Below, in pieces: positions 1-64,000 of a stretch of DNA of 64,000 nt. Position 1 is the stretch's first letter, and every line of letters starts with the position of its first letter. Made by a program: the position numbers and the translations under genes. The notes beneath the pieces were generated by a model, which worked only from the letters and a program-made list of their open reading frames with translations, had not been told where the DNA came from and made no database searches. Source of the stretch: Bacteroidia bacterium (GTDB lineage: Bacteria; Bacteroidota; Bacteroidia; J057); NCBI GenBank assembly GCA_033391075.1, contig JAWPMV010000001.1:5270001-5334000 (forward strand), given 5' to 3'.

Positions 1-223
1 ATTCATCAAACTCCTTGCTTCCCTTTAGGGCTTCAAGGGCAGTTTCCATAAAATTGAGAAAGATATCTGCTTCCAGGCTTTTCCAGGAACCATAGAAATT
101 GTAGATCTCGGCTTCCTCCATCTTCAGGCTTTTAGCAAAAAGAAGGACTGAGCCGGGACGCTCGTTATGCTCTTCTACATAAGATAAATAGGCCTTTTGA
201 ATCTTTTCTTTGCTTTTGTCCAT
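1..223 (-). CDS. TetR-type transcriptional regulator, N-terminal part (cut by window edge)
   Basis: Reading the minus strand from the ATG at 223 gives 74 codons with no stop before the window edge, so the gene continues to the left. The peptide starts MDKSKEKIQKAYLSYVEEHN and contains RPGSVLLFAKSLKMEEAEIY followed by NFYGSW. This is the helix-turn-helix layout of TetR/AcrR regulators in Bacteroidota: a first helix, the HTH, then a short 'FY..W' recognition-helix end. The ligand-binding domain is outside the window, so the effector and target genes cannot be inferred. There is no signal peptide, and a cytoplasmic DNA-binding repressor is expected. The family call rests on the HTH pattern only. 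Confidence 0.65.
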   Translation of the reverse strand, partial: MDKSKEKIQKAYLSYVEEHNERPGSVLLFAKSLKMEEAEIYNFYGSWKSLEADIFLNFMETALEALKGSKEFDE

Positions 224-765
224 TTCGCTAGCTGAATAAAGAAGTGTACAGTCTGAGTGAATTAGCCGAAATAGCCTCACTCATCCTTATTAGTAACGGA
301 TGTGAAAAGCCCAGTGTTCGGAAAAAACTGAAAAAATATTTCGTGCACTTCCAAGTGCCGAATTTATTACGCCCTCCCGAAAAAGGTCGTAAATAGCCAA
401 ATCATGAAATGCCCGAAAATCTGTATCTGAAAGTAAAGAATAAAGGATTCTTGTCTAGTTTTTTTGCTATTAATCCGAAAAGTCGTACAAATTTACCAAA
501 CCCTACATCAGCATTTTTATGCACATTTTCTCCCAAATATTAGCTATATTATGTGCGTGTTCAATCAAAAATGAAGTCTTACGAGCGTTTTGGTTCAATC
601 TTTGCAAAAAACGCAATACGCTTGTCAATCCAGAATCATAGAGCTTTAGCCTGTTTTGGCTCAACTCTCCTTCTATGTGAACGCTTGTAAGAATTCTACA
701 GGATTCCGCATGTTGGCTGATGCCCTTTCAGCTATTTTTGGGACATATTTGAATTCTTGCCCAAC
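224..765. other. intergenic region between the TetR-type gene and the MORN gene
   Basis: About 540 bases with no convincing gene on either strand. It is AT-rich. It holds a near-perfect 12-base inverted repeat (578-589 and 680-691, one mismatch) enclosing two near-identical 13-base direct copies (588-600 and 654-666). The MORN gene promoter lies at its right end. Confidence 0.5.
733..740 (+). promoter_or_regulatory. putative Bacteroidota -7 element of the MORN gene
   Basis: TATTTTTG matches the Bacteroidota primary-sigma -7 consensus TAnnTTTG exactly. A partial -33 element (TTG at 713-715) lies about 20 bases upstream. Transcription would start near 747, giving a short leader before the ATG at 766. 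This is a motif match only. Confidence 0.5.
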
Positions 766-1785
766 ATGATAATGAATAATATTTCCAAGATTACCTGCTT
801 CTTATTCACTATTACCAGCCTGTCTTTTATGCAGGCGCCCCTGTTGGCTCAGTGTATCAAAGGAGATTGTGACTCTGGGAAAGGTGTGTACTCATACCCA
901 AATGGGGATAACTATAAGGGGGAATGGCGCTCTGCCAAACGGCATGGTAGCGGTACATACAAGACTGCAAACGGGGCCTCTTATGAAGGGGAATGGAAAA
1001 ATGATGAACAACACGGCCAGGGAACCTATTCCTACACCAATGGAGATATCTATGTAGGAGAGTTTAAGAAAGGGAAGATGGACGGACTTGGGGCGTTTAC
1101 TTTTGCGGATGGAAGTGTGTACAAAGGAGAGTGGATAGAGGATAAGCAAAATGGTGAAGGAACCCTTACCTACCTCAATGGAACTGAGATCACAGGAATA
1201 TGGACAAATGGTGTGGTAGAAGGTACAGCTAAATACTTCTACTCGAACGGAGATGTATACGAAGGTGGTTTTTCCCGAAACAAAAGAAATGGTATCGGAA
1301 AAATGATCAACAATCGGGGAGACATCTATTCCGGAAACTGGGTCAATGGAAGAAAAGATGGTGAAGGAAGCATGGAGTTTTCTTCAGGCGTGGTCTACGA
1401 AGGCGAATGGCAGGACGGAAGAATGACCGGAACCGGAAAATTGACTACCCTCGCAGGCTCCATTTACGAAGGTGAATTTAAAAACGGACGTTATTTTGGA
1501 CACGGAAAACTCACTCATTCCAATGGTGATGTATATGAAGGAGAATGGCTAAATGGTCGCCGCCATGGAAAGGGAGTCTATGTATATAGCGATGGCAGCA
1601 GATATGAAGGAGAGTGGAATATGGACAAAAGACACGGGAAAGGCGTTTATGCCTATGCAGATGGCAAAGTATACGAGGGAGATTTCAATTCCGGCAGGAT
1701 GCACGGACAAGGGAAATTGACGAAAGAAAATGGGGAAGAACAGAAAGGTACTTTTGTCTATGGAAAATACAAAGCAAGTAATTAA
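766..1785 (+). CDS. secreted MORN-repeat protein (13 tandem repeats)
   Basis: The protein is almost entirely MORN repeats: after the signal peptide I count 13 consecutive 23-residue units of the form GxGxxxxxNGxxYxGEWxxGxxx. Units 5 and 13 are the most degenerate. The N-terminus (MNNISKITCFLFTITSLSF then ..LLAQ) is a Sec signal peptide, and the mature protein begins with the pattern C-x3-D-C before repeat 1. MORN repeats form an elongated beta-hairpin solenoid; in bacteria their partners are mostly unknown, so no precise role is proposed. A TTG at 757 is in frame, but the ATG at 766 or 772 is more likely given the -7 element at 733-740. The gene stands alone and ends in a strong hairpin terminator. 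Confidence 0.85.
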   Translation: MIMNNISKITCFLFTITSLSFMQAPLLAQCIKGDCDSGKGVYSYPNGDNYKGEWRSAKRHGSGTYKTANGASYEGEWKNDEQHGQGTYSYTNGDIYVGEFKKGKMDGLGAFTFADGSVYKGEWIEDKQNGEGTLTYLNGTEITGIWTNGVVEGTAKYFYSNGDVYEGGFSRNKRNGIGKMINNRGDIYSGNWVNGRKDGEGSMEFSSGVVYEGEWQDGRMTGTGKLTTLAGSIYEGEFKNGRYFGHGKLTHSNGDVYEGEWLNGRRHGKGVYVYSDGSRYEGEWNMDKRHGKGVYAYADGKVYEGDFNSGRMHGQGKLTKENGEEQKGTFVYGKYKASN

Positions 1786-1815
1786 ACTGAATAAATAGTA
1801 TTGCGTTGTGAACAA

Positions 1816-1847
1816 ATGGGTCAGATATTTATCTGACTCATTTTTTA
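1816..1847 (+). terminator. intrinsic terminator of the MORN gene
   Basis: A 12-base-pair stem (1816-1827 with 1830-1841, one G-U pair) is followed by a run of T from 1841. It lies 30 bases after the MORN stop codon. Confidence 0.8.
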
Positions 1848-1981
1848 TTAGCCTGATTTTTTTAACCCAAATCAGACAGCGTCAAGCCGTCAGTGAAGGG
1901 GCGATCTGAAGGCTTTAGACAAACAAACACAAGCATATTGGATTCCTTTTCATCTGCGGATAGACTATCAGGAATTTTTAC

Positions 1982-3322
1982 ATGCACTCAAATTTACGAT
2001 CCTATTTTAACAACCCCTTTCTTCTCCTTTTTTTAGTTTTCACCTCTTCATTGCAAGCCCAGCAATTTCGGCTATTGTTGTATACAGAAACCGGTGGCTA
2101 TAATCATGGCACCGAAGCAGTAACCAAAGTCCTACTGGATTCTTTGGGAACTGCTCATAGTTTCAGTGTGGACCTGGATAATACCGGAGACACCTTTACC
2201 GAGCTGGATTCCCTTCTAAATTATGAGATCATCCTTTGGGCCAATACATCCGGAGCCAATATTCTGGATTCTACCCAGCGCTCTCATTTTGAAAAGTACA
2301 TGGCTGCCGGAGGAAATATGATGGGCATTCATGCTGCTACAGATACTTATCGTCATTCCAGCGCCAATGGAGGCTGGACCGGACAATGGGATTATTATGC
2401 AGAAACCATTGGAGCCAGTGTACAGACCAGTCCCAATCACACCTGGAATCTCCACAGCAATTTTATGGACCATACCAGCAGCAGCACCGCCAATGATAAC
2501 CTGCCTGATCCCTGGGAGCATGCAGAAGAATATTATTATTGGGAAAATGGCTACTTCGACACCCTCAACAATCACGTATTACTCAAAGTCAGAACCACAG
2601 ATCGGGGAGGCAGTGTGAGCAGCTATGATTCTGCCAGAGCAGTATCCTGGGTAAAAGATGACATAGGTGGGGGAAAAGTATTTTACACTTCCTTGGGACA
2701 CAATCGTTCCAGCTATGAAAACGATCAGAATTTCAAGATACATCTCCGCGATGCCATTTTACTCCTCTCAGCAGCACCTCCACCAGTCCTGGGCGTAAAC
2801 TGGTCCAATCTTTCCCTGGAAAGAAGCCTGGAAGGTAATAGGCTGAATTGGACAGCAGAACTCACCGGAAGCGCAGGGAACTTCATGGTTGAGAGAAGAA
2901 GTGCCCTGGGATTTTGGGCAGAAGTCACTCAGATGGACATTCTCCCGGGCCAGAATCGTTACAGCTTCATCGACAAAGAAGGAGCCGAAGGAAATGTCTA
3001 CTATCGCATAGCCTTTATGGATCTGGAAGGAGAAATCAGCTATTCCCGCATTCTAAAGCTGGAATCTCTCCAGCCTTATACTGTTTTACTGGGGAATCCG
3101 GTTTTGAAAAAATTACAAGTAGCTGTTGAGCATAATGAACAAGGGCTTTTCCAATTGGAGATCATCAATTTGACGGGTGCAGAGGTCCTGAGAGATCAAT
3201 TTTTTAAGGAACAAGATCGCATCGAAATGCTTTATGATCTTGAGCATTTACCTTCAGGCATGTATTTGCTGAAAATCTCCTCAAAAGATTATAATTTCGC
3301 CCAAAGAATTTCGAAGATCTAG
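1982..3322 (+). CDS. ThuA-domain surface protein with T9SS-type C-terminal tail
   Basis: The 446-residue protein has a signal peptide (hydrophobic stretch ending ..SSLQAQ, about residues 12-27) and then a ThuA-like domain (about 28-265). That domain shows the class I glutamine amidotransferase-like fold pattern: RLLLYTETGGYNHG at the start, GGNMMGIHAATDTY in the middle, and GKVFYTSLGHNRSSY near the end. ThuA domains are linked to carbohydrate metabolism or binding in many Bacteroidota surface proteins, but the reaction is unproven. Residues about 270-365 form an FN3-like module (MVERRS, YYRIAFMDLEG) and the last 80 residues a beta-sandwich ending PSGMYLLKISS..AQRISKI, typical of T9SS sorting tails. 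The protein is probably delivered to the cell surface. The YkgJ-type gene follows after 26 bases. Confidence 0.85.
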   Translation: MHSNLRSYFNNPFLLLFLVFTSSLQAQQFRLLLYTETGGYNHGTEAVTKVLLDSLGTAHSFSVDLDNTGDTFTELDSLLNYEIILWANTSGANILDSTQRSHFEKYMAAGGNMMGIHAATDTYRHSSANGGWTGQWDYYAETIGASVQTSPNHTWNLHSNFMDHTSSSTANDNLPDPWEHAEEYYYWENGYFDTLNNHVLLKVRTTDRGGSVSSYDSARAVSWVKDDIGGGKVFYTSLGHNRSSYENDQNFKIHLRDAILLLSAAPPPVLGVNWSNLSLERSLEGNRLNWTAELTGSAGNFMVERRSALGFWAEVTQMDILPGQNRYSFIDKEGAEGNVYYRIAFMDLEGEISYSRILKLESLQPYTVLLGNPVLKKLQVAVEHNEQGLFQLEIINLTGAEVLRDQFFKEQDRIEMLYDLEHLPSGMYLLKISSKDYNFAQRISKI

Positions 3323-3348
3323 GGTCTGAATCAGGACTCACACTATAT

Positions 3349-3840
3349 ATGGAAGAAGAACTTGGCCAGGAACTCAGGCGGGCAAAGGATAAACGGGCAG
3401 AAACCCGAAAATTCTTTGCCCGCCTGAGAAAAAAGAAACCTAAGAAGCTCGATCAATACGTCAGTGAATTTCACGATGAGGTTTTTGAGGAAATCGATTG
3501 TCTGAGCTGCGCAAATTGTTGCAAGACGACCAGTCCGGTTTTTACGGATAGAGACATCGAACGCATCGCCAAACATTTGCGAATGAAGCCTTCTCAATTT
3601 GTTGAGGAGTATCTACACATGGATGAGGAAAGGGATTATGTATTAAATGTGGCGCCCTGTCCCTTTCTGCTCCCTGACAATTGCTGTATGATCTATGACG
3701 TGCGGCCAAAGGCATGTCGGGAATATCCACATACCAATCGAAAGAGATTTCATCAGGTATTAGGACTTACACTAAAAAATACTGAGATATGTCCGGCTAC
3801 GGCCAGGATTGTATCCAAATTGGCAGAAGTAAATTTCTAA
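3349..3840 (+). CDS. YkgJ-family cysteine cluster protein (putative metal-binding)
   Basis: A 163-residue cytoplasmic protein with a charged N-terminal helix (about 1-45) and then the YkgJ/CxxCxxCC cluster: CLSCANCC at 51-58, further cysteines in APCPFL and NCCMIYDVRP, then the hallmark KACREYPHT. The family is thought to bind zinc or an iron-sulfur cluster; no reaction is established. There is no signal peptide or membrane segment. It starts at an ATG 26 bases after the ThuA gene and may be cotranscribed with it. The last four bases overlap the stop of the convergent cysteine-rich small gene on the other strand. Confidence 0.85.
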   Translation: MEEELGQELRRAKDKRAETRKFFARLRKKKPKKLDQYVSEFHDEVFEEIDCLSCANCCKTTSPVFTDRDIERIAKHLRMKPSQFVEEYLHMDEERDYVLNVAPCPFLLPDNCCMIYDVRPKACREYPHTNRKRFHQVLGLTLKNTEICPATARIVSKLAEVNF

Positions 3841-4010
3841 TCTTTTTTCTCTATGATTTCATAGCCAGGACAGCGGAGTACCGGTTGAGGGGGATATTTG
3901 CGGTACCTGGGATCTTCCTTGCTTTTATCGCAGAGGTAAAAGACGCTTCCCCGCTTATTGCGGATTTCGCGCTTGTTTTTGCAAGAAAGACAGAGGGAGC
4001 TGCTAAACAT
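3837..4010 (-). CDS. 57-residue cysteine-rich small protein
   Basis: Read on the minus strand from the ATG at 4010, this frame gives 57 residues and ends at a TAG at 3839-3837. The peptide has two cysteine pairs: C7-x2-C10 (CLSCKNKREI) and C27...C47, with the segments GSVFYLCDKS, DPRYRKYPPQP and RCPGYEI. The spacing suggests a small zinc ribbon. The codon pattern and ordered Cys, Pro and Arg residues look like a real gene, and I recall similar short unnamed proteins in Bacteroidota, though I cannot confirm this here. It lies tail-to-tail with the YkgJ-type gene and overlaps it by four bases. No signal peptide is present. Function is unknown. Confidence 0.65.
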   Translation of the reverse strand: MFSSSLCLSCKNKREIRNKRGSVFYLCDKSKEDPRYRKYPPQPVLRCPGYEIIEKKD

Positions 4011-4069
4011 GCCGCAAATATCGGGATTTTGCTATAAAAAAAGGTCCCTTCCTTGAAATAAAAAAGGTC

Positions 4070-4096
4070 GTGTCACCCTGAACGAAGTAAAGGGTC
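4070..4096. repeat. short palindromic repeat, 'caccctgaacgaag..agggt' type
   Basis: A short imperfect palindrome (accct at 4075-4079 and agggt at 4091-4095 around gaacgaagtaa). Sequences of this form occur as dispersed intergenic palindromes in many bacterial genomes. It sits just left of the REP-like element at 4143-4215. Confidence 0.45.
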
Positions 4097-4142
4097 TACA
4101 TCCTATTTCAGCAGCTTTCCCCACTCACAAAAAAAGACAATC

Positions 4143-4215
4143 TGTCATCCCGGAATCTCTAGTTCCCAAAATGCTTGCAAGAGATCCCGGCTCTAGAATT
4201 AAGGCCGGGATGACA
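4143..4215. repeat. REP-like palindromic element with TGTCATCCCGG ends
   Basis: A 73-base element bounded by perfect 11-base inverted ends (TGTCATCCCGG at 4143-4153, CCGGGATGACA at 4205-4215), with further internal complementarity (agatcccggctct near 4182-4194). It lies just downstream of the minus-strand LuxE-like gene, where the fold could also help stop transcription. An element with nearly the same ends occurs at 38577-38700. Confidence 0.65.
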
Positions 4216-4256
4216 ATTTATAATTATGAGAAACAGGCTTTCACATTCCCCTAAAC

Positions 4257-5225
4257 CTACTCATACATCAAACTACAGCCCCGTATCTCGGCCGTATCCA
4301 AACGCCCCAGCACCTCAAAACTCCCATCCTCATGTATCCTGCCAATATCATCTGTAGCGATAAAAGCACAAGAATGAATATTAGCCAGGTCAATGATATG
4401 CAGCCTCCCCGAAATGCCTGCTTTTTGGATAAGGCGGTTTAGGTGAATGTCCGAAACAAATACCTGCATACTGGGAGCTGTGCGAAAGCGGCCACTTTCC
4501 ACTGTATATGCCTGACTCATCAATTCAGTCATCCCGTATTCTGAACAGATCCTTTCTAGCCCTAATCCTTCCTTTAAATGCGCATGTAATTCCTCTCGAA
4601 TCATTTCCTTTTTCCTCCCTTTCATCCCACCTGTCTCCATTACAATCGTATCAGCTGGTAAGGTGATTTTTTCCTTATCCACAAAATCCAGTAAAGCATA
4701 AGCCACCCCGATCAGAATGATCCTTTCGCCTGCATCTATTGCTTCATAAATAGCCTTTCTCAGCTCCGCGAAATTATAGAGATAAAAACCACTGCCCGGC
4801 AGTCCAAAATGATCGATCCAGTTTTTTACCATATGAACCAAAGAGGAGCTACCTCTCTCCAGATAGGAAGGCAACAAAGCCAGAATCTTGTATTCCCCTT
4901 CCGCAAAAAAATGATGAAAGCCCTGAAGGCTGATTTGGTCATATAAGGAAACATCCTTCACAAAATGTCTCGAAGGAGTTTGGCCACTAGTTCCACTGCT
5001 TTTGAAGATCATTTCCTCCTGCCAATCCCCCGCTTTCATCTCAAAATGCTTGAAAAATTCAATCGGAATGGATTGCCGTTCCTCCCTACCCAACCTTTTA
5101 CAGTAATCCCGTATAACCATATTCTGGTCTAATTGATAGCGCCATAATTCCTCAGACTTCTGCTCAAAGTCAAAGGTTCCGGACAGGAGAATTTTCGCAA
5201 AGGAGTCGGGATCAAATGTATTCAT
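4257..5225 (-). CDS. LuxE-like acyl-protein synthetase / AMP-forming acyl-activating enzyme
   Basis: The 322 residues match the LuxE/acyl-protein synthetase branch of the adenylate-forming enzymes. The phosphate-binding loop is SSGTSG at 76-81, followed by a METGGMKGR motif near residue 200, SEYGMTELMSQAY near 230-240 (the A5-like adenylate motif) and a C-terminal DDIGR motif. LuxE activates fatty acids with ATP and transfers them to an enzyme cysteine; stand-alone relatives probably activate a carboxylic acid. No luxCDAB genes are nearby, so bioluminescence is not implied. The protein is soluble with no signal peptide. It stands alone between two plus-strand genes. The natural substrate cannot be read from the sequence. 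Confidence 0.8.
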   Translation of the reverse strand: MNTFDPDSFAKILLSGTFDFEQKSEELWRYQLDQNMVIRDYCKRLGREERQSIPIEFFKHFEMKAGDWQEEMIFKSSGTSGQTPSRHFVKDVSLYDQISLQGFHHFFAEGEYKILALLPSYLERGSSSLVHMVKNWIDHFGLPGSGFYLYNFAELRKAIYEAIDAGERIILIGVAYALLDFVDKEKITLPADTIVMETGGMKGRKKEMIREELHAHLKEGLGLERICSEYGMTELMSQAYTVESGRFRTAPSMQVFVSDIHLNRLIQKAGISGRLHIIDLANIHSCAFIATDDIGRIHEDGSFEVLGRLDTAEIRGCSLMYE

Positions 5226-5399
5226 AACCCTTTTCGTATTTTGGGGTTAATAGATAAGGTACTAACTTCAGACCTAAGATAAATCCAGTACAAATCTTAT
5301 TTGCTAACAAAGCCTTTTATTCAGCAGCCTTCACATTTATCGTCCTGTTGAACAATCTGTCCATTAGCATGTTTTACAAATTCAACAAAGATTTCTTTA

Positions 5400-6929
5400 A
5401 TGCCTGATTTTTCATCGCTTACAAAGATAAAAACCCTCGGCGAACTTAGAGCCAGCTCATATACCCCAAAAAGTGTTAAAGACGAACTTAGAGAGAACCT
5501 GATTCAGAAAATGAAATCAGGTGAAACTATTTTCAAGGGGATTCTTGGCTATGAGGAAACCGTAATACCCGATATACAAAGAGCCATCCTTTCCCGACAC
5601 AACATCATTTTACTGGGACTAAGAGGACAGGCCAAAACACGGATCGCCAGACAAATGCTCGATCTTCTGGACGAATACATTCCTATCGTTCAAGGATCGG
5701 AGGTACGAGATGATCCTTTTCAACCGATTTCTCGTTATGCGCGTGATCTTATCGCTGAGCAAGGCGACGATACCCCTGTAGAGTGGGTACATAGAGATAC
5801 GCGTTATGCAGAAAAACTGGCGACACCTGATGTAACGGTTGCCGATTTGATTGGAGATGTTGATCCGATCAAAGCTGCGACCTTGAAGTTGCCTTATTCT
5901 GATGAAAGGGTCATCCACTTTGGATTGATTCCTCGTTCGCATAGAGGCCTTTTCACCATCAATGAATTGCCGGATCTTCAGCCTCGTATTCAGGTAGCAC
6001 TTTTCAATATTTTGCAGGAAAGTGATATTCAGATCAGAGGTTTCCAATTGCGTTTCCCTTTGGATGTACAATTTGTCTTCACCGCCAATCCGGAAGATTA
6101 CACCAATAGAGGTAGCATCGTTACTCCTTTGAAAGACCGGATCGAAAGCCAGATTCTAACTCATTATCCAAAATCCCTCGACCTTTCTTTAGCTATTACA
6201 CAGCAGGAAGCTCGTTTGGCTGAAGCCCAAAGAGAAAGGGTAGAAATTGCACCGATTTGTGCCAAATTGGTAGAACAGGTAGCGATTGAAGCCAGAGAAA
6301 GTGAGTATGTAGATGAAAAAAGCGGGGTATCTGCCCGTCTGACCATTTCGGCTTACGAAAACCTGAATTCAGCGGTGGAAAGGAGAAGCATTCTCAATGG
6401 GGAAGACAAAGGCTATAGCCGTATTTCGGACCTCATGGGAGTAATTCCTGCTATTACGGGAAAGATAGAATTGGTGTATGAAGGAGAACAGGAAGGGCCA
6501 GCCATTGTAGCTTCCAAGCTTATCAGCAAGGCCATCAGGTCTGCCTTTGTAGACTATTTCCCCAATCCGGAAAAGCTCAAAAGAAATGCCCCAGAAAATC
6601 CGTATCGCGAGATTACCCAGTGGTTTGGACGTGGTCATGTGGTTGATCTGATGAACAATAGTTCAGAAAAGGAATTCAGGAAAGACCTCGACGGTATTCC
6701 TGGCCTGGATAAACTGGTCAAGGACTATCACCCCAAAGCCAGTGGTGAAGAAAAATATCTCCTGATGGAATTTGTCCTTCACGGACTTGCAGAATATTCC
6801 TTACTCAGCAAACAAGGCCTGGAATCCGGCCTTCAGTTCAAGGACCTCCTCAGCGGCATGCTCAACATCGATGATTTCGGAGTTGATGATGACGATGATG
6901 ATTATGGAGGGTATTATGAGAAAGGATAG
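5400..6929 (+). CDS. MoxR/ChlI-type AAA+ ATPase
   Basis: A 509-residue AAA+ protein of the magnesium-chelatase/MoxR clade. The P-loop GLRGQAKT spans 73-80, with Ala before Lys as in MoxR/RavA proteins. The Walker B region is GLFTINELPDL at 183-193, with Asn where most AAA+ proteins have Asp, and sensor 1 is FTANPEDYTNRG near 227-238. The C-terminus is a helical lid and ends in a strongly acidic stretch (VDDDDDDYGG). MoxR-type ATPases usually remodel metalloenzymes or surface complexes with a von Willebrand factor A partner, but none is encoded beside this gene. It is often auto-annotated as a 'sigma-54-interacting' regulator; I see no DNA-binding domain. Cytoplasmic. The client is unknown. 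Confidence 0.85.
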   Translation: MPDFSSLTKIKTLGELRASSYTPKSVKDELRENLIQKMKSGETIFKGILGYEETVIPDIQRAILSRHNIILLGLRGQAKTRIARQMLDLLDEYIPIVQGSEVRDDPFQPISRYARDLIAEQGDDTPVEWVHRDTRYAEKLATPDVTVADLIGDVDPIKAATLKLPYSDERVIHFGLIPRSHRGLFTINELPDLQPRIQVALFNILQESDIQIRGFQLRFPLDVQFVFTANPEDYTNRGSIVTPLKDRIESQILTHYPKSLDLSLAITQQEARLAEAQRERVEIAPICAKLVEQVAIEARESEYVDEKSGVSARLTISAYENLNSAVERRSILNGEDKGYSRISDLMGVIPAITGKIELVYEGEQEGPAIVASKLISKAIRSAFVDYFPNPEKLKRNAPENPYREITQWFGRGHVVDLMNNSSEKEFRKDLDGIPGLDKLVKDYHPKASGEEKYLLMEFVLHGLAEYSLLSKQGLESGLQFKDLLSGMLNIDDFGVDDDDDDYGGYYEKG

Positions 6930-6950
6930 CAGGGAGTTGAAGTAAGATTA

Positions 6951-7023
6951 AAGAACAAGGAATGGAGAAGTAAGAAGGGATTAGTTAAACTTCCTCAATC
7001 TCCATTCCTTGTTCCTTGTTCTT
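6951..7023. repeat. intergenic hairpin with tandem 'ccttgtt' arm
   Basis: The left arm (6951-6967) is the exact reverse complement of the right arm (7000-7023) once a second tandem copy of the heptamer ccttgtt in the right arm is skipped. It lies between the convergent AAA+ and creatininase-family genes. There is no T-run typical of a terminator. Confidence 0.6.
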
Positions 7024-7040
7024 CATTCCATTAAGAAAGC

Positions 7041-7092
7041 GTGTTGGCGTGTTGGAGTAATTTTTTTCCAGAACACTAGAACACTACAACAC
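7041..7092. repeat. intergenic hairpin with tandem 8-mer arms
   Basis: The left arm repeats gtgttggc/gtgttgga (7041-7056) and the right arm repeats gaacacta/gaacacta/caacac (7071-7092). The two arms are partly complementary. It directly follows the hairpin at 6951-7023. Confidence 0.5.
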
Positions 7093-7112
7093 CTCTTCTC
7101 TCATTTCATCCC

Positions 7113-7889
7113 TCAAACATAGAAATCTTTGGGATCGGTCTTGCAAAACTCCAACAGAAAGTCGGTAATATTTGCCATACAGTGTTCCAGCCATTTCTGA
7201 CCTTTATCTACGCTGGCCTGATAGGGATTTCCCACTCCAGTATCCTTGGTTACGGATGTCCACTTTCTTTGGGAATAGACCCAACCTTCCTGAAAAGCCT
7301 TAAAGCGAAATTTCTTAGCGGCTCCATCTCCTGCTTCTGAAAGATTCTTTACCAATTGAGGAGCAATGGTCATCATGACACTGGTCTCCATTTCGCCTGC
7401 ATGATCGGGCTTATGCTCGAAAAAGTTTTGCCAATCTCCGCCCGACTGAAACCAGTTGAGGCCACAAATGAAGAGATCCGGATAAATGGGATAAAGTTCA
7501 CGGATCATATTCTTAAAATTATTAGCTCCATGTCCATTAAAGATCATGAGTTTTTTGATCCCGGCCTCCCGCACAGCCTCAGCAACATCCTTTAGCACGG
7601 CATACTGCGTGCTGGGATTCATATTGATACAAAGTTTCACATCCAGTTGGCCGGTATTTATGCCAAAGGGAACACAGGGCAATAAAATGGGTTTAGATCC
7701 GGCTTCCCAGACACGTTTGCACACTTCATACATAATGTGATCGGCCTGTATATTATCTGTAGCATAGGGCAGGTGATAATTATGGGCTTCGGTGGCACCC
7801 CAGGGAAGGATCGCAACATCAAAATCTGTATCCTTTACTTCTTTCCAGCTAGTTTCGGCAAGGATATAAGGTCGGGCTGAGTAATTCAT
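7113..7889 (-). CDS. creatininase-family amidohydrolase
   Basis: 258 residues matching the creatininase superfamily: PWGATEAHNYHLPYATD carries the metal-binding Glu34, His36 and Asp45, NGHGANN carries His120, and DHAGEMETS (162-170) supplies a further acidic ligand. The family binds a dinuclear metal centre and hydrolyses cyclic or linear amides (creatinine, or formamides in riboflavin and F420 pathways, and mycofactocin maturation). The residue after His120 differs from true creatininase (GHGAN rather than GHYEN), so creatinine is not an assured substrate. It is cytoplasmic and transcribed divergently from the GH42-like gene. No pathway neighbours narrow the role. Confidence 0.85.
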   Translation of the reverse strand: MNYSARPYILAETSWKEVKDTDFDVAILPWGATEAHNYHLPYATDNIQADHIMYEVCKRVWEAGSKPILLPCVPFGINTGQLDVKLCINMNPSTQYAVLKDVAEAVREAGIKKLMIFNGHGANNFKNMIRELYPIYPDLFICGLNWFQSGGDWQNFFEHKPDHAGEMETSVMMTIAPQLVKNLSEAGDGAAKKFRFKAFQEGWVYSQRKWTSVTKDTGVGNPYQASVDKGQKWLEHCMANITDFLLEFCKTDPKDFYV

Positions 7890-8127
7890 GTAGGTAATAT
7901 TGGCAATAAAGGCTAATGATTCGGAGCCTTAAATTGTAAATTTTGTTTGATTTTTTTGAGTGAAAGAGCAAAAAGGCGATTCTATTCGGGCTTTCAAACT
8001 AATTAGGTAGCACTGCATACCATTGGGGAGGCAAGTTATTCCTAACAGACAATTAGCTTCTTTTTGCTCTCTACATGTTCGTAGATTGGGATATTCTTTG
8101 ATAATTCTTTTACTAGAAAAGTTTCTT

Positions 8128-10332
8128 ATGTTACTACGGGCACTCTTCCTCCTTGCCTTGATATTGCCCTATCCTTTTGCGCACGCTCAAAGTGTAAAAT
8201 CAAATCTTCCCTTTAGCAAGTCTTTATTGACTGCTCCGGGGGTAAATTACTATCCACATCAGTGGCCAGAAGATCAGTGGGAAAAAGACCTGAAAAACAT
8301 GGCCAGCATGGGGATTGAATTTGTCAATGTCGGGGATCAAGCCTGGGCATCCTGGCAAAGATCTGAAGGAGCGGCCCAGCTGTCAGGTTTAGAGAAAGTA
8401 GTTTCTCTGGCCGAACAAGCCGGTTTAGAAGTAGTCATTACGATTCCTATTATGGATGCGCCAGCCTGGCTGCGCTCATCCTATGAAAATATTGCAAATG
8501 TAGGTATCCCTCAACTCTCAAATGAGGTTTACCATGCTGCTGTACAGACCCTGGTAAAGGGCATGGCCAGAAAATTTGCCAATAATGATGCAGTGGCAGG
8601 CTTTATCATTCCCTCACTCAGCAAAGAGCAATGGGAAGGAATTGATAGAAGCCAGTTTTCTCAAAAACTGTTTCAGGAATACCTCGAAAGAAATTACCGT
8701 AGCATTGATTCTTTAAATACGGCATGGGGAATGGCTTTTGTAGGAGAGACCTATTCCAGTTTTGGAGAAATTTACCTACCTATAAAAGGAAATATAGAGC
8801 ATCCCCTCATGAACTTGAGCTATCGCCAGTTCAGAGCCGATGAGTTACAATCCTTCTTACAGGATCAAATCAAGGAATTAGCGGCTTATATCCCCGAAAA
8901 TCAGTGGATCAGTTTGCATGTGAAGGAAATGGCTTCTTTTCAAAATCCCTGGGAATATGAAAAGCTGGATTTTTTATCCTGGTCTCGTTCGAATGATTTC
9001 ATCGGATATGCTGATGCTTTCGAAATGGGCGTATCAACCGCTTTTTCAAATGCATTCTTCCAAAGCACAGGATCTCTGGGTTTTAGCGAGCAGGGAACCA
9101 ATCGCTATATTCCTTCGACTCAACGCATAGCACTTTATAATGCCCTCGCCAGTGGAAATCAATTCATAAGTCCCTACAGATATCGTCAGCCGAGTTTTCA
9201 TATAGGAAATGCTGAAGCTGCCCTGCTAAAAAGGGATGGGAAAACCCTCACGGCTTATGGAGAGACCTACAAGCAATTTATGGGGGAATTGAAACTCATC
9301 CGCGACAAATACCCTAAGTTGGTTGAAACTCCTGCAGCAATAAAAAGTAGAAATACCGCCATTTTATATAGCCCCCAACTTTTGAGAAACGCCAGCTATC
9401 AAAATGAAGAAGAAGGCTGGGACTACGAGAATCATTTGGCCGGCTATCATAAAGTGCTCCGCTCCATGGGTTGTCCCGTGAGCTTTATTCAGGGCAATCA
9501 GGATTTTTTCAAATACAAAGTGCTGATCGTAGCTGGATATGAGCATATTGATGAAAGGCTTGTAAAAAGATTAGAAGATTTTGCCAAAAAAGGAGGAAAT
9601 GTAATTTTCACGGCAAGATCTGCAACCAAAGATGCCAGCGGTTCCTATTTGGCTAAAGGGCCATCAAGTCCGATTGAGAAATTGATTGGGGCGAAAGTGG
9701 TTCATACAGATCAAATTCCTGGAACTGGCCAAAGCAAAATCAACCACAAAGGCCAAAGTTATAAATGGAGCAGCTGGGGGGAGGTACTCGAACTTTCGGG
9801 AAGTATCCCACTTGCTACCCATGGAGCACAATACTATAGTGGCCGTGCTGCAGCATCTTTTAAAACCTTAAGTAGAGGAAGTTTCAGCTACTTTGGCTTT
9901 GACACGGATGAAAAACTCCTGGAACAAGCCCTGGTAAGAAAAATATTTGAAAGAATGAGGCTTTCCTTTGACCGCATGGAATTGGGCATGGTAAAAGCCT
10001 GGAGAGATGGATTCTGGTTCGGGATGAATTTTGGGAAAGAAAGCCAACGTGTTCCTATGGATCCTTATAACACGATGTATGTAGGTACGCTTGATCTGGG
10101 TAGAGGAGAAGTAAATGTATGGAGAGAACGGGTCCAGGATGAATCTACAAAAACAAAGGTTTCCAATATTTCTACCAAAAGTAAAGCACCCGTAACTGCC
10201 AGTAAAGACGCGCCAAAAGAAAAAAATGCTAAGGACAAGAAGGTGAAGGATAAAAAAGTGAATGAAAAAGCAGCAGGCGAAAAGTCTTTATTCGAGCAGA
10301 CGATTCAAAACAGGAAAAAGAAAAACAATTGA
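8128..10332 (+). CDS. secreted GH42 beta-galactosidase-like protein, acid/base residue missing
   Basis: The best start is the ATG at 8128, which opens a clean signal peptide (MLLRALFLLALILPYPFAHAQ); a longer in-frame start at 8023 would bury it. The mature protein follows the GH42 plan: GVNYYPHQWPEDQW at the start of the TIM barrel, GIEFVNVGDQAW, APAWLRSS, and LNTAWGMAFVGETYSSF. Glu321 in GFSEQGTNR fits the nucleophile. At the place of the usual 'DNE' acid/base motif it reads IIPSLSKEQ (residues 160-168), so the acid/base glutamate is absent. A trimerisation-like domain follows, and then a lysine-rich tail (about 690-734). It may be catalytically impaired or use another residue. 734 residues, about GH42 length plus the tail. 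Confidence 0.75.
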   Translation: MLLRALFLLALILPYPFAHAQSVKSNLPFSKSLLTAPGVNYYPHQWPEDQWEKDLKNMASMGIEFVNVGDQAWASWQRSEGAAQLSGLEKVVSLAEQAGLEVVITIPIMDAPAWLRSSYENIANVGIPQLSNEVYHAAVQTLVKGMARKFANNDAVAGFIIPSLSKEQWEGIDRSQFSQKLFQEYLERNYRSIDSLNTAWGMAFVGETYSSFGEIYLPIKGNIEHPLMNLSYRQFRADELQSFLQDQIKELAAYIPENQWISLHVKEMASFQNPWEYEKLDFLSWSRSNDFIGYADAFEMGVSTAFSNAFFQSTGSLGFSEQGTNRYIPSTQRIALYNALASGNQFISPYRYRQPSFHIGNAEAALLKRDGKTLTAYGETYKQFMGELKLIRDKYPKLVETPAAIKSRNTAILYSPQLLRNASYQNEEEGWDYENHLAGYHKVLRSMGCPVSFIQGNQDFFKYKVLIVAGYEHIDERLVKRLEDFAKKGGNVIFTARSATKDASGSYLAKGPSSPIEKLIGAKVVHTDQIPGTGQSKINHKGQSYKWSSWGEVLELSGSIPLATHGAQYYSGRAAASFKTLSRGSFSYFGFDTDEKLLEQALVRKIFERMRLSFDRMELGMVKAWRDGFWFGMNFGKESQRVPMDPYNTMYVGTLDLGRGEVNVWRERVQDESTKTKVSNISTKSKAPVTASKDAPKEKNAKDKKVKDKKVNEKAAGEKSLFEQTIQNRKKKNN

Positions 10333-10354
10333 TTCTGAACAATACATGGTTTAT

Positions 10355-10384
10355 GCCGGATCCTTTGGGTCCGGCTTTTTTTTG
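10355..10384 (+). terminator. intrinsic terminator of the GH42-like gene
   Basis: A GC-rich 9-base-pair stem (10355-10363 with 10367-10375, one G-U pair) and a T-run from 10376. Confidence 0.8.
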
Positions 10385-10419
10385 TACTAAATATTTCGAG
10401 TCTCTTGAAAGCGAAGATT

Positions 10420-10508
10420 AAGTTCAAATGCAAATTCAAGGCTCAAGTACAAGGAGTAAACTTTATTGAGTTTGAACTTGATACTTGCACTTGATACTTG
10501 CACTTGAG
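10420..10508. repeat. hairpin with 'acttga / tacttgc' tandem arms, copy 1
   Basis: The left arm (10420-10453) is built of ttcaa / caagt units and the right arm (10472-10508) of tandem cttgatacttgca units. The arms are largely complementary. Closely similar arms occur at 45198-45279. Here the element lies between two convergent genes, flanked by their terminators. Confidence 0.6.
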
Positions 10509-10530
10509 TTTCTGCCCCTTACTCCAAAGT

Positions 10531-10560
10531 AAAAGCCCCGACCGGAAGGTACGGGGCTCA
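10531..10560 (-). terminator. intrinsic terminator of the DUF1501 gene
   Basis: On the minus strand the stem agccccgtacc / ggtcggggct is followed by a short T-run. It lies 24 bases after the DUF1501 stop codon. Confidence 0.65.
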
Positions 10561-10583
10561 TACATATACTATTGAAAAACTTC

Positions 10584-12365
10584 CTATCTACTGATCACGA
10601 ATTTCGCATAGCCCAGGCGTTTTGCACTAAAGCTATTTCCGTGATTGGCCATCAGATGCAGGATGTAGGTTCCTTCTTTTACATCACTTACATCCAACTC
10701 CAGGGTATTTTCTCCATTGAAAAGCCGCAAAGATATTTCCTTTACCAACTTTCCATTCAGATCAAATATCCCTGCCGTAGCCGGCTGCATACTTTCCGAT
10801 TCCAACCTAAGCTTCATCAATGCTGATGCCGGATTAGGCCATAAATTGAGGGCTTGACCTTCTGGGAAGAGATCGATATTCGTGGGACCTCCGCCGCCGC
10901 CACCTCCGCCACCAGTAGGTGCAGGCAGATCTACGGTAAGGTCACAGGCAGGATCTGCTTTAAAGTCAACCGTATTACCCTGATCGTCTATAAAATTGGA
11001 GTTGACCAGGTCTGGCAGATTGACTGCATGATCATAGAATTCCATAACATCCAGGGTTCCGTAATTCACCCCAAACCAGTCCATCATGACCGAGGAAAGA
11101 ATTTGACGGTAATCCCATTCAAATCCCACCAAACGGTTTCGATTGATATTGACGATGTCAGGATTATCCCCTAATACACCCCCATCAACGCCTTTGCCAA
11201 AGACCACCATAGGAGCCGAAGTTCCATGATCTGTCCCAAAGGTTCCATTCTCACCCACCTGGCGACCAAATTCTGAAAAAGTCAGACCGATTACTCTGTC
11301 ATCCAGTCCCAGTCCTTTTAGGTCTTCCATGAACGCGTTTACGGCTTCAGAAAGGTGATATAGCAGGGTACCATGTCCACCAAAGGAAGGTTTATTCATC
11401 AAGGCCTGATTTTCATGGGTATCAAATCCCCCCATTCTTACCAGGAATACCTTGGTTTTAATCCCTCCAGCCAGCAAGCGTGCAACCGTTCTCAACTGAG
11501 GAGAAAGCGGATTATTCTGGAATCGACTCGCATTGGAGTGGTAGGTCATCGGATAAGTAACATTGGGGCTATTGGCACCCAAATTATACACATCCGTCAG
11601 ACGCTGAGCATATACATTCGTAGTACGCTCTACATCTGTGATGAACTCAAGTTCACGACCATAATCAGAATCAGGGAAAGTATCCGGAAGAGCTCCTCCC
11701 AATCCATTTACCTGAGCGGCAAAGTTGCTGGGATTGTTGCTAAGGGTAATTCCCATAGGAATACCCATCGCCCGGTGGAAGCCCAGAGAAACAATATGGC
11801 TACCAAATTCCAAACCTGGAGGATCAGGCATATCGGTACTCGGATACTGATCCGGATAATTGGTAAATCTGTGATCCAGGTAACGACCAAACCAACCGGA
11901 ATCCGGATTTTCGACCATACTCGGGCCATCCTTTCCACTCAACCAAATATCAGTCCCTCTAAAGTGAGAACCATTGATATTGGGATAAGCTACATTTTGC
12001 ACGACCTTGAGTTTTCCCTGATCATAGAGATTTTTAAATCCTCCTAAATCCGGGTGTAATCCAATTTGCTGATTGCTCGGCAAAGTGGTATCCAGGTCGA
12101 TATATTTTCTCACACCTACATTGTCAATTCCAATGCGGGGTCGCAAATTTCTATAGGTATTGTATTGATCCAAAGGAACGAAGGTATTTATACCATCATT
12201 TCCTCCAGACAATTGAATGATCACCAAAACCCGATCCCCTACTTCTTCACAGGTAAAAGAGCTGGTCATCAAAGATTCGGCCATCGCACGTACAGGTACT
12301 CCACCCAGTGCCAAAGGAGCTGCTATCATTGGCAATGCTCCTCTCATAAAATCTCGTCTTTTCAT
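10584..12365 (-). CDS. DUF1501 protein with Tat signal and T9SS-type tail
   Basis: 593 residues. The N-terminus MKRRDFMRGALPMIAAPLAL carries a twin-arginine (RRDFM) Tat signal. The DUF1501 domain (about 40-450), an alkaline-phosphatase-like fold, shows LVIIQLSGGNDGINTFVPL, FRGTDIWLSG, MGGFDTHENQ, TFSEFGRQVGENGTFGTDHG and an Asp/His metal-type layout. A glycine run (about 496-504) links to a final domain beginning LNLWPNPAS and ending in SAKRLGYAKFVISR, a type A T9SS sorting tail. DUF1501 proteins are almost always encoded with a DUF1800 partner, here 19 bases upstream. Biochemical function is not established; the fold suggests a sulfatase- or phosphatase-like hydrolase. Probably surface-located. 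Confidence 0.85.
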   Translation of the reverse strand: MKRRDFMRGALPMIAAPLALGGVPVRAMAESLMTSSFTCEEVGDRVLVIIQLSGGNDGINTFVPLDQYNTYRNLRPRIGIDNVGVRKYIDLDTTLPSNQQIGLHPDLGGFKNLYDQGKLKVVQNVAYPNINGSHFRGTDIWLSGKDGPSMVENPDSGWFGRYLDHRFTNYPDQYPSTDMPDPPGLEFGSHIVSLGFHRAMGIPMGITLSNNPSNFAAQVNGLGGALPDTFPDSDYGRELEFITDVERTTNVYAQRLTDVYNLGANSPNVTYPMTYHSNASRFQNNPLSPQLRTVARLLAGGIKTKVFLVRMGGFDTHENQALMNKPSFGGHGTLLYHLSEAVNAFMEDLKGLGLDDRVIGLTFSEFGRQVGENGTFGTDHGTSAPMVVFGKGVDGGVLGDNPDIVNINRNRLVGFEWDYRQILSSVMMDWFGVNYGTLDVMEFYDHAVNLPDLVNSNFIDDQGNTVDFKADPACDLTVDLPAPTGGGGGGGGGPTNIDLFPEGQALNLWPNPASALMKLRLESESMQPATAGIFDLNGKLVKEISLRLFNGENTLELDVSDVKEGTYILHLMANHGNSFSAKRLGYAKFVISR

Positions 12366-12384
12366 AATTTTTACGTTAAGAGCA

Positions 12385-14049
12385 TTATGCTAATGAATAT
12401 TCAGGCGACTGCAGGATGCCACGAACCAATTTCTCGATTTGCTGACGTACCGCTACGTCATCTCCAGAAGCTACATAGGTATCCCATTCAAACATCCAGC
12501 TGGTTTCGCTGAGGTTATCAAGAAGGATTTCGTCCATGAAGTAAGAGAAACGGTTGGCATCTATACCTTCCGGCAAGAGATAATCGATCAACTCCTGCAC
12601 CAGATGATGTGCAATTCTGGCTCCTGCATGCGGTCCGGGATTGCCCATAGGATCATTTCCCGTGTATTCCGTAATATTTGCAGGATTATTTACCCAGCTC
12701 ATCAAATCCAGTCGGAGCGGATCATTCCCATAGATATGTTCTTCTATGATCTGATGTCGCGCTGGAAGAGATTTCGAATTCATCCATAAGCGATTGAAAT
12801 CCGGATTTTGATAAATCGGCGGATAACCGGCTACTTCTGGTGGCATGAAGAGATCAAAGCAGGCCTCAGATTGAGGTCTTTGTATCCCAAAACGATAGAA
12901 GGTAACATAGGAAGCAAAAGCATCCAATGCAGGATCCGGAATGGGAAGATCAAAGTAGCGAATCACGCCAACCTGTAGCTCCAAAGGAGACTTGATCAGG
13001 CCACCTACAATTTCATCGGTGGTATCCGGATTGCCCTCATCGTAAAAGTGTTCACTTTTCAACAATTGCTTGAGAACCGGAATGACCTGATAATTGTTGT
13101 TCTTGAGATTGTTGGCCAAAGGTACGATGATATCATCTTCGACCTCCTGGGTAATCAGAGGCCTTACAAAGAATCTATACATCCTTCGGGTGATCTCCAG
13201 CGCAGTTGCGTCCTGAGCGAAGATCATGTCTACAAACTCCTGAACTTCCAGGATCATATCCGTTTCAAGGGCCCTTCCACCAATAATGGTATTCTGGAAG
13301 GCATTGGAAAAGATTTTGTCAGTGGTATCGTGACGACCTATGTCAAAAGTGGCTCGGGGCAATCCAGTATCCGGATCAAATCCTAAAGGATCATCCCAGG
13401 CATCGTTTCGACGAAAACCCGTCATCAAACGGGCAGCCTCAGCTACGTCCTGCTCGGTGAAAGTGGTATAATCACCTTCTCCAATCTGAGGACCTTTACC
13501 AATGGTGAATAGTTCAAAGAATTCTCGCACAAAGTTTTCATTGGGACTGTTCTTTTCACTTTCCCCGATATCGAGGAAATCATTCATCCCATTGTCGAGA
13601 CACATTTTTAGCGCAAGATCCTTGTAACTTTTATCTACATAATGATATAAAAGTCTAAGGGTATAGTAGTGGTTTTCACTGTATTCAATGACATCCAAAC
13701 CCGTCACGAAACTACAGTGCAAAAAGAAAAATACCTTTTGCACAGCATTTACTGCGAGATTGGGATCAAAGATTTGGTGCAACCACCAGGAGTTGACGAT
13801 AGCTTTGAGGTCATCGTCATCAGAATTAGCTCCACCACGGCCGGTAACAACCCAGGTAAGGCCAGTGGCAGGATCAACGGGGGGAGGGGGAATCGGAGGA
13901 AAATTCATCAACAAATCGACAGCCTCGTCTGCAGTCCTCGATGCTAAATCATCAATTTCTGCTCTTTTAGGTCCGAAGGTAGTCCGCCTGAGCAAATGAG
14001 CAGATAACCGACGACCCAACTGTCCATTTCTTTGAGCTAATGATGCCAT
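12385..14049 (-). CDS. DUF1800 domain protein
   Basis: A 554-residue DUF1800 protein: the N-terminal signature HLLRRTTFGP (residues 18-27), then WWLHQIFDP, KVFFFLHCSFVTG, SPNENFVREFFELFTIGKG and DVAEAARLMTGFR are all typical of the family. There is no signal peptide and no in-frame upstream start before a stop codon, unlike the exported DUF1501 partner encoded 19 bases downstream. The two are almost certainly one transcript. Members of the pair are common in Bacteroidota and Planctomycetes, and no reaction is known. A proline-rich stretch near 50-58 (FPPIPPPPVDP) follows the first domain. Confidence 0.85.
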   Translation of the reverse strand: MASLAQRNGQLGRRLSAHLLRRTTFGPKRAEIDDLASRTADEAVDLLMNFPPIPPPPVDPATGLTWVVTGRGGANSDDDDLKAIVNSWWLHQIFDPNLAVNAVQKVFFFLHCSFVTGLDVIEYSENHYYTLRLLYHYVDKSYKDLALKMCLDNGMNDFLDIGESEKNSPNENFVREFFELFTIGKGPQIGEGDYTTFTEQDVAEAARLMTGFRRNDAWDDPLGFDPDTGLPRATFDIGRHDTTDKIFSNAFQNTIIGGRALETDMILEVQEFVDMIFAQDATALEITRRMYRFFVRPLITQEVEDDIIVPLANNLKNNNYQVIPVLKQLLKSEHFYDEGNPDTTDEIVGGLIKSPLELQVGVIRYFDLPIPDPALDAFASYVTFYRFGIQRPQSEACFDLFMPPEVAGYPPIYQNPDFNRLWMNSKSLPARHQIIEEHIYGNDPLRLDLMSWVNNPANITEYTGNDPMGNPGPHAGARIAHHLVQELIDYLLPEGIDANRFSYFMDEILLDNLSETSWMFEWDTYVASGDDVAVRQQIEKLVRGILQSPEYSLA

Positions 14050-14655
14050 GTCAAAGATTTTTTTAAATGAAACAATTAAGCTCCGTCAGGGTGTTTTATC
14101 ACTCTTTTCATATAGAAAAAAGTGATACAGGTTAATAAATACGTTAAAAGTGCTTACCCCAAGTACAAGAAGCAGAAATATTCAATTTTCGCCTCAATAT
14201 AAACGCTTTCACTGAAATTTCCTTAAATGAATTATTTACGCTGTGTTAAGATTCCAGGCTCTTTTGTCGGAAAAGCTTGAACAAAGAGACAAAATTCGGC
14301 CATATAATTGCTGAGATAAATATGTAATATTTGCTCTCGGATGACGGGGGAACTCATGAGAGAAACCTGCATCTTTATGATAGATAAAACGATTACAAAA
14401 AGATGGGGTTATTAACTAAAAGCAAATTTACCGGAGACGAAAAATTCCTGTTCAATTGTTCATTAAACATGGATTTCAAAGCTCCTTTGCGGGTTTTACC
14501 AAATGCCGAGAGTATCTTATTTGAGAAAAGTATTAACCTGTTTTAAACAAAAGCCAAAGAAAAAACTGCGGACTTAAGATTCCGAAAATTCTCAATACGA
14601 GAAGTAAGGATTCTCTCTTTCGGCCTAATTTTTCTTTATTTGCTGATGTAAGATT
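14050..14655. other. intergenic region between divergent DUF1800 and PKD genes
   Basis: 606 bases between divergent starts, AT-rich, with no ORF worth calling. It presumably holds both promoters. I found no exact TAnnTTTG element; the closest is TTTATTTG just before the PKD gene start (about 14636-14643). Confidence 0.4.
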
Positions 14656-17064
14656 ATGGACAGAATTTTCCGAATTACACTCATTCTCACGCTCTTTTCC
14701 AACGCCCTATATGTTCAGGCTCAACTCCCGCCAAGACAACCCGAGCAGGATTGTTTTGGTGCACTAAGTATTTGCCAGGATGTATATTTTCAGCCTGACT
14801 CTTATAGAGGTGCAGGTAGAGATTCCGATGAAATAGACGGAAACACTTCCTGCATGATTCTGGGAGAACGTAACAGTGTTTGGTATCGCTTTCGCATCCA
14901 GACGGGTGGGCAGCTTTGCTTTACCATAAGTCCGGTGGATTCTGCCGATGACTATGATTGGGCCTTATATGACATCACCAATTCTTCTTGTGCCGCCATT
15001 CCTAACAACCCCGCTCTGGAGGTCGCCTGTAACTGGACCTTCAATACAGGTTGCGGAGGAGAGACGGGACCCAATGGCAGAACGGATTGTCCCGGACAAT
15101 TTGAACCCTGCCTCACTGTAAATGCAGGAGATAGTTTTGTGCTAAATGTCAGCAACTTTACTTCCTCCAATGCAGGTTACACCATCAATTTCAGTCAATC
15201 TACCGCTGTCCTATTTGATGACACTCCTCCCAATGTAACCGGAACCAGCAGTTTCTGTACCGGAGTGACAATCACTTTTGATGAAAATATTCTCTGTAAT
15301 ACAGTTGATCCTTCCGATTTTGCCTTTAGTGGTCCGGATGGTCCTTATACTATTTCACAGGTAATCAGCCCCAATTGTGATACTGCCGGAAATGGTTTCG
15401 ACAATAGTTTTGACCTCGTCGTTTCTCCGCCTATTCAGCAAGCTGGAAACTATACGATTTCTCTGGTAGGCTTTGTAGGGGATTTCTGTAATAATGGAGC
15501 GGCACCCTATACCGCCAACATCTTTATGCCTCTGCCCCCCAATGCAGGTATCAATGCACAAACGGATCAATGCCTGATTGGTAATGCCTTTGGCTTTGAT
15601 TATACAGGGCCCTCTCAGGCACGTTCTTATCTCTGGAATTTCGGAGATGGAACCAGCAGCACCTTACGACAACCCCTGAAAAATTATTCCAATGCGGGTG
15701 TTTATACCGTCGAGCAGATCATTACAGATGTAAATGGATGTAATGATACCGCAACGGTAGATATCAATGTGCTGGACAAACCGGATATTAGCCTGATCAC
15801 CCCTAATACGGCCTGTCAGGGAGCCAGCATAGATATTCTTCATCAGACTACCTACCCAAATTCCACAGCCGCTAATTTGAGCTGGCGAATGGGAGATGGA
15901 GTTATTCAGAGTAATATAGACAGCTTCAGCTATGCCTATACGCGTCCAGGCAGATACCAGGTTTTTCTGGAAGCCTTCAATGCCCTCGGATGTAGAGACA
16001 CAGCCTCTCGATTTATTCAGGTTTGGCCCAATGCATTGGTCGATTTTGAGGTGGAAGAAGATGTTTGTAATGGAGATAGCGCACACTTCATTTATCGAGG
16101 TACTATGCCGCAATTACCCGGCTTCAGTGATTACATCGATACCTGGTGGTGGGATACCGGAGATGGAGATAGTTTAGGCGCACTGACCCATCCGGTACAT
16201 TTGTATGATTCCGGTGGCGTGTATCCCGTAACTCTTTATATCCAAACCGATAAAGGTTGTGTGGATAGCCTCAGGCAAGATCAGATCATTTATCAACCCG
16301 ATCCTCCTACGCTGGGAGATGATCCGGTATGCATCGGAGAACAATCACTCCTGACAGCAGTTCCTGATCCGGGCGGAATTAGCAGATGGTATTACAATCC
16401 AACAGATGAAGATCCGTTCCAACAGAGCAGCAGTTTCTTCACCCCTCCAGTCGTCTTTCCACAACAATACTATGTGGACCAACTCAGTAAAGAGGGCTGT
16501 GTGAGCGAACGGATTCTGGTAGAAGCCACACATTATCCCGTCGGCACAGGAGAAATTGTGCCCTCAGATAGCGTAGTAGAATTTCCCAACACCATCGTCA
16601 GTTTTAGCTTGAATGGTGATATTCCGGGGGACCTCTATAGTTGGGACTTTGGAGATGGAAATACCGCTCTCACGCCTTCACCGGCTCATGAGTATAAGTT
16701 TCCTAATAAATATCTGGTCAAACTCAATCTCACAGATATTTATGGCTGTCCCTATGACTTCCAAAAAGTGATAGAAGTTAAGAATCTGGTTGTAGTCCAT
16801 GTTCCCTCTGCCTTTTCTCCTAATGCAGATGGCATCAATGATGAGTGGTACATAGCTACCCGTCTGCTACAGAGATTCAGAATCAGTGTATACAATCGCT
16901 TCGGAAATGAAATCTTTGCTACAGAAAATCCTGAATTTCGCTGGAATGGAACCAGTCAGGACGGAAAAGCTGTGAGAGAAGGTGTCTATGTCTATAGAGT
17001 TCAGGCCAAAGACAATCTTGGCAATACCATAGACAAAACAGGTACCGTAACCCTCTTCAAGTAG
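14656..17064 (+). CDS. PKD-repeat surface protein with gliding-type (type B) T9SS tail
   Basis: An 802-residue exported protein. A signal peptide (ILTLFSNALYVQAQ) is followed by a jelly-roll-like region starting CFGALSICQDVYF, rich in Cys, seen in many Bacteroidota surface proteins (about 35-185). Then come an Ig-like region (about 190-295) and four PKD modules recognisable by their cores: YLWNFGDG, LSWRMGDG, WWWDTGDG and YSWDFGDG. The last 90 residues are the gliding-motility-associated C-terminal domain: VPSAFSPNADGINDEWY, then ISVYNRFGNEIF, FRWNGTSQDGKAVREGVYVYR. This directs type IX secretion and surface retention. Likely an adhesin or matrix protein; no catalytic domain is visible. A hairpin terminator follows. 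Confidence 0.9.
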   Translation: MDRIFRITLILTLFSNALYVQAQLPPRQPEQDCFGALSICQDVYFQPDSYRGAGRDSDEIDGNTSCMILGERNSVWYRFRIQTGGQLCFTISPVDSADDYDWALYDITNSSCAAIPNNPALEVACNWTFNTGCGGETGPNGRTDCPGQFEPCLTVNAGDSFVLNVSNFTSSNAGYTINFSQSTAVLFDDTPPNVTGTSSFCTGVTITFDENILCNTVDPSDFAFSGPDGPYTISQVISPNCDTAGNGFDNSFDLVVSPPIQQAGNYTISLVGFVGDFCNNGAAPYTANIFMPLPPNAGINAQTDQCLIGNAFGFDYTGPSQARSYLWNFGDGTSSTLRQPLKNYSNAGVYTVEQIITDVNGCNDTATVDINVLDKPDISLITPNTACQGASIDILHQTTYPNSTAANLSWRMGDGVIQSNIDSFSYAYTRPGRYQVFLEAFNALGCRDTASRFIQVWPNALVDFEVEEDVCNGDSAHFIYRGTMPQLPGFSDYIDTWWWDTGDGDSLGALTHPVHLYDSGGVYPVTLYIQTDKGCVDSLRQDQIIYQPDPPTLGDDPVCIGEQSLLTAVPDPGGISRWYYNPTDEDPFQQSSSFFTPPVVFPQQYYVDQLSKEGCVSERILVEATHYPVGTGEIVPSDSVVEFPNTIVSFSLNGDIPGDLYSWDFGDGNTALTPSPAHEYKFPNKYLVKLNLTDIYGCPYDFQKVIEVKNLVVVHVPSAFSPNADGINDEWYIATRLLQRFRISVYNRFGNEIFATENPEFRWNGTSQDGKAVREGVYVYRVQAKDNLGNTIDKTGTVTLFK

Positions 17065-17081
17065 ATTCTCACCTAATTTGA

Positions 17082-17146
17082 GTCGTCTCAAAACACTATT
17101 GATACCTCTTCGAAAAGTATCAGGAGTGATTTGAGACGATTCCCTT
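17082..17146 (+). terminator. long hairpin after the PKD gene
   Basis: Two 24-base arms (17082-17105 and 17117-17140) are complementary with only a few mismatches around an 11-base loop, followed by tccctttt. It probably terminates the PKD transcript. Confidence 0.65.
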
Positions 17147-17499
17147 TTAGATCAGGACTAGATTAGCCTTACATTAAGCGACTAAGTCATGAATCTACTT
17201 TTCGAAATCATAGCAAACTCACTGGAAAATATGACACTATTCTTCTCAGTGACTAAGCTGTTTTTACTTTTCTTTTTTTCTTTGGGAATCTGGCTGCACC
17301 TATCATGGGGAAGGACCCATCTTAAGGAATTCGTTCAAATAAGGCGCGTCGGGGATGGAAGGCCTGTGGGCGGGCAGGTTTAGCCCTTCAGATTTTGAGC
17401 GACTTTTCTAAAAAGTCGCAAAAAAACCCATACAATAGAGGAAAATGAATCTTTCAAATTTGCATATTGAGAGAGAGAAAAAACAAGCTGCAACTACTC
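17147..17499. other. intergenic region with GC-rich patch and a hairpin
   Basis: About 350 bases. A 64-codon frame at 17189-17383 has one hydrophobic stretch but no recognisable family. A GC-rich patch (about 17343-17385) differs in composition from its surroundings. A short stem (gcgactttt at 17400-17408 with aaaagtcgc at 17411-17419) follows, with an A-run after it and no T-run. This may be a decayed repeat or insertion remnant. Confidence 0.3.
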
Positions 17500-18747
17500 A
17501 TGAAAAGAAGATCCTTCCTAAAAAAAGGCCTCGGAATTGCCGCCACAACTGCGAGCTTTGGAGGCAGTCAAAGCCTGCTTCAACTCAATACCCTTTCCCC
17601 AAAAAACAATTCTGATATCATAGTCATTGGTGCAGGAGTATTTGGCGTATGGACTGCATTTTATCTACAGGAATTGGGGGCAAAGGTGAGGCTCATAGAC
17701 GCTTATGGTCCCGGCAATTCAAGGGCCAGCTCAGGAGGAGAAAGTCGAATTTTGCGTTCTGATTATGGGGATAGATGGATGTATAGTAAAATGAATATCC
17801 GCGCCTTTGAACTTTGGGATGCCTGGCAGGAAGAATGGGGGGCATCCTTTATGTATCCGACCGGTAGATTGAAGTTGGGTTTAGGGGAAAATAAAGATAA
17901 ACTGCTCAAAGATCAGGAAGGCTTAAAAAAGCTGGGAGTTTCCTCAGAACTCCTCGACAACAAAGAACTGAGCTATCGTTGGCCACAAATGAATCTGGAA
18001 GGAATAGCATCAGGCATGTACTTTCCCGGTGGAAAAGGAGGTAGTACCCTCATGGCGCGCGAAGCAATCCGGATAGTTGCAGAAGAGTTTGTGAAAAAGG
18101 GAGGAAAATTGGAGATAGGTAAGGTAGAAACAGGCAAGAGTATTGGAGGCAAACAAGATCATATCCTCCTGAATCAGAAAGAAAAACTATCTGCAGATAC
18201 CTATATATTTGCTTGCGGCCCCTGGACTCCCCGTCTTTTCCCAAACTTGTTTGAGGACAAAATAAAGGTAGTCAGAAGAGATGTCTTATTTGTGGGGGCA
18301 GCTTCCGGCGACGATCGATATAGTTATCCTAATTTTCCTGTATGGAGTTTCAGTAATCAGGCGGATGCCCGCTATTATGGTATGCCGGACATTCGGGGAA
18401 GGGGCTTGAAAGTAGCTCCCTGGCCGGATAACAATGGCATAGATCTCGACAAAGATGATCGTTTGGTAAATATGTACGAACTAAAACGTGTTCGCGAATT
18501 TATTGCCAAAAGATTTCCCGGTCTAAAAGACCAGCCCGTGCTCGAAACACGGGTCTGCCAATTGAGTTTCAGCTCAGACGAACATTTCATCATTGACCAA
18601 CATCCAGAGATGGAAAACATTTGGTTTACCTGTGCAGGTTCAGGCCACGCTTTCAAGCACGGACCTGCTTTAGGAGAATATATTTCCAATCGCATTTACG
18701 AAGGAAAAAAGTTGCCGGAATATGATGATGCCTTTCGTCTACATTAA
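17500..18747 (+). CDS. Tat-exported FAD-dependent oxidoreductase (DAO / sarcosine-oxidase-like)
   Basis: The chosen ATG at 17500 gives 415 residues starting MKRRSFLKKGLGIAATTASF, a twin-arginine signal; an upstream TTG at 17467 is less likely. The dinucleotide-binding motif DIIVIGAGVFGVWTAFYLQE follows (about 38-57), then SRASSGGESRILR and, near the C-terminus, IDQHPEMENIWFTCAGSGHAFKHGPALGE. These are hallmarks of the DAO family, closest in pattern to N-methyl-tryptophan and monomeric sarcosine oxidases, which oxidise secondary or tertiary amines and make hydrogen peroxide. Covalent FAD through the usual C-terminal cysteine is unlikely: the position before GSGH is Ala (CAGSGH), although a Cys lies just upstream. 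Its stop is two bases from the convergent PHP gene. Confidence 0.8.
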   Translation: MKRRSFLKKGLGIAATTASFGGSQSLLQLNTLSPKNNSDIIVIGAGVFGVWTAFYLQELGAKVRLIDAYGPGNSRASSGGESRILRSDYGDRWMYSKMNIRAFELWDAWQEEWGASFMYPTGRLKLGLGENKDKLLKDQEGLKKLGVSSELLDNKELSYRWPQMNLEGIASGMYFPGGKGGSTLMAREAIRIVAEEFVKKGGKLEIGKVETGKSIGGKQDHILLNQKEKLSADTYIFACGPWTPRLFPNLFEDKIKVVRRDVLFVGAASGDDRYSYPNFPVWSFSNQADARYYGMPDIRGRGLKVAPWPDNNGIDLDKDDRLVNMYELKRVREFIAKRFPGLKDQPVLETRVCQLSFSSDEHFIIDQHPEMENIWFTCAGSGHAFKHGPALGEYISNRIYEGKKLPEYDDAFRLH

Positions 18748-18749
18748 AC

Positions 18750-19871
18750 TTATTCGACATCTACTTTCAACTCTATAGCAGGATGTTGATTGGGTGCTAT
18801 TATCCCATTTAGCACCTCAAAATTCAGCAGGATTTCTTCTTTTATCTCTAAAGTCTTCACTTCTAGTTTTATCGTCCCTTTAGCAGGAATTTCAACGATA
18901 TCACTATGTGCATGGAAGCTATACCTACTCGAATTATCGAGCAGGATTTTTGCATTAGATACATTCTCTAATTCTATTAGAAGGACCTGAGTATCTCCTC
19001 TGTATTTGGCAGAATTAATTTTCAAACTAGATTCAAATAAAGGCTTTAGAAACTCTTCTTTTCCCACAATCAAATCCTTGAAATAAGCAGCCGTTCGTCC
19101 AGCAAACATGGCTTCTTTAATCCCTTCAGCACTTTTATCTTCAGCAAAAACCAGCATTACCGGTCTATGGCCACCTTTTTGAATCCCATATTGCCAATCC
19201 ACCAATCCGTGAATATCTGAGGTGCCCACTACCGCCAAATCATTATCCAGCGCCATTTGCAAGGCTTCATCTGAATAGGTCAAATCATTCACTACCTCTA
19301 TCCCATGCAAAAGATCTTTTTCGATCAACTCTTTGTGCATATCCGTTATAGTTGCGATGCCATCTTTTCGCTGAGAAATCCAATTAGGATGGTTCCAGAA
19401 AACAAAGGCTCCTTGCTTTTTTGCTTCCTCAAAGACTTTCATCGGATCTTTATCCATGAGTTTATTGGCATCCTCAATAAAAATCGCATTGCTATGTCCC
19501 GGAGGCATGTCGCGGGTGATCTCTGCTCCATGAATGATCAATAAGTCGTGATCTCTGGCTTCACGCATCGCAATTTCATAGGATCGGTTTCTATCCGGAT
19601 GAGGAATATCATCCAGGTGAGGTTGGTATTCTAAATGTTCCGTAAGGGAAATCGCATCCAGGCCGTCCCGGAGAGCTTCCATCACCCGGATATCCGGCCA
19701 GACACTCCCATCAGAAAAGACCGTATGAATATGAAAATCGCAAGCCAGGGTTTTAAATCCCGGAATATCAGGGAACTCTATGCTGCGGGAATAGGTATGG
19801 CTATGGTCGCTTTGTGCAAAAATGAAAGAGATACATAGCAAGAGAATAGTGAAGGTAGTAGTAGTTTTCAT
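18750..19871 (-). CDS. secreted PHP-domain metal-dependent phosphoesterase
   Basis: Starting at the ATG at 19871 (MKTTTTFTILLLCISFIFAQ) the protein has a clean Sec signal peptide; a start 10 codons earlier is also open. The PHP domain (about 35-270) shows the metal-binding order CDFHIHTVFSDG, LTEHLEY, IIHGAEIT, FWNHPNW and GTSDIHG. A beta-rich C-terminal domain of about 100 residues follows. PHP proteins hydrolyse phosphoesters with two or three metals; the exported form in Bacteroidota is of unknown substrate. It lies 74 bases after hemG on the same strand and could be a distal member of that transcript, but nothing links its function to haem. Confidence 0.8.
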   Translation of the reverse strand: MKTTTTFTILLLCISFIFAQSDHSHTYSRSIEFPDIPGFKTLACDFHIHTVFSDGSVWPDIRVMEALRDGLDAISLTEHLEYQPHLDDIPHPDRNRSYEIAMREARDHDLLIIHGAEITRDMPPGHSNAIFIEDANKLMDKDPMKVFEEAKKQGAFVFWNHPNWISQRKDGIATITDMHKELIEKDLLHGIEVVNDLTYSDEALQMALDNDLAVVGTSDIHGLVDWQYGIQKGGHRPVMLVFAEDKSAEGIKEAMFAGRTAAYFKDLIVGKEEFLKPLFESSLKINSAKYRGDTQVLLIELENVSNAKILLDNSSRYSFHAHSDIVEIPAKGTIKLEVKTLEIKEEILLNFEVLNGIIAPNQHPAIELKVDVE

Positions 19872-19945
19872 TGGAAAAAGCGTTTTTTCCAAACTACGCA
19901 TTTGCTTGAGAAATGGACAATAGGAAGACTAAGAATTCCTGGATT

Positions 19946-21274
19946 TTATAGGCTATCTACCAGTTTTTTCGCTCTGGTTACACAATCTCCCACAGAAACT
20001 CCCTGAATATAATTCCCTATGAGATAAAAATCAGGGAGGCTTTCCTGGGCTTGACGAATTTCCGAAAGAATTTCCGGATGCCTCATGCTGTATTGTGGAA
20101 TGGCATATTTCCAGTAAGACAAATCCTGAAATACGGCTGGAGATTTGATTTTCATAATTTTTTCAAACTCCTGCTGTGCTTGTTCAATATGAGATCGCGA
20201 ATGCTGAGGGTCCAAATCAGGCTGGCGAGCCCCTCCCACAAAGAGGGTAAAGAGGCGTTTTTCCTTTGGGCTTCTTTCTGAAAAAATTCCTGAGTTCCAA
20301 ATAGCACCTAATAAAGCAGTATTTTCTTTAGGAGGAATGAGGAAACCAAAGCCATCTACCGCTTGTCCCAGGGCGGTCGCATCATAGGCAAGATGCAATA
20401 ATATCATGGGAGCATAGGGTATCCGCAAAAGGGCTCTGCTGAGCTCAGGAGACATTTCTTCCAGCATATTTGCTGCATGAGCAGGAGCTGCATAGATGAG
20501 CTGTTCCGCTTCAAAGCCCATTCCTTCGGCCTCTATTTGATATCCTCTTTCCGTCTTTTTGAGATTGTCAACTGCTGTAGAAGTCCGAATCGATTCGCCA
20601 CAAACTTCCCTGATTCTTTCCGCCAACTTATTCATCCCTCCTTTCACTGCAAAAATACTCCTTTTCGGAGCTCCGGATTTTTTAGCTTCTTTTTGTCGGG
20701 CAATCAGGCCTTTCAGCAAAGAACCTTTTTCCTCCTCCATCTGTACCAAAGCAGGCATCACAGATTTCATATGCATCTGTTCAGCTATGCCCGCATAGAC
20801 TCCCTGTAAACCTGCAGCTACCAAATATTCATAGGCTTCTCTGCCAATTCTTCGACTAAAAAATTCTGCTACACTTTCTGTCCCATCTGATTTTGAGGAA
20901 ACGAAGGCTTCCCTGGCCAGACGCCATTTTGCTGAACGCGAAAGTAAACTTGATTTGAATAAAGAAAGGGGAGACTGAGTCAAAGCGTGAAGCGATCCAT
21001 TTCGGTAGATATATCGTTTATGGCTGCTTTCGAAAGGCTTCTCAATTTCGGCCTCCAGGTCTAAGTCAGCAATCATTTCCTGGAGCTCCACATTCATAGC
21101 CACCGTATTCGCCCCTCTCTCCAGTGAATACCCATCCAGTTTCTCACTCTTTAAGGCGCCCCCACTTTGCTGTTCTTTTTCCAGCAAGACAAATGGGATG
21201 CCTTTCTTGTGTAAATAAAAAGCAGCTGTCAAGCCGGATATCCCTCCCCCTATGATCGCAATTTGAGTTCTCAT
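19946..21274 (-). CDS. hemG: protoporphyrinogen IX oxidase, oxygen-dependent FAD type (HemY family)
   Basis: A 442-residue flavoprotein of the HemY/PPOX family. The N-terminus MRTQIAIIGGGISGLTAAFYL is the FAD-binding Rossmann motif, followed by LEKEQQSGGALKSEKLDGY and LERGANTVAMN. Later LQGVYAGIAEQMHMKSVMPAL and, at the C-terminus, LIGNYIQGVSVGDCVTRA (the typical 'GN...GV...DC' end) confirm the family. The enzyme oxidises protoporphyrinogen IX to protoporphyrin IX with oxygen, the step before ferrochelatase. The ATG at 21274 is preferred; an in-frame ATG three codons upstream would leave only three bases after hemH. It is cotranscribed with hemH, 12 bases away. Some annotations would name it hemY. 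Confidence 0.9.
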   Translation of the reverse strand: MRTQIAIIGGGISGLTAAFYLHKKGIPFVLLEKEQQSGGALKSEKLDGYSLERGANTVAMNVELQEMIADLDLEAEIEKPFESSHKRYIYRNGSLHALTQSPLSLFKSSLLSRSAKWRLAREAFVSSKSDGTESVAEFFSRRIGREAYEYLVAAGLQGVYAGIAEQMHMKSVMPALVQMEEEKGSLLKGLIARQKEAKKSGAPKRSIFAVKGGMNKLAERIREVCGESIRTSTAVDNLKKTERGYQIEAEGMGFEAEQLIYAAPAHAANMLEEMSPELSRALLRIPYAPMILLHLAYDATALGQAVDGFGFLIPPKENTALLGAIWNSGIFSERSPKEKRLFTLFVGGARQPDLDPQHSRSHIEQAQQEFEKIMKIKSPAVFQDLSYWKYAIPQYSMRHPEILSEIRQAQESLPDFYLIGNYIQGVSVGDCVTRAKKLVDSL

Positions 21275-21286
21275 ACAAGCCAAATA

Positions 21287-22327
21287 TCAGGAATGGGCAA
21301 ATTCTTCCAGGCGGAAATGTGCCTTACACCATTTAGCTACTACCCTTGCCCAGGCTGCATTATCATTGAGGCAGGGAATCAGGGTAAAGGACTCACCTCC
21401 CGCTTCGAGATATTCTTCCTTTCCTTCCATACCGATTTCTTCCAGGGTCTCCAGGCAATCAGAAACAAATGCCGGAGTAACAACCAGCAATTTCTTTTTG
21501 CCCTCGGCCGGCAGTTCTTCCAGCACTTTATCTGTATAAGGCGTCAACCAGGGTTCGCCAGCCAAACGAGACTGGAAAGACACACTGTATTTTTCTTTGG
21601 GGATGCCCAACTTTTCGGCTACCAACTGAGTGGTCTTAAATACCTGATGACGATAGCAGGTATGGTGAGCTGCATTGGCAAGTTCACAACAATCTTTCCG
21701 ACTCATGCAATGAGATTTGCTCGGATCGCCTTTTCGGAGGTGGCGTTCGGGAATGCCGTGATAGCTAAATAGCAGATGATCGTATTCTTCCTTCAAATAG
21801 GGACGCATACTTTCGGCTAAAACCTCTATGTAGTCTACATCCTCATAAAAAGGTGCCAGGGTCTGAACTTTCAGATTAGGATATTCCTTGTTGATGACCT
21901 CCTCAGTCTTGACTACCACAGTCTCAAAAGAAGACATGGCGTAGTGAGGATAGAGGGGAACCAGGAATATCTCTTCCAGATCGGGATTGGCATCCTTTAG
22001 TTTCTGGATGGCAGATGCAATCGAAGGCTTGCCGTATCTCATTCCTAATTCGACCGGAATCGGCAATTCCTTTTTGAGGAGCTCAAAGAAACGATAACTC
22101 AAAACAATGAGGGGAGAGCCTTCTTCCCACCAAATTTTCTTATAAGCTTTCGCAGATTTCTTGGGTCGGGTATTTAGGATAATGCCTTGTACCAAAAATT
22201 TTCTAAGGAGAAGTGGTACATCAATTACCCGTTCGTCCATCAGGAACTCATTTAGATAGGGCTTTACGTCTTTGGGCTCAGGAGAATCTGGCGAACCCAG
22301 ATTTACGATCAATACTGCTTGTTTCAT
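21287..22327 (-). CDS. hemH: ferrochelatase
   Basis: 346 residues with the ferrochelatase signatures: LIVNLGSPDSPEPKDVKPYL at the N-terminus, FLVPLYPHYAMSSFET, the catalytic histidine in SYHGIPERHLRKGD (His190), SFQSRLAGEPWLTPYTD, and VTPAFVSDCLETLEEIGMEG with the metal-site glutamate. It inserts Fe2+ into protoporphyrin IX, the last step of protohaem synthesis. It is the first gene of a minus-strand unit with hemG and runs divergently from hemA. A -7 element lies 31 bases upstream (22358-22365). Confidence 0.95.
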   Translation of the reverse strand: MKQAVLIVNLGSPDSPEPKDVKPYLNEFLMDERVIDVPLLLRKFLVQGIILNTRPKKSAKAYKKIWWEEGSPLIVLSYRFFELLKKELPIPVELGMRYGKPSIASAIQKLKDANPDLEEIFLVPLYPHYAMSSFETVVVKTEEVINKEYPNLKVQTLAPFYEDVDYIEVLAESMRPYLKEEYDHLLFSYHGIPERHLRKGDPSKSHCMSRKDCCELANAAHHTCYRHQVFKTTQLVAEKLGIPKEKYSVSFQSRLAGEPWLTPYTDKVLEELPAEGKKKLLVVTPAFVSDCLETLEEIGMEGKEEYLEAGGESFTLIPCLNDNAAWARVVAKWCKAHFRLEEFAHS

Positions 22328-22357
22328 TTATCTCAGGAATATCCGATTTAAGAAATA

Positions 22358-22365
22358 CAAAGGTA
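22358..22365 (-). promoter_or_regulatory. putative -7 element of hemH-hemG
   Basis: On the minus strand the bases read TACCTTTG, an exact TAnnTTTG match, 31 bases before the hemH ATG. No good -33 element is seen at the expected spacing. Confidence 0.45.
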
Positions 22366-22585
22366 GAAGAAAAATCCGGCAAAAATGTTCGATTTATTTC
22401 GACATTTTTTTGCCTTTCCTGACAAGAGAGAAGATATATGGCAGGCAAAAGCAGCCTTAAACACATTAAAACCGTCCTTAATTAACTTGAAACGGATTTA
22501 TTTATAATGAATCTAAAATGAGTAAGAAATACTCTTTTTGATATTTATACTTCCTTTTTGGGCATTTTTATTCCCGATTCAGGGG

Positions 22586-22593
22586 TATTTTTG
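22586..22593 (+). promoter_or_regulatory. putative -7 element of the hemA operon
   Basis: TATTTTTG, an exact TAnnTTTG match, 30 bases before the hemA start. A TTTG at 22557-22560 lies 25 bases upstream, longer than the usual spacing of about 19-20. The divergent 296-base hemH-hemA gap thus holds an outward-facing element for each arm. Confidence 0.5.
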
Positions 22594-22623
22594 TAACATA
22601 TTCTATCAGAACAGAACCTGAGC

Positions 22624-23880
22624 ATGCTGCAAAGTGAGGATCGTTTTTTTCAAATAGGCCTTAGTTTCAAAAAGGCCAATCTCCAAACCAGAGAAGCCTT
22701 CAGTCTGAGTAATGAAGCTATGGAAGCTTTATTGGAGGACTATAAAAGGCGCTTCGGCAGAGGTGCATTTGCAGTTAGCACCTGTAATCGTACAGAGCTT
22801 TATGGTTTTGCGCCACAAGCAGATGATTTGCTTAGCCTATTACTTACCTATAGCAAAGGAAAAGCAGAGAGCTTTGCAGAATTTGGATATATAAGAGAAG
22901 GCCACGAGGCAATCAGCCATCTTTTTCGGGTTGGCTCGGGATTAGAATCCCAGATCATCGGAGATTTTCAAATCATCAGCCAGGTAAAGCAAGGCTTTGA
23001 ATTGGCGAAAAAGATGGGCTGCAGCAATGCCATGCTTGAGCGACTGGTCAATCTTGTTATCAAAAGTAGCAAACGCATCAAAAATGAAACAGGCCTGAGT
23101 AGTGGCACCACATCTTTGGCTTATGCGGCAGTACAAGCCATCAGAAAACAGTGGGACAGTAAAACTGCCGCTCCTAACATTCTCCTTTATGGAGTGGGTA
23201 AGATAGGAAGAGCTACCTGTGATAATTTGTACCGCAAATTTCCCCAGGCCAAAATCACCCTTATCAACCGTACGCTAACCCGTGCAGAAGAGATGGCCAT
23301 GAAATATCCGGTAGAAATTGCAGCTATCGATCGGTTGAGTGAAGTGGCTCAGTCATCTGATGTAGTCGTTGTTGCAACGGGAGCGGATGAAGCGACTCTA
23401 TTGAAAGAACATTTTGAAGGGAAAGAGAAGGGGAAGTTATTAATTGACCTTTCTGTACCTCGCAACATAGATTTGAAACTCCTGGAAGAAGGAAGAGCCG
23501 AAGTCATTGATGTAAATGGCTTAGCAGAAGTGATGAATTCAGGATTAGAAAAACGAAAAACAGAGATTCCCAAAGCAGAAAAGATCGTAGCGGAGGAGGA
23601 AGCAGCGTTTAGCAAATGGCTGCAAAACAGAAAATTCGCCCCTATGCTTAATGCGATTAAAGAGAATCTGCAGGAAATCAAAAGTCGCGAAATGCGTCGA
23701 TTGAAAGAAGATATACACGAGGATGCCAAAGGGCAGGTCGACTTATTGACTGACCGCATCATCCTCAAGATCACCCGCCAGGTCGCTTTGCACCTCACCA
23801 GTCAAAGCGAAAATCCAGAAGATAGTCTCCGGACCATCGAGAGCATATTTAGATTGAGCGAAGAAAGCAGGGCTACATGA
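22624..23880 (+). CDS. hemA: glutamyl-tRNA reductase
   Basis: 418 residues. The catalytic cysteine is Cys54 in STCNRTELYG, followed by SGLESQIIGDFQIISQVKQGFELA and the NADPH-binding motif LLYGVGKIGRATCDNLYRKF. A C-terminal helical dimerisation domain completes the HemA architecture. It reduces glutamyl-tRNA to glutamate-1-semialdehyde, the first committed and usually regulated step of the C5 haem pathway. It opens the plus-strand operon and overlaps hemC by four bases (ATGA), so translational coupling is likely. Confidence 0.95.
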   Translation: MLQSEDRFFQIGLSFKKANLQTREAFSLSNEAMEALLEDYKRRFGRGAFAVSTCNRTELYGFAPQADDLLSLLLTYSKGKAESFAEFGYIREGHEAISHLFRVGSGLESQIIGDFQIISQVKQGFELAKKMGCSNAMLERLVNLVIKSSKRIKNETGLSSGTTSLAYAAVQAIRKQWDSKTAAPNILLYGVGKIGRATCDNLYRKFPQAKITLINRTLTRAEEMAMKYPVEIAAIDRLSEVAQSSDVVVVATGADEATLLKEHFEGKEKGKLLIDLSVPRNIDLKLLEEGRAEVIDVNGLAEVMNSGLEKRKTEIPKAEKIVAEEEAAFSKWLQNRKFAPMLNAIKENLQEIKSREMRRLKEDIHEDAKGQVDLLTDRIILKITRQVALHLTSQSENPEDSLRTIESIFRLSEESRAT

Positions 23881-24797
23881 TCAGAATCGGAACCCGAAAA
23901 AGTAAACTTGCCTTGTGGCAGGCAAATACAGTAAAAGCACTTCTGGAAGAACATGCCCTCGCGAGTATGTTACATCCCATGAGTTCAAAAGGGGACCTGA
24001 TTACAAATAAACCTTTGCATCAAATCGGAGGTACAGGTCTTTTTACCAAAGTGCTGGATGATGCTCTTTTGAATAAAGAAGCCGATCTGGCTGTTCATTC
24101 CCTGAAAGATTATCCAACTGTTATCCCTGAAGGTTTGCATTTGGCAGCTGTATTGCCACGCGCCTCTGCCTTGGATGTACTGGTTTATAAAGGAGAAAAA
24201 AATCTGTTCTCTCAAACAGAAGCGAAGGGCTCTATCCTGACCGGAAGCCCGAGAAGAAAAGCCCAATGGCTACATCGTTATCCCAATTTTGAAGTCTTTG
24301 GCCTGAGGGGCAATGTTCCTACCCGTTTGCAAAAACTGGAAGATTCAGGTAGTCAGGGCGCAGTATTCGCGAAGGCAGGTTTGGATCGTTTGGACATACT
24401 GCCAGAGAATCACCTCCTCCTTGATTGGATGATCCCCGCACCTGCACAAGGCATTATCGCTTTGGTTTGCAGAAGTTCAGAGCAAGAGCTCATTCAGAAA
24501 CTTCAGTTACTCAATGATGAAGATGCTTTTCTTAGCGGAAAGATTGAAAGAGATTTTTTAAACGGGGTTGAAGGAGGATGTTCAGCTCCGGTAGGTGCGC
24601 ATGCTGTCATCAAAGGAGAGGAAATTCATTTCCGAGCAAAAGTCAATAGCCTGGATGGGAAGCAAGAAGTTTATCTGGAAGAGGTAATTGCCAAACAAGG
24701 AGCTGAGGATGCGGGTTTTTTATTTGCTTCAACAGCCCTGAAAGCAGGAGCTGATTCAATCATAGAAGAAATTAAAAGAGAAGAACTCAGGGCTTAG
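23877..24797 (+). CDS. hemC: porphobilinogen deaminase (hydroxymethylbilane synthase)
   Basis: 306 residues with family signatures RIGTRKSKLALWQA, DLAVHSLKDYPT, GSPRRKAQWL, LRGNVPTRLQKL and the dipyrromethane-cofactor cysteine Cys235 in GGCSAPVGAH. It condenses four porphobilinogen molecules into hydroxymethylbilane. The length is that of a stand-alone enzyme, so it is not fused to HemD. The next gene is hemE, 21 bases on; the hemD that often follows hemC is not present here. Confidence 0.95.
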   Translation: MIRIGTRKSKLALWQANTVKALLEEHALASMLHPMSSKGDLITNKPLHQIGGTGLFTKVLDDALLNKEADLAVHSLKDYPTVIPEGLHLAAVLPRASALDVLVYKGEKNLFSQTEAKGSILTGSPRRKAQWLHRYPNFEVFGLRGNVPTRLQKLEDSGSQGAVFAKAGLDRLDILPENHLLLDWMIPAPAQGIIALVCRSSEQELIQKLQLLNDEDAFLSGKIERDFLNGVEGGCSAPVGAHAVIKGEEIHFRAKVNSLDGKQEVYLEEVIAKQGAEDAGFLFASTALKAGADSIIEEIKREELRA

Positions 24798-24818
24798 GTC
24801 CTGGTATATAAAAAGATT

Positions 24819-25859
24819 ATGCAGAATATAGTTAGTACAGGAATAGAAAATGCCTTGCTGATGAGAGCCCTGAGAGGGGAAGAAGTTTCTCGTCCACCCG
24901 TTTGGATGATGCGTCAGGCCGGAAGATACTTGCCGGATTATATGAAGTTGCGGGCGAAATATACATTCTTTGAAAGAGTAGAAACACCCGAATTGGCTAC
25001 CGAGATTACCGTCATGCCTGTTGATCAGGTAGGAGTAGATGCTGCGATTATTTTCTCCGATATCCTGGTAATCCCCCAAGCCCTGGATTTTGAAGTAACC
25101 ATCAATCCAGGCGAAGGTCCCAGATTACCCAGGACGGTTCAAACGGAAGCGGATGTAGACAATATCGTAGTTGGAGACATCGCCGACCGCTTGCACTATG
25201 TCATGGACGCCTTGAAGTTGACCCGTTCGACTTTGCCTGCAGATGTACCCCTGATTGGATTTGCCGGAGCTCCCTGGACGCTACTTTGTTATATGGTAGA
25301 GGGTCAGGGTTCCAAAAATTTTGCCAAGGCAAAGGCTTTCTGCTTTACTCAACCCCAGGCAGCTCACAAACTTCTGCAAAAAATTACGGATGCCACCATT
25401 CTATATCTCAAAGCACAGATGGAAGCTGGTGCCAACTTATTACAACTTTTTGACTCATGGGGTGGCCTACTCGCACCCAATGATTTCATGACTTTCTCTC
25501 TGCCTTATCTCAAACAAATCGTAGAGGCTTTGAAACCTCATCCCATGATTGTTTTTGCAAAAGGCTGTAGTCATGCCTATCCTGAATTCACTGCCAGTGG
25601 AGCAGCTGCAATTGGAGTAGATTGGGGCGTAAGGCCGGGAGAAGCCAGAAAGCTGGCCGGAAATGATATCACGCTGCAAGGGAATTTTGATCCCTCAAGA
25701 CTACTTGGACCCATCCCTGAAATCGAGCGCATGACACGCGAGATGGTTGAGGCCTTTGGTACACAAAAATATATCGCCAATCTCGGACACGGCATCCTAC
25801 CCAATGTTCCGGTAGATCACGCAAAAGCTTTCATTGATACCATCAAAAGTTTCGGCTAA
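24819..25859 (+). CDS. hemE: uroporphyrinogen decarboxylase
   Basis: 346 residues. The N-terminal signature RPPVWMMRQAGRYLPDY binds the substrate carboxylates, and FSDILVIPQALDFEV, GFAGAPWTLLCYMVEG, LLQLFDSWGG and LQGNFDPSRLLGP follow in family order. It decarboxylates uroporphyrinogen III to coproporphyrinogen III in the cytoplasm. Its stop overlaps the hemF start (TAATG), consistent with coupled translation. Confidence 0.95.
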   Translation: MQNIVSTGIENALLMRALRGEEVSRPPVWMMRQAGRYLPDYMKLRAKYTFFERVETPELATEITVMPVDQVGVDAAIIFSDILVIPQALDFEVTINPGEGPRLPRTVQTEADVDNIVVGDIADRLHYVMDALKLTRSTLPADVPLIGFAGAPWTLLCYMVEGQGSKNFAKAKAFCFTQPQAAHKLLQKITDATILYLKAQMEAGANLLQLFDSWGGLLAPNDFMTFSLPYLKQIVEALKPHPMIVFAKGCSHAYPEFTASGAAAIGVDWGVRPGEARKLAGNDITLQGNFDPSRLLGPIPEIERMTREMVEAFGTQKYIANLGHGILPNVPVDHAKAFIDTIKSFG

Positions 25860-26788
25860 TGAACATCAGAGAAAATTTTGTCAACTATATCCATGAGCTG
25901 CAGAATGAGATTTGCGCAGGACTGGAAGCTGTAGATGGAAACGGAAAATTTGAGGAAGATGCCTGGGAAAGACCCGGAGGTGGCGGAGGTAAGACTCGTA
26001 TCATTCGAGATGGAGATGTTTTTGAAAAAGGCGGGGTAAATATCTCTGTCGTTCATGGAAAACTGCCAGAAGTGATGCAAAAAAACCTGGGGGTTTCACA
26101 GGCAGATTTCTTTGCATGTGGACTGTCCCTGGTAATTCATCCTCACAATCCGATGGTGCCTACTGTACATGCCAATTTTCGATACTTTGAAATGTATGGG
26201 GAAAATGGGGAAATCGTCGATCGCTGGTTTGGCGGAGGGGCGGATATGACGCCTTATTATATTTGGCCGGAAGATGCCATTCATTTCCACAAAACCCTCA
26301 AGGCAGCCTCAGATCCTCATGGTACAGAACTTTACCCCAAATACAAAAAGGCCTGTGATGAATATTTCTTCAATGCCCACAGAGATGAAGCCAGAGGAAT
26401 CGGAGGAATGTTTTATGATTACCTAAAGGATTCAGAGGAAAGAAGCATAGAAGACTGGTATGCCTTCAATACAGATATGGGGAAAAGCTTTTTAGCTGCT
26501 TACCTTCCCATAGTAGAAAGAAGGAAAGATTTGCCCTATAGTTCAGAACAAAAAGAATGGCAGGAAATCCGCCGAGGCAGGTATGTAGAATTCAATCTCA
26601 TTCATGACCGGGGTACGCTTTTCGGTTTGAAGACGAAAGGAAGGATAGAATCTATACTGATGAGCCTGCCTGCAACTGTAAGATGGGAATATAATCACCA
26701 GCCGGAGGCAGGAAGTCGTGAATCAGAATTACTGGAAGCTCTGAAGCCCCGAGATTGGGCCAATGAGAGCCTGAATTCCCTTGCCTAA
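25859..26788 (+). CDS. hemF: coproporphyrinogen III oxidase, oxygen-dependent
   Basis: 309 residues with the HemF signatures RPGGGGGKTRII, NPMVPTVHANFRYFE, WFGGGADMTPYYIW, HFHKTLKAASDPHG, RGIGGMFYDYL and GRYVEFNLIHDRGTLFGLK. The enzyme oxidatively decarboxylates coproporphyrinogen III using oxygen. Having the aerobic form here, together with an oxygen-using HemG, points to haem synthesis under oxic conditions; an anaerobic HemN elsewhere cannot be excluded. It is cytoplasmic and the fourth gene of the hemA operon. Confidence 0.95.
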   Translation: MNIRENFVNYIHELQNEICAGLEAVDGNGKFEEDAWERPGGGGGKTRIIRDGDVFEKGGVNISVVHGKLPEVMQKNLGVSQADFFACGLSLVIHPHNPMVPTVHANFRYFEMYGENGEIVDRWFGGGADMTPYYIWPEDAIHFHKTLKAASDPHGTELYPKYKKACDEYFFNAHRDEARGIGGMFYDYLKDSEERSIEDWYAFNTDMGKSFLAAYLPIVERRKDLPYSSEQKEWQEIRRGRYVEFNLIHDRGTLFGLKTKGRIESILMSLPATVRWEYNHQPEAGSRESELLEALKPRDWANESLNSLA

Positions 26789-26812
26789 GTACACAAAACA
26801 TTTATTTATTAT

Positions 26813-27790
26813 ATGTCAACTTTCCCGCTAAGGAGAAGTCGAAGATTAAGACAAAGCCCGGCCATCCGAGAAATGATTAGGGAGACTCGCCTGCATGCGA
26901 GCGATTTTATTGTCCCTCTATTTATTACAGAAGGCAAAGGCAAGCAGGAAGAAATCCCTTCTATGCCGGCTTATTATCGTTACAGCCTTGACCTGATAGA
27001 AAAAGAGGTCAAAGAAATATGGGACCTGGGCTTAAAGAGTGTTCTGCTTTTCGTAAAATCTGATGATTCCCTCAAAGACAATGCAGGCACTGAAGCACTC
27101 AATCCAGACGGATTGATGCAAAGAAGCATTCGCAGCATCAAATCTGCAGTGCCTGATCTTTGCGTGATGACAGATGTAGCGCTCGATCCCTATTCTTCTT
27201 TCGGGCATGACGGAATAGTAGAAGATGGAAAGATTGTCAATGATGAGACGGTAGATGTTTTGGCAAAAATGGCGGTAAGCCATGCCGAAGCAGGTGCTGA
27301 CTTTGTAGCTCCTTCTGACATGATGGATGGACGAATATTGGCGATCCGTGAGGCCTTGGAGGAGAATGATTTCACGGATACTGGTATCATGGCTTATAGC
27401 GCCAAATATGCCAGCAGTTTCTATGGCCCCTTCCGTGATGCCCTGGATTCGGCTCCCGGTTTTGGAGATAAGAAAACTTATCAGATGGATCCTGCCAATT
27501 GGAAAGAAGGAGTAAAGGAAGCCGTGGATGATCAGGAAGAAGGTGCCGACATTGTGATGGTTAAACCGGCCATGGCTTACCTGGATGTAATTCGCCAAGT
27601 GAAAGAAGCCGTAGAAATTCCGGTTTCTGCTTATCAGGTCAGCGGAGAATATGCCATGATCAAAGCTGCGGGCATACAAGGCTGGCTGGATGCAGAAGCG
27701 GCTATGTGGGAATCCCTCATCAGCATCAAAAGGGCAGGAGCCGACCTCATCGCCTCCTACTTCGCCAAAGAAGTAGCTAAACAACTCTAA
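26813..27790 (+). CDS. hemB: porphobilinogen synthase (delta-aminolevulinate dehydratase), Mg-type
   Basis: 325 residues. The two active-site lysines are Lys198 in [13 protein letters not shown] and Lys251 in [12 protein letters not shown]. The metal-site segment reads [14 protein letters not shown] (about 121-134), with Asp and Ala where zinc enzymes carry cysteines, so this is the non-zinc (Mg/K-dependent) type. It condenses two 5-aminolevulinate molecules to porphobilinogen. It lies 24 bases after hemF and 31 bases before hemL in the same operon. Confidence 0.95.
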
Positions 27791-27821
27791 CCCCCTAACA
27801 CTCTCGAACGCTAATACACTT

Positions 27822-29099
27822 ATGTATCCTACAAGCAAAGATCTCTTCGAAAGAGCTGCCAAAACTATCCCTGGAGGCGTAAACTCTCCGGTTCGTGCCT
27901 TCAAATCTGTAGGCGGAAGTCCCCTATTCATCAAAAAGGCAGAAGGAGCCTATCTCTATGATGAAGATGATAGAAAATACATAGACTATATCGGTTCCTG
28001 GGGTCCTATGATTCTGGGTCATGCTTATCCTCCCGTAATTGAAGCTATCCGAGAGCAGGTGCTTTCCTCTACTTCTTATGGAGCACCTACCCGACTTGAG
28101 ATCGAAATGGCAGAACTCATCTGCGACATGGTTCCCAATGTGGACCTGGTCCGTATGGTGAACTCCGGAACGGAAGCCTGTATGAGCGCGATTCGCTTGG
28201 CAAGGGGATATACCGGTCGAAGCAAAATCATAAAGTTTGCCGGATGCTATCACGGGCATGGAGATTCTTTCCTGATCAAGGCAGGCAGTGGTGCCATGAC
28301 CCTCGGCATTCCCAATAGTCCCGGTGTAACGCCCGGTACTGCTCAGGATACGCTCCTGGCTCCTTTCAATGATATCGAAGCCATTAAAAGCCTTGCTTCA
28401 GATCATAAAGGGGAAATAGCAGCCATCATTGTTGAGCCTGTTGCTGGAAATATGGGATGTATACCCCCTCTTCCCGGCTATCTGGAAGGCATGCGTGAAA
28501 TTTGTACAGAGGAAGGCATTGTTCTCATTTTTGACGAAGTGATGACTGGATTCCGTCTGGCTCCCGGAGGTGCACAAGAATATCTGAACATAAATGCCGA
28601 TTTGGTAACATTGGGCAAAATTATTGGAGCAGGAATGCCTGTAGGAGCCTATGGTGGAAAGAAAGAGATTATGGATCATGTGGCTCCGGTTGGTCCGGTT
28701 TATCAGGCAGGAACTTTATCGGGAAATCCAATTGCCATGATCAGTGGACTGACCCTTTTGAAAGAACTTAAGGCGAAGCCTTCCATTTATACTGAGCTAG
28801 ATAAACGCTGTGCAGAACTGGCAGCAGGACTTTCAAGTGTATGTGAAAAAGCTGGAATCCCTTATCAAATCAATCGTGCGGGTTCGATGATCAGCCTCCA
28901 TTTTAATGAGGAAGCTGTAACAGATTTGGATACTTCTGCAGCAGGGGATCACGATCGTTTTCGCAAACTCTTTCATGATATGCTGGAGGCAGGCATTTAC
29001 CTACCCCCTTCTCCTTATGAATCATGGTTCCTTTCCGCAGCTCTGACAAATGAAGACATTGAGAAAACCATAGAAACCGCTAAGGGAAGCTTATTCTAA
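27822..29099 (+). CDS. hemL: glutamate-1-semialdehyde 2,1-aminomutase
   Basis: 425 residues, a class III PLP aminotransferase fold. Signatures are [63 protein letters not shown] and the PLP lysine Lys266 in [17 protein letters not shown]. It isomerises glutamate-1-semialdehyde to 5-aminolevulinate. It is the last gene of the plus-strand haem operon although it acts second in the pathway. The 31-base gap before it carries tandem-like aacactct / cgaacgct / aatacact sequence. Confidence 0.95.
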
Positions 29100-29475
29100 A
29101 CTTATGTATTCCTCAGATTTCTGAAATATTTATCTCCTTCGTTTAGCTTTAACAAAAGCTCGTTTTAAAGCGAGCTGATACGATTCGACAAAACAGAAAG
29201 TTTGCAAATTCGTAATATGGGAAATTCCTAAATTAGCGAATATGAAACTTATTCCCCCGTTAAGGTGGAGAATCCCTCCAAGCAGGAACTAATCCCACCC
29301 TTTGACACAATGTTGTTTGAATCGGCTATTTTATATGGGCAATTTTATACTAACGTTAACACGATTACGGGGTTTTTGGTAGGTGCTACTCCTTATATAT
29401 GAGAGATTAGCATGCTATTTCATACGCTGAGTCAGCTCATCGCCCATTTACCCCTACCCAATTTTGTATTTGGCC
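29100..29475. other. intergenic region after hemL
   Basis: About 375 bases with no gene. Near its start a near-palindrome (29157-29176, agctcg / cgagct with a G-U pair) overlaps an alternative stem (agcttt at 29145-29150, aaagct at 29155-29160); neither has a T-run, so a conventional terminator for the haem operon is not evident. The right part must hold the promoter of the large dehydrogenase-cytochrome gene, but no exact -7 match was found. Confidence 0.4.
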
Positions 29476-32400
29476 ATGAAGTTGACCAATAGTTCTTACA
29501 ATAGCATTACGACTGCTCGGATTCCTTTCTTAAAAAATATTCATCTTCGAAAAAGAAATTTATACTTCATTGTTGCCCTGAGCTTAATGGGCTTTGTTAT
29601 CCCTCTGGCTATAAGCATACAGGGCCTTGATTCGCCGGAACCCGTAGGTAAGTTTATTGATGGAGCATTACCCTCGGTCAAACCTGGGGGAGTTGCCCAA
29701 TGGGAAGTAGTTGATGCTTTCCCCAATCTAAGTTTTACCGATCCTTCCTTTATCGTTCCTACCCATGATGGAAGCCATTATTATATAGGGGAAAGAGGAG
29801 GGCGAATTTATCGTATTCCAAATGATGAAACTACCAGTACCAAAACTCTGGTATTAGATATATCCACCAATGTTGCCCAAATGAGTGATGGGGGATTTTA
29901 CAATTTTGTCCTGCATCCTGAATTTGGAAATCCACTTTCTCCCAATAGAGGCTATTTCTATGTGTATTATACCTGGAAAGATGCGGCGACTCCCGATCCA
30001 AGTGGTTTTCTGGGAACAGGTTTCCCCGGAAATTTCTACAATACATATTGTCGGCTCGCACGCTTCACGATCAATGATGGAAATATTGCGGCTGATCCTA
30101 GCAGCGAACAGGTAATGATTCATATCCGCATGTACAATGATTCTCATAGAGGCGGAGGAATGGCTTTTGACAATGATGGGTATTTTTATTTGACCATAGG
30201 AGACTTATACCGCTATCTAACGGCACAGCAAATTGATGATAATCTCGAAGGAGGAGTCATGCGCCTGGATGTAGATATGGATCTGAGTAGAAGTCATGCC
30301 CCTATAAAAAAGATGCCTTTTGCCGGAGGCAATGCAGATGAGATTTCCGGTGTAGGATATTTAATCCCCAATGACAATCCTTTCCTCGACCCCAGCGGGA
30401 CAAATTTCGAAGAATATTTTACGCTCGGACATAGAAATCCTTATCGCATGTCTTATGATAAGGTGGAAGACAGACTTTGGTCCAGTGAGATTGGCCAGTC
30501 AGATCGGGAGGAAATAAATGTCATTGAGAAAGGGAATAATTATGGATGGTCCTTCCGCGAGGGTACCATTTCAGCTCCCCGAACTCCTCCGAACCCTCTT
30601 TTAGGTACCCTTACAGAGCCTGTCATTGACTTTGACAGATCAGATGCCCGAGCAATTATTGGGGGATATGTTTATCGGGCTTCCAAATTTCCCAGTCTGG
30701 TAGGCAAATTTTTATGTGGAGACTGGCAGAATGACAATCTTTATGCCCTGACCTATGATGATGTCAGCAAAACTACGCATCGGGAATATCTATGTCGCTT
30801 CAATCCAGACGAATTGGTTTCATTTGGTGAAGACCCTCTCAATGGGGAAGTATTCATGATTAGTGCAGGAGAAAGTTTCGGCAATGTCCGGAGCATTTAT
30901 AAACTGGCACCAGCATCCGTTGCTCCTGCTGCTCCGGCACTCCTTTCTCAAACGGGCATCTTCAGCAATCTATCTACTATGGAAGTAGAAGATTATGCCA
31001 TTCCATATGAATTGAATGTAGCCTTTTGGTCAGACAGTGCAGCCAAAAGGCGCTGGATGATCGTACCCAATGATGGGGATCATGATACCTCAGAAGAAAA
31101 GATTAATTATACAGAAAAGGGAAACTGGCAATTCCCTAAAGGAGCCGTACTGGTCAAGCATTTTGATCTGGTTTTGGATGAGAGCAATCCTACTTCCACT
31201 CGCAAACTGGAAACCCGTTTGATGGTTCATGGAGATGATGGTGAATACTATGGATTGAGTTATCGTTGGCTGGACAATCAACTGGATGCTCAATTGCTAA
31301 CAAGTGCACGCGAAGATAGCTTTACCATCCAAACCGCTACGGGAAGCAAAGAAGTAGTTTGGTATTATCCAGATAGGGGTGAATGTATTACTTGCCATAA
31401 TGAAGTATCTGATTTTGTGCTCGGTCCCAGTGCCCGCCAACTCAATAAAAAAATCACCTACCCTAGCAGTGGCAGAAATGCAAACCAGATCAAGACACTT
31501 CAACATCTGGAGATGTTTCACGCTACGGTAGATACTAATGCCGCAGTTTTAGCCAATGTCGAAAGCTCTGCTCCTACCGATGACCTTAGTCAGCCATTGG
31601 AAGCTCGTGCGCGGGCATATTTGGATGCAAACTGTGCGTATTGTCATAGACCTGGAGCTGGCAATCGTGCCTTTTTTGATGCGCGCTTAAGTACTCCTTT
31701 GGAAAGTCAGGACTTGATCTATGGCAATGTGAATGATGATATTGGCATAGATGGAGCACGGGTAATCATCCCGGGTGATCCCGAAAGATCTGTTCTTTAC
31801 CAAAGGCTAAAGTCTGTACACGAGAGCATAGCCATGCCTCCTTTAGCCAAGAACAGAAGAGATGCTAAAGGCATCAATCTCATCGAAGACTGGATCAACT
31901 CCCTCAGTCCCGATCATATAGAAAGCAATGAATTCAGCCTGGGAAACACCCATTTTGATGATGGACTGTATGATGGATGGAGGGCTGTCATGATTATCAA
32001 TGAGAGCGATAGCTATACCAATAATAGCGGGGGTACAGAAGATATTCGCATAGAAGAGTTCAAATTCTTCGCAAAAGCTGAAGCCGATCCTGTGACTCCT
32101 TTTGTAGCCCGGAGAAATGCAGATAATGACTTTACGGTACTCGCTATCGGAGATACCCGATACAATACAGACTATGTTCCCGGACATAATGAGTTCTCAT
32201 TTAGTGATGGAAGTGCTCCGACAATAAGTCTGGCAGCAGGTGCAGAAATGGTGATCGGATTTATGGATGGAGAAGCCGATGGAACTGATCCCGGAAATGA
32301 AGCAGTAATCCCATATGATGCGGGAAGTCCGGCTGATGAAGTTTGGACTAGCGGTGGTTTGCTGGGATCAGAATCAGGAAGTATCAGTATAGGTTCAGCC

Positions 32401-33729
32401 CCTACACCTGGCTCAGATACTCAAAGCAATCTGCAAAGGAATTATCATTTCGCCATCGACTTTAGCATTACCTCCAGCAGCAATAAAACTCATCAAAAAA
32501 TCACCTTTCCCGAAATCAGTAGCAAGAAAACCAATGATCCTTCTTTTGCAGCTGGAGCTACTGCCAGTTCAGGATTGAGTGTGACATATCAACTCGTAGC
32601 TGGACCTGCCAGTGTTTCAGGAAATACGATTATTTTGGATGGAAATCCCGGTTTGGTCATCCTTGAAGCAAAACAAAGCGGAGATGCCACTTATGAAGAG
32701 GCCCCCAAAGTAAGGCAGTCTTTTTATGTAACGGATCCTGCTTCAGGTAGCGGAACCGGACTGTTGGGAGAATATCACTCTGATGCATCTTTAGGAAATC
32801 TTGTATTCAATCAAGTAGATTCAGAAATTGATTTTTACTGGGCGAATTGTCCCCCTGATCCTCGTTTGAGCTCAACAAATTTCTCGATCAAATGGTCAGG
32901 AGAAATAGAAGTCCCTGTAAGTGGTACTTATACCTTCTTTAGCAATACCGATGATGGAGTCAGGCTCTGGATGAATGGAACCCTCCTGATCAATGAGTGG
33001 CAAAACCAGAGCGTAAGAGAGTTTAGTGCTAGCATTCCCCTTACAGCGGGTGTGCGTGTTCCGATCGTCATGGAATACTATCAGGCCAATGCTTATGCCA
33101 GCGCACAATTGTCCTGGTCCAGTAACAATATTCCTCAGGAAATCGTTCCTACACAATTTCTTTATCCCAATGGAGGAACCTTTCCCGTTGAGCTCCTTGA
33201 TTTTCGGGCAGTTTTGCTTGAGGATCAGGTAAAAATAAACTGGGAAACTGTTATTGAGGAAAATGTTGATCGTTTCGTCATAGAGAGAAGCCAGGATGCG
33301 TTGAATTTCGAGCAAATCCAGCAGAAAAAGGCAGCAGGAAACAGGGTAGAATTAACGTCCTATGAGACTTATGATGAGCATCCTCTGAATGGCTCAAATT
33401 ATTACAGACTTAAATCGGTGGATTTCGACGGCAAATTCGAATATTCAAAAACTGTTGAGGTCCAGGTGGAATCTCCGAGCTATAGTAGCATCTACCCCAA
33501 TCCGCTAAGTCCGGGAGAAGAGTTGATTCTGGAGATAAACAGTGAAGACTCCGCTATCGCTATACTTCGCGACCTGAAAGGGAGAAGTATTCGTCAACAA
33601 AAAATAAGTGGGGAGGCAGGGATTCAAAAAATTCCGTTCAGCCTGAATGATCTCGCTCCGGGCATTTATTTCCTTCACATCAAAGATATACGCAATCGAA
33701 TCCATATCCATAAGGTTTTGATTCGATAA
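29476..33729 (+). CDS. PQQ-type sugar dehydrogenase / dihaem cytochrome c / PA14 fusion with T9SS tail
   Basis: 1417 residues from the ATG at 29476 (a TTG four codons upstream is less likely). After an N-terminal hydrophobic export segment, residues about 60-450 resemble the glucose/sorbosone dehydrogenase propeller (FVLHPEFG, GGGMAFDNDGYFYLTIGD, YFTLGHRNPYRMSYD, NYGWSFREG). Residues about 455-810 resemble the SO2930-type dihaem cytochrome family, with haem motifs CITCH (637-641) and CAYCH (720-724) and a possible Met ligand in MPPLAK. A beta domain and an Ig-like segment follow. PA14 spans about 1093-1231 (GLLGEYHSD, SNTDDGVRLWMNG). The tail has the FN3-like module (FVIERSQDALNF) and a T9SS sorting domain ending HIHKVLIR. 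Probably a surface-bound sugar oxidase passing electrons to its own haems. Confidence 0.85.
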   Translation: MKLTNSSYNSITTARIPFLKNIHLRKRNLYFIVALSLMGFVIPLAISIQGLDSPEPVGKFIDGALPSVKPGGVAQWEVVDAFPNLSFTDPSFIVPTHDGSHYYIGERGGRIYRIPNDETTSTKTLVLDISTNVAQMSDGGFYNFVLHPEFGNPLSPNRGYFYVYYTWKDAATPDPSGFLGTGFPGNFYNTYCRLARFTINDGNIAADPSSEQVMIHIRMYNDSHRGGGMAFDNDGYFYLTIGDLYRYLTAQQIDDNLEGGVMRLDVDMDLSRSHAPIKKMPFAGGNADEISGVGYLIPNDNPFLDPSGTNFEEYFTLGHRNPYRMSYDKVEDRLWSSEIGQSDREEINVIEKGNNYGWSFREGTISAPRTPPNPLLGTLTEPVIDFDRSDARAIIGGYVYRASKFPSLVGKFLCGDWQNDNLYALTYDDVSKTTHREYLCRFNPDELVSFGEDPLNGEVFMISAGESFGNVRSIYKLAPASVAPAAPALLSQTGIFSNLSTMEVEDYAIPYELNVAFWSDSAAKRRWMIVPNDGDHDTSEEKINYTEKGNWQFPKGAVLVKHFDLVLDESNPTSTRKLETRLMVHGDDGEYYGLSYRWLDNQLDAQLLTSAREDSFTIQTATGSKEVVWYYPDRGECITCHNEVSDFVLGPSARQLNKKITYPSSGRNANQIKTLQHLEMFHATVDTNAAVLANVESSAPTDDLSQPLEARARAYLDANCAYCHRPGAGNRAFFDARLSTPLESQDLIYGNVNDDIGIDGARVIIPGDPERSVLYQRLKSVHESIAMPPLAKNRRDAKGINLIEDWINSLSPDHIESNEFSLGNTHFDDGLYDGWRAVMIINESDSYTNNSGGTEDIRIEEFKFFAKAEADPVTPFVARRNADNDFTVLAIGDTRYNTDYVPGHNEFSFSDGSAPTISLAAGAEMVIGFMDGEADGTDPGNEAVIPYDAGSPADEVWTSGGLLGSESGSISIGSAPTPGSDTQSNLQRNYHFAIDFSITSSSNKTHQKITFPEISSKKTNDPSFAAGATASSGLSVTYQLVAGPASVSGNTIILDGNPGLVILEAKQSGDATYEEAPKVRQSFYVTDPASGSGTGLLGEYHSDASLGNLVFNQVDSEIDFYWANCPPDPRLSSTNFSIKWSGEIEVPVSGTYTFFSNTDDGVRLWMNGTLLINEWQNQSVREFSASIPLTAGVRVPIVMEYYQANAYASAQLSWSSNNIPQEIVPTQFLYPNGGTFPVELLDFRAVLLEDQVKINWETVIEENVDRFVIERSQDALNFEQIQQKKAAGNRVELTSYETYDEHPLNGSNYYRLKSVDFDGKFEYSKTVEVQVESPSYSSIYPNPLSPGEELILEINSEDSAIAILRDLKGRSIRQQKISGEAGIQKIPFSLNDLAPGIYFLHIKDIRNRIHIHKVLIR

Positions 33730-33747
33730 AAAAATGATATCCTTTTA

Positions 33748-33778
33748 GCCCCTCTTCCAGCTGGAAGAGGGGTTTTTG
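33748..33778 (+). terminator. intrinsic terminator of the dehydrogenase-cytochrome gene
   Basis: A perfect 12-base palindrome (33749-33760 with 33761-33772, cccctcttccag / ctggaagagggg) followed by TTTTT. Confidence 0.85.
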
Positions 33779-33832
33779 CATTTATTTTAGCTGCGGGAAA
33801 TCCGATTGCCTACATGCTTTCGTATATTAAAA

Positions 33833-34447
33833 ATGTTTCACCACAGATTCGCAGCTACAGAAACAAGCGCCATGAGACCCGCACAGGAAAACCAGCCCTT
33901 TCACAGTGCCTCCAGCTCTGAGCAAGAGCTTGTTGCAGCGCTTAAACGAAAAGAGCGTAAAGCTCTGGAATATCTCTATGACCACTACAGCGATGCCTTG
34001 TATGGGGTCATTTTTCAGATTATCCAAAATGATCCTTTGGCAGAAGATGCCTTGCAGGAGAGTTTTCTGAAAATTTGGAAGAAGATAGAAAGCTATGATC
34101 AAAGCAAAGGCCGACTCTTTACCTGGCTATTACGTATTTCCAGAAATACCGCCATCGATCTTTTACGCTCCAAACATCAAAAAGTAGCTAAATTCACCCT
34201 TGACTCTCCCCTAAGCAAAACAGAGAAAGTCCAAACGGAAAGTATCCCTACCGATCTGATCGGTCTGGGGGATTTATTACTCCATATGAAACAGGAACAA
34301 AGAATCCTGATGGAATACATTTATTTCAAAGGCTATTCTCAATCCGAAACCGCTAAACACTTAAATATCCCTTTGGGTACAGTAAAGACAAGGACCCGAC
34401 TGGCCTTAAATTATTTGAGGAGCATTGTAAAACAAGAAAAAATATGA
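33833..34447 (+). CDS. ECF-type RNA polymerase sigma factor
   Basis: About 204 residues from the ATG at 33833; a later ATG at 33872 is equally possible and the start is not settled. Region 2 is clear: FEYLYDHYS-like ALEYLYDHYSDALYGVIFQI, then AEDALQESFLKIWKKI and GRLFTWLLRISRNTAIDLLR. Region 4 ends with YIYFKGYSQSETAKHLNIPLGTVKTRTR, the helix-turn-helix for -35 recognition. There is no extra domain. It overlaps its anti-sigma gene by four bases (ATGA), the usual coupled arrangement. The regulon cannot be read from this window. Confidence 0.9.
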   Translation: MFHHRFAATETSAMRPAQENQPFHSASSSEQELVAALKRKERKALEYLYDHYSDALYGVIFQIIQNDPLAEDALQESFLKIWKKIESYDQSKGRLFTWLLRISRNTAIDLLRSKHQKVAKFTLDSPLSKTEKVQTESIPTDLIGLGDLLLHMKQEQRILMEYIYFKGYSQSETAKHLNIPLGTVKTRTRLALNYLRSIVKQEKI

Positions 34448-35031
34448 AATCATTCAATTCATCCAAGGAGCAAGAATTACTCGAAAAGTATGCCCTGGGA
34501 ATCGCAAAAGAGGAGGAAATGAAGCTTGTTGAACAATGGCTAAAGGATTCTCCCCAGCTTCGTGCTGATTTAGCAGAAATCACTGAGGCACTGGAAAACT
34601 TTGCCAGGGCCCATAAAAAACGTCCTCAATCTTCTATGAGAAAGCGGATTATGGACAAGGTTTTTACCGAGGGGGAATTTTCTTCCCCCCAAGCTTCAAC
34701 TAGAAAATCTTTGGAACACTGGTCGCAGCAAATCTCCGAATTTAAGCAACCAGAAAAACTGGAAAATCTACATACCATCATGCTGGAAAAAACGGAGAGC
34801 AGACGAAGTATGCTGGTTTGGATCAAAGAAAAACTGGAAGAAGAGGTTCATGATAAATATCTGGAGAGTTTTCTCGTCCTTTCCGGTTCCTGTAACTGCT
34901 ATTTTCATGGAAAACTGGTCAGGAGCATGCAGGCAGGCGAAAGTATGGAAATTCCCCTTCACACCCCTCACTGGATAGAAGTAACCTCAGCAGAACCCTT
35001 ACAATTGATCGTGCAGAGAAATGCGGCTTAG
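34444..35031 (+). CDS. soluble cupin-type anti-sigma factor
   Basis: 195 residues, coupled to the ECF sigma gene. The N-terminal 70 residues (LLEKYALGIAKEEEMKLVEQWL then SPQLRADLAEI) match the anti-sigma domain of Bacteroidota ECF regulators. The C-terminal 80 residues form a small cupin: HDKYLESFLVLSGSCNCYF, then MQAGESMEIPLHTPHWIEV and LQLIVQR. There is no transmembrane helix, unlike most Bacteroidota anti-sigma factors, and no HxxxCxxC zinc motif of the ChrR type is visible in the N-terminal part. By analogy with ChrR, the cupin may sense a small molecule, metal or oxidant in the cytoplasm and release the sigma factor. The signal is unknown. Confidence 0.75.
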   Translation: MKSFNSSKEQELLEKYALGIAKEEEMKLVEQWLKDSPQLRADLAEITEALENFARAHKKRPQSSMRKRIMDKVFTEGEFSSPQASTRKSLEHWSQQISEFKQPEKLENLHTIMLEKTESRRSMLVWIKEKLEEEVHDKYLESFLVLSGSCNCYFHGKLVRSMQAGESMEIPLHTPHWIEVTSAEPLQLIVQRNAA

Positions 35032-35648
35032 TTTTCAGAAGGCATACTAGCCAGCATTTGCAAGGTAAATCCACTTCCTTCTCTATAGGGACCTGGCTGA
35101 AGTTCGACTTCCTGCTCAGTCAGTTTTTCGATATTCACCAGGCGAAAAATATCTTCCAATTCCTCACGGGTATAGAGAAATTCCTTGAGCTTTGGGCCTC
35201 CTGTCGCCATTTCAAACTGTCTCTCGGAAAAAGCTTCAAACAAGAGCTTTCCCCCAGGTTTGAGGAAATTGAGGTAGCGGCGAAAAAGAGCCCGCCTCAA
35301 AGAGGGCGAAGGGTGAATAAAGATGAATGCGATGAGGTCAAATTTGCCTTCGGGCTGGTAAGTCGCAATATTTTCCAGTTTGTAATCGAAACGAACGCCA
35401 ATCTCTTCTGCAAAGTTCAGGGCTTTCTTCCGTCCTTCCTCACTAAAGTCTACGGCTTCTACCTCCCAGGTTCTGGTAGAAGCAAATACTGCATTTCGCC
35501 CCTCGCCTTCACCTGGCAAGAGCAATCTACCCGCCGGAGCCTCTTCCAGGTATTCCCGTAGAAAGGCATTGGGTTCACGGCCATAGACATATTCCTGTTG
35601 TCCAAACCGTTCATTCCAGAAACTGCTTTGTTCGAAAGGAAAATTCAT
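35028..35648 (-). CDS. class I SAM-dependent methyltransferase (TehB/TPMT-like)
   Basis: The ATG at 35648 (MNFPFEQSSFWNERF) fits the family start; the longer open frame is upstream read-through. 206 residues. The N-terminus YVYGREPNAFLREYL is the usual opening of this group. SAM-binding motif I is LLLPGEGEGRNAVFAS, followed by VEAVDFSEEGRKKA and FDLIAFIFIHPSPSLRR. Many such proteins methylate thiols, tellurite or small toxic molecules; the acceptor here is unknown. Cytoplasmic. Its stop overlaps the end of the anti-sigma gene on the other strand by three bases, and it is transcribed divergently from the DinB-like gene. Confidence 0.8.
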   Translation of the reverse strand: MNFPFEQSSFWNERFGQQEYVYGREPNAFLREYLEEAPAGRLLLPGEGEGRNAVFASTRTWEVEAVDFSEEGRKKALNFAEEIGVRFDYKLENIATYQPEGKFDLIAFIFIHPSPSLRRALFRRYLNFLKPGGKLLFEAFSERQFEMATGGPKLKEFLYTREELEDIFRLVNIEKLTEQEVELQPGPYREGSGFTLQMLASMPSEN

Positions 35649-35737
35649 TTTCGCAGATAGGTTTAAAGTAAATCTAGTATTTATTTTAACAGACTTATTA
35701 ACATTGACCCATAAATTGAGCCTTTTATTCCCCAAGT

Positions 35738-36226
35738 ATGCAAAGAGAACTCAAAAACATCGGATTCCAGATGAAGGCCCTTCAAAAAGGAGAAGCCTGG
35801 CACGGAAAAGCGCTTGAAGAAGCCCTTAAGGATCTTAGTTGGCAAAAAGCCCTCCAGCATCCCTTTCCCCATGCGCATAGCATCTGGGAATACGTCCTGC
35901 ATATCATAGCATGGAGAACCTTCGCTATAGAAAGGATCAAAGGGAATGCCGAATTCCACATAGAAATTGGAGGGGAAATTGATTGGCCAAAAGTAGAAGG
36001 AGCTTCTGAAAAAAGTTGGGAGGATACTCAGGTCCAACTCAGCAATTCCAGTCAGATACTCAGGGACTTACTCAGAGAAAAGAAAGATAGCTTCCTCGAT
36101 AGGCAGGTTGAGAAAAAAGCTTATTCATTTTATATCCTCTTGCATGGAATTGTACAACATGATGCCTATCATTGTGGTCAGATTGTTTTGACGAGAAAAT
36201 TTTTGGAACAATCTCATGCATCCTAA
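35738..36226 (+). CDS. DinB-superfamily protein
   Basis: 162 residues forming the four-helix DinB/YfiT bundle. The metal-ligand histidines are at HSIWEYVLHIIAWR (first) and GIVQHDAYHCGQIVLTRKF (last), the spacing expected for the single metal site. DinB-like proteins include thiol transferases using bacillithiol or mycothiol, and uncharacterised metal proteins; no substrate can be assigned. Cytoplasmic. It is followed after 23 bases by the GH3 gene, probably on one transcript, without an obvious functional link. Confidence 0.8.
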   Translation: MQRELKNIGFQMKALQKGEAWHGKALEEALKDLSWQKALQHPFPHAHSIWEYVLHIIAWRTFAIERIKGNAEFHIEIGGEIDWPKVEGASEKSWEDTQVQLSNSSQILRDLLREKKDSFLDRQVEKKAYSFYILLHGIVQHDAYHCGQIVLTRKFLEQSHAS

Positions 36227-36249
36227 TACTCATATAGCTTAGAAACAAG

Positions 36250-38502
36250 GTGAACAGCGATCTACTATCCCAATTAAGTTTGGAAGAAAAAGCCAAACTC
36301 ATGTCCGGCCAGGACCTCTGGTCAACTTTTCCTGTTGAAAGACTTGGAATTCCCTCTATTTATATGTCAGATGGGCCACATGGACTACGTAAAGTAGATC
36401 CTACTGTAGCCCTGGGAGAAAGTGTTCCCGCGACTTGCTTTCCAACGGCCTCGGCTATGGCATCCACCTGGAATGCCGACCTTATATATAAGGCAGGAGC
36501 TGCTATTGGGCAGGAGTGTTTGCGGCATGATGTGCAAATTCTTCTGGGACCGGGAGTCAATATCAAGCGCTCTCCATTAGGGGGTAGAAATTTTGAATAC
36601 TTTTCTGAAGATCCCCTATTGGCTGGAATACTGGCCGCTTCCCTGATATTAGGTCTGCAAAGTAAGGGAGTCGGCGCCTGCGTCAAGCATTTCGCAGCCA
36701 ACAATCAGGAGTTTGAACGTATGATCGGAAACTCTATCGTTGATGAGCGAACCCTGCGTGAAATTTACCTGACAGCTTTTGAGATTGTGGTAAAAGAAGC
36801 TCAGCCCTATGCTATCATGGCTGCTTATAATCAGGTAAATGGCATTTGGGCCAGTGAAAGTCGACGGCTATTGACCCAAATATTAAGAGATGAATGGGGA
36901 TACGAAGGCATAGTGATTTCTGATTGGGGAGCTGTAAATCATCCGGAGAAAGCCCTAGAAGCCGGACTCAATCTGGAAATGCCGGACAATCCACTAAGTG
37001 CTCCCAAGATTATCAAAGCTGTAGAAAGTGGGGAGCTTGCGGAAGAGGAATTGGATAAAATGGTAAGCAATCTGCTGAATGTTGTATTCAAAGCAGATGC
37101 AAATAGACAATCAAAGGCTTCTTTTGATATAGTTGAGCATCATGAATTGAGTAAGGAAGTTGCAGCCGAAAGTATGGTGCTCCTCAAAAATGAAGACAGC
37201 CTCCTCCCCATTCAAATAGAAGAACTATCCTCCATCGCCCTTATCGGAAATTTTGCCAAACATCCTCGTTATCAGGGTGCAGGTAGCTCCCGGGTAAATG
37301 CGAGTCGTAGTGAGAGTACCTTTGAGGCGCTACATGAATTATTGCCTCAACATGTCCAGATAAACTATGCTGAGGGCTATAATAATGAAGCCGATGAGGT
37401 TCATATGCAATTGCTATCTACTGCGAAAGAAGCTGCTGCCAAAAGCGATGTTGCTATTGTTCTGGTAGGCCTACCGGATTCCTTTGAAGCTGAAGGTAGC
37501 GACAGAAGTCATATGCACCTTCCTAAAAGTCATGATAGCCTGGTAGAAGAAATTCTCAAAGTTCAGCCCAATACTGTCGTGGTTCTTATCAATGGATCTG
37601 CGGTTGAATTGCCCTGGGCAGATCAATGCAAGGCCATTTTGGAATCCTGGTTAGGGGGGCAGGCAAGTGGGGCGGCTTTGGCTGAGACCCTTTTGGGCAT
37701 CAGAAATCCATCCGGAAAATTATCTGAGACTTTCCCCTTGAAACTGGAGCACAATTCTTCCTCCCTCAATTTCCCGGGAGAAAACAGGAAAGTAGAATAT
37801 AAAGAGAGGATTTATATCGGTTACAGATATTACGATACAAAAAAGCTGCCTGTGATGTATCCCTTTGGACATGGGCTTTCCTATACAACTTTTGAATACA
37901 GCAATCTTGCATTCAGCGATCAGGTAGTTGCAGATGATGATACTTGCCGACTGTCTTTCTTTTTGAAGAATACCGGAAATGTAAGAGGTAAAGAAGTGGT
38001 GCAGGTCTATGTCAGTCCTCCTTCAGCTTATGTGGATAGACCCGATCAAAAACTGGCTGCCTTTGATAAAATAGAACTGGATCCGGGTGCGACTGCTTTG
38101 GTGGAGTTTATTTTGGAGAAAAGAGCATTTAGTTATTATGATGTGGATTTGGAAGACTGGTTGATTGACTCAGGAAGCTTTGAGATTCGCATTGGCAGCT
38201 CCTCAAGGGACATCAGGCTGTGTAAAAGCCTGGAGATCATCAGCGAAAAAGCCAAGCCTAAAAAGGTCTATGACCGATACTCTACAGTTGCAGAATTACT
38301 CGAGCATCCTAAAGGAAAAGCTTATGTAGACAAAATGATGCCTTTATTCGGAGTTGATCCGGATACGGTAAGAGCGGAGGATCATGATATGCGTATCATC
38401 CTAATGTCCATGCCTATTGTGAAGCGCTGTAATTTCAGTCATGGCGCATATACAGAGGAGATGCTGGATGAGTTTCTGAAAGAGGTAAATGCAGGGGAAT
38501 AA
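36250..38502 (+). CDS. cytoplasmic GH3 beta-glucosidase
   Basis: 750 residues opening with a GTG; no in-frame ATG lies upstream and the next one is inside the first domain. GH3 TIM-barrel motifs are MSDGPHGLRK, LGPGVNIKRSPLGGRNFEYFSEDP, KHFAANNQE and the nucleophile Asp225 in IVISDWGAV. The alpha/beta sandwich follows (ALIGNFAKHPRYQGAGSS, LVGLPDSFEAEGSDR), then an FN3-like domain (GHGLSYTTFEYS). A further C-terminal extension of about 80 residues (KPKKVYDRYSTVAELLEHPKG) is known in some gut and anaerobe GH3 enzymes. No signal peptide, so oligosaccharides or glycosides would be cleaved inside the cell. The exact sugar is not predictable. Confidence 0.9.
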   Translation: MNSDLLSQLSLEEKAKLMSGQDLWSTFPVERLGIPSIYMSDGPHGLRKVDPTVALGESVPATCFPTASAMASTWNADLIYKAGAAIGQECLRHDVQILLGPGVNIKRSPLGGRNFEYFSEDPLLAGILAASLILGLQSKGVGACVKHFAANNQEFERMIGNSIVDERTLREIYLTAFEIVVKEAQPYAIMAAYNQVNGIWASESRRLLTQILRDEWGYEGIVISDWGAVNHPEKALEAGLNLEMPDNPLSAPKIIKAVESGELAEEELDKMVSNLLNVVFKADANRQSKASFDIVEHHELSKEVAAESMVLLKNEDSLLPIQIEELSSIALIGNFAKHPRYQGAGSSRVNASRSESTFEALHELLPQHVQINYAEGYNNEADEVHMQLLSTAKEAAAKSDVAIVLVGLPDSFEAEGSDRSHMHLPKSHDSLVEEILKVQPNTVVVLINGSAVELPWADQCKAILESWLGGQASGAALAETLLGIRNPSGKLSETFPLKLEHNSSSLNFPGENRKVEYKERIYIGYRYYDTKKLPVMYPFGHGLSYTTFEYSNLAFSDQVVADDDTCRLSFFLKNTGNVRGKEVVQVYVSPPSAYVDRPDQKLAAFDKIELDPGATALVEFILEKRAFSYYDVDLEDWLIDSGSFEIRIGSSSRDIRLCKSLEIISEKAKPKKVYDRYSTVAELLEHPKGKAYVDKMMPLFGVDPDTVRAEDHDMRIILMSMPIVKRCNFSHGAYTEEMLDEFLKEVNAGE

Positions 38503-38531
38503 ATTTTGACAATTTCAATTGGTAATAAAAG

Positions 38532-38559
38532 AGCCTTCACCTCTGGTGGGGGCTTTTTT
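38532..38559 (+). terminator. intrinsic terminator of the GH3 gene
   Basis: Stem agccttcacc / ggtgggggct (38532-38541 with 38545-38554, two G-U pairs) and a T-run. Confidence 0.7.
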
Positions 38560-38576
38560 GATACGTAAAAATCTTT

Positions 38577-38700
38577 TGTCATCTCGAGGCTGGGCTTTTT
38601 CAAGCTCCTGCGCGCCGAGAAGCCTTGTATTTTGAGTTGAGCATATAATACATGATCTCTCAGCCCGCCAGCCATCGCGCGAGCAAGCTTCGAGATGACA
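38577..38700. repeat. REP-like palindromic element with TGTCATCTCGA ends
   Basis: Perfect 11-base inverted ends (38577-38587 and 38690-38700) bound 124 bases with internal complementarity (gaggctggg near 38585, cagcccgcc near 38661). The ends match the element at 4143-4215 except at the C/T and G/A positions. Confidence 0.6.
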
Positions 38701-38801
38701 GAGTCTTTCGGTTTTTTTATAGAGCTGTGAAGGAAGGGATGGAGAGGAAAGGCAGAGGCCCCAGGACGAAGCTGGAGATGACAGGGGGGCTAACACAGAA
38801 A

Positions 38802-38835
38802 AGAGGCCCGATCCATCTGGATCGGGCCTCTTTTA
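38802..38835 (-). terminator. bidirectional terminator beside the TPR gene
   Basis: Perfect 13-base stem (38802-38814 with 38819-38831). On the minus strand it is followed by TTTT and serves the TPR gene; on the plus strand it is also followed by TTTT. Confidence 0.8.
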
Positions 38836-38853
38836 TAGAAAGAATATTTCTTA

Positions 38854-40098
38854 CTAGTTTTGATTCTGAAGTGCAGCACTCAGCTTTTTAGCATACTCAG
38901 CCATCTCTTCATTTTTACCAATGATAGGAGTGATCTGAACCAGCTGAGAAAGCCACTCAGGCTCATTAGGCTGAAGTTCATGCAGCTTGAGAACAAAAGG
39001 ATATGCTTTACCAAGCAAGCCTTTGATTTCCGCATCAGCTTTTTCTACCTCATCTTCTGAGTCATATTCTGCCTTGGCAGTAGACTTGGTAGCAGCTTTG
39101 TTGATATAATAGGCTGCTATTCCGTAGTTAGCCTGAAGGTTTTCAGGTTCTTTTTCATAAGCCTGTGAATACAACTCAAAAGCTTTGTCGGCTTTTTGTG
39201 CTCTTTCCAGGAGAGAAGCATATACAAGACGTACATTGTTGTCGTCTGGATTCTTTTCCAAAGCTGTATCGAATTTCTTCTCAGCTTGTGCAAGCATATC
39301 AGGATGTTTCTGATAAACAATCAGCTCCTGACGCTTGATGTCTTCATCTTCTGGCAGAGCTTCGATACCTTCATTCAAAGTATTGAGAGCTTTCTGGGTC
39401 TCTCCCTGTGCTTCGTAGATCACAGCCAACTGCTGATACAGGTAGCTAAGCTGTCCTTTGCTAATATCGTATTCATCATCAGTCTCAAGAAGTTTGAGTG
39501 TTTCAGGAGTTTGTCCTTCTACGTACTTCTTGTTGAAGATTTCAAAACACTTATTGAGGGTAGCTACACATCCCACAGTATCCTGGTTCACCAATTGAGC
39601 AGAACCCAACATACGATTGGTCAGGAAGTGCCCGGGATAAATCTCATCTGCAGCTTTAAAATAAGTGAGTGCATTCGCATCATCGCCAGTATTGAACATA
39701 TTTACACCTTCATTGTACAGGATGGCCCATACATTGAAATCTGCCTGGTCCAGTAAAGACTGATTTTTCATCGCCTTTCCTTCAGGATTGGCCATGGCTT
39801 TTTGCAGATTGTCTTTAGCTTTGAAAATAGCATCCGGATGCTGAGATCTCAGGTCGCCAAGTGTAGTATCACGAGCAACCTGTAGATAGGCTTTATGTAA
39901 ATAATATTGTCCTTTAGCTATATCCTTTTGTTTCTTGATCAGTTCGGGTTTTGACAGGCCCAATTCAAGTTTTTCAATAGCATCAGCTATTTTTCCGTTT
40001 TGTACAGCTAGCACACCAGAAGTAATCTTAGACTTTTGGGCGCTCAACTGAACTGACAGAAATGCCATTAAAAAAACGAATGTTGTCAGTTTCCTCAT
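38854..40098 (-). CDS. secreted tetratricopeptide-repeat protein downstream of gyrA
   Basis: 414 residues from the ATG at 40098, which opens a signal peptide (MRKLTTFVFLMAFLSVQLSA). The mature protein is helical TPR repeats, e.g. NEGVNMFNTGDDANALTYFKAA, LAVIYEAQGETQKALNTLNEGI and ASLLERAQKADKAFELYSQAY. It is likely periplasmic or attached to the outer membrane and serves as a protein-interaction scaffold. A TPR gene immediately downstream of gyrA is a recurrent arrangement in Bacteroidota, as here with a 92-base gap, but its function is not known. An antisense frame of 186 codons in this region is a shadow. Confidence 0.85.
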   Translation of the reverse strand: MRKLTTFVFLMAFLSVQLSAQKSKITSGVLAVQNGKIADAIEKLELGLSKPELIKKQKDIAKGQYYLHKAYLQVARDTTLGDLRSQHPDAIFKAKDNLQKAMANPEGKAMKNQSLLDQADFNVWAILYNEGVNMFNTGDDANALTYFKAADEIYPGHFLTNRMLGSAQLVNQDTVGCVATLNKCFEIFNKKYVEGQTPETLKLLETDDEYDISKGQLSYLYQQLAVIYEAQGETQKALNTLNEGIEALPEDEDIKRQELIVYQKHPDMLAQAEKKFDTALEKNPDDNNVRLVYASLLERAQKADKAFELYSQAYEKEPENLQANYGIAAYYINKAATKSTAKAEYDSEDEVEKADAEIKGLLGKAYPFVLKLHELQPNEPEWLSQLVQITPIIGKNEEMAEYAKKLSAALQNQN

Positions 40099-40190
40099 AA
40101 CAGTTATAGAATTTAGAAGCATTGTCGCTTGTTAAAAAGAGTGAATTAAGTTAATGAATTTGCATTAAATGAAGGGAATTCTATGCTTAT

Positions 40191-42740
40191 TTATTCCTGG
40201 TCTTCTTTATTATCCTGCTCTTCAGCCTTATTTTCTTCAGCATTTGGAGCATTTTCTGTTGATTCCTGGTCTTCAAGCTCTTCCCCCTCATCTTTCTCCA
40301 GGACCTTGGTTACGGAAGCAATTTCGTCTTCTCCTTTCAGTCTTATCAACTTGACACCCATGGTATTTCTTCCCAGGGTACTCACATCTGCTACTCTCAT
40401 CCTGATGGTAATTCCTTTTTTGGTAATGATCATCAGGTCTTCATCTTCCACACTCTCAATCCGCTGAATGGAGACCAAGTTTCCGGTTTTACTTCCGACA
40501 TTCAGAGTTTTGACGCCCTTACCCCCTCTGTTGGTCACTCTGTATTCAGAAATTGGGGTTTGTTTTCCAAATCCTTTTTCTGAAACAACGAGTAAATTTG
40601 CCTCCTCTGCATCCGGAACTACTACCATCCCAATCACTTCATCTCCCTCATTCTGTAACGTAATTCCCCTTACTCCCATTGCCGTACGGCCCATTTCTCT
40701 TACTTTTTCTTCCTCAAACCTCACTGCATAGCCTGATTTGCCTGCCAACATGATTTGGCTCTTGCCATTGGTTAGCTTTGCTTCAAGCAGCTCATCCCCT
40801 TCATAAATCCCGATAGCCAGGATACCATTCACACGAGGGCGACTATAAGCACGCAGGGAAGTTTTCTTGACTTGTCCCTTGCGAGTCGCCATGATGATAT
40901 TGTGAGAATCCACAAATTCATCATCCGTCAGATCCTCTACCGTGACATAGGCTTTCACCTTATCATCTCTATCCAGTTGGATCAGATTCTGGATCGCTCG
41001 TCCTTTATGAGATCGATCTTTTAGCGGAATTTCATAAACTCGCAACCAGAAACATTTTCCTTTCTCAGTAAAGAAGAGCATATAATTGTGAGCACGAGCG
41101 GTAAATAAGTGCTCTACAAAGTCAGCTTCTTTTTTACCGGTTCCTCTAAATCCGGTTCCTCCTCTGCCCTGCGCCTGGTACTCATCAGACTTGGTACGTT
41201 TGATATATCCCTGATTGGTGATGGTGATCACCATATCGTCATTGGCGATGATATCTTCTATTCTGATCTCACCAGCAGCGAAGGTAATTTCCGTCCTGCG
41301 GGGATCATTGTATTTTTCTTTTACTTCATCCAGCTCCTCCTTTATAATACTCATCCTCAGACTTTCATCTGCCAAAACCGACTCCAGGTAATCAATCTTC
41401 TCCTTAAGTTCATTGTATTGTTGCTGAATCTTCTCCCTCTCCAAACCTGTCAGGCGCTGGAGGCGCATATCCAGGATAGCTTTGGCCTGGATCTCACTCA
41501 AGTTGAACTTCTCCATCAATCCTGCACGAGCTTCATCTGCAGTTCTGGAAGCACGGATCAAGGCAATCACTTCATCCAGATGGTCCAGTGCAATCAGCAA
41601 ACCTTCGAGGATATGTGCCCGTTTCTTGGCTTCTTCTAACTCGTATTTCGTACGTCGGGTAACTACTTCATGGCGATGCTCCACAAAGTATTTGATCATA
41701 TCCTTCAGATTGAGGGTCTGCGGCCTTCCATTTACCAGCGCGACATTGTTCACACTGAAGGAAGTTTGCAGAGGGGTCATCTGAAAAAGCTTATTCATAA
41801 CCACCTGGGCATTGGCATCGCGTTTTACATCAACAACAATGCGCATCCCATCACGGTCAGATTCATCATTGATATCTGAAATACCATCCAGCTTCTTTTC
41901 ATTGATCAGTTCACTGACCCGTGCGATGGTATTGGCTTTATTTACCTGATAAGGAATTTCTGAGATAATGATCCGCTCGCGATCCTGATTTACTTCTTCA
42001 ATCTCAGCTTTAGCACGCATCACAACCCGACCTCTCCCTGTGGCAAAGGCAGATTGTATTCCCTCGACTCCATATATTATACCTCCTGTAGGGAAGTCAG
42101 GGCCTTTGACATGTTGCATCAATCCCTGTATATCGATTTCCGGATCGTCTATGTAAGCTGCTACAGCGTCTACCACTTCCCCCAGATTATGTGGAGCCAT
42201 ATTGGTAGCCATTCCCACTGCGATCCCACTGGTACCATTTACCAGCAGATTAGGGATCTTACTGGGAAGTACGGTAGGCTCCGTGAGAGAATCATCAAAG
42301 TTCAGGCGAAAATCGACGGTATCCTTTTCAAGATCAGCGAGCATCTCCTCAGCGATCTTTCTCAATCTCGCCTCCGTATAACGCATAGCCGCAGGATTAT
42401 CTCCATCGATGGAGCCAAAGTTACCCTGTCCATCTACCAAAGGATATCTCAGGGACCATTCCTGAGCCATCCGCACCATGGTATCATACACAGCACCATC
42501 ACCATGTGGGTGAAATTTTCCCAACACTTCCCCTACAATTCTGGCCGATTTTTTATAAGGTCTGTTGCTGGCGAGGCCCAGCTCCGTCATGCCATAAAGG
42601 ACACGTCTGTGCACGGGTTTTAGTCCATCACGAACATCTGGTAGTGCCCGAGAAACGATCACCGACATGGAGTAGTCGATGTATGCGTTTTTCATTTCCT
42701 CTTCAATGACCCGGGTAATAATCTTTTCTCCTTCTGCCAT
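40191..42740 (-). CDS. gyrA: DNA gyrase subunit A
   Basis: 849 residues from the ATG at 42740 ([17 protein letters not shown]); the open frame continues upstream but the family start is here. The breakage-reunion domain shows the catalytic tyrosine in AMRYTEARL (after SIDGDNPA) and QRDR-type sequence [19 protein letters not shown]. Residue 82 is Gly where Escherichia coli has Ser83; Asp86 matches Asp87. The C-terminal beta-pinwheel carries a degenerate GyrA box (QGRGGTG) and the protein ends in an acidic tail ([19 protein letters not shown]). With GyrB it introduces negative supercoils. The TPR gene follows on the same strand. Confidence 0.95.
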
Positions 42741-43415
42741 AGTTTTTATTTGGGTATTGTAGCCCTTTGAGATTCGTTTTTCGAGCCTGTAAACAGAGCC
42801 CTTTATAATCATGGCAATTTACGAAATTCCTACCTGCTTTGAAAGTTGACAGAGAGCTATTTTTACAAAGTAACCTCCTCTTGATCAGGGAAATGTGAAA
42901 GTTTTTCAAGCGTGAGCATATTCCGATCCCTTCCTTCATCCTTAGGCCCTAAATTTTCGGAATTACAGCAAGTGCTCAAGGGATTTTCTTGTTGGGCAAA
43001 AGCCTATATGTAATGCATTTTCCGGGACAGAAACGATCGCTAAAGCCGCATTTTTTGGTAAAAAATTGATACCAGAGGTGATGAGCTTACACTTCTTTTT
43101 GATATAAAGCTGCTATTCGGGATTGCAGGCTTGTATCAAAGACATATATTTAGAATTATGAAAATCAAGGTCTTAGCAAAAAAAGCCTTGATCAAAGACG
43201 CAAGACAAATGTCCATTTCATCCTCTTTATACAATCAGCTACTGGCTAAAAAGCTTCTTTTCTAATATGCTCCCTAGCTATTCAGACCCGTAGATTTATC
43301 CCGCCAGAGCATCAATAGCGGGCATAAAAAATATGTAACATCCATTTAGATATTGCTTTTTAAAAAGAAGCTTCAGCTCCTACTTTTGGCTTATACTTTT
43401 TTTGGAAACAAACTT
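42741..43415. other. intergenic region between divergent gyrA and a hypothetical gene
   Basis: About 675 bases without a supported gene. It holds a 7-base stem (43164-43170 with 43186-43192), a 35-codon frame at 43158-43265 without recognisable features, and a perfect 11-base inverted repeat (43251-43261 with 43363-43373). No exact -7 element was found for gyrA. Confidence 0.4.
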
Positions 43416-43844
43416 ATGAGAAAGGCTGAATTGACATCCACCCAACTTCGTGATCTGCGTGTATTTAATCTTATCCTGGACCACAATGAATGGATAGATT
43501 TAAATGATACGGAAAAGAGAATGGATATGGGGGAAAATGTCAACCCCGAAGGATTACGTGAGACCTATTCTGCTCATGTAGTTCTCCAAGCTCGTTTTCA
43601 TGCTCCTGTTAATATGATCAGTTTACGGATAATGGATACCAAGTTCGACGAACGGGTACAATTTCATTTTCTGTTCGATGATAGACCTGAAAGAATTCTT
43701 GAATGGATGGTAGAAGTTAGCGATCAACTGAATCTGGAAACCTATCCAGAGATGCTGAAGCTGGCAGACGGTAAATGTGAAATGATCCTATTGGAGGTTT
43801 CAGATACCGAAATCTACGAGGTAAAACCTCCTACTAAAGCCTAA
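43416..43844 (+). CDS. hypothetical protein
   Basis: 142 residues from the ATG at 43416 (MRKAELTSTQLRDLRVFNLI); the open frame begins earlier only at a TTG. The protein is soluble and acidic, with no signal peptide or membrane segment. Visible pieces are WIDLNDTEKRMDMGENVNPEG, HVVLQARFHAPVNMISLRI and ILEWMVEVSDQLNLETYPEML. The mix of a beta-rich middle and a helical end suggests a single small domain. I do not recognise the family. It lies alone between gyrA (divergent) and trmB (convergent). Confidence 0.65.
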   Translation: MRKAELTSTQLRDLRVFNLILDHNEWIDLNDTEKRMDMGENVNPEGLRETYSAHVVLQARFHAPVNMISLRIMDTKFDERVQFHFLFDDRPERILEWMVEVSDQLNLETYPEMLKLADGKCEMILLEVSDTEIYEVKPPTKA

Positions 43845-43899
43845 GCAGGCAAAGCGTATTGGGGTTCCTGTCCAGGGGCAATAGCCATGAAGCCCGGAC

Positions 43900-44547
43900 T
43901 TATTTATCGAAACTGATCTTTACGTAATTGATCTTTTTACCCATCTCGAGAAATTTTTTCTCGTAGGTTGTCATGACTTTGCAGTAGGCTGAGATATGCT
44001 CAGCTTCGTGTAGGTCAAAACTCAAGTCGTGCATGCGTATTCTCGCATGCCGAACAAAGATCTCCAGGCTAAAATGAAACAGATCGATATCGTCTGTTTT
44101 CATATGTAAGAATCCGCCATTTTTTAGGACTTTCTCATAGGAGGAAAGAAAGTTGGGGTGAGTCATCCGATGCTTGGCTTGCCGACTTTTCCGAAAGGGA
44201 TCCGGGAAGGTGATCCACATTTCATCCGCTTCTTCTTCTCCGACAAAATTTTCTATCTCCCCAAGGTGAGCACGAATAAATGCAAGATTGTTTATTCCAG
44301 CTGCCAAAGCATCTTTGGCAGGACGCCACAATCTATCTGCCTTTACATCAATACCTACAAAATTCTTCTCAGGATAGCGCTGAGCCTGTTCATAAATGAA
44401 CTCGGCCTTTCCACATCCCAATTCAAATACGATGGGATGCTGATCGCCAAAATGCTCGGTCCAGGATTTTCCCTGGAAGCTTTCTAAATCAAATGTATTG
44501 GGAAAAGAATCAAATTCTGATTTCTTCAGGAGCTTTCGCCTCGACAT
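43900..44547 (-). CDS. trmB: tRNA (guanine-N7-)-methyltransferase
   Basis: 215 residues with the TrmB signatures: SAM-binding VFELGCGKAEFIYEQAQRYP, FVGIDVKADRLWRPAKDA, and the diagnostic WITFPDPFRKSRQAKHRMTHP that positions the tRNA and cofactor. It makes m7G46 in tRNA variable loops. The C-terminus (TTYEKKFLEMGKKINYVKISF) carries the conserved 'T.YE' motif. Length is normal. It lies 21 bases after the small secreted gene on the same strand. Confidence 0.95.
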   Translation of the reverse strand: MSRRKLLKKSEFDSFPNTFDLESFQGKSWTEHFGDQHPIVFELGCGKAEFIYEQAQRYPEKNFVGIDVKADRLWRPAKDALAAGINNLAFIRAHLGEIENFVGEEEADEMWITFPDPFRKSRQAKHRMTHPNFLSSYEKVLKNGGFLHMKTDDIDLFHFSLEIFVRHARIRMHDLSFDLHEAEHISAYCKVMTTYEKKFLEMGKKINYVKISFDK

Positions 44548-44568
44548 GCTATTTCTAAATACTCATAC

Positions 44569-44952
44569 TCATCGTAGCCTCTCTACGATAATGATCTCTT
44601 TGACTTCCTCCCAGGCGGAGTGAAGTGTAACGAAATACAATCCTTCCTGCATGTTACCGACGCCTACACGAATGTTGTTTTCTCCTTCTGGATAGATAGC
44701 TTCAGATTCAAACTGTGTATTACCAAAAGCATCTTTGATTTCGAGCTTTACTTCAGAAGCTGCATAAAGATTGATTGGAATAGCTACCATACGGGTACCT
44801 GAAGCGGGGATTCCTTCGTTTTGAGTCTCATCAATGATCACCTTGGTTACGGGCAATGATTGTGTAGAAGTCAATAGCTCAGTCTGAGCGGACAATGAAA
44901 ATACAGACACAAGAGAGATGAGAACTGAGAGAAAAATGCTGCGGTACGGCAT
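44569..44952 (-). CDS. small secreted protein resembling a stand-alone sorting-tail domain
   Basis: 127 residues from the ATG at 44952, opening a signal peptide (MPYRSIFLSVLISLVSVFSL). The mature part is one beta-sandwich: VKLEIKDAFGNTQFESEA, then NIRVGVGNMQEGLYFVTLHS and an end EIIIVERLR. This is the shape of a T9SS C-terminal domain (turn motif, 'GLYF' strand, basic end) without any cargo domain. Real sorting or an unrelated beta-sandwich cannot be told apart from sequence alone. It is likely cotranscribed with trmB, which lies 21 bases downstream. Confidence 0.65.
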   Translation of the reverse strand: MPYRSIFLSVLISLVSVFSLSAQTELLTSTQSLPVTKVIIDETQNEGIPASGTRMVAIPINLYAASEVKLEIKDAFGNTQFESEAIYPEGENNIRVGVGNMQEGLYFVTLHSAWEEVKEIIIVERLR

Positions 44953-45197
44953 AATACAGAAATGATGGTAATTTCGCGCGACACGAAAGTTAAAACTAAT
45001 TTTCTGGATATCAAATTGTTTCCACAGAGAACTATCCACAAACTGCTTTGTTTGGATTTCTCTTATTTAAAACAAACTTCCAGAAAGATTTCCTACCTAT
45101 TCTATCATTTTTTGTGCCAAAGCCGAATAAACTTTCCCACAATAATGGCGAAATTCCTCAAAGAGCTTTACGTCTTTAAGAATAGTTGAGTTTGGGA

Positions 45198-45279
45198 AAG
45201 TTCAAATTCAAGTACCAAGTTCATACTCAATTATGGTTTAAGCTTGAACTTGCGCTTGATACTTGCACTTGAATTTAAG
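45198..45279. repeat. hairpin with 'acttga / tacttgc' tandem arms, copy 2
   Basis: Left arm 45198-45230 (ttcaaattcaagtaccaag units) and right arm 45243-45279 (cttgatacttgcacttga units) are largely complementary and closely match the arms of the element at 10420-10508. Confidence 0.6.
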
Positions 45280-45301
45280 CTCCACATTTACCCCAAAAAC
45301 A

Positions 45302-45333
45302 AAAAAGCATCCACATAAAGTGGATGCTTTTTA
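45302..45333 (-). terminator. terminator of the OmpA/TPR lipoprotein gene
   Basis: Perfect stem aaaagcatccac / gtggatgctttt around ataaa; the minus strand runs on into T-rich sequence. Confidence 0.8.
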
Positions 45334-45356
45334 TAAACATATTGTTGCTGCGTCCG

Positions 45357-47327
45357 CTATTCGCGGTATTTATCGAAACGGGGATCTTCAGACATAATCG
45401 AGAATACTGGATTATTGAAGATGTATCCTTTGTAGTCTGGATTGCTGGTAATGGCCTTATCCAGGGACTCCAGTGTTTTTCTGGTTAAACCTTTATAGGC
45501 ATGTACAGCGGCCATATTGTAATGAGCTGCAGCCAAATTAGGATCAGCATTGATAGCCTCTGTGAAATCAGCAGCAGCCTCTGTGAACATATTCGCTTTG
45601 AGTTTGCTTACTCCACGATTGTTGAGTTGAGCCGCTGTTGGTGTTTTTCCGTCAAGCAGCGCATCATACTCAGCTAAAGCTGCATGAAGCAGACCCATTT
45701 TTTCCATCAGGATAGCTCTGTTGAAGAAGAGCTTTCTATCGCCAGGATTGTTTTCGGCCAAACGATTGAACTCATCATACAGGGCTTTCTTCTCACCCGC
45801 ATCATACTGATCTGCCAGCAGAATTTTGTATCCTTGACTAGCTACGCTATACATAGCAGAATTAGAACCTCTAAAGCTCGCAGCTCTTTCCAAATCAGCG
45901 ATGGTATTCTGATAATCTTTGTCAGCGAGGAAATAGGTCGCACGCATTGCATAAAGATTTGGAGAAGCTTTTTGTGTCAACAACTGGTTGATAGTAGCCA
46001 GTTCCTGGTCGGCTTGCATCCCATCTTTATAAGGAGTTACCCGGAAAACTGTTTGAGCGACTTCTTCCAAACGAGAAGAGGCAACGGGCAGTCTTTCTGC
46101 AAACCTTTGCAAGGTTTCCCCTTGTCCCGAAAATTCAAAGTCCATAACAACGAAGGTATGTCTTGCAGGAATCAGGGCATCATCCACCAGGATTTCCCAG
46201 AACTTCACCTTTCTCAGTTTGGCTTCTTTTTGATCATTGCTAAGATTGGCATCGCGGTAGATTTCAAGTGCCTGGTCCTTTTCATCGGACATCAGTCTTG
46301 TACTGGCTTTCGTCAGCAATTCTACACGCCCCCAGTCCTCTCCGAGTCCACCTGCTGTAATCTCAAGTCCTTTGATCGAACCATTGAGTGCTTTCAATCC
46401 TTCTTTTAAAGACTCAGCACGTCTTTGAGAAAGCTTAAGGTTATAAGACTCTTTACCACCGGGAGACGCCCAACCACTAAGGTCAATGCGGGTGATCTTG
46501 TATCCAAGGTCTTTGTACTTGTGGATATAGGATTGGATGAGATTTACCTGAAAAGTAGAATCGATCCAATCAGATTTACTTTCGGGGAACAATACATCGA
46601 TGGTTCCGGTAAAGCCTTTGTATTTGAATTGCTCATCCTGAACATTGATGTCTGGAAAGTCAACTACAGATTGTAATTGAGTCTCTGCCCAGGGTGTTGC
46701 TGTACAACAAGCAGGCATTCCGATGCCGATAGGCTGAGAATTACTTTCACAGAAATATTCTTTCAGGTTGCCTTTCTTGTCATACTTGGCTACTGCGAAA
46801 CTCAACATCAGTTGCTTTCCTGCCAGCTCAACCCCATTAACCGGGATTTTGTACATAAAGAAAGGTTTTCTGTTTTTCAGATAATAGGCTCTGTCAACAA
46901 TCAATGATTCCAGAGATCCGGAAGGAGACTTTTCCATGCCCTTGAGAGCATCTGGAGAAGCATAGCTGGCATTTACATGAACAGCCACTCCTTTGTCAAG
47001 GTATTGTTCATAGGCGAGATCACTGACCAAACGCATAAAAAGCGTATCTCCTTTTACCTCTGCTTGTCCTGGCTCCAGATAGAAGTAGGAGAAGTCGGTA
47101 TTGTCATACTGACTTACTTTCAAAACCGTAGGCTTGGAATTACTTTGGATCAGTTTATTGATATCTGCGGTAAAGGTTTCGCAGGTATTTATATATTTTT
47201 CTCCCCTATATTTTACTTTATTTATAAATCCTTCCGGGTTACACCCGCTAATTATCATGGACGCACTAAGTAGTATAATCCAGGCTGAAAATATGGAGGT
47301 GTTTGCTTGCAAGAATTTCCGGTTCAT
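45357..47327 (-). CDS. OmpA-domain and TPR lipoprotein
   Basis: 656 residues. The lipobox is MIISGC (Cys about 29), so the protein is lipid-anchored after export. An N-terminal beta-rich region (about 30-215) contains CESNSQPIGIGMPACC. An OmpA-like peptidoglycan-binding domain follows (LSGWASPGGKESYNLKLSQRRAESLKEGL, about 280-320). TPR helices fill the C-terminal half (ATYFLADKDYQNTIADLERA, NNRGVSKLKANMFTEAAADF, AAHYNMAAVHAYKG). T9SS subunit PorE also joins TPR and OmpA parts but in the opposite order and with extra domains, so I do not call it PorE. A role in linking the outer membrane to peptidoglycan is plausible. Confidence 0.75.
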   Translation of the reverse strand: MNRKFLQANTSIFSAWIILLSASMIISGCNPEGFINKVKYRGEKYINTCETFTADINKLIQSNSKPTVLKVSQYDNTDFSYFYLEPGQAEVKGDTLFMRLVSDLAYEQYLDKGVAVHVNASYASPDALKGMEKSPSGSLESLIVDRAYYLKNRKPFFMYKIPVNGVELAGKQLMLSFAVAKYDKKGNLKEYFCESNSQPIGIGMPACCTATPWAETQLQSVVDFPDINVQDEQFKYKGFTGTIDVLFPESKSDWIDSTFQVNLIQSYIHKYKDLGYKITRIDLSGWASPGGKESYNLKLSQRRAESLKEGLKALNGSIKGLEITAGGLGEDWGRVELLTKASTRLMSDEKDQALEIYRDANLSNDQKEAKLRKVKFWEILVDDALIPARHTFVVMDFEFSGQGETLQRFAERLPVASSRLEEVAQTVFRVTPYKDGMQADQELATINQLLTQKASPNLYAMRATYFLADKDYQNTIADLERAASFRGSNSAMYSVASQGYKILLADQYDAGEKKALYDEFNRLAENNPGDRKLFFNRAILMEKMGLLHAALAEYDALLDGKTPTAAQLNNRGVSKLKANMFTEAAADFTEAINADPNLAAAHYNMAAVHAYKGLTRKTLESLDKAITSNPDYKGYIFNNPVFSIMSEDPRFDKYRE

Positions 47328-47355
47328 TAGGTTTTTTTTAGGTTAATGCATTGAG

Positions 47356-47363
47356 CAAAAATA
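47356..47363 (-). promoter_or_regulatory. putative -7 element of the OmpA/TPR gene
   Basis: On the minus strand it reads TATTTTTG, an exact TAnnTTTG match, 29 bases before the start codon. No -33 element at the expected place. Confidence 0.45.
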
Positions 47364-47495
47364 GAAAAATCTAAACTATAAATAGTTTTCCACTACGAAA
47401 ATGCAAAATTTTACGAATAATGCACTATTATTTGAGGGTACTTTTATATACTCGAATCGAATTCAGCACTTTCGTCCCGAATAGGTCATCAATTT

Positions 47496-48650
47496 ATGAA
47501 TACTACTCCTATCAGATCCAAACTCCCTAATGTAGGAACCACTGTTTTTACCGTAATGTCCGGGCTTGCCACAGAGACTGGGGCAATCAATCTATCCCAG
47601 GGCTTCCCGGATTTTGATTGTGATCCCAAACTGACTGAGGCTGTGGCAGATGCTATGCGAAATGCAAAGAATCAGTATGCACCTATGCCAGGTCTTATGT
47701 ATTTGCGGGAACAGATTTCGCAAATGGTCAAGAAAGTATATGGGGCGACCTATGATCCTGTCTCTGAGATCACCGTTTGTTCAGGAGCAACGGAGGCATT
47801 ACTCTCCGGTATTTTTGCTGTGCTTCATCCGGGAGAAGAGGCCATCGTTTTGGAACCAGCCTATGATTCCTACCTGCCGGCGATCAAATTAGCAGGGGGT
47901 ATACCGATTAGAATTCCTTTGCAGTTTCCGGACTATAAAGTTGACTGGGAAAGGGTCGCCAGTAGTGTGAGCTCCAAAACCAAATTGATCCTGGTAAACA
48001 GTCCCCACAATCCTACGGGCAGCATACTTTCTGCAGATGATTTACAAGAGTTGGAAGCATTAGCCGAAAAGCACAATCTTATTGTGATTGGAGATGAAGT
48101 ATATGAGCACATGATCTATGATGGCCTACGGCATGAGAGCATTTGCAGGTATCCGACACTCGCCAAAAGAAGCATGGTGATTTCTTCCTTTGGGAAAAGT
48201 ATGCATGTGACAGGATGGAAAGTCGGTTATTGCCTCGCCCCCAAAGAACTCAGCATTGAATTTCGCAAAGTTCATCAGTTTGCTACCTTTTCTACCAGTA
48301 CTCCTTTTCAATACGGGATTGCCCACTATTTGGAACATGAATTTGATAAGGTAGCAGGTTTGAGTGATTTCTATCAGGAGAAAAGGGATTTATTCCTAAA
48401 ACTGATGGAAGGAAGCAAATTTGAGCCGCTTCCCTGTAAAGGGACCTATTTCCAATTGATGCGCTATGATAAAGTCTCTGATTTGGGAGATTATGATTTT
48501 AGCAAATGGTTGACCCGGGAAAAAGGAGTCGCCTGTATTCCGGTTTCTGTTTTTTATGAGAATAAACAGGATAATGGAGTTGTAAGGTTCTGCTTTGCCA
48601 AAACAGAAGCCGTACTCGAAGCTGCCTGCGAACGCCTGCAGAAATTGTAA
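47496..48650 (+). CDS. PLP-dependent methionine aminotransferase (YbdL-like)
   Basis: 384 residues, fold type I class I aminotransferase. Signatures: INLSQGFPDFDCDPKL, ITVCSGATEALLSGIFA, NSPHNPTGSILS, VIGDEVYEHMIYDG and the PLP lysine Lys234 in SSFGKSMHVTGWKVGYCLAP. The GFPDFD opening and the 'HVTGWK' segment match the YbdL/kynurenine aminotransferase group that prefers methionine and aromatic amino acids. It probably works in methionine salvage or as a broad 2-oxo-acid aminotransferase. Cytoplasmic. It ends three bases from a convergent DUF4287/DUF5655 gene. Confidence 0.85.
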   Translation: MNTTPIRSKLPNVGTTVFTVMSGLATETGAINLSQGFPDFDCDPKLTEAVADAMRNAKNQYAPMPGLMYLREQISQMVKKVYGATYDPVSEITVCSGATEALLSGIFAVLHPGEEAIVLEPAYDSYLPAIKLAGGIPIRIPLQFPDYKVDWERVASSVSSKTKLILVNSPHNPTGSILSADDLQELEALAEKHNLIVIGDEVYEHMIYDGLRHESICRYPTLAKRSMVISSFGKSMHVTGWKVGYCLAPKELSIEFRKVHQFATFSTSTPFQYGIAHYLEHEFDKVAGLSDFYQEKRDLFLKLMEGSKFEPLPCKGTYFQLMRYDKVSDLGDYDFSKWLTREKGVACIPVSVFYENKQDNGVVRFCFAKTEAVLEAACERLQKL

Positions 48651-48653
48651 GGA

Positions 48654-49199
48654 TCAACTACGGTCGTAGGCCAACTTTAACCAGGCAATCAATTCCTCAT
48701 CTATATCTTCAAGCTGCGAGGTCCTCACTCGATGGCTCACCATGCTATTGAAGCTCCCTGACGTTTCCAGTCTTTCGGTGCTATCTTCTCCTTTTAAGTT
48801 GACGCCCACATCCAGGCGAGTTTTGGTGGATGGCTGTACAATGGCAAACTGTTTTTTTCGCCTTAGACTCACATAGGCTTTCTTCGGAGCAATTTCAACA
48901 TCCGATCCAAAGGCCTGAACAGCTTCCATCAGTTTTTCATAGATCGGTCTCAAAGCTTCTTTTCCTTTGCTATACTGTCCATCAATCAAACTATCCTGGC
49001 TATCCGCTGAACCTGCATCCGATTTTCTGGCTTTATGAGCAACCAGATTGGCAAAACCATGTGTAAGCCCATGTTCTGCTTTCAGATGCTTGATGATCTG
49101 CATATGTTTCTCAATACCTGAGGCTTTGACAATCTGAATCCAGTCCGCTAAAGATTTACCCGTATTGGCCTCAAGGTTTTGTATCATTTTATGTTCCAT
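48654..49199 (-). CDS. DUF4287 and DUF5655 protein
   Basis: 181 residues. The N-terminal DUF4287 (about 5-55) shows MIQNLEANTGKSLADWIQIV and HLKAEHGLTHGFANLVAHKA. The C-terminal DUF5655 (about 78-180) shows IYEKLMEAVQAFGSDVEIAPKKAYVSLRRKKQFAIVQP. The pair is usual in Bacteroidota, and its function is not established. It is soluble, with no membrane segment. ATGs at residues 1 and 5 are both possible starts. Confidence 0.8.
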   Translation of the reverse strand: MEHKMIQNLEANTGKSLADWIQIVKASGIEKHMQIIKHLKAEHGLTHGFANLVAHKARKSDAGSADSQDSLIDGQYSKGKEALRPIYEKLMEAVQAFGSDVEIAPKKAYVSLRRKKQFAIVQPSTKTRLDVGVNLKGEDSTERLETSGSFNSMVSHRVRTSQLEDIDEELIAWLKLAYDRS

Positions 49200-49402
49200 G
49201 TTCTTTGAATTCTAGGTGTAAGGGTCAATTTACAGGAGTAATAGAGAAATACAAGCATGAATTCCAGCCGACACTTACCTAAGTCCGTTAGGAAGCTTGA
49301 GATTTATTAGCCACGTTTAAGTTTTGTCCAAAGATTTTCCTTAGGCAAAGAGAGTCCCTATATTTAAATAAGACAAATCCCTTTATCCTAAACCAATTTA
49401 AC

Positions 49403-50299
49403 ATGGAAGCTACTCGCACGCCCGACGAAAGATTTGAGAACCTGCCTGGTTACTCATTTTCTCCCAATTATATTACTACTACAGATGGACTTCGGATGCA
49501 TTATGTAGATGAAGGCCCCAAAGATGCCACAGAAGTCGTGCTATGCCTCCATGGAGAACCCAGTTGGTCTTATCTGTATCGGACGATGATTCCGGTTTTT
49601 GCAGCAGCGGGCCATAGAGTGATTGCTCCGGATTTGATTGGTTTTGGCAGATCAGATAAGCCCACAGCGCAAAGTGATTATACCTACGCAAAACACCTTG
49701 ACTGGACGGCAGAAATACTCACCCAGCTGGACCTCAATAATATTACCCTTTTTTGCCAGGATTGGGGAGGCCTGATCGGTTTGCGATTAGCTTTATCACA
49801 TGCAGACCGCTTTAGCAGAATTGTTGCCGGCAACACCATTTTGCCTACAGGAGATGTAAAACCTAATGATGCATTTCTCAACTGGCAGAAATTTTCACAG
49901 ACAAGTCCTCAATTTGAGATTGGTAGAATCATCCAACAAGCTACGGTTAACAATCTCTCAGATGAGGTTGTAGCTGCTTATGATGCTCCTTTCCCAGATG
50001 ATAGTTACAAAGCCGGTGCACGGATATTCCCTTCTTTGGTTCCTACCAGTCCGGACGATCCCCAAAGCCAAAACAATCGGGAAGCCTGGCAAGCCTACAC
50101 GAAATGGGACAAAGCTTTTTTAACACTATTCAGCGATTCAGATCCCATCATGAAAGGCATGGAAAAAATCTTTCAGAAAATGGTCCCCGGTTGCCAGGGA
50201 CAACCGCATGATATCATCAAAGGAGGAGGCCACTTTTTACAGGAAGATAAGGGAGAGGAAATTGCCGAAAAGGTTGTAGCCTTTATAAAATCTTCTTAA
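49403..50299 (+). CDS. haloalkane dehalogenase-like alpha/beta hydrolase
   Basis: 298 residues with an alpha/beta hydrolase fold of haloalkane dehalogenase subfamily I. The oxyanion/halide segment is HGEPSWSYLYR, the nucleophile is Asp120 in FCQDWGGLIGLRL with a halide-binding Trp next to it, a cap region follows, then an acidic residue in FSDSDPI and the base His277 in GGGHFLQED. The family hydrolyses carbon-halogen bonds through a covalent aspartyl ester; some members act on other substrates. The DhmA/DhlA-type catalytic set is complete. No signal peptide. It stands alone and no halogen metabolism genes are nearby, so the substrate is a guess. Confidence 0.85.
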   Translation: MEATRTPDERFENLPGYSFSPNYITTTDGLRMHYVDEGPKDATEVVLCLHGEPSWSYLYRTMIPVFAAAGHRVIAPDLIGFGRSDKPTAQSDYTYAKHLDWTAEILTQLDLNNITLFCQDWGGLIGLRLALSHADRFSRIVAGNTILPTGDVKPNDAFLNWQKFSQTSPQFEIGRIIQQATVNNLSDEVVAAYDAPFPDDSYKAGARIFPSLVPTSPDDPQSQNNREAWQAYTKWDKAFLTLFSDSDPIMKGMEKIFQKMVPGCQGQPHDIIKGGGHFLQEDKGEEIAEKVVAFIKSS

Positions 50300-50437
50300 T
50301 CAAAATATTCCATCTGCGCCAAATGTTCTGCCATTGTTGATACTTTGGCAGACATACACTATTTTGCTTATTCAAGTTTGGGGACCCAATTTTCAGCAAT
50401 CTCATTGCTATTTTAACCTATTAGGCGCTATAAATTT

Positions 50438-53400
50438 ATGCCAAAGCTTTACAAGCGGGCATTTGCTGTTTGCTTACTTGCAGCAACTGTCTACACCTGC
50501 ATTTACTACTTGCAGACTCAACACACTAATCTTGCTACCGATGCTCCTCTAAGCTTAGAGGAACGAAAAAAGAAAACTCCAGAAGACCGAGCCCGATTTG
50601 CCGAAGAAAGAGCCCGATTTGAGTATGACATGCTCAAAGAACTGAAGACAGGGAAAATCCCGGAAGGAATACGAACACGGGCAGAGAAACAAGGCCGAAG
50701 AACTCCAAAACTATCTGAACATATCAAAGGAGCAGGCTTTAGCGTGACTCCTAGAGGACCCAATAATTTTGGAGGAAGAACGCGTGCGATAGCATTTGAT
50801 CGCTCAGATGCTACGAATAATACCATACTTGCCGGAGGAGTTAGCTCCGGGGTATTCAGAACTACCAATGGAGGAACAAGTTGGACCAAAGTTTCCTCTA
50901 ATAGCGAAATCCATAATGTCACGACCATCGTACAGGACCCGCGGGCGGGCTTCCAGAATATCTTTTACTATGGAACAGGAGAAGCCCTGGGTAATTCAGC
51001 TTCTTTAGGTTCTCCTTTTAGAGGTCATGGCGTATGGAAGTCTGTCGATGGAGGATTAAGCTGGACCCGTCAGGCCAATTCAAATACCGGAACGCTGGAA
51101 ACTTTTCAATGTGCTGACTACATCTATCGATTGGCTATTGATCCCACAAATGGCAATATCTACATGGCCATCGCAGGAGCCGTCCTTCGTTCTACTGATG
51201 GAGGAAGCAGCTGGAACACCGTTATCGGTGGGGCATGTAGTGGTTCGACAAGCGGAGAATCGGACATCGTTATTTCGAGTACGGGACAGGTGTATATTGC
51301 TTTTGCTGGAGATGCAGGCTCTGCTTTAGATGGAATATGGACTTCAGGCAGCGGAAACTCAGGCAGCTATACCCGTATTGCAGGAAATTCTACTCCTGTA
51401 GGTTGGGATGCTCCCGGAGACTATGACCGCATGGTCCTCGCCCTGGCTCCTTCCAATGAGGACATCCTTTACGCATTATATGAAAATGACAATTCAGGCA
51501 ATTGTGGAGGCACTCCCCTGCCGGAAGCAGACCTTTGGATGTACGATGCATCAGGACCTAGCTGGACAGACTTATCTGCAAATATGCCAGATGAAACCGG
51601 ATGTAGCAGCGGAAATGATCCTTTTGCCGTACAGGGAGGATATGATTTATGTGTTGCCGTAAAGCCGGATGATCCCAATACAGTTTTTGTAGGAGGAACC
51701 AATGTATATCGATCAACAGATGGATTTTCTTCTACCGGCAATACCACTCGCATTGGGGGGTACTTCAATTCAGGAGGCTATGCCCTCTATCCCAATCACC
51801 ATCCAGATGTTCATTTTCTGATCTTCGCTCCAGGCGGCAGTGGCAGTTTCGATGAAGAGGATGTGCTGTTTACCGGTACAGATGGTGGGGTTCACAGAGG
51901 TGATATCACAGCCGGAACCGTTTCCTGGACAAGCTTGAATAATGATTACATTACCTATCAGTATTACCATGCCGCCATTGACCCTAACCTTACTTCCAAT
52001 ACCCTAATCGGAGGAACACAGGATAATGGAACGACAGAAACTACTGCAGGTGCAGCACATAGCAGTATATTTGGCGGGGATGGAGTAGCCGTAGGGATAT
52101 CCAATGGGGGAACCTATTATTTTGGCACCCAAAATGGCAATCTTTTACGAGGACAGTTTACAAGAACCGCCATCCGTCCCTCGGGATCAAGTAGCATCTT
52201 TGTTACTTATTTCTACCTTGATCCTGATAATACAGAAATCCTGTACTATGCTGGAGGAGATAATTTGTACAGAACCAGCAGCGCCTCCACGGTAACTTCT
52301 GCCAGTTGGGATGAACTGACAGGTGTAACCGCTGAAACGGGTGGAAATATCCGTTCACTTGCCAGCAGTCGAAGCTCAGGATATGGCGCGACAGATGCCA
52401 ATCGGAAATTATATATAGGAACAGATGATGGAGAAGTGTTTCGTCTGAATGATCCCGCCTTTACAGCAGTAGGAACAAGCCCCGTAGATATTACTCCGGG
52501 AGCGGCAGGTACAGGAATCGTAAGCAGTATTTCTGTAAATCCAGCTGACGATAATGAAATCCTGGTAACCTATTCCAATTATGGAGAAATCAGTGTTTTC
52601 CATACTAACAATGCCAATAATGCTACGCCGACCTGGACCAATGTCGAAGGAAACCTGAATTTGCCTTCTTACAGATCCTCTCTCATTGTCAATTCTTTGG
52701 GGACTACCTATTACCTGGTAGGGACCTCTGTAGGCTTGTATTGTACTCAAACCCTCAATGGAGGATCTACGGTTTGGTCCAACGTAAGTACTACTGACAT
52801 TGGCTATTCTGTAGTAAGTCAACTTGCTCTCAGGCCCTCTGACAATTTCTTTGTTGCAGGAACCCATGGCAATGGAATGTTTATGCTACAAGCTCCCACA
52901 ACCCCCAGTATAGCTTTCAATACGATCAATAGTTCTCATACAGAAGCTACAGCAGCTACGACTTCCTGTAGGGATTATACCGATGTAACAGTTAGCATGG
53001 TGATCGGTTTAGCTCCTACGGGTGCAGCTACTGTTACAATAAGCAATACAGGAACGGCAACTGAAGGAGTTGATTATGAAATCCTGAATCCTTCCAAACA
53101 ATTGACCTTCCCTGATGGAGCCACAGGAACACAGGATGTTAATATCCGAATCTATGATGATACCAATCCAGAAAGTGCGGAAACCATCATACTCGATTTT
53201 GTGGTTAGTGGTGCTACAGATGCCGTAAAAGCGAGTACCAACATCACCCATACGCTTACTATCAATGATGATGATCTGGTTCCAGGTTCGGGTGTTACCG
53301 TATTCAGTGAAGACTTCGAATCGGGAATTACCTTTGGGACACTGGGAAGTAACAATTGGGCCAGAGGAATATTCAACGGCACCTCCGGGACCTCTGAGTT

Positions 53401-54874
53401 TGAAGTTGGTGCTGCCGGAGGAATGACGGGAGTAGGCAGTGCTTACATTTCCATCGATGGAGGTACAACTTCTTCTTATGATGTGAATACCGAAGATGAT
53501 GTCCTGTTAAAAACATCTCTGATTGACGCTACTATCTATTCAGATATGACCCTCAACTTCGACTTCCGGGTGGAAGGAGATCCGAATAATGACTATGGAA
53601 GGCTGTATTATTCCTTTGACGGCTTTAATTATAACCTAATCGACGGTACGACAACGGCTCCTTATGTAAATCAAGGAACAGCCGTAACCCGTACAGTCAA
53701 CTTACCTGCAGCCCTGGACAATCAGACATTCTTCCTCGGATTTCGATGGACGCAGGACGATGATGGTCTTGGGACTGCTCCCGGCTTTAGTATAGATAAT
53801 ATTTCTGTAACTACCGGTTTTGCTCCAGTCGTAGAAACGGTTCTCAATTCTACTGACGAGCAATACTTTGGTCCCTTTGAAACCGTCAACTATTACGATG
53901 GCGGAGATTTGGTCGCTACGCTCAAAAACAATTCGGCATATGACTATGGGTGTACAACGGTAACGATAGATCGTGCGGGGACTGGTGCAGCTGCAGCCTG
54001 GTCTCCTCTTGCAGGGGAAGAATTGGCGAGCAAAACCCTGTTGATAACGCCGACAAATAATGCTCCCGCAGTGGGTCAGACCTATGACCTCACGCTTTAT
54101 TACTCTCAAGCCGAATTTGATGGCTGGGTCGCTAATTCAGATCCTACCCATACAACGACAGATTTTAAAATCGTAAAAAGTACGGGAGCCATTCAGGCCC
54201 TGACAATTGGGAGTACCAATGCAAGTGTCAACTCATCCATAGTATATGCAGCCTATGGTACAGATCACTCCTTTATGGGAACTTTCGATGAAGGATTTTC
54301 AGGTTTTGGAGGTGGGGACATCGGTAGCCCAACTTTGCCCGTTGAATATGTAGATTTCACAGCAAAGCAGGTAGAAGCAGATGTCCAACTGGATTGGAGT
54401 ACGTCCCTGGAGATAAATAGTGATCGATTTGAAATAGAGCGAAGCCTGGATGGCATCAGCTTTCAGCGTATCGGAACGGTAGCCAGTACCGGGGGGGCCG
54501 ATGGAGAAACATATCGGTTTTTTGACAGAACTCCTGAAAAGGGAAGCAATATCTACCGATTGAGACAGGTGGATGTGGATGGAAAATACAGCTACTCTTC
54601 CAAAGTGGAGGTAAGCTTTCTCCCCACTATTGCACACAAAATATCCCCGAATCCTTTCTCGGATCGCTTTATCCTCAGTCTGTCTGACGATGGCAATCAA
54701 AGCTATGAATTCGAACTATTTGACCTCAATGGGAAAAAAGTTCATCAGGAGATTCTTCGGTTCAGAGATAAGGTCGAACGGGAGATCTATCCTGGCGAAT
54801 TGCCTCCCGGAAGCTATCTTTACATACTCAGAAAAGAAAATAGCTTTGTCTCAGGAAAAATAATCAGGTACTAA
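50438..54874 (+). CDS. giant propeller surface protein with Calx-beta and T9SS tail
   Basis: 1478 residues. An N-terminal hydrophobic segment (FAVCLLAATVYTCIYYL) serves export, followed by a charged helical linker (LEERKKKTPEDRARFAEERA). Residues about 105-815 are sortilin/BNR-type propeller blades, recognised by repeated T-D-G-G-x-S-W motifs (TTNGGTSWTKV, SVDGGLSWTR, STDGGSSWNT) and 'DPxNxN' turns. A Calx-beta-like domain (about 822-945; GTATEGVDYE, TINDDD) and a jelly-roll domain (about 955-1125, starting VFSEDFESG) follow. The end holds the FN3-like module (FEIERSLDGISFQR, YRLRQVDVDGKYSY) and a type A T9SS sorting tail. Likely a surface adhesin or a binding scaffold; no catalytic site is visible. 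Confidence 0.85.
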   Translation: MPKLYKRAFAVCLLAATVYTCIYYLQTQHTNLATDAPLSLEERKKKTPEDRARFAEERARFEYDMLKELKTGKIPEGIRTRAEKQGRRTPKLSEHIKGAGFSVTPRGPNNFGGRTRAIAFDRSDATNNTILAGGVSSGVFRTTNGGTSWTKVSSNSEIHNVTTIVQDPRAGFQNIFYYGTGEALGNSASLGSPFRGHGVWKSVDGGLSWTRQANSNTGTLETFQCADYIYRLAIDPTNGNIYMAIAGAVLRSTDGGSSWNTVIGGACSGSTSGESDIVISSTGQVYIAFAGDAGSALDGIWTSGSGNSGSYTRIAGNSTPVGWDAPGDYDRMVLALAPSNEDILYALYENDNSGNCGGTPLPEADLWMYDASGPSWTDLSANMPDETGCSSGNDPFAVQGGYDLCVAVKPDDPNTVFVGGTNVYRSTDGFSSTGNTTRIGGYFNSGGYALYPNHHPDVHFLIFAPGGSGSFDEEDVLFTGTDGGVHRGDITAGTVSWTSLNNDYITYQYYHAAIDPNLTSNTLIGGTQDNGTTETTAGAAHSSIFGGDGVAVGISNGGTYYFGTQNGNLLRGQFTRTAIRPSGSSSIFVTYFYLDPDNTEILYYAGGDNLYRTSSASTVTSASWDELTGVTAETGGNIRSLASSRSSGYGATDANRKLYIGTDDGEVFRLNDPAFTAVGTSPVDITPGAAGTGIVSSISVNPADDNEILVTYSNYGEISVFHTNNANNATPTWTNVEGNLNLPSYRSSLIVNSLGTTYYLVGTSVGLYCTQTLNGGSTVWSNVSTTDIGYSVVSQLALRPSDNFFVAGTHGNGMFMLQAPTTPSIAFNTINSSHTEATAATTSCRDYTDVTVSMVIGLAPTGAATVTISNTGTATEGVDYEILNPSKQLTFPDGATGTQDVNIRIYDDTNPESAETIILDFVVSGATDAVKASTNITHTLTINDDDLVPGSGVTVFSEDFESGITFGTLGSNNWARGIFNGTSGTSEFEVGAAGGMTGVGSAYISIDGGTTSSYDVNTEDDVLLKTSLIDATIYSDMTLNFDFRVEGDPNNDYGRLYYSFDGFNYNLIDGTTTAPYVNQGTAVTRTVNLPAALDNQTFFLGFRWTQDDDGLGTAPGFSIDNISVTTGFAPVVETVLNSTDEQYFGPFETVNYYDGGDLVATLKNNSAYDYGCTTVTIDRAGTGAAAAWSPLAGEELASKTLLITPTNNAPAVGQTYDLTLYYSQAEFDGWVANSDPTHTTTDFKIVKSTGAIQALTIGSTNASVNSSIVYAAYGTDHSFMGTFDEGFSGFGGGDIGSPTLPVEYVDFTAKQVEADVQLDWSTSLEINSDRFEIERSLDGISFQRIGTVASTGGADGETYRFFDRTPEKGSNIYRLRQVDVDGKYSYSSKVEVSFLPTIAHKISPNPFSDRFILSLSDDGNQSYEFELFDLNGKKVHQEILRFRDKVEREIYPGELPPGSYLYILRKENSFVSGKIIRY

Positions 54875-54893
54875 TACTGCCTGCAATAAGGCC

Positions 54894-54927
54894 GCCGGAA
54901 TCCTTTTTAGGGTTCCGGCTTTTTTTA
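54894..54927 (+). terminator. intrinsic terminator of the propeller protein gene
   Basis: GC-rich stem (54894-54902 with 54911-54919, one G-U pair) followed by eight T residues. Confidence 0.85.
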
Positions 54928-55033
54928 TGAAAAACTTCTAAAATCCATGAAATACTAAATCCCAAAATGTCTTTGTAGTGAAATATCCGAAAACTATATT
55001 TAATCAAGTTCTTTTGAGGCCAAATACATATTT

Positions 55034-55678
55034 ATGATTATCCTGAATTTTCGCTCTTTCCTCATGCCTATTTGCTACCTGTGTCTCGCAATGTTATGCT
55101 CTCAGGCTTCCTATGCTAAATCAAGTCCGCTTGTGCCTGATCTTAGTATCAGCATAAATGGCAACAGCATAGAACTGGAATGGAGGATACCCGTCGACCA
55201 ACAAAAAGGAAATTTTGAATTGGAAAGATCACTCAATGGAGAAGAGTTTATCTCGCTGGGTACGCAGCAGTTGATAGAGGAAAAGAAATATGGCATTATC
55301 TATTCTTTCACAGATGAGAAAGCCATGATTTTGGGTTTACCCAAATTCTTTTACCGACTCAAATACAATTCTCCTACAGGTGAGAGTCGCTATAGTGAGG
55401 TTAAAGAGGTTTCTACCCTTTCCTCCAAAAAGGAACTGAGCCTAATCGGATACAATCAAGTCGATAAGCAAAAATATATTGTGCATTTCAAAGGGAAAGG
55501 CAAGGTCAATATGAGCGTAATCAATATGCTCGGCCAGGTGAAGTTCAAGCAGAAGTACAATAATCTCAAAGGTTCCAAAACGATCTACCTATTCACCGAA
55601 AACTGGCAATCAGGTGCTTATATCATCGATCTTAAGCAGGGACAAAAACGGGCCAGATACAAATTCGTTTTGCCCTAA
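55034..55678 (+). CDS. small exported protein made of the common C-terminal tail modules
   Basis: 214 residues with a signal peptide (LMPICYLCLAMLCSQASYA). The mature part begins with the FN3-like module found before the sorting tails of the large proteins (FELERSLNGEEFISLGTQQ, FFYRLKYNSPTGESRYSE), then a beta-sandwich of T9SS-tail type (VNMSVINMLGQVKFKQKYN, WQSGAYIIDLKQGQKRARYKF). No other domain is present. It follows the propeller gene after 159 bases including a strong terminator and overlaps the convergent DUF1684 gene by four bases. Function unknown. Confidence 0.7.
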   Translation: MIILNFRSFLMPICYLCLAMLCSQASYAKSSPLVPDLSISINGNSIELEWRIPVDQQKGNFELERSLNGEEFISLGTQQLIEEKKYGIIYSFTDEKAMILGLPKFFYRLKYNSPTGESRYSEVKEVSTLSSKKELSLIGYNQVDKQKYIVHFKGKGKVNMSVINMLGQVKFKQKYNNLKGSKTIYLFTENWQSGAYIIDLKQGQKRARYKFVLP

Positions 55679-56292
55679 TATTTCAACTTATACTTTTTGA
55701 CGCCAGCTTTGATCTCCATATCGAGGAAATTTTCCTCCGGAGGTATAGGGCAGGACCATCCATCACTACGGTAGGCGCAATAGGGGTTGTAGGCTTTGTT
55801 GAAATCCAGGATCAGTATATCTCCGTCCGGTATTTCCAAATCTATATATCGACCGCCTCCATAGGTTGATTCTCCATTGGTGAGGTCCATAAAGGGCAGG
55901 AAAAGATGTTTTTTGTATTTGCCAATGGGAGGTAATTCCAGATTCTTATAGGCGATAAGACTAAGTTCCTTACCCTCCAGGCTAAAATGGAGTTTGGCAA
56001 AAGGAACGAAAGTTTTGTCCTTATCGGGATTGCTGGTTTTGATTTCGAAAGGCCTTTGTTTCTTCAGTCTTTCAAAACGAGCTTTTTGCCGATACTTTAT
56101 ATTTGCCGGAAAATATTTCAGGCCTTTATACTCATCCACCTTATCTCGAAAAGGGGATTCTTTAGGATTCTTGAATTTCTTATGCTGTTCTTTTTGGTAC
56201 TGCCGGATTTCTTTCCTGAAGGCTTTGGGACTAATATCAAAACCCAGAAATAATACAGCCAGTAATAGAAGGGATATGACTAAACTTCTCAT
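55675..56292 (-). CDS. DUF1684 protein
   Basis: 205 residues with an N-terminal hydrophobic segment (MRSLVISLLLLAVLFLG), then the DUF1684 hallmarks FMDLTNGESTYGGGRYIDLE, LDFNKAYNPYCAYRSDGWSC and PIPPEENFLDMEIKAGVKKY. The domain is a beta-barrel-like fold of unknown reaction, common in Bacteroidota and Actinobacteria. It is probably periplasmic or membrane-anchored. Its stop overlaps the small secreted gene on the other strand. It lies 24 bases from the stop of the M1 peptidase gene, in the same orientation. Confidence 0.85.
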   Translation of the reverse strand: MRSLVISLLLLAVLFLGFDISPKAFRKEIRQYQKEQHKKFKNPKESPFRDKVDEYKGLKYFPANIKYRQKARFERLKKQRPFEIKTSNPDKDKTFVPFAKLHFSLEGKELSLIAYKNLELPPIGKYKKHLFLPFMDLTNGESTYGGGRYIDLEIPDGDILILDFNKAYNPYCAYRSDGWSCPIPPEENFLDMEIKAGVKKYKLKY

Positions 56293-56316
56293 GTTAAAAG
56301 CTTTGGACTAAAACTA

Positions 56317-58185
56317 CTAATTCTCGGTCCACTTTAACAATTGATCCACACTCCCTACAGAAATCGGATGGTAATTTGCTCGGGCCTCTGAATAGATTTC
56401 TTGAGCGAGTTCTGTTTCCCTTCCTTCCTCAATCATGCTTCTGTATAAAGGAAGCAAAAATTTCCTTCTCCCCACTTCTATCAGAAACTTCTTCATATAG
56501 GGATAGGCTGCTTCATAATCGGCCTCAACCGAGCGTTTATACCAAAGCGCCTGGATTTCAGAATTTTTGCTTTGGGATAGGGAAAATGCCGCATCCAATT
56601 GGGCCATTTGTTCCGAACTGATACTGGCAGGCAGGGTACGAATAAAATGCAGCCACTCATGCGTGGTCCAACTTTCTGTTTTCAAACTATCCAATTGCAC
56701 ACCCGCGATCCAGGAATTGACAGCTTCCCCAACTTTTACGAATCGTTCAGAAGCTTTAAAAGGAATATTATCAGGAATACCGGGTTCATAGATCCACTCT
56801 TGCAAACGAATCTTCTGAGCCAAATCGGGATAGTTATCAAGTAGTCGCTCATTCAGCAAAGCCACGAAAGTTTCTGTATCCATGGTTTTGAAAGCAAAGT
56901 CGGAGAAGTATTTCCGGAGAAAGGAGTCAAAAGCTTCACGCCCCACGCTTTCTTCCAACAACTTTAGAAAAAAGAATCCTTTATCATAAGCAATAGAGGT
57001 CATCCCATCATCAGGATTCCTTCTACTGAGATCAATTGCCAAACGGGAATCCATTTCAAGCCCATTTTTCACCATCGCAGGATACTCATCCGAAAGAGAT
57101 TGAAAACTCAATTGGGCAAGCATAGTCGCATAATCCTTCCCCTTCAACTCCTCCATGATACGGTTTTCAAAATAGGTGGTAAATCCTTCATTCAACCAGA
57201 AGTCATTCCAGGTAGCATTTGTAACCAGATTACCAGACCAGCTATGCGCCAGTTCATGGGCCAGAAGCGATACCAGGGACTTATCTCCTGCCAGGACGGT
57301 GGGAGTAACGAAAGTTATGCGGGGATTCTCCATTCCTCCAAAGGGAAAACTCGGAGGAAGAACAATCACATCATATCGATCCCATTCGTAAGAGCCATAC
57401 ATAGCTTCTGCGATTTGGATCATTTCGGGTAGTTCTGAAAATTCTTCGGCAGCCGCATCCAGTACGGAAGCTTCTGCATATACCCCCGCATTTTCACTCA
57501 AAGCCTTAAAAGAAAAATCACCTACTGCCAGTGCCAACAAATATCCAGGGATCGGCTGCTCCATCTGAAATTCATATTCTCCTGTTTCGCTCAATGCTTG
57601 TGGATTGCTGGCACTCATGACCGCCATCAGACCTGCTGGAACTTTTACTTTGGCTGAATAGGTAAATCTCAAAGCCGGACTATCCTGAATGGGAACCCAG
57701 CTTCTTGCCAGGATGGCTTGAGATTGGGTAAGCAGGAAAGGAGCCTTTTTATCAGCAGTCAATTCTTTTGGGAGAAACTGTAAAGCTTCTGCTCCGGGAT
57801 TAGTTTCATAATCCACATGAATAAAACGCGTATTAGCCTCCAGCTGAATCTTCAAGGATTGGCCAAGGTATTGATCTTCATTTCCCAGCTCAAAAGGAGT
57901 CGGTTGCGCCTGTCTTCCATCACTCGAGATTTGAACTCCCTGGATTGTCAGGTCTTTGGTATCTAACCAAATCTCAGAAGCTCCCTCCTTTCTTTCAACT
58001 TCATAAATTACCCTTCCTTTAATCTTTTCCTCCTCAAAATCCACAGCTATATCCAGGTTCATATGTTTGATCCAGGCAACATCAGCTACGGCAAAGGAAT
58101 GTGGATCATTTCCCTTCCCCATCTGGTTTCTTTCCTCACAGGAAAGAATTAGAAATAAAAAAATATATATAAATATGCGGCGCAT
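56317..58185 (-). CDS. M1-family metallo-aminopeptidase lipoprotein
   Basis: 622 residues from the ATG at 58185. The N-terminus MRRIFIYIFLFLILSC ends in a lipobox (LILSC), so it is lipid-anchored. The peptidase domain has FPFGGMENPRITFVTPT (the GAMEN-type exopeptidase motif) and the zinc site HELAHSWSGNLV (His310, Glu311, His314) with the third ligand Glu333 in WLNEGFTTYFENRI. The C-terminal part resembles leukotriene A4 hydrolase (LQEWIYEPGIPDN then WTTHEWLHFIRTLP). It is expected to remove N-terminal residues from peptides outside the inner membrane. It is followed by the DUF1684 gene 24 bases on. Confidence 0.9.
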   Translation of the reverse strand: MRRIFIYIFLFLILSCEERNQMGKGNDPHSFAVADVAWIKHMNLDIAVDFEEEKIKGRVIYEVERKEGASEIWLDTKDLTIQGVQISSDGRQAQPTPFELGNEDQYLGQSLKIQLEANTRFIHVDYETNPGAEALQFLPKELTADKKAPFLLTQSQAILARSWVPIQDSPALRFTYSAKVKVPAGLMAVMSASNPQALSETGEYEFQMEQPIPGYLLALAVGDFSFKALSENAGVYAEASVLDAAAEEFSELPEMIQIAEAMYGSYEWDRYDVIVLPPSFPFGGMENPRITFVTPTVLAGDKSLVSLLAHELAHSWSGNLVTNATWNDFWLNEGFTTYFENRIMEELKGKDYATMLAQLSFQSLSDEYPAMVKNGLEMDSRLAIDLSRRNPDDGMTSIAYDKGFFFLKLLEESVGREAFDSFLRKYFSDFAFKTMDTETFVALLNERLLDNYPDLAQKIRLQEWIYEPGIPDNIPFKASERFVKVGEAVNSWIAGVQLDSLKTESWTTHEWLHFIRTLPASISSEQMAQLDAAFSLSQSKNSEIQALWYKRSVEADYEAAYPYMKKFLIEVGRRKFLLPLYRSMIEEGRETELAQEIYSEARANYHPISVGSVDQLLKWTEN

Positions 58186-58350
58186 GTATTTCAATTTTAG
58201 GTCGCGCAAGTTAATGTAAAAGTAAGAGTTCCAAAAATCTTATCTTTTAGGAAGAAATGGAGGAATGGGTAGAGCTCTTATACTCCTTTTTCCCTAAGAG
58301 GTTGGGAAAAATGTGGAAAAATGGATGTAACTTATTTCTCGCACACCCCC

Positions 58351-58358
58351 TATATTTG
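58351..58358 (+). promoter_or_regulatory. putative -7 element of tex
   Basis: TATATTTG, an exact TAnnTTTG match, 19 bases before the tex ATG. The -33 element is not obvious. Confidence 0.5.
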
Positions 58359-58377
58359 AAGACTAGCAAAAATTCAT

Positions 58378-60657
58378 ATGACACGAACATACACAGAAGT
58401 GATCGCCCGGGAGATGGGCCTGAGAAATGGACAGGTAAGTGCGACCCTCAATTTGATCCAGGAAGGAGCTACCATTCCTTTCATGGCCAGGTATCGTAAA
58501 GAAGCCACTGGTAGCCTCGATGAATTGCAATTGGCACAGATCAGAGACAGAGTTGAGCAATTGCAGGCTTTGGATAAAAGAAGGGATGCTATCCTCAAAT
58601 CTCTCGAAGAACGGGAATTGCTGACGGATGAGCTAAAAGAAGCTGTGAAGTCCGCCGATACCTTGAGTGAATTGGAAGACATTTACCTTCCCTATAAACC
58701 CAAGCGCAGAACCCGAGCAACTATTGCCCGGGAAAAAGGACTCGAACCCCTGGCCAAAACAATATTTAAGCAGGCGGGCCATATAGATCCGGATACAGAG
58801 GCTGCCAAGTTTATCAATCAGGAAAAAGAAGTAGCAAATTCAGAGGAGGCGCTGAAAGGAGCCCGGGACATCATAGCTGAATGGGTGAATGAGGATAAAG
58901 AGGCTCGTTCCAAAATTCGGGATCTCTTTACGCGCAAAGGAGTTGTACAGGCAAAAGTATTAAGGGGAAAAGAAGAAGAAGGTGCCAAATACAAGGATTA
59001 TTTTGAATGGACTGAGTCTATAGAGAAGATTCCTTCTCATAGATTACTGGCCATCAGAAGAGGAGAGAAAGAAACGATTCTATCATTTTCTATTCGCCCG
59101 GAAGAAGAAGAAGCACATTTCAGATTGGATCGTCAATTTGTCAAAGGAAATAGTGCCAGTTCGGAACAGGTAAAAGAGGCCGTTCACGACGCTTATAAAC
59201 GGCTAATGGCTCCTTCTCTCGAAACGGAAGTGAGAATTAACAGCAAAGACAGAGCTGATGAAGAAGCTATAAAAGTATTTGCAGACAACCTTCGCCAATT
59301 ATTGCTGGCTTCTCCTTTGGGGCAAAAAACCCTCATGGCTCTGGACCCTGGATTCCGCACCGGTTGTAAACTCGTTTGCCTGGATAAACAAGGGAAATTG
59401 CTGGAGCATACAGCCATTTATCCGCATCCTCCCCAAAGACAAACGGCAAAAGCGGAAATGACCGTCAAAGGTCTCATCGAAAAACATGGCGTTGAAGTAG
59501 TAGCAGTTGGAAATGGAACCGCTGGAAGAGAAAGCGAGACTTTCCTGAAGAATATAGGATTGCCGAAAGAAGTAACGGTCGTGATGGTCAATGAAAGTGG
59601 GGCCTCTGTTTACTCTGCATCAGCTGCAGCAAGAGAAGAGTTTCCAAATCATGATGTAACCGTTCGTGGGGCAGTCTCTATAGGCAGAAGGCTGATGGAC
59701 CCTTTAGCAGAACTGGTAAAGATTGATCCCAAATCTATCGGTGTGGGTCAATATCAACATGATGTAGACCAAAATCTTTTAAAAAAGAGTCTGGATGATG
59801 TGGTCATGAGTTGTGTGAATGCGGTGGGAGTAGAAGTGAATACAGCAAGTAAAGAACTTTTGACCTACGTTTCAGGTCTTGGGCCGGCTTTAGCCCAAAA
59901 TATCATTGAATTCCGCAAGGCGAATGGGCCTTTTGGCAGTCGCAAAGAATTGAATAAAGTTCCCCGACTGGGAGCAAAGGCTTTTGAACAGGCAGCCGGT
60001 TTCCTCCGAATTGGAGAAGCAAAAAATCCCCTGGATGCCAGTGCTGTCCACCCCGAGAGTTACCACATCGTAGCCCGCATGGCAAAAGACCTGGGCGTGG
60101 AGGTTAAAGACCTGATGGAGCAGGCCGCTTTGCGCAAACGCATCGACATCAAAAAATATGTAAGTGATACCGTAGGGCTTCCTACTCTCGAAGATATCCT
60201 TTCAGAATTGGATAAGCCCGGACGAGATCCTCGTGATAAGTTTGAGGTATTCAGCTTTGCAGAAGGTATCAATGAAATGAGTGATCTCCATGAAGGCATG
60301 GTCCTGCCTGGAATAGTTACCAATATTGTGGATTTTGGCGCTTTTGTGGATATCGGTGTACATCAGGATGGTCTGGTCCACTTGAGCCAAATGGCGGATC
60401 GTTTCATCAAACATCCCAATGAAGTGGTGAAAGTTCACCAGAAAGTTCAGGTTCGGGTTACAGGAATAGATATTCCTCGGAAACGAATCTCTCTTTCCAT
60501 GAAGTCTGAGCATAGTGAAGGTCCCAGAAGACCGAGGAGAGACGATAGAAGAAGGGATGATCGCAGACGAGACGACAACAGAGGTAGAAACAGAGATAGT
60601 GATGGGGATCAAAAGAGTGATTTCATCCGTTTCAAAAAGCAACAAAGAAAAAAATAG
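58378..60657 (+). CDS. tex: Tex-family RNA-binding transcription accessory protein
   Basis: 759 residues with the full Tex layout: helical N-terminal region (GATIPFMARYRKEATGSLDE), the YqgF-like RNase H fold (LMALDPGFRTGCKLVCLD, AVGNGTAGRESE), helix-hairpin-helix motifs (LGPALAQNIIEFRKANG, KVPRLGAKAFEQAAGFL) and a C-terminal S1 domain (LHEGMVLPGIVTNIVDFGAF, HLSQMADRFIKHP). A basic, disordered tail rich in RRD/RDD repeats follows (RRPRRDDRRRDD). Tex binds RNA and is linked to transcription and stress survival in several bacteria. The gene ends in a stem that serves mainly yebC on the other strand. Confidence 0.9.
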   Translation: MTRTYTEVIAREMGLRNGQVSATLNLIQEGATIPFMARYRKEATGSLDELQLAQIRDRVEQLQALDKRRDAILKSLEERELLTDELKEAVKSADTLSELEDIYLPYKPKRRTRATIAREKGLEPLAKTIFKQAGHIDPDTEAAKFINQEKEVANSEEALKGARDIIAEWVNEDKEARSKIRDLFTRKGVVQAKVLRGKEEEGAKYKDYFEWTESIEKIPSHRLLAIRRGEKETILSFSIRPEEEEAHFRLDRQFVKGNSASSEQVKEAVHDAYKRLMAPSLETEVRINSKDRADEEAIKVFADNLRQLLLASPLGQKTLMALDPGFRTGCKLVCLDKQGKLLEHTAIYPHPPQRQTAKAEMTVKGLIEKHGVEVVAVGNGTAGRESETFLKNIGLPKEVTVVMVNESGASVYSASAAAREEFPNHDVTVRGAVSIGRRLMDPLAELVKIDPKSIGVGQYQHDVDQNLLKKSLDDVVMSCVNAVGVEVNTASKELLTYVSGLGPALAQNIIEFRKANGPFGSRKELNKVPRLGAKAFEQAAGFLRIGEAKNPLDASAVHPESYHIVARMAKDLGVEVKDLMEQAALRKRIDIKKYVSDTVGLPTLEDILSELDKPGRDPRDKFEVFSFAEGINEMSDLHEGMVLPGIVTNIVDFGAFVDIGVHQDGLVHLSQMADRFIKHPNEVVKVHQKVQVRVTGIDIPRKRISLSMKSEHSEGPRRPRRDDRRRDDRRRDDNRGRNRDSDGDQKSDFIRFKKQQRKK

Positions 60658-60677
60658 CCAGAGATAATCTCTGGCTA
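60646..60677 (-). terminator. terminator of the yebC-family gene
   Basis: Stem tagccagagat / atctctggcta (60655-60677) overlaps the tex stop codon. Read on the minus strand it is followed by seven T residues. Confidence 0.75.
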
Positions 60678-60698
60678 ATCCTCCTGTATAAATATTTT

Positions 60699-61439
60699 TT
60701 AATCTAAAGAAGCGATGATCTCATCCGTCATTTCCAGGTTATGGAAAACGGCCTGAACATCATCATCGTCTTCTATGATGTCGATCAGTTTCAGAACAGA
60801 TTTTGCCTGTTCGGGATTCAGATCTACCGTAGTGGTAGGGATCCGATCCAGGGAAGATTCTGCATCAATTTTCATTTCTTCCAACTTGGCATTCAGGGTA
60901 CCATAATCTTCAAAGGCACAGCTAGCTACATAATTACCTTCGCTTTGCTCAATATCTTCAAGACCACCATCCAATAATTCAAGGGTGAGGTCATCCTCAT
61001 CATGTCCTTCCGAAGGGAAAATGAAAATTCCTTTTCTTTCAAACATAAAGCCTACAGAACCACTTTTCCCCATGCTTCCTCCATATTTACTAAAGGCAGC
61101 TCTTACATTGGCAACTGTACGATTGTTGTTATCTGTAAGTCCTTCTACATAGACAGCAACTCCATGAGGCGCATAGCCTTCGAAGTTCACTTCTTCATAA
61201 TTTGAACCATCAGCACCTGAGCCTTTATTAATCGCAGCTTCGATTTTATCCTTGGGCACGCTGGACTTACGCGCATTTTTTATGGCCATTCTCAGACGCG
61301 GGTTTGAATCCGGGTCTGGTCCTCCTTCTTTGGTTGCAACTGCAACCTCTTTGATCAATTTTGTGAAGAGTTTGGATCTCTTCTTGTCTTGTGCACCTTT
61401 GCGATGCTTGATATTAGCCCATTTACTATGTCCTGCCAT
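60699..61439 (-). CDS. YebC/PmpR-family transcriptional regulator or translation factor
   Basis: 246 residues with the family's fixed N-terminus MAGHSKWANIKHRKGAQDKK, then SNPRLRMAIKNARKSSVPKD, YEGYAPHG-type NFEGYAPHGVAVYVEGLTDN and GSVGFMFERKGIF. The family is historically described as DNA-binding regulators; recent work ties some members to ribosome function at proline stretches. This single-copy gene is a typical housekeeping member. Cytoplasmic. It lies 54 bases downstream of the Kelch-type surface gene on the same strand. Confidence 0.9.
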   Translation of the reverse strand: MAGHSKWANIKHRKGAQDKKRSKLFTKLIKEVAVATKEGGPDPDSNPRLRMAIKNARKSSVPKDKIEAAINKGSGADGSNYEEVNFEGYAPHGVAVYVEGLTDNNNRTVANVRAAFSKYGGSMGKSGSVGFMFERKGIFIFPSEGHDEDDLTLELLDGGLEDIEQSEGNYVASCAFEDYGTLNAKLEEMKIDAESSLDRIPTTTVDLNPEQAKSVLKLIDIIEDDDDVQAVFHNLEMTDEIIASLD

Positions 61440-61493
61440 AACTCATATTTTCCTCGAAATTAGGAATTATGTTGCCTTAGGTCAAGCTGCATC

Positions 61494-64000
61494 CTATTTC
61501 TCTTCTTCTTTCAAAACTTTAAATACCTGCTTATTGCCCCTTGCCAAAAGCTGTACAAAATAGATCCCTCCCGGCCAATCGCTTGTATCCAATTCCAGAT
61601 AAGCCTTGCCATCCAAATTAGAAGCTTCAAACATGAGTTGCCCCAGGCTATTTATTATCCGTATTCCGGGATCGGAAAAACGTTCTGTTTGATACCTAAT
61701 AAATAACTCATCTTTAAAAGGCACAGGATAAGAAATCAGGGGAATTCCCAGTTTTAATTCAAGGCTTTGACTGAAATTGTATTGACCATCAAAATCAACC
61801 TGTTTTAATCTGTATAAAAATCGATCTACACCATAGGACAGAATATCCTTGTCAATATATTCATAGGATTGCAATTCCGTAGAATTCCCGGCGCCTTCTA
61901 TTCGCCCTACTTCCTGAAAGACTCTTCCATCCACAGATCTCTCTATGGAGAAATACTGATTATTCAGCTCCCGAGCTGTGCTCCAGTTTATGACCGCATC
62001 CCCTCCTATTTCCTCTGCCACAAACGACAACCACTCTACCGGCAAGGCAGTTCCACTCAAGGTAAAAGTAAGAGCCGGATTACTTCCATTATGGCTTACA
62101 ACGAGCGAACCCTGAATCGGATTAGCACTTTGGGGAGTATATTTTACGGTAAATTCAGCCGTATCATCTACCCCTAACAAAACGGGGAAGTTCAAATTAT
62201 GAATAAGCTCATATTCTAAGGGGTTGGCTTGCAGGTCTATTTCCATAAGCAGGATACCTTGCGTTCCTCCGGTATTATAAATTTTCCCTTTGGTAGTTGA
62301 GGAATTACCAATAGATACGGGCATGAGGCTCAAACTTAAATCGGGGCTTAATAATTGGCCCTGAGTGAAGGCTGCTTCAGCAGGAGGATTCTCCTTGCTA
62401 TAGACTTCCATATTAGTCATATTTCCACTTCCCTGTAAAGGGGAACCACTGGTAATAAAGATTCCATCACCAGCCACAATTGCCTGGGTGCCATGTCGGG
62501 CAGCATTCAAGGGATCAAGACTTTGCCAGATATTCGTAGCAGGATCCAAAGATTCTACCGTAGACCAGGCCTGTCCGTTGCCCTCTCCGCCAATCACGAC
62601 CAAATTTCCCTTAAAATTGACTGCAGCTGCTCCCGCTCTTTCTGTAGGAAGATTACTGGAGGCAGCAAGAGTTGACCAGGAAGAGCTATTGAAATCATAA
62701 ACATCCACCTCAGAAATCATTGGGGCCGTAACTCCTCCGGGACCACCGGAAAGTCTGCCACTTGCCAGGTATAACTTCGAGCCAATGATTACTGCCTGAA
62801 AATGGTCTCGTGCGCGGGGGGCATCTGTCAGGCTTGTCCAGGTACCTGTAGCCGGGTCAAATTCATCAAACCAGGCTACATATCCACCGTCATGCCCATT
62901 GGCATTGCCTCCAATCAGGTAGATTTTTTCATCATAAACCACAGCCCCTGCCGAACCCCTTCTCCTTGCTATAGGTATTTCAGGGCCAGAAAACCAGGCA
63001 TCAGCACGAGGATCATAAATAAAAACACTGTCCGCTGCAGATTCATTCGGGAAATTATTATCATCAAAAGCTCCGAGTACCCAAATGTATCCTCCTTGTA
63101 TTACCGGTTGAAAATGGTTAAGCTCATAAGGAGCTGGGGTACTGGCCTGAGCCCAACTGCGGTTGATAAAATCGTAAGCTTCTACCAAAAGGGGACTTTC
63201 CCTCCCTCCAAAAAGGTAAAAGCGATTACCCGCTTTGACAAAGGAATTTTCATGCCTCCCTGTATGGCTGGGACTGATTTGTGGTTCCAGCAGTGTCCAG
63301 GCATCTATGACAGCTGTTCCGGATGGAAAGATGTTCCAACTAAAATTGCTCGTCTCAGTATTTACATCTGCCAGGTTGTTATCATCAACGCTAAGGCTAA
63401 CGGCAAAGGGACTTCCCACCGCCGCTGTATTACTTATCGTACCAGAAATCAATCCACTTGAAGAATTGATACTTAATCCCGGAGGAAGGCCAGTGGCTGA
63501 ATAAACCAAAGGCCCATCTCCTCCACTAGCTGTGACTTTTAGATTTATACTTTGGCCTTCTTCATTATATTGATCGGGAAAAGGGGTAATAGCGATGGGA
63601 TAAAGGGCTGGAAGATTACAAGAATCACCACTAATAATTTCTATGCCATTGATCAGAGGGTTAACTATATTGTTTATGAGCTTAATCTCCATAGATCCAT
63701 CATTGATAATGATAGGATAAATAAAAACTCCTCCGACCCTATGCCCAAACTTTCCACTTAGGTCTATATCCTTGAATAAAGTAGGTACAGATCCTTCCAC
63801 AGAAATATCAAAAACCCGTGTACCCGGTGTGGAGGTACTGTTATCCTCATTTCCTATATATACCCTCAATTCATATACTCCATCACTTAAGGGGAAACTA
63901 TATTCTATTTGCGAACCACCCATAAGGTCCCATCTTTCTGATTTGTAGATATCTGTAGGAGTTGTCGAAAGGTCAACCGAGGCTTCATAACTATTCATCC
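61494..64000 (-). CDS. Kelch-propeller surface protein with malectin-like and T9SS domains (N-terminus outside window)
   Basis: At least 834 residues; the frame runs off the right edge and no signal peptide is seen, so the true start is outside. In order: a malectin-like domain (IEYSFPLSDGVYELRVYIGN, VFDISVEGS), a He_PIG-type Ig domain (YSATGLPPGLSINSSSGLISG), six or so Kelch blades (FYLFGGRESPLLVEAYDF, IYLIGGNANGHDGGYV, LYLASGRLSGG, LVVIGGEGNGQAWS), an ASH-like beta domain (FTVKYTPQSANPIQGSLVVSH), the FN3-like module (FSIERSVDGRVFQEV) and a T9SS tail (YPVPFKDELFIRYQT, SWPGGIYFVQ-like end). Malectin-like domains bind glycans, so it is probably a surface carbohydrate-binding protein. Confidence 0.85.
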   Translation of the reverse strand, partial: MNSYEASVDLSTTPTDIYKSERWDLMGGSQIEYSFPLSDGVYELRVYIGNEDNSTSTPGTRVFDISVEGSVPTLFKDIDLSGKFGHRVGGVFIYPIIINDGSMEIKLINNIVNPLINGIEIISGDSCNLPALYPIAITPFPDQYNEEGQSINLKVTASGGDGPLVYSATGLPPGLSINSSSGLISGTISNTAAVGSPFAVSLSVDDNNLADVNTETSNFSWNIFPSGTAVIDAWTLLEPQISPSHTGRHENSFVKAGNRFYLFGGRESPLLVEAYDFINRSWAQASTPAPYELNHFQPVIQGGYIWVLGAFDDNNFPNESAADSVFIYDPRADAWFSGPEIPIARRRGSAGAVVYDEKIYLIGGNANGHDGGYVAWFDEFDPATGTWTSLTDAPRARDHFQAVIIGSKLYLASGRLSGGPGGVTAPMISEVDVYDFNSSSWSTLAASSNLPTERAGAAAVNFKGNLVVIGGEGNGQAWSTVESLDPATNIWQSLDPLNAARHGTQAIVAGDGIFITSGSPLQGSGNMTNMEVYSKENPPAEAAFTQGQLLSPDLSLSLMPVSIGNSSTTKGKIYNTGGTQGILLMEIDLQANPLEYELIHNLNFPVLLGVDDTAEFTVKYTPQSANPIQGSLVVSHNGSNPALTFTLSGTALPVEWLSFVAEEIGGDAVINWSTARELNNQYFSIERSVDGRVFQEVGRIEGAGNSTELQSYEYIDKDILSYGVDRFLYRLKQVDFDGQYNFSQSLELKLGIPLISYPVPFKDELFIRYQTERFSDPGIRIINSLGQLMFEASNLDGKAYLELDTSDWPGGIYFVQLLARGNKQVFKVLKEEEK

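Follow-up and report, generated by a model that had tools for sequence, protein, structure and literature searches.

A T9SS-tailed chain that joins a GSDH-type propeller, a probably P460-like haem barrel and a cytochrome c to a sugar-binding-type tail in a Bacteroidia genome

What chemistry could be carried out by one exported polypeptide in which a sugar dehydrogenase-type propeller is followed by two haem motifs, a sugar-binding-type module, and a T9SS tail? Such a chain is encoded in the window examined here (the whole stretch analysed, 64,000 nucleotides; positions 5,270,001 to 5,334,000 of contig JAWPMV010000001.1, Bacteroidia bacterium assembly GCA_033391075.1). The open frame spans 29464-33729 on the plus strand with a TTG start, and an ATG at 29476 gives 1417 residues. 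The first-pass annotation had described this single chain as a PQQ-type propeller, a dihaem cytochrome, a PA14 domain, and a T9SS tail, and had proposed that it oxidises sugar at the cell surface and passes the electrons to its own haems. Both the frame and the domain matches bear out the single-chain layout, with the following features:

29476..33729, +, coding sequence, 1417 aa, single uninterrupted frame
29554..29622, +, N-terminal hydrophobic stretch, residues 27-49, likely export signal (hydropathy maximum 2.3, 19-residue windows starting at 29-31)
29692..30924, +, six-bladed GSDH-fold propeller, residues about 73-483 (Pfam GSDH, structure model, VIA-align)
30145..30147, +, His224, counterpart of the GSDH catalytic His (82/82; register by hhalign)
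30433..30435, +, Arg320, counterpart of the PQQ-contacting Arg, GxRNP motif (82/82)
30919..31527, +, P460/c'-beta-like beta-barrel with haem 1 motif, residues about 482-684 (structure model)
31156..31158, +, Lys561, on the P460 cross-link lysine column (82/82 fused; 74/74, 22/22 stand-alone)
31384..31398, +, haem 1 motif CITCH, residues 637-641 (conserved 82/82)
31573..31911, +, His/Met cytochrome c domain with haem 2 motif, residues about 700-812 (CAYCH and Met787 conserved)
31633..31647, +, haem 2 motif CAYCH, residues 720-724 (C723 in 81/82)
31834..31836, +, Met787 (MPPLAK), probable axial ligand of haem 2 (82/82)
31993..32730, +, stretch between the haem 2 domain and PA14, residues 840-1085 (no Pfam match at E 0.01)
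32755..33147, +, PA14 domain, residues 1094-1224 (Pfam 90 bits)
33490..33723, +, T9SS type A sorting tail, residues 1339-1416 (Pfam/NCBIfam)

The GSDH domain scored 118 bits against a Pfam cut-off of 25, and the PA14 domain matched the PA14 pair of RsgI3 (6qe7) at E 4e-60. Two sequence models recognize the type A sorting tail that marks T9SS cargo, at 27.6 bits (cut-off 27) and 30.1 bits (cut-off 23). Residues 840-1085, when compared with solved structures, gave one match only (E 0.67). The haem region, residues 487-810, reached 233 of the 313 bits required by the SO2930 dihaem model TIGR03806, and the fused protein carries the two CXXCH motifs and the MP motif and aligns over the full length of that model.

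An assembly error joining two genes can be ruled out because the propeller-dihaem core recurs in one frame, both in this genome (the gene and five paralogs) and in 76 sequences at loci of other genomes. The resulting core alignment has 82 rows from several phyla; 76 of 85 frames from other loci were entered, and nine were dropped for too little core coverage. The six cores of this genome are only 36-55 percent identical to each other, and for five of them the best match is a protein from another genome, not a sibling (for the sixth the two tie), which rules out recent local duplication. The haem-operon neighbourhood looks incidental. The hemL gene ends at 29099, 376 bases upstream, and is preceded by hemA, hemC, hemE, and genes for coproporphyrinogen oxidase and porphobilinogen synthase; the suspicion that the proximity may be chance held up, since the most widely shared neighbour cluster occurs at no more than 5 of 80 loci, which also speaks against a dedicated partner gene.

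By VIA-align, the propeller model is a six-bladed GSDH propeller with Z 38.9 to 7cdy, 38.4 to 2g8s, and 38.0 to HHIP (7pgm), and Z 33-39 to PQQ enzymes; the AA12 structures gave Z 27-29 in a fold comparison without residue alignment. His224, Arg320, Gly340, and Glu345/346 are invariant (82/82), as is the calcium-site Gly of GSDHs, and the Asn that follows Arg320 in GxRNP is kept in 33/82. Among seven classical GSDHs used for comparison, the Arg is kept in seven and the His column in four. As a counterpoint to the explanation that we prefer below, the invariant His and Arg suggest that the propeller may itself be catalytic.

The residues that clamp PQQ in sGDH are a different matter. The clamp includes an R.R pair, Arg406 and Arg408. 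Lys377 and Arg408 are named as PQQ residues of sGDH (PMC6881789 and PMC4133262). In a clamp alignment of 72 rows (the protein itself, four of the five paralogs, and 67 of 75 cores), a Lys377-type Lys is missing from the aligned column in all 72 rows, some of which have a Lys two or three positions later, and the R.R pair is missing from 71, the exception (L094) carrying it just ahead of the aligned motif. The classical GSDHs, in contrast, have R.R in 7/7 and the Lys in 5/7. The PQQ-dehydrogenase subfamily model TIGR03606 reached only 54 against a cut-off of 435. Of the PQQ ligands expected in the propeller, His224 and Arg320 are therefore present while the Lys and the Arg pair are missing; the PQQ label is weak, and "PQQ-type" is right for the fold only.

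In this genome, neither pqqC nor pqqE of PQQ synthesis reached cut-off. No pqqC match over cut-off was found in this genome, and a search of 118 genomes of the phylum gave weak matches in eight and none over cut-off. Among 47 core-bearing genomes of unstated completeness, reached through 47 of the 80 core-bearing loci, four matched and three exceeded the cut-off, all three from Myxococcota and serving as positive control; the other 44 had no pqqC over cut-off. For pqqE, the best match in this genome was 73 bits against a cut-off of 381, and all 14 controls likewise fell under it, so that this search had no positive control.

Could the protein nevertheless be a PQQ-scavenging sugar dehydrogenase, with electrons leaving via haem 1 and haem 2 and PQQ held by residues outside the sGDH clamp? 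The fold and the invariant His, Arg, and calcium-site Gly are what such an enzyme would have, and six classical GSDHs of this genome do keep the R.R clamp. Scavenging seems usual, as the importer PqqU is reported in 206 Bacteroidota and PQQ synthesis genes in none of these, in the available text of PMC12124388. The AA12 enzymes are likewise described as binding PQQ without the sGDH Lys377 and one clamp Arg; however, they keep one Arg of the clamp region (PMC6881789 and PMC4133262), and the Asn that contacts PQQ O4 in AA12 is the one kept here in only 33/82. In addition, a pair of GSDH-annotated domains from a redox protein of Teredinibacter, likened to this propeller by annotation only, showed no PQQ binding in ITC in the available text of PMC10916295. 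Together with the missing clamp and the missing pqqC here and in most core-bearing genomes, this argues against canonical PQQ binding. We consider the scavenging explanation rather unlikely.

A second explanation treats the propeller as a module for binding alone, of the HHIP kind, and leaves the chemistry to the haem 1 pocket, which might, for example, work as a peroxidase, oxidise groups on a substrate, or respond to a gas. HHIP is one of several structures that tie for best match, at 26 percent identity (25 percent for an apo enzyme of the PQQ family), its last blade shares the FGED..GEVY motif, and HHIP-heparin structures are among the PDB entries listed. We know of no enzyme activity of HHIP. 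A P460-like haem 1 with an invariant Lys, discussed below, would also fit. However, the invariance of His224, Arg320, Gly340, and Glu345/346 over several phyla seemingly exceeds what a binding surface needs, even though HHIP also has the aligned His, and we consider this explanation unlikely.

The haem 1 domain is, in the structure model, probably a P460-like barrel, with weak sequence support. All 13 entries listed at Z 5 or above belong to the P460/c'-beta group (Z 5.0-7.6; the next row is at Z 4.0), in a list that re-scores Foldseek's own candidates and in which even the best Z of 7.6 falls where the tool warns of common arrangements. Foldseek itself returned nothing under E 0.001 with the barrel, and the barrel profile found no P460 among PDB sequences, only one chance match (E 1.4). 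The Pfam P460 model PF16694 did not reach its gathering score, with a best of 16.6 against 27 bits among the 4 of 10 stand-alone proteins listed; across a barrel set of 48 out of 74, it was listed for seven (best E 0.054), and the best single E-value of that scan belonged to an unrelated cold-shock model, CSDE1 (0.00062, 3/48). The ordinary Pfam cytochrome c model also scored over cut-off, in short CXXCH-centred stretches that include the first haem motif, for two stand-alone proteins of this genome and 2/10 others.

Aligned by hhalign with ten P460-family domains, five of them with the lysine, the 48 barrels matched at a probability of 34.5 over the CXXCH only (best of 30 column shuffles 0.9, reversed 0.2), and with 70 rows, in which L012 and L013 were entered twice, the lysine motif was aligned (probability 28). 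The invariant Lys561 was in register with the P460 cross-link column in 33/33 aligned cases out of 74 examined; these are weak profile scores from related members, and the counts are not independent. A P460 HMM ranked the 74 dihaem units above neighbouring ORFs with an AUC of 0.993 (201/367 neighbours scored) at domain scores under 10 bits; against only the six CXXCH-bearing neighbours, the AUC dropped to 0.80, and part of the signal is thus the haem motif. The invariant Glu579 sits on the next strand in the model; as a counterpart of the P460 distal carboxylate (Glu96 type) it is not supported, being on the column in 0/8 aligned cases. NsP460 itself has Ala at the distal carboxylate position.

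Haem 2 lies in a His/Met cytochrome c domain that weakly matches the C-terminal haem of FoxE (E 0.0023). A FoxE-like reading of both haems was rejected, as only the second matches, and weakly. The "dihaem cytochrome" region is confirmed in its motifs, CITCH at 637 and CAYCH at 720, and modified in its nature, as the two haems probably differ in kind, the first sitting in a P460-like barrel and the second in a His/Met cytochrome c. A plain wire of two haems is therefore not the first reading to suggest itself. In a third explanation, the protein would be an electron conduit only, with both haems carrying electrons between partner oxidases on one side and external donors or acceptors on the other, and the propeller vestigial. 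The likeness of haem 2 to FoxE would suit a conduit, as would the c-type cytochrome domain CjX183 of a CBM-bearing protein, which is reported to be able to donate to LPMOs (PMC8981238); the Teredinibacter X183 domains, however, delivered no electrons to LPMO in the available text of PMC10916295. Two haem motifs would also be few for a long conduit, and a P460-type haem with an open site would make a poor relay, and we regard this explanation as very unlikely.

All six family members of this genome carry a sugar-binding-type module, in six different module sets, compared with one of eight other long T9SS-tailed proteins of the genome (Fisher p 0.002), or two of eight when DUF1349 is counted (p 0.009); these controls were the first eight listed outside the family with frames of 900-1500 aa. 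The T9SS tail is absent from two of the six. Among the Pfam families listed for 81 tails (76 of 77 locus tails and five of this genome, leaving out the paralog with a ricin insert), the T9SS tail was found in 34, PA14 in 14, NPCBM in 8, F5/8 in 7, LamG in 7, L-type lectin in 4, and ricin-type and CBM4_9 in at least 6 each; families can co-occur. By sequence or model, a constant core of GSDH/HHIP-type propeller, P460/c'-beta-like barrel, and His/Met cytochrome c is followed by an exchangeable sugar-binding-type tail.

The explanation that we prefer, and to which we give just short of an even chance, is that of a modular redox protein from a large family, T9SS-tailed and anchored to carbohydrate, in which the P460-cytochrome c unit most likely does the redox chemistry. 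Attachment of both haems would take place in the periplasm (PF01578, a cytochrome c assembly family, exceeded its cut-off at two places, and a search for ResB found none), and the haem-loaded chain would then be exported through T9SS and held on polysaccharide by its tail modules. Haem 1 may be the substrate or ligand site, with haem 2 passing electrons on, and the propeller may hold the sugar in place or itself oxidise it in some non-canonical way. The chemistry is placed on the haem unit because this unit also stands alone beside a beta-helix protein, whose gene lies in the same stretch in 11 of 20 cases fetched and also at L013. We know of no redox centre in the beta-helix scaffold. Of the original proposal, a carbohydrate-directed redox role at the surface is kept as the best reading.

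The models that these proteins match carry the names PQQ-dependent sugar dehydrogenase and dihaem cytochrome. Should the loss of the clamp and the P460 likeness of haem 1 prove real, both names mislead, and the chemistry of a widespread extracellular redox family is still to be assigned. In a bolder and rather doubtful reading, the SO2930/TIGR03806 family, so far named only for its dihaem cytochromes, would belong to the cytochrome P460 superfamily as an unrecognised branch, in which a catalytic haem cross-linked to lysine is wired to a cytochrome c. Exchangeable lectin tails would send this unit to polysaccharides along with a PQQ-free propeller, for haem-based extracellular oxidation of glycans or their substituents. 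The spread given for such a branch is Bacteroidota, Verrucomicrobiota, Planctomycetota, and others. The available text of a P460 review covers proteobacterial proteins in nitrogen metabolism and gas binding (PMC11928373), and a carbohydrate-linked branch would therefore be unexpected.

Among the closest known systems is the SO2930 family (TIGR03806, chp_HNE_0200), positions 2-314 of 314 of which are matched by residues 487-810, and whose model is passed by two stand-alone proteins of this genome (406 and 343). Both CXXCH motifs, Lys561, Glu579/Arg581, Tyr596/Trp598, and Met787 are common to 22/22 stand-alone members; in contrast, the unit described here is fused to a propeller, scores under the cut-off, and belongs to a group in which His562 is kept in 72/82 fused proteins versus 1/22 stand-alone ones. 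The modelled haem 1 barrel resembles cytochromes P460/c'-beta in fold, in the CXXCH at its C-terminal end, and in the lysine in register, whereas those proteins are small, mainly dimeric, and single-haem and this barrel is one domain of a 1417-aa chain. The propeller shares fold, catalytic His, Arg, and calcium-site Gly with YliI and sGDH but is without the PQQ Lys and Arg pair, and its last blade is HHIP-like. Chains of GSDH, cytochrome, and CBM already have published precedents in AA12 and Teredinibacter proteins. The fungal AA12 pyranose dehydrogenase CcPDH (AA8-AA12-CBM1) is likewise secreted as one chain in which a six-bladed dehydrogenase-type propeller is joined to a cytochrome and a carbohydrate-binding module, with PQQ binding demonstrated (PMC6881789 and PMC4133262); it has an N-terminal haem b AA8 domain, whereas the present protein has two haem c motifs after the propeller. 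TERTU_3803 and TERTU_2567 of Teredinibacter turnerae are described as secreted chains of a GSDH-annotated propeller, a c-type cytochrome, and CBMs (PMC12055684, PMC10916295) and, compared by description only, differ in their other modules, X122, X132, X173, and X183.

The 1417-residue protein is encoded in one uninterrupted frame. From N- to C-terminus, curated models assign it a glucose/sorbosone-dehydrogenase-type (GSDH) propeller, the dihaem unit of SO2930, a PA14 domain and a T9SS tail. The single chain of propeller, two haem motifs, PA14 and T9SS tail described in the first-pass annotation is therefore sound, and its anatomy is more interesting than was described there, while the proposed PQQ electron transfer is only partly supported. 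The dihaem model aligned over its whole length (233 bits, below the cut-off of 313), and the PQQ-dehydrogenase subfamily model TIGR03606 scored 54 against a cut-off of 435. Base composition is 0.439 in the gene and 0.437 in the window.

29476-33729, forward strand: gene of the fused protein
Residue 637: CITCH, haem motif 1
Residue 720: CAYCH, haem motif 2
31993-32730, forward strand (residues 840-1085): possibly unrecognised beta-sandwich modules, without a Pfam match at E 0.01 and with nothing beyond chance in a solved-structure search
33806-38502, just 3' of the gene: ECF sigma factor, next to it a protein that has a cupin domain and weakly matches anti-sigma models, then DinB and a GH3 enzyme (best model exo-alpha-(1->6)-L-arabinopyranosidase, 798 bits, cut-off 1300)

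In the 9.49-Mb genome, six genes join propeller and dihaem unit in a single frame, and two others encode a stand-alone dihaem unit scoring above the SO2930 cut-off. The six fused proteins share 36-55 percent identity in this core, diverge around and after it, and carry the following module sets.

PA14
PA14, two F5/8 modules and a dockerin
Ricin lectin, as an insert separating the propeller from the dihaem unit
NPCBM and PKD
Two PA14 and GH115_C
L-type lectin

All six thus have a module of sugar-binding type, as judged from family names, and four have a T9SS tail. Among eight T9SS-tailed proteins of the genome outside the family (frames of 900-1500 aa), such a module occurred in one (malectin), or in two counting DUF1349 (Fisher p 0.002 and 0.009, respectively, for a small set). 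The two paralogs without a T9SS tail (L009:5296-10140 and L009:10823-14239) lie in a genome rich in such tails; the end of the first matches dockerin type I above cut-off, and the alignment shows the second ending similarly. Three other GSDH proteins of this genome (L104:1262-2926, L100:793-2379 and L102:741-2285) keep the R.R clamp and have a cytochrome-like segment with a single CXXCH, at the C-terminus of one protein and the N-terminus of the other two; cytochrome-GSDH fusion therefore took several forms here.

In a model of residues 40-840 (pLDDT 89, pTM 0.72), the best matches of the propeller were bacterial GSDHs and human Hedgehog-interacting protein (HHIP), about equally (Z 37.4-38.9), with sGDH at Z 33-35; identity was 26 percent to HHIP and 25 to the next entry. 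The GSDH fold and the invariant His224 and Arg320 (82/82 sequences, as are Gly340 and Glu345/346) favour the PQQ electron-transfer reading. Against it, in a profile alignment with classical GSDHs, none of 72 core sequences has lysine at the PQQ lysine column (some rows have one 2-3 residues later), and only one has the R.R clamp. The seven classical GSDHs have R.R throughout and the lysine in five, and are not a uniform set, since three lack the histidine. The propeller shares an FGED..GEVY-type motif in its last blade with HHIP. These losses and the HHIP-like blade argue against canonical PQQ binding.

The first-pass annotation had also suggested checking for PQQ synthesis genes. pqqC was not found in this genome, nor above cut-off in any of 118 genomes of the phylum. 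Among 47 genomes reached by way of core-bearing loci, three had it above cut-off; by record title all three are Myxococcota, and they served as positive control. Its absence is not decisive, because PQQ scavenging is common in Bacteroidota, according to the available text of PMC12124388.

Folded alone (74 sequences), the haem unit was modelled with confidence (pLDDT 91, pTM 0.89); the model matched nothing below E 0.001 in Foldseek. In a second comparison of 999 Foldseek candidates, all 13 listed entries at Z >=5 were cytochromes P460 or c'-beta, confined to model residues 1-208 (barrel and first CXXCH), and the next row had Z 4.0. The best Z, 7.6, is of a size that chance arrangements can reach; therefore, we sought sequence support, which is weak but agrees in direction. 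Pfam P460 was listed for more barrels than any other family (7/48), below threshold (best E 0.054), although the best single E-value belonged to a cold-shock model (0.00062, 3/48). For stand-alone units, P460 was listed in 4 of 10, covering most of the model (best E 0.011). Counting against P460, ordinary cytochrome c gave short, CXXCH-centred matches above cut-off over haem motif 1 of both stand-alone units of this genome (L012, L013) and of 2/10 others, though any c-type haem motif can produce such matches. In an HMM built from ten P460-family domains, five with the cross-link lysine (position set via NsP460 Lys106 and Ala131; PMC11928373 Table 2, as available), Lys561 was aligned in 33 of 74 cases examined and fell on that lysine in all 33; the distal carboxylate had no match in this alignment. 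With more sequences, hhalign likewise aligned this lysine motif. Lys561 is invariant (82/82 fused, 22/22 stand-alone), whereas the adjacent His562 occurs in 72/82 fused and 1/22 stand-alone sequences. We consider a P460-like fold for the haem 1 domain probable, and a real haem-lysine cross-link at Lys561 conceivable though rather doubtful. Elsewhere, a 437-aa frame (L108, genome G145) encodes two P460-family domains, the first with both cross-link lysine and distal glutamate.

One stand-alone dihaem gene of this genome (L013:2820-5185), whose product begins like a lipoprotein, is the immediate neighbour of a TIGR03805 beta-helix gene, a pairing that recurs in related genomes. Of 20 stand-alone cases fetched, 11 have a beta-helix gene on the same piece of DNA, ten of them no more than about 215 bases away. 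We know of no redox centre in the beta-helix; therefore, the haem unit probably carries out redox chemistry itself. With Met787 invariant, haem 2 resembles an ordinary electron-transfer haem, and haem 1, if P460-like, would offer an open site for substrate. In the fused form, propeller and lectins may bring the haem unit to carbohydrate. Periplasmic attachment of haem c is plausible, because PF01578 cytochrome c assembly proteins are encoded at two places (ResB was looked for and not found), and T9SS would then export the haem-loaded chain.

A pattern scan gave 203 relatives outside this genome. By record title, the best 80 of these include Bacteroidota, Verrucomicrobiota, Planctomycetota, Myxococcales, Calditrichia, Oligoflexales and two gammaproteobacterial genera, Thiocapsa and Thiogranum. 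Most have long tails after the core. Pfam scans of 81 tails (76 from other genomes, five from this one) gave, among the matches listed and with co-occurrence allowed, T9SS tail in 34, PA14 in 14, NPCBM in 8, F5/8 and LamG in 7 each, ricin-type and CBM4_9 in at least 6 each, and L-type lectin in 4. Among 118 evenly sampled genomes of the phylum, this genome alone had a long frame with a full-length match; among 40 relatives, such a frame recurred in 3 of 12 other genomes of its taxonomic family and one more of its class. Conserved flanking genes were not found around core-bearing loci. This suggests a self-contained protein and makes the haem operon 5' of the gene, a neighbourhood the first-pass annotation allowed may be chance, look incidental.

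Titles, abstract openings and available passages of the open-licence papers listed in literature searches showed no link between SO2930/TIGR03806 and P460 and no lectin-swapping T9SS family, and 'fusion' and 'dihem' are absent from the main text, as available, of a P460 review (PMC11928373). Proteins uniting a GSDH-type propeller, a cytochrome and a CBM in one polypeptide are already published, as in available passages on the fungal AA12 enzyme CcPDH (PMC6881789, PMC4133262) and on Teredinibacter proteins of the same kind, likened to CcPDH by their authors (PMC12055684). CjX183, the c-type domain of CBM-bearing Cbp2D, activates LPMOs (PMC8981238, in part). Teredinibacter TERTU_3803, set beside our protein by published description rather than sequence comparison, has a GSDH-annotated domain pair that is reported neither to have bound PQQ in ITC nor to have oxidised glucose (PMC10916295). 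PQQ may still be bound by the window protein, since AA12, as described in the passages available, binds it through other residues; however, AA12 retains one arginine of the clamp region (PMC6881789, PMC4133262), which the window protein lacks.
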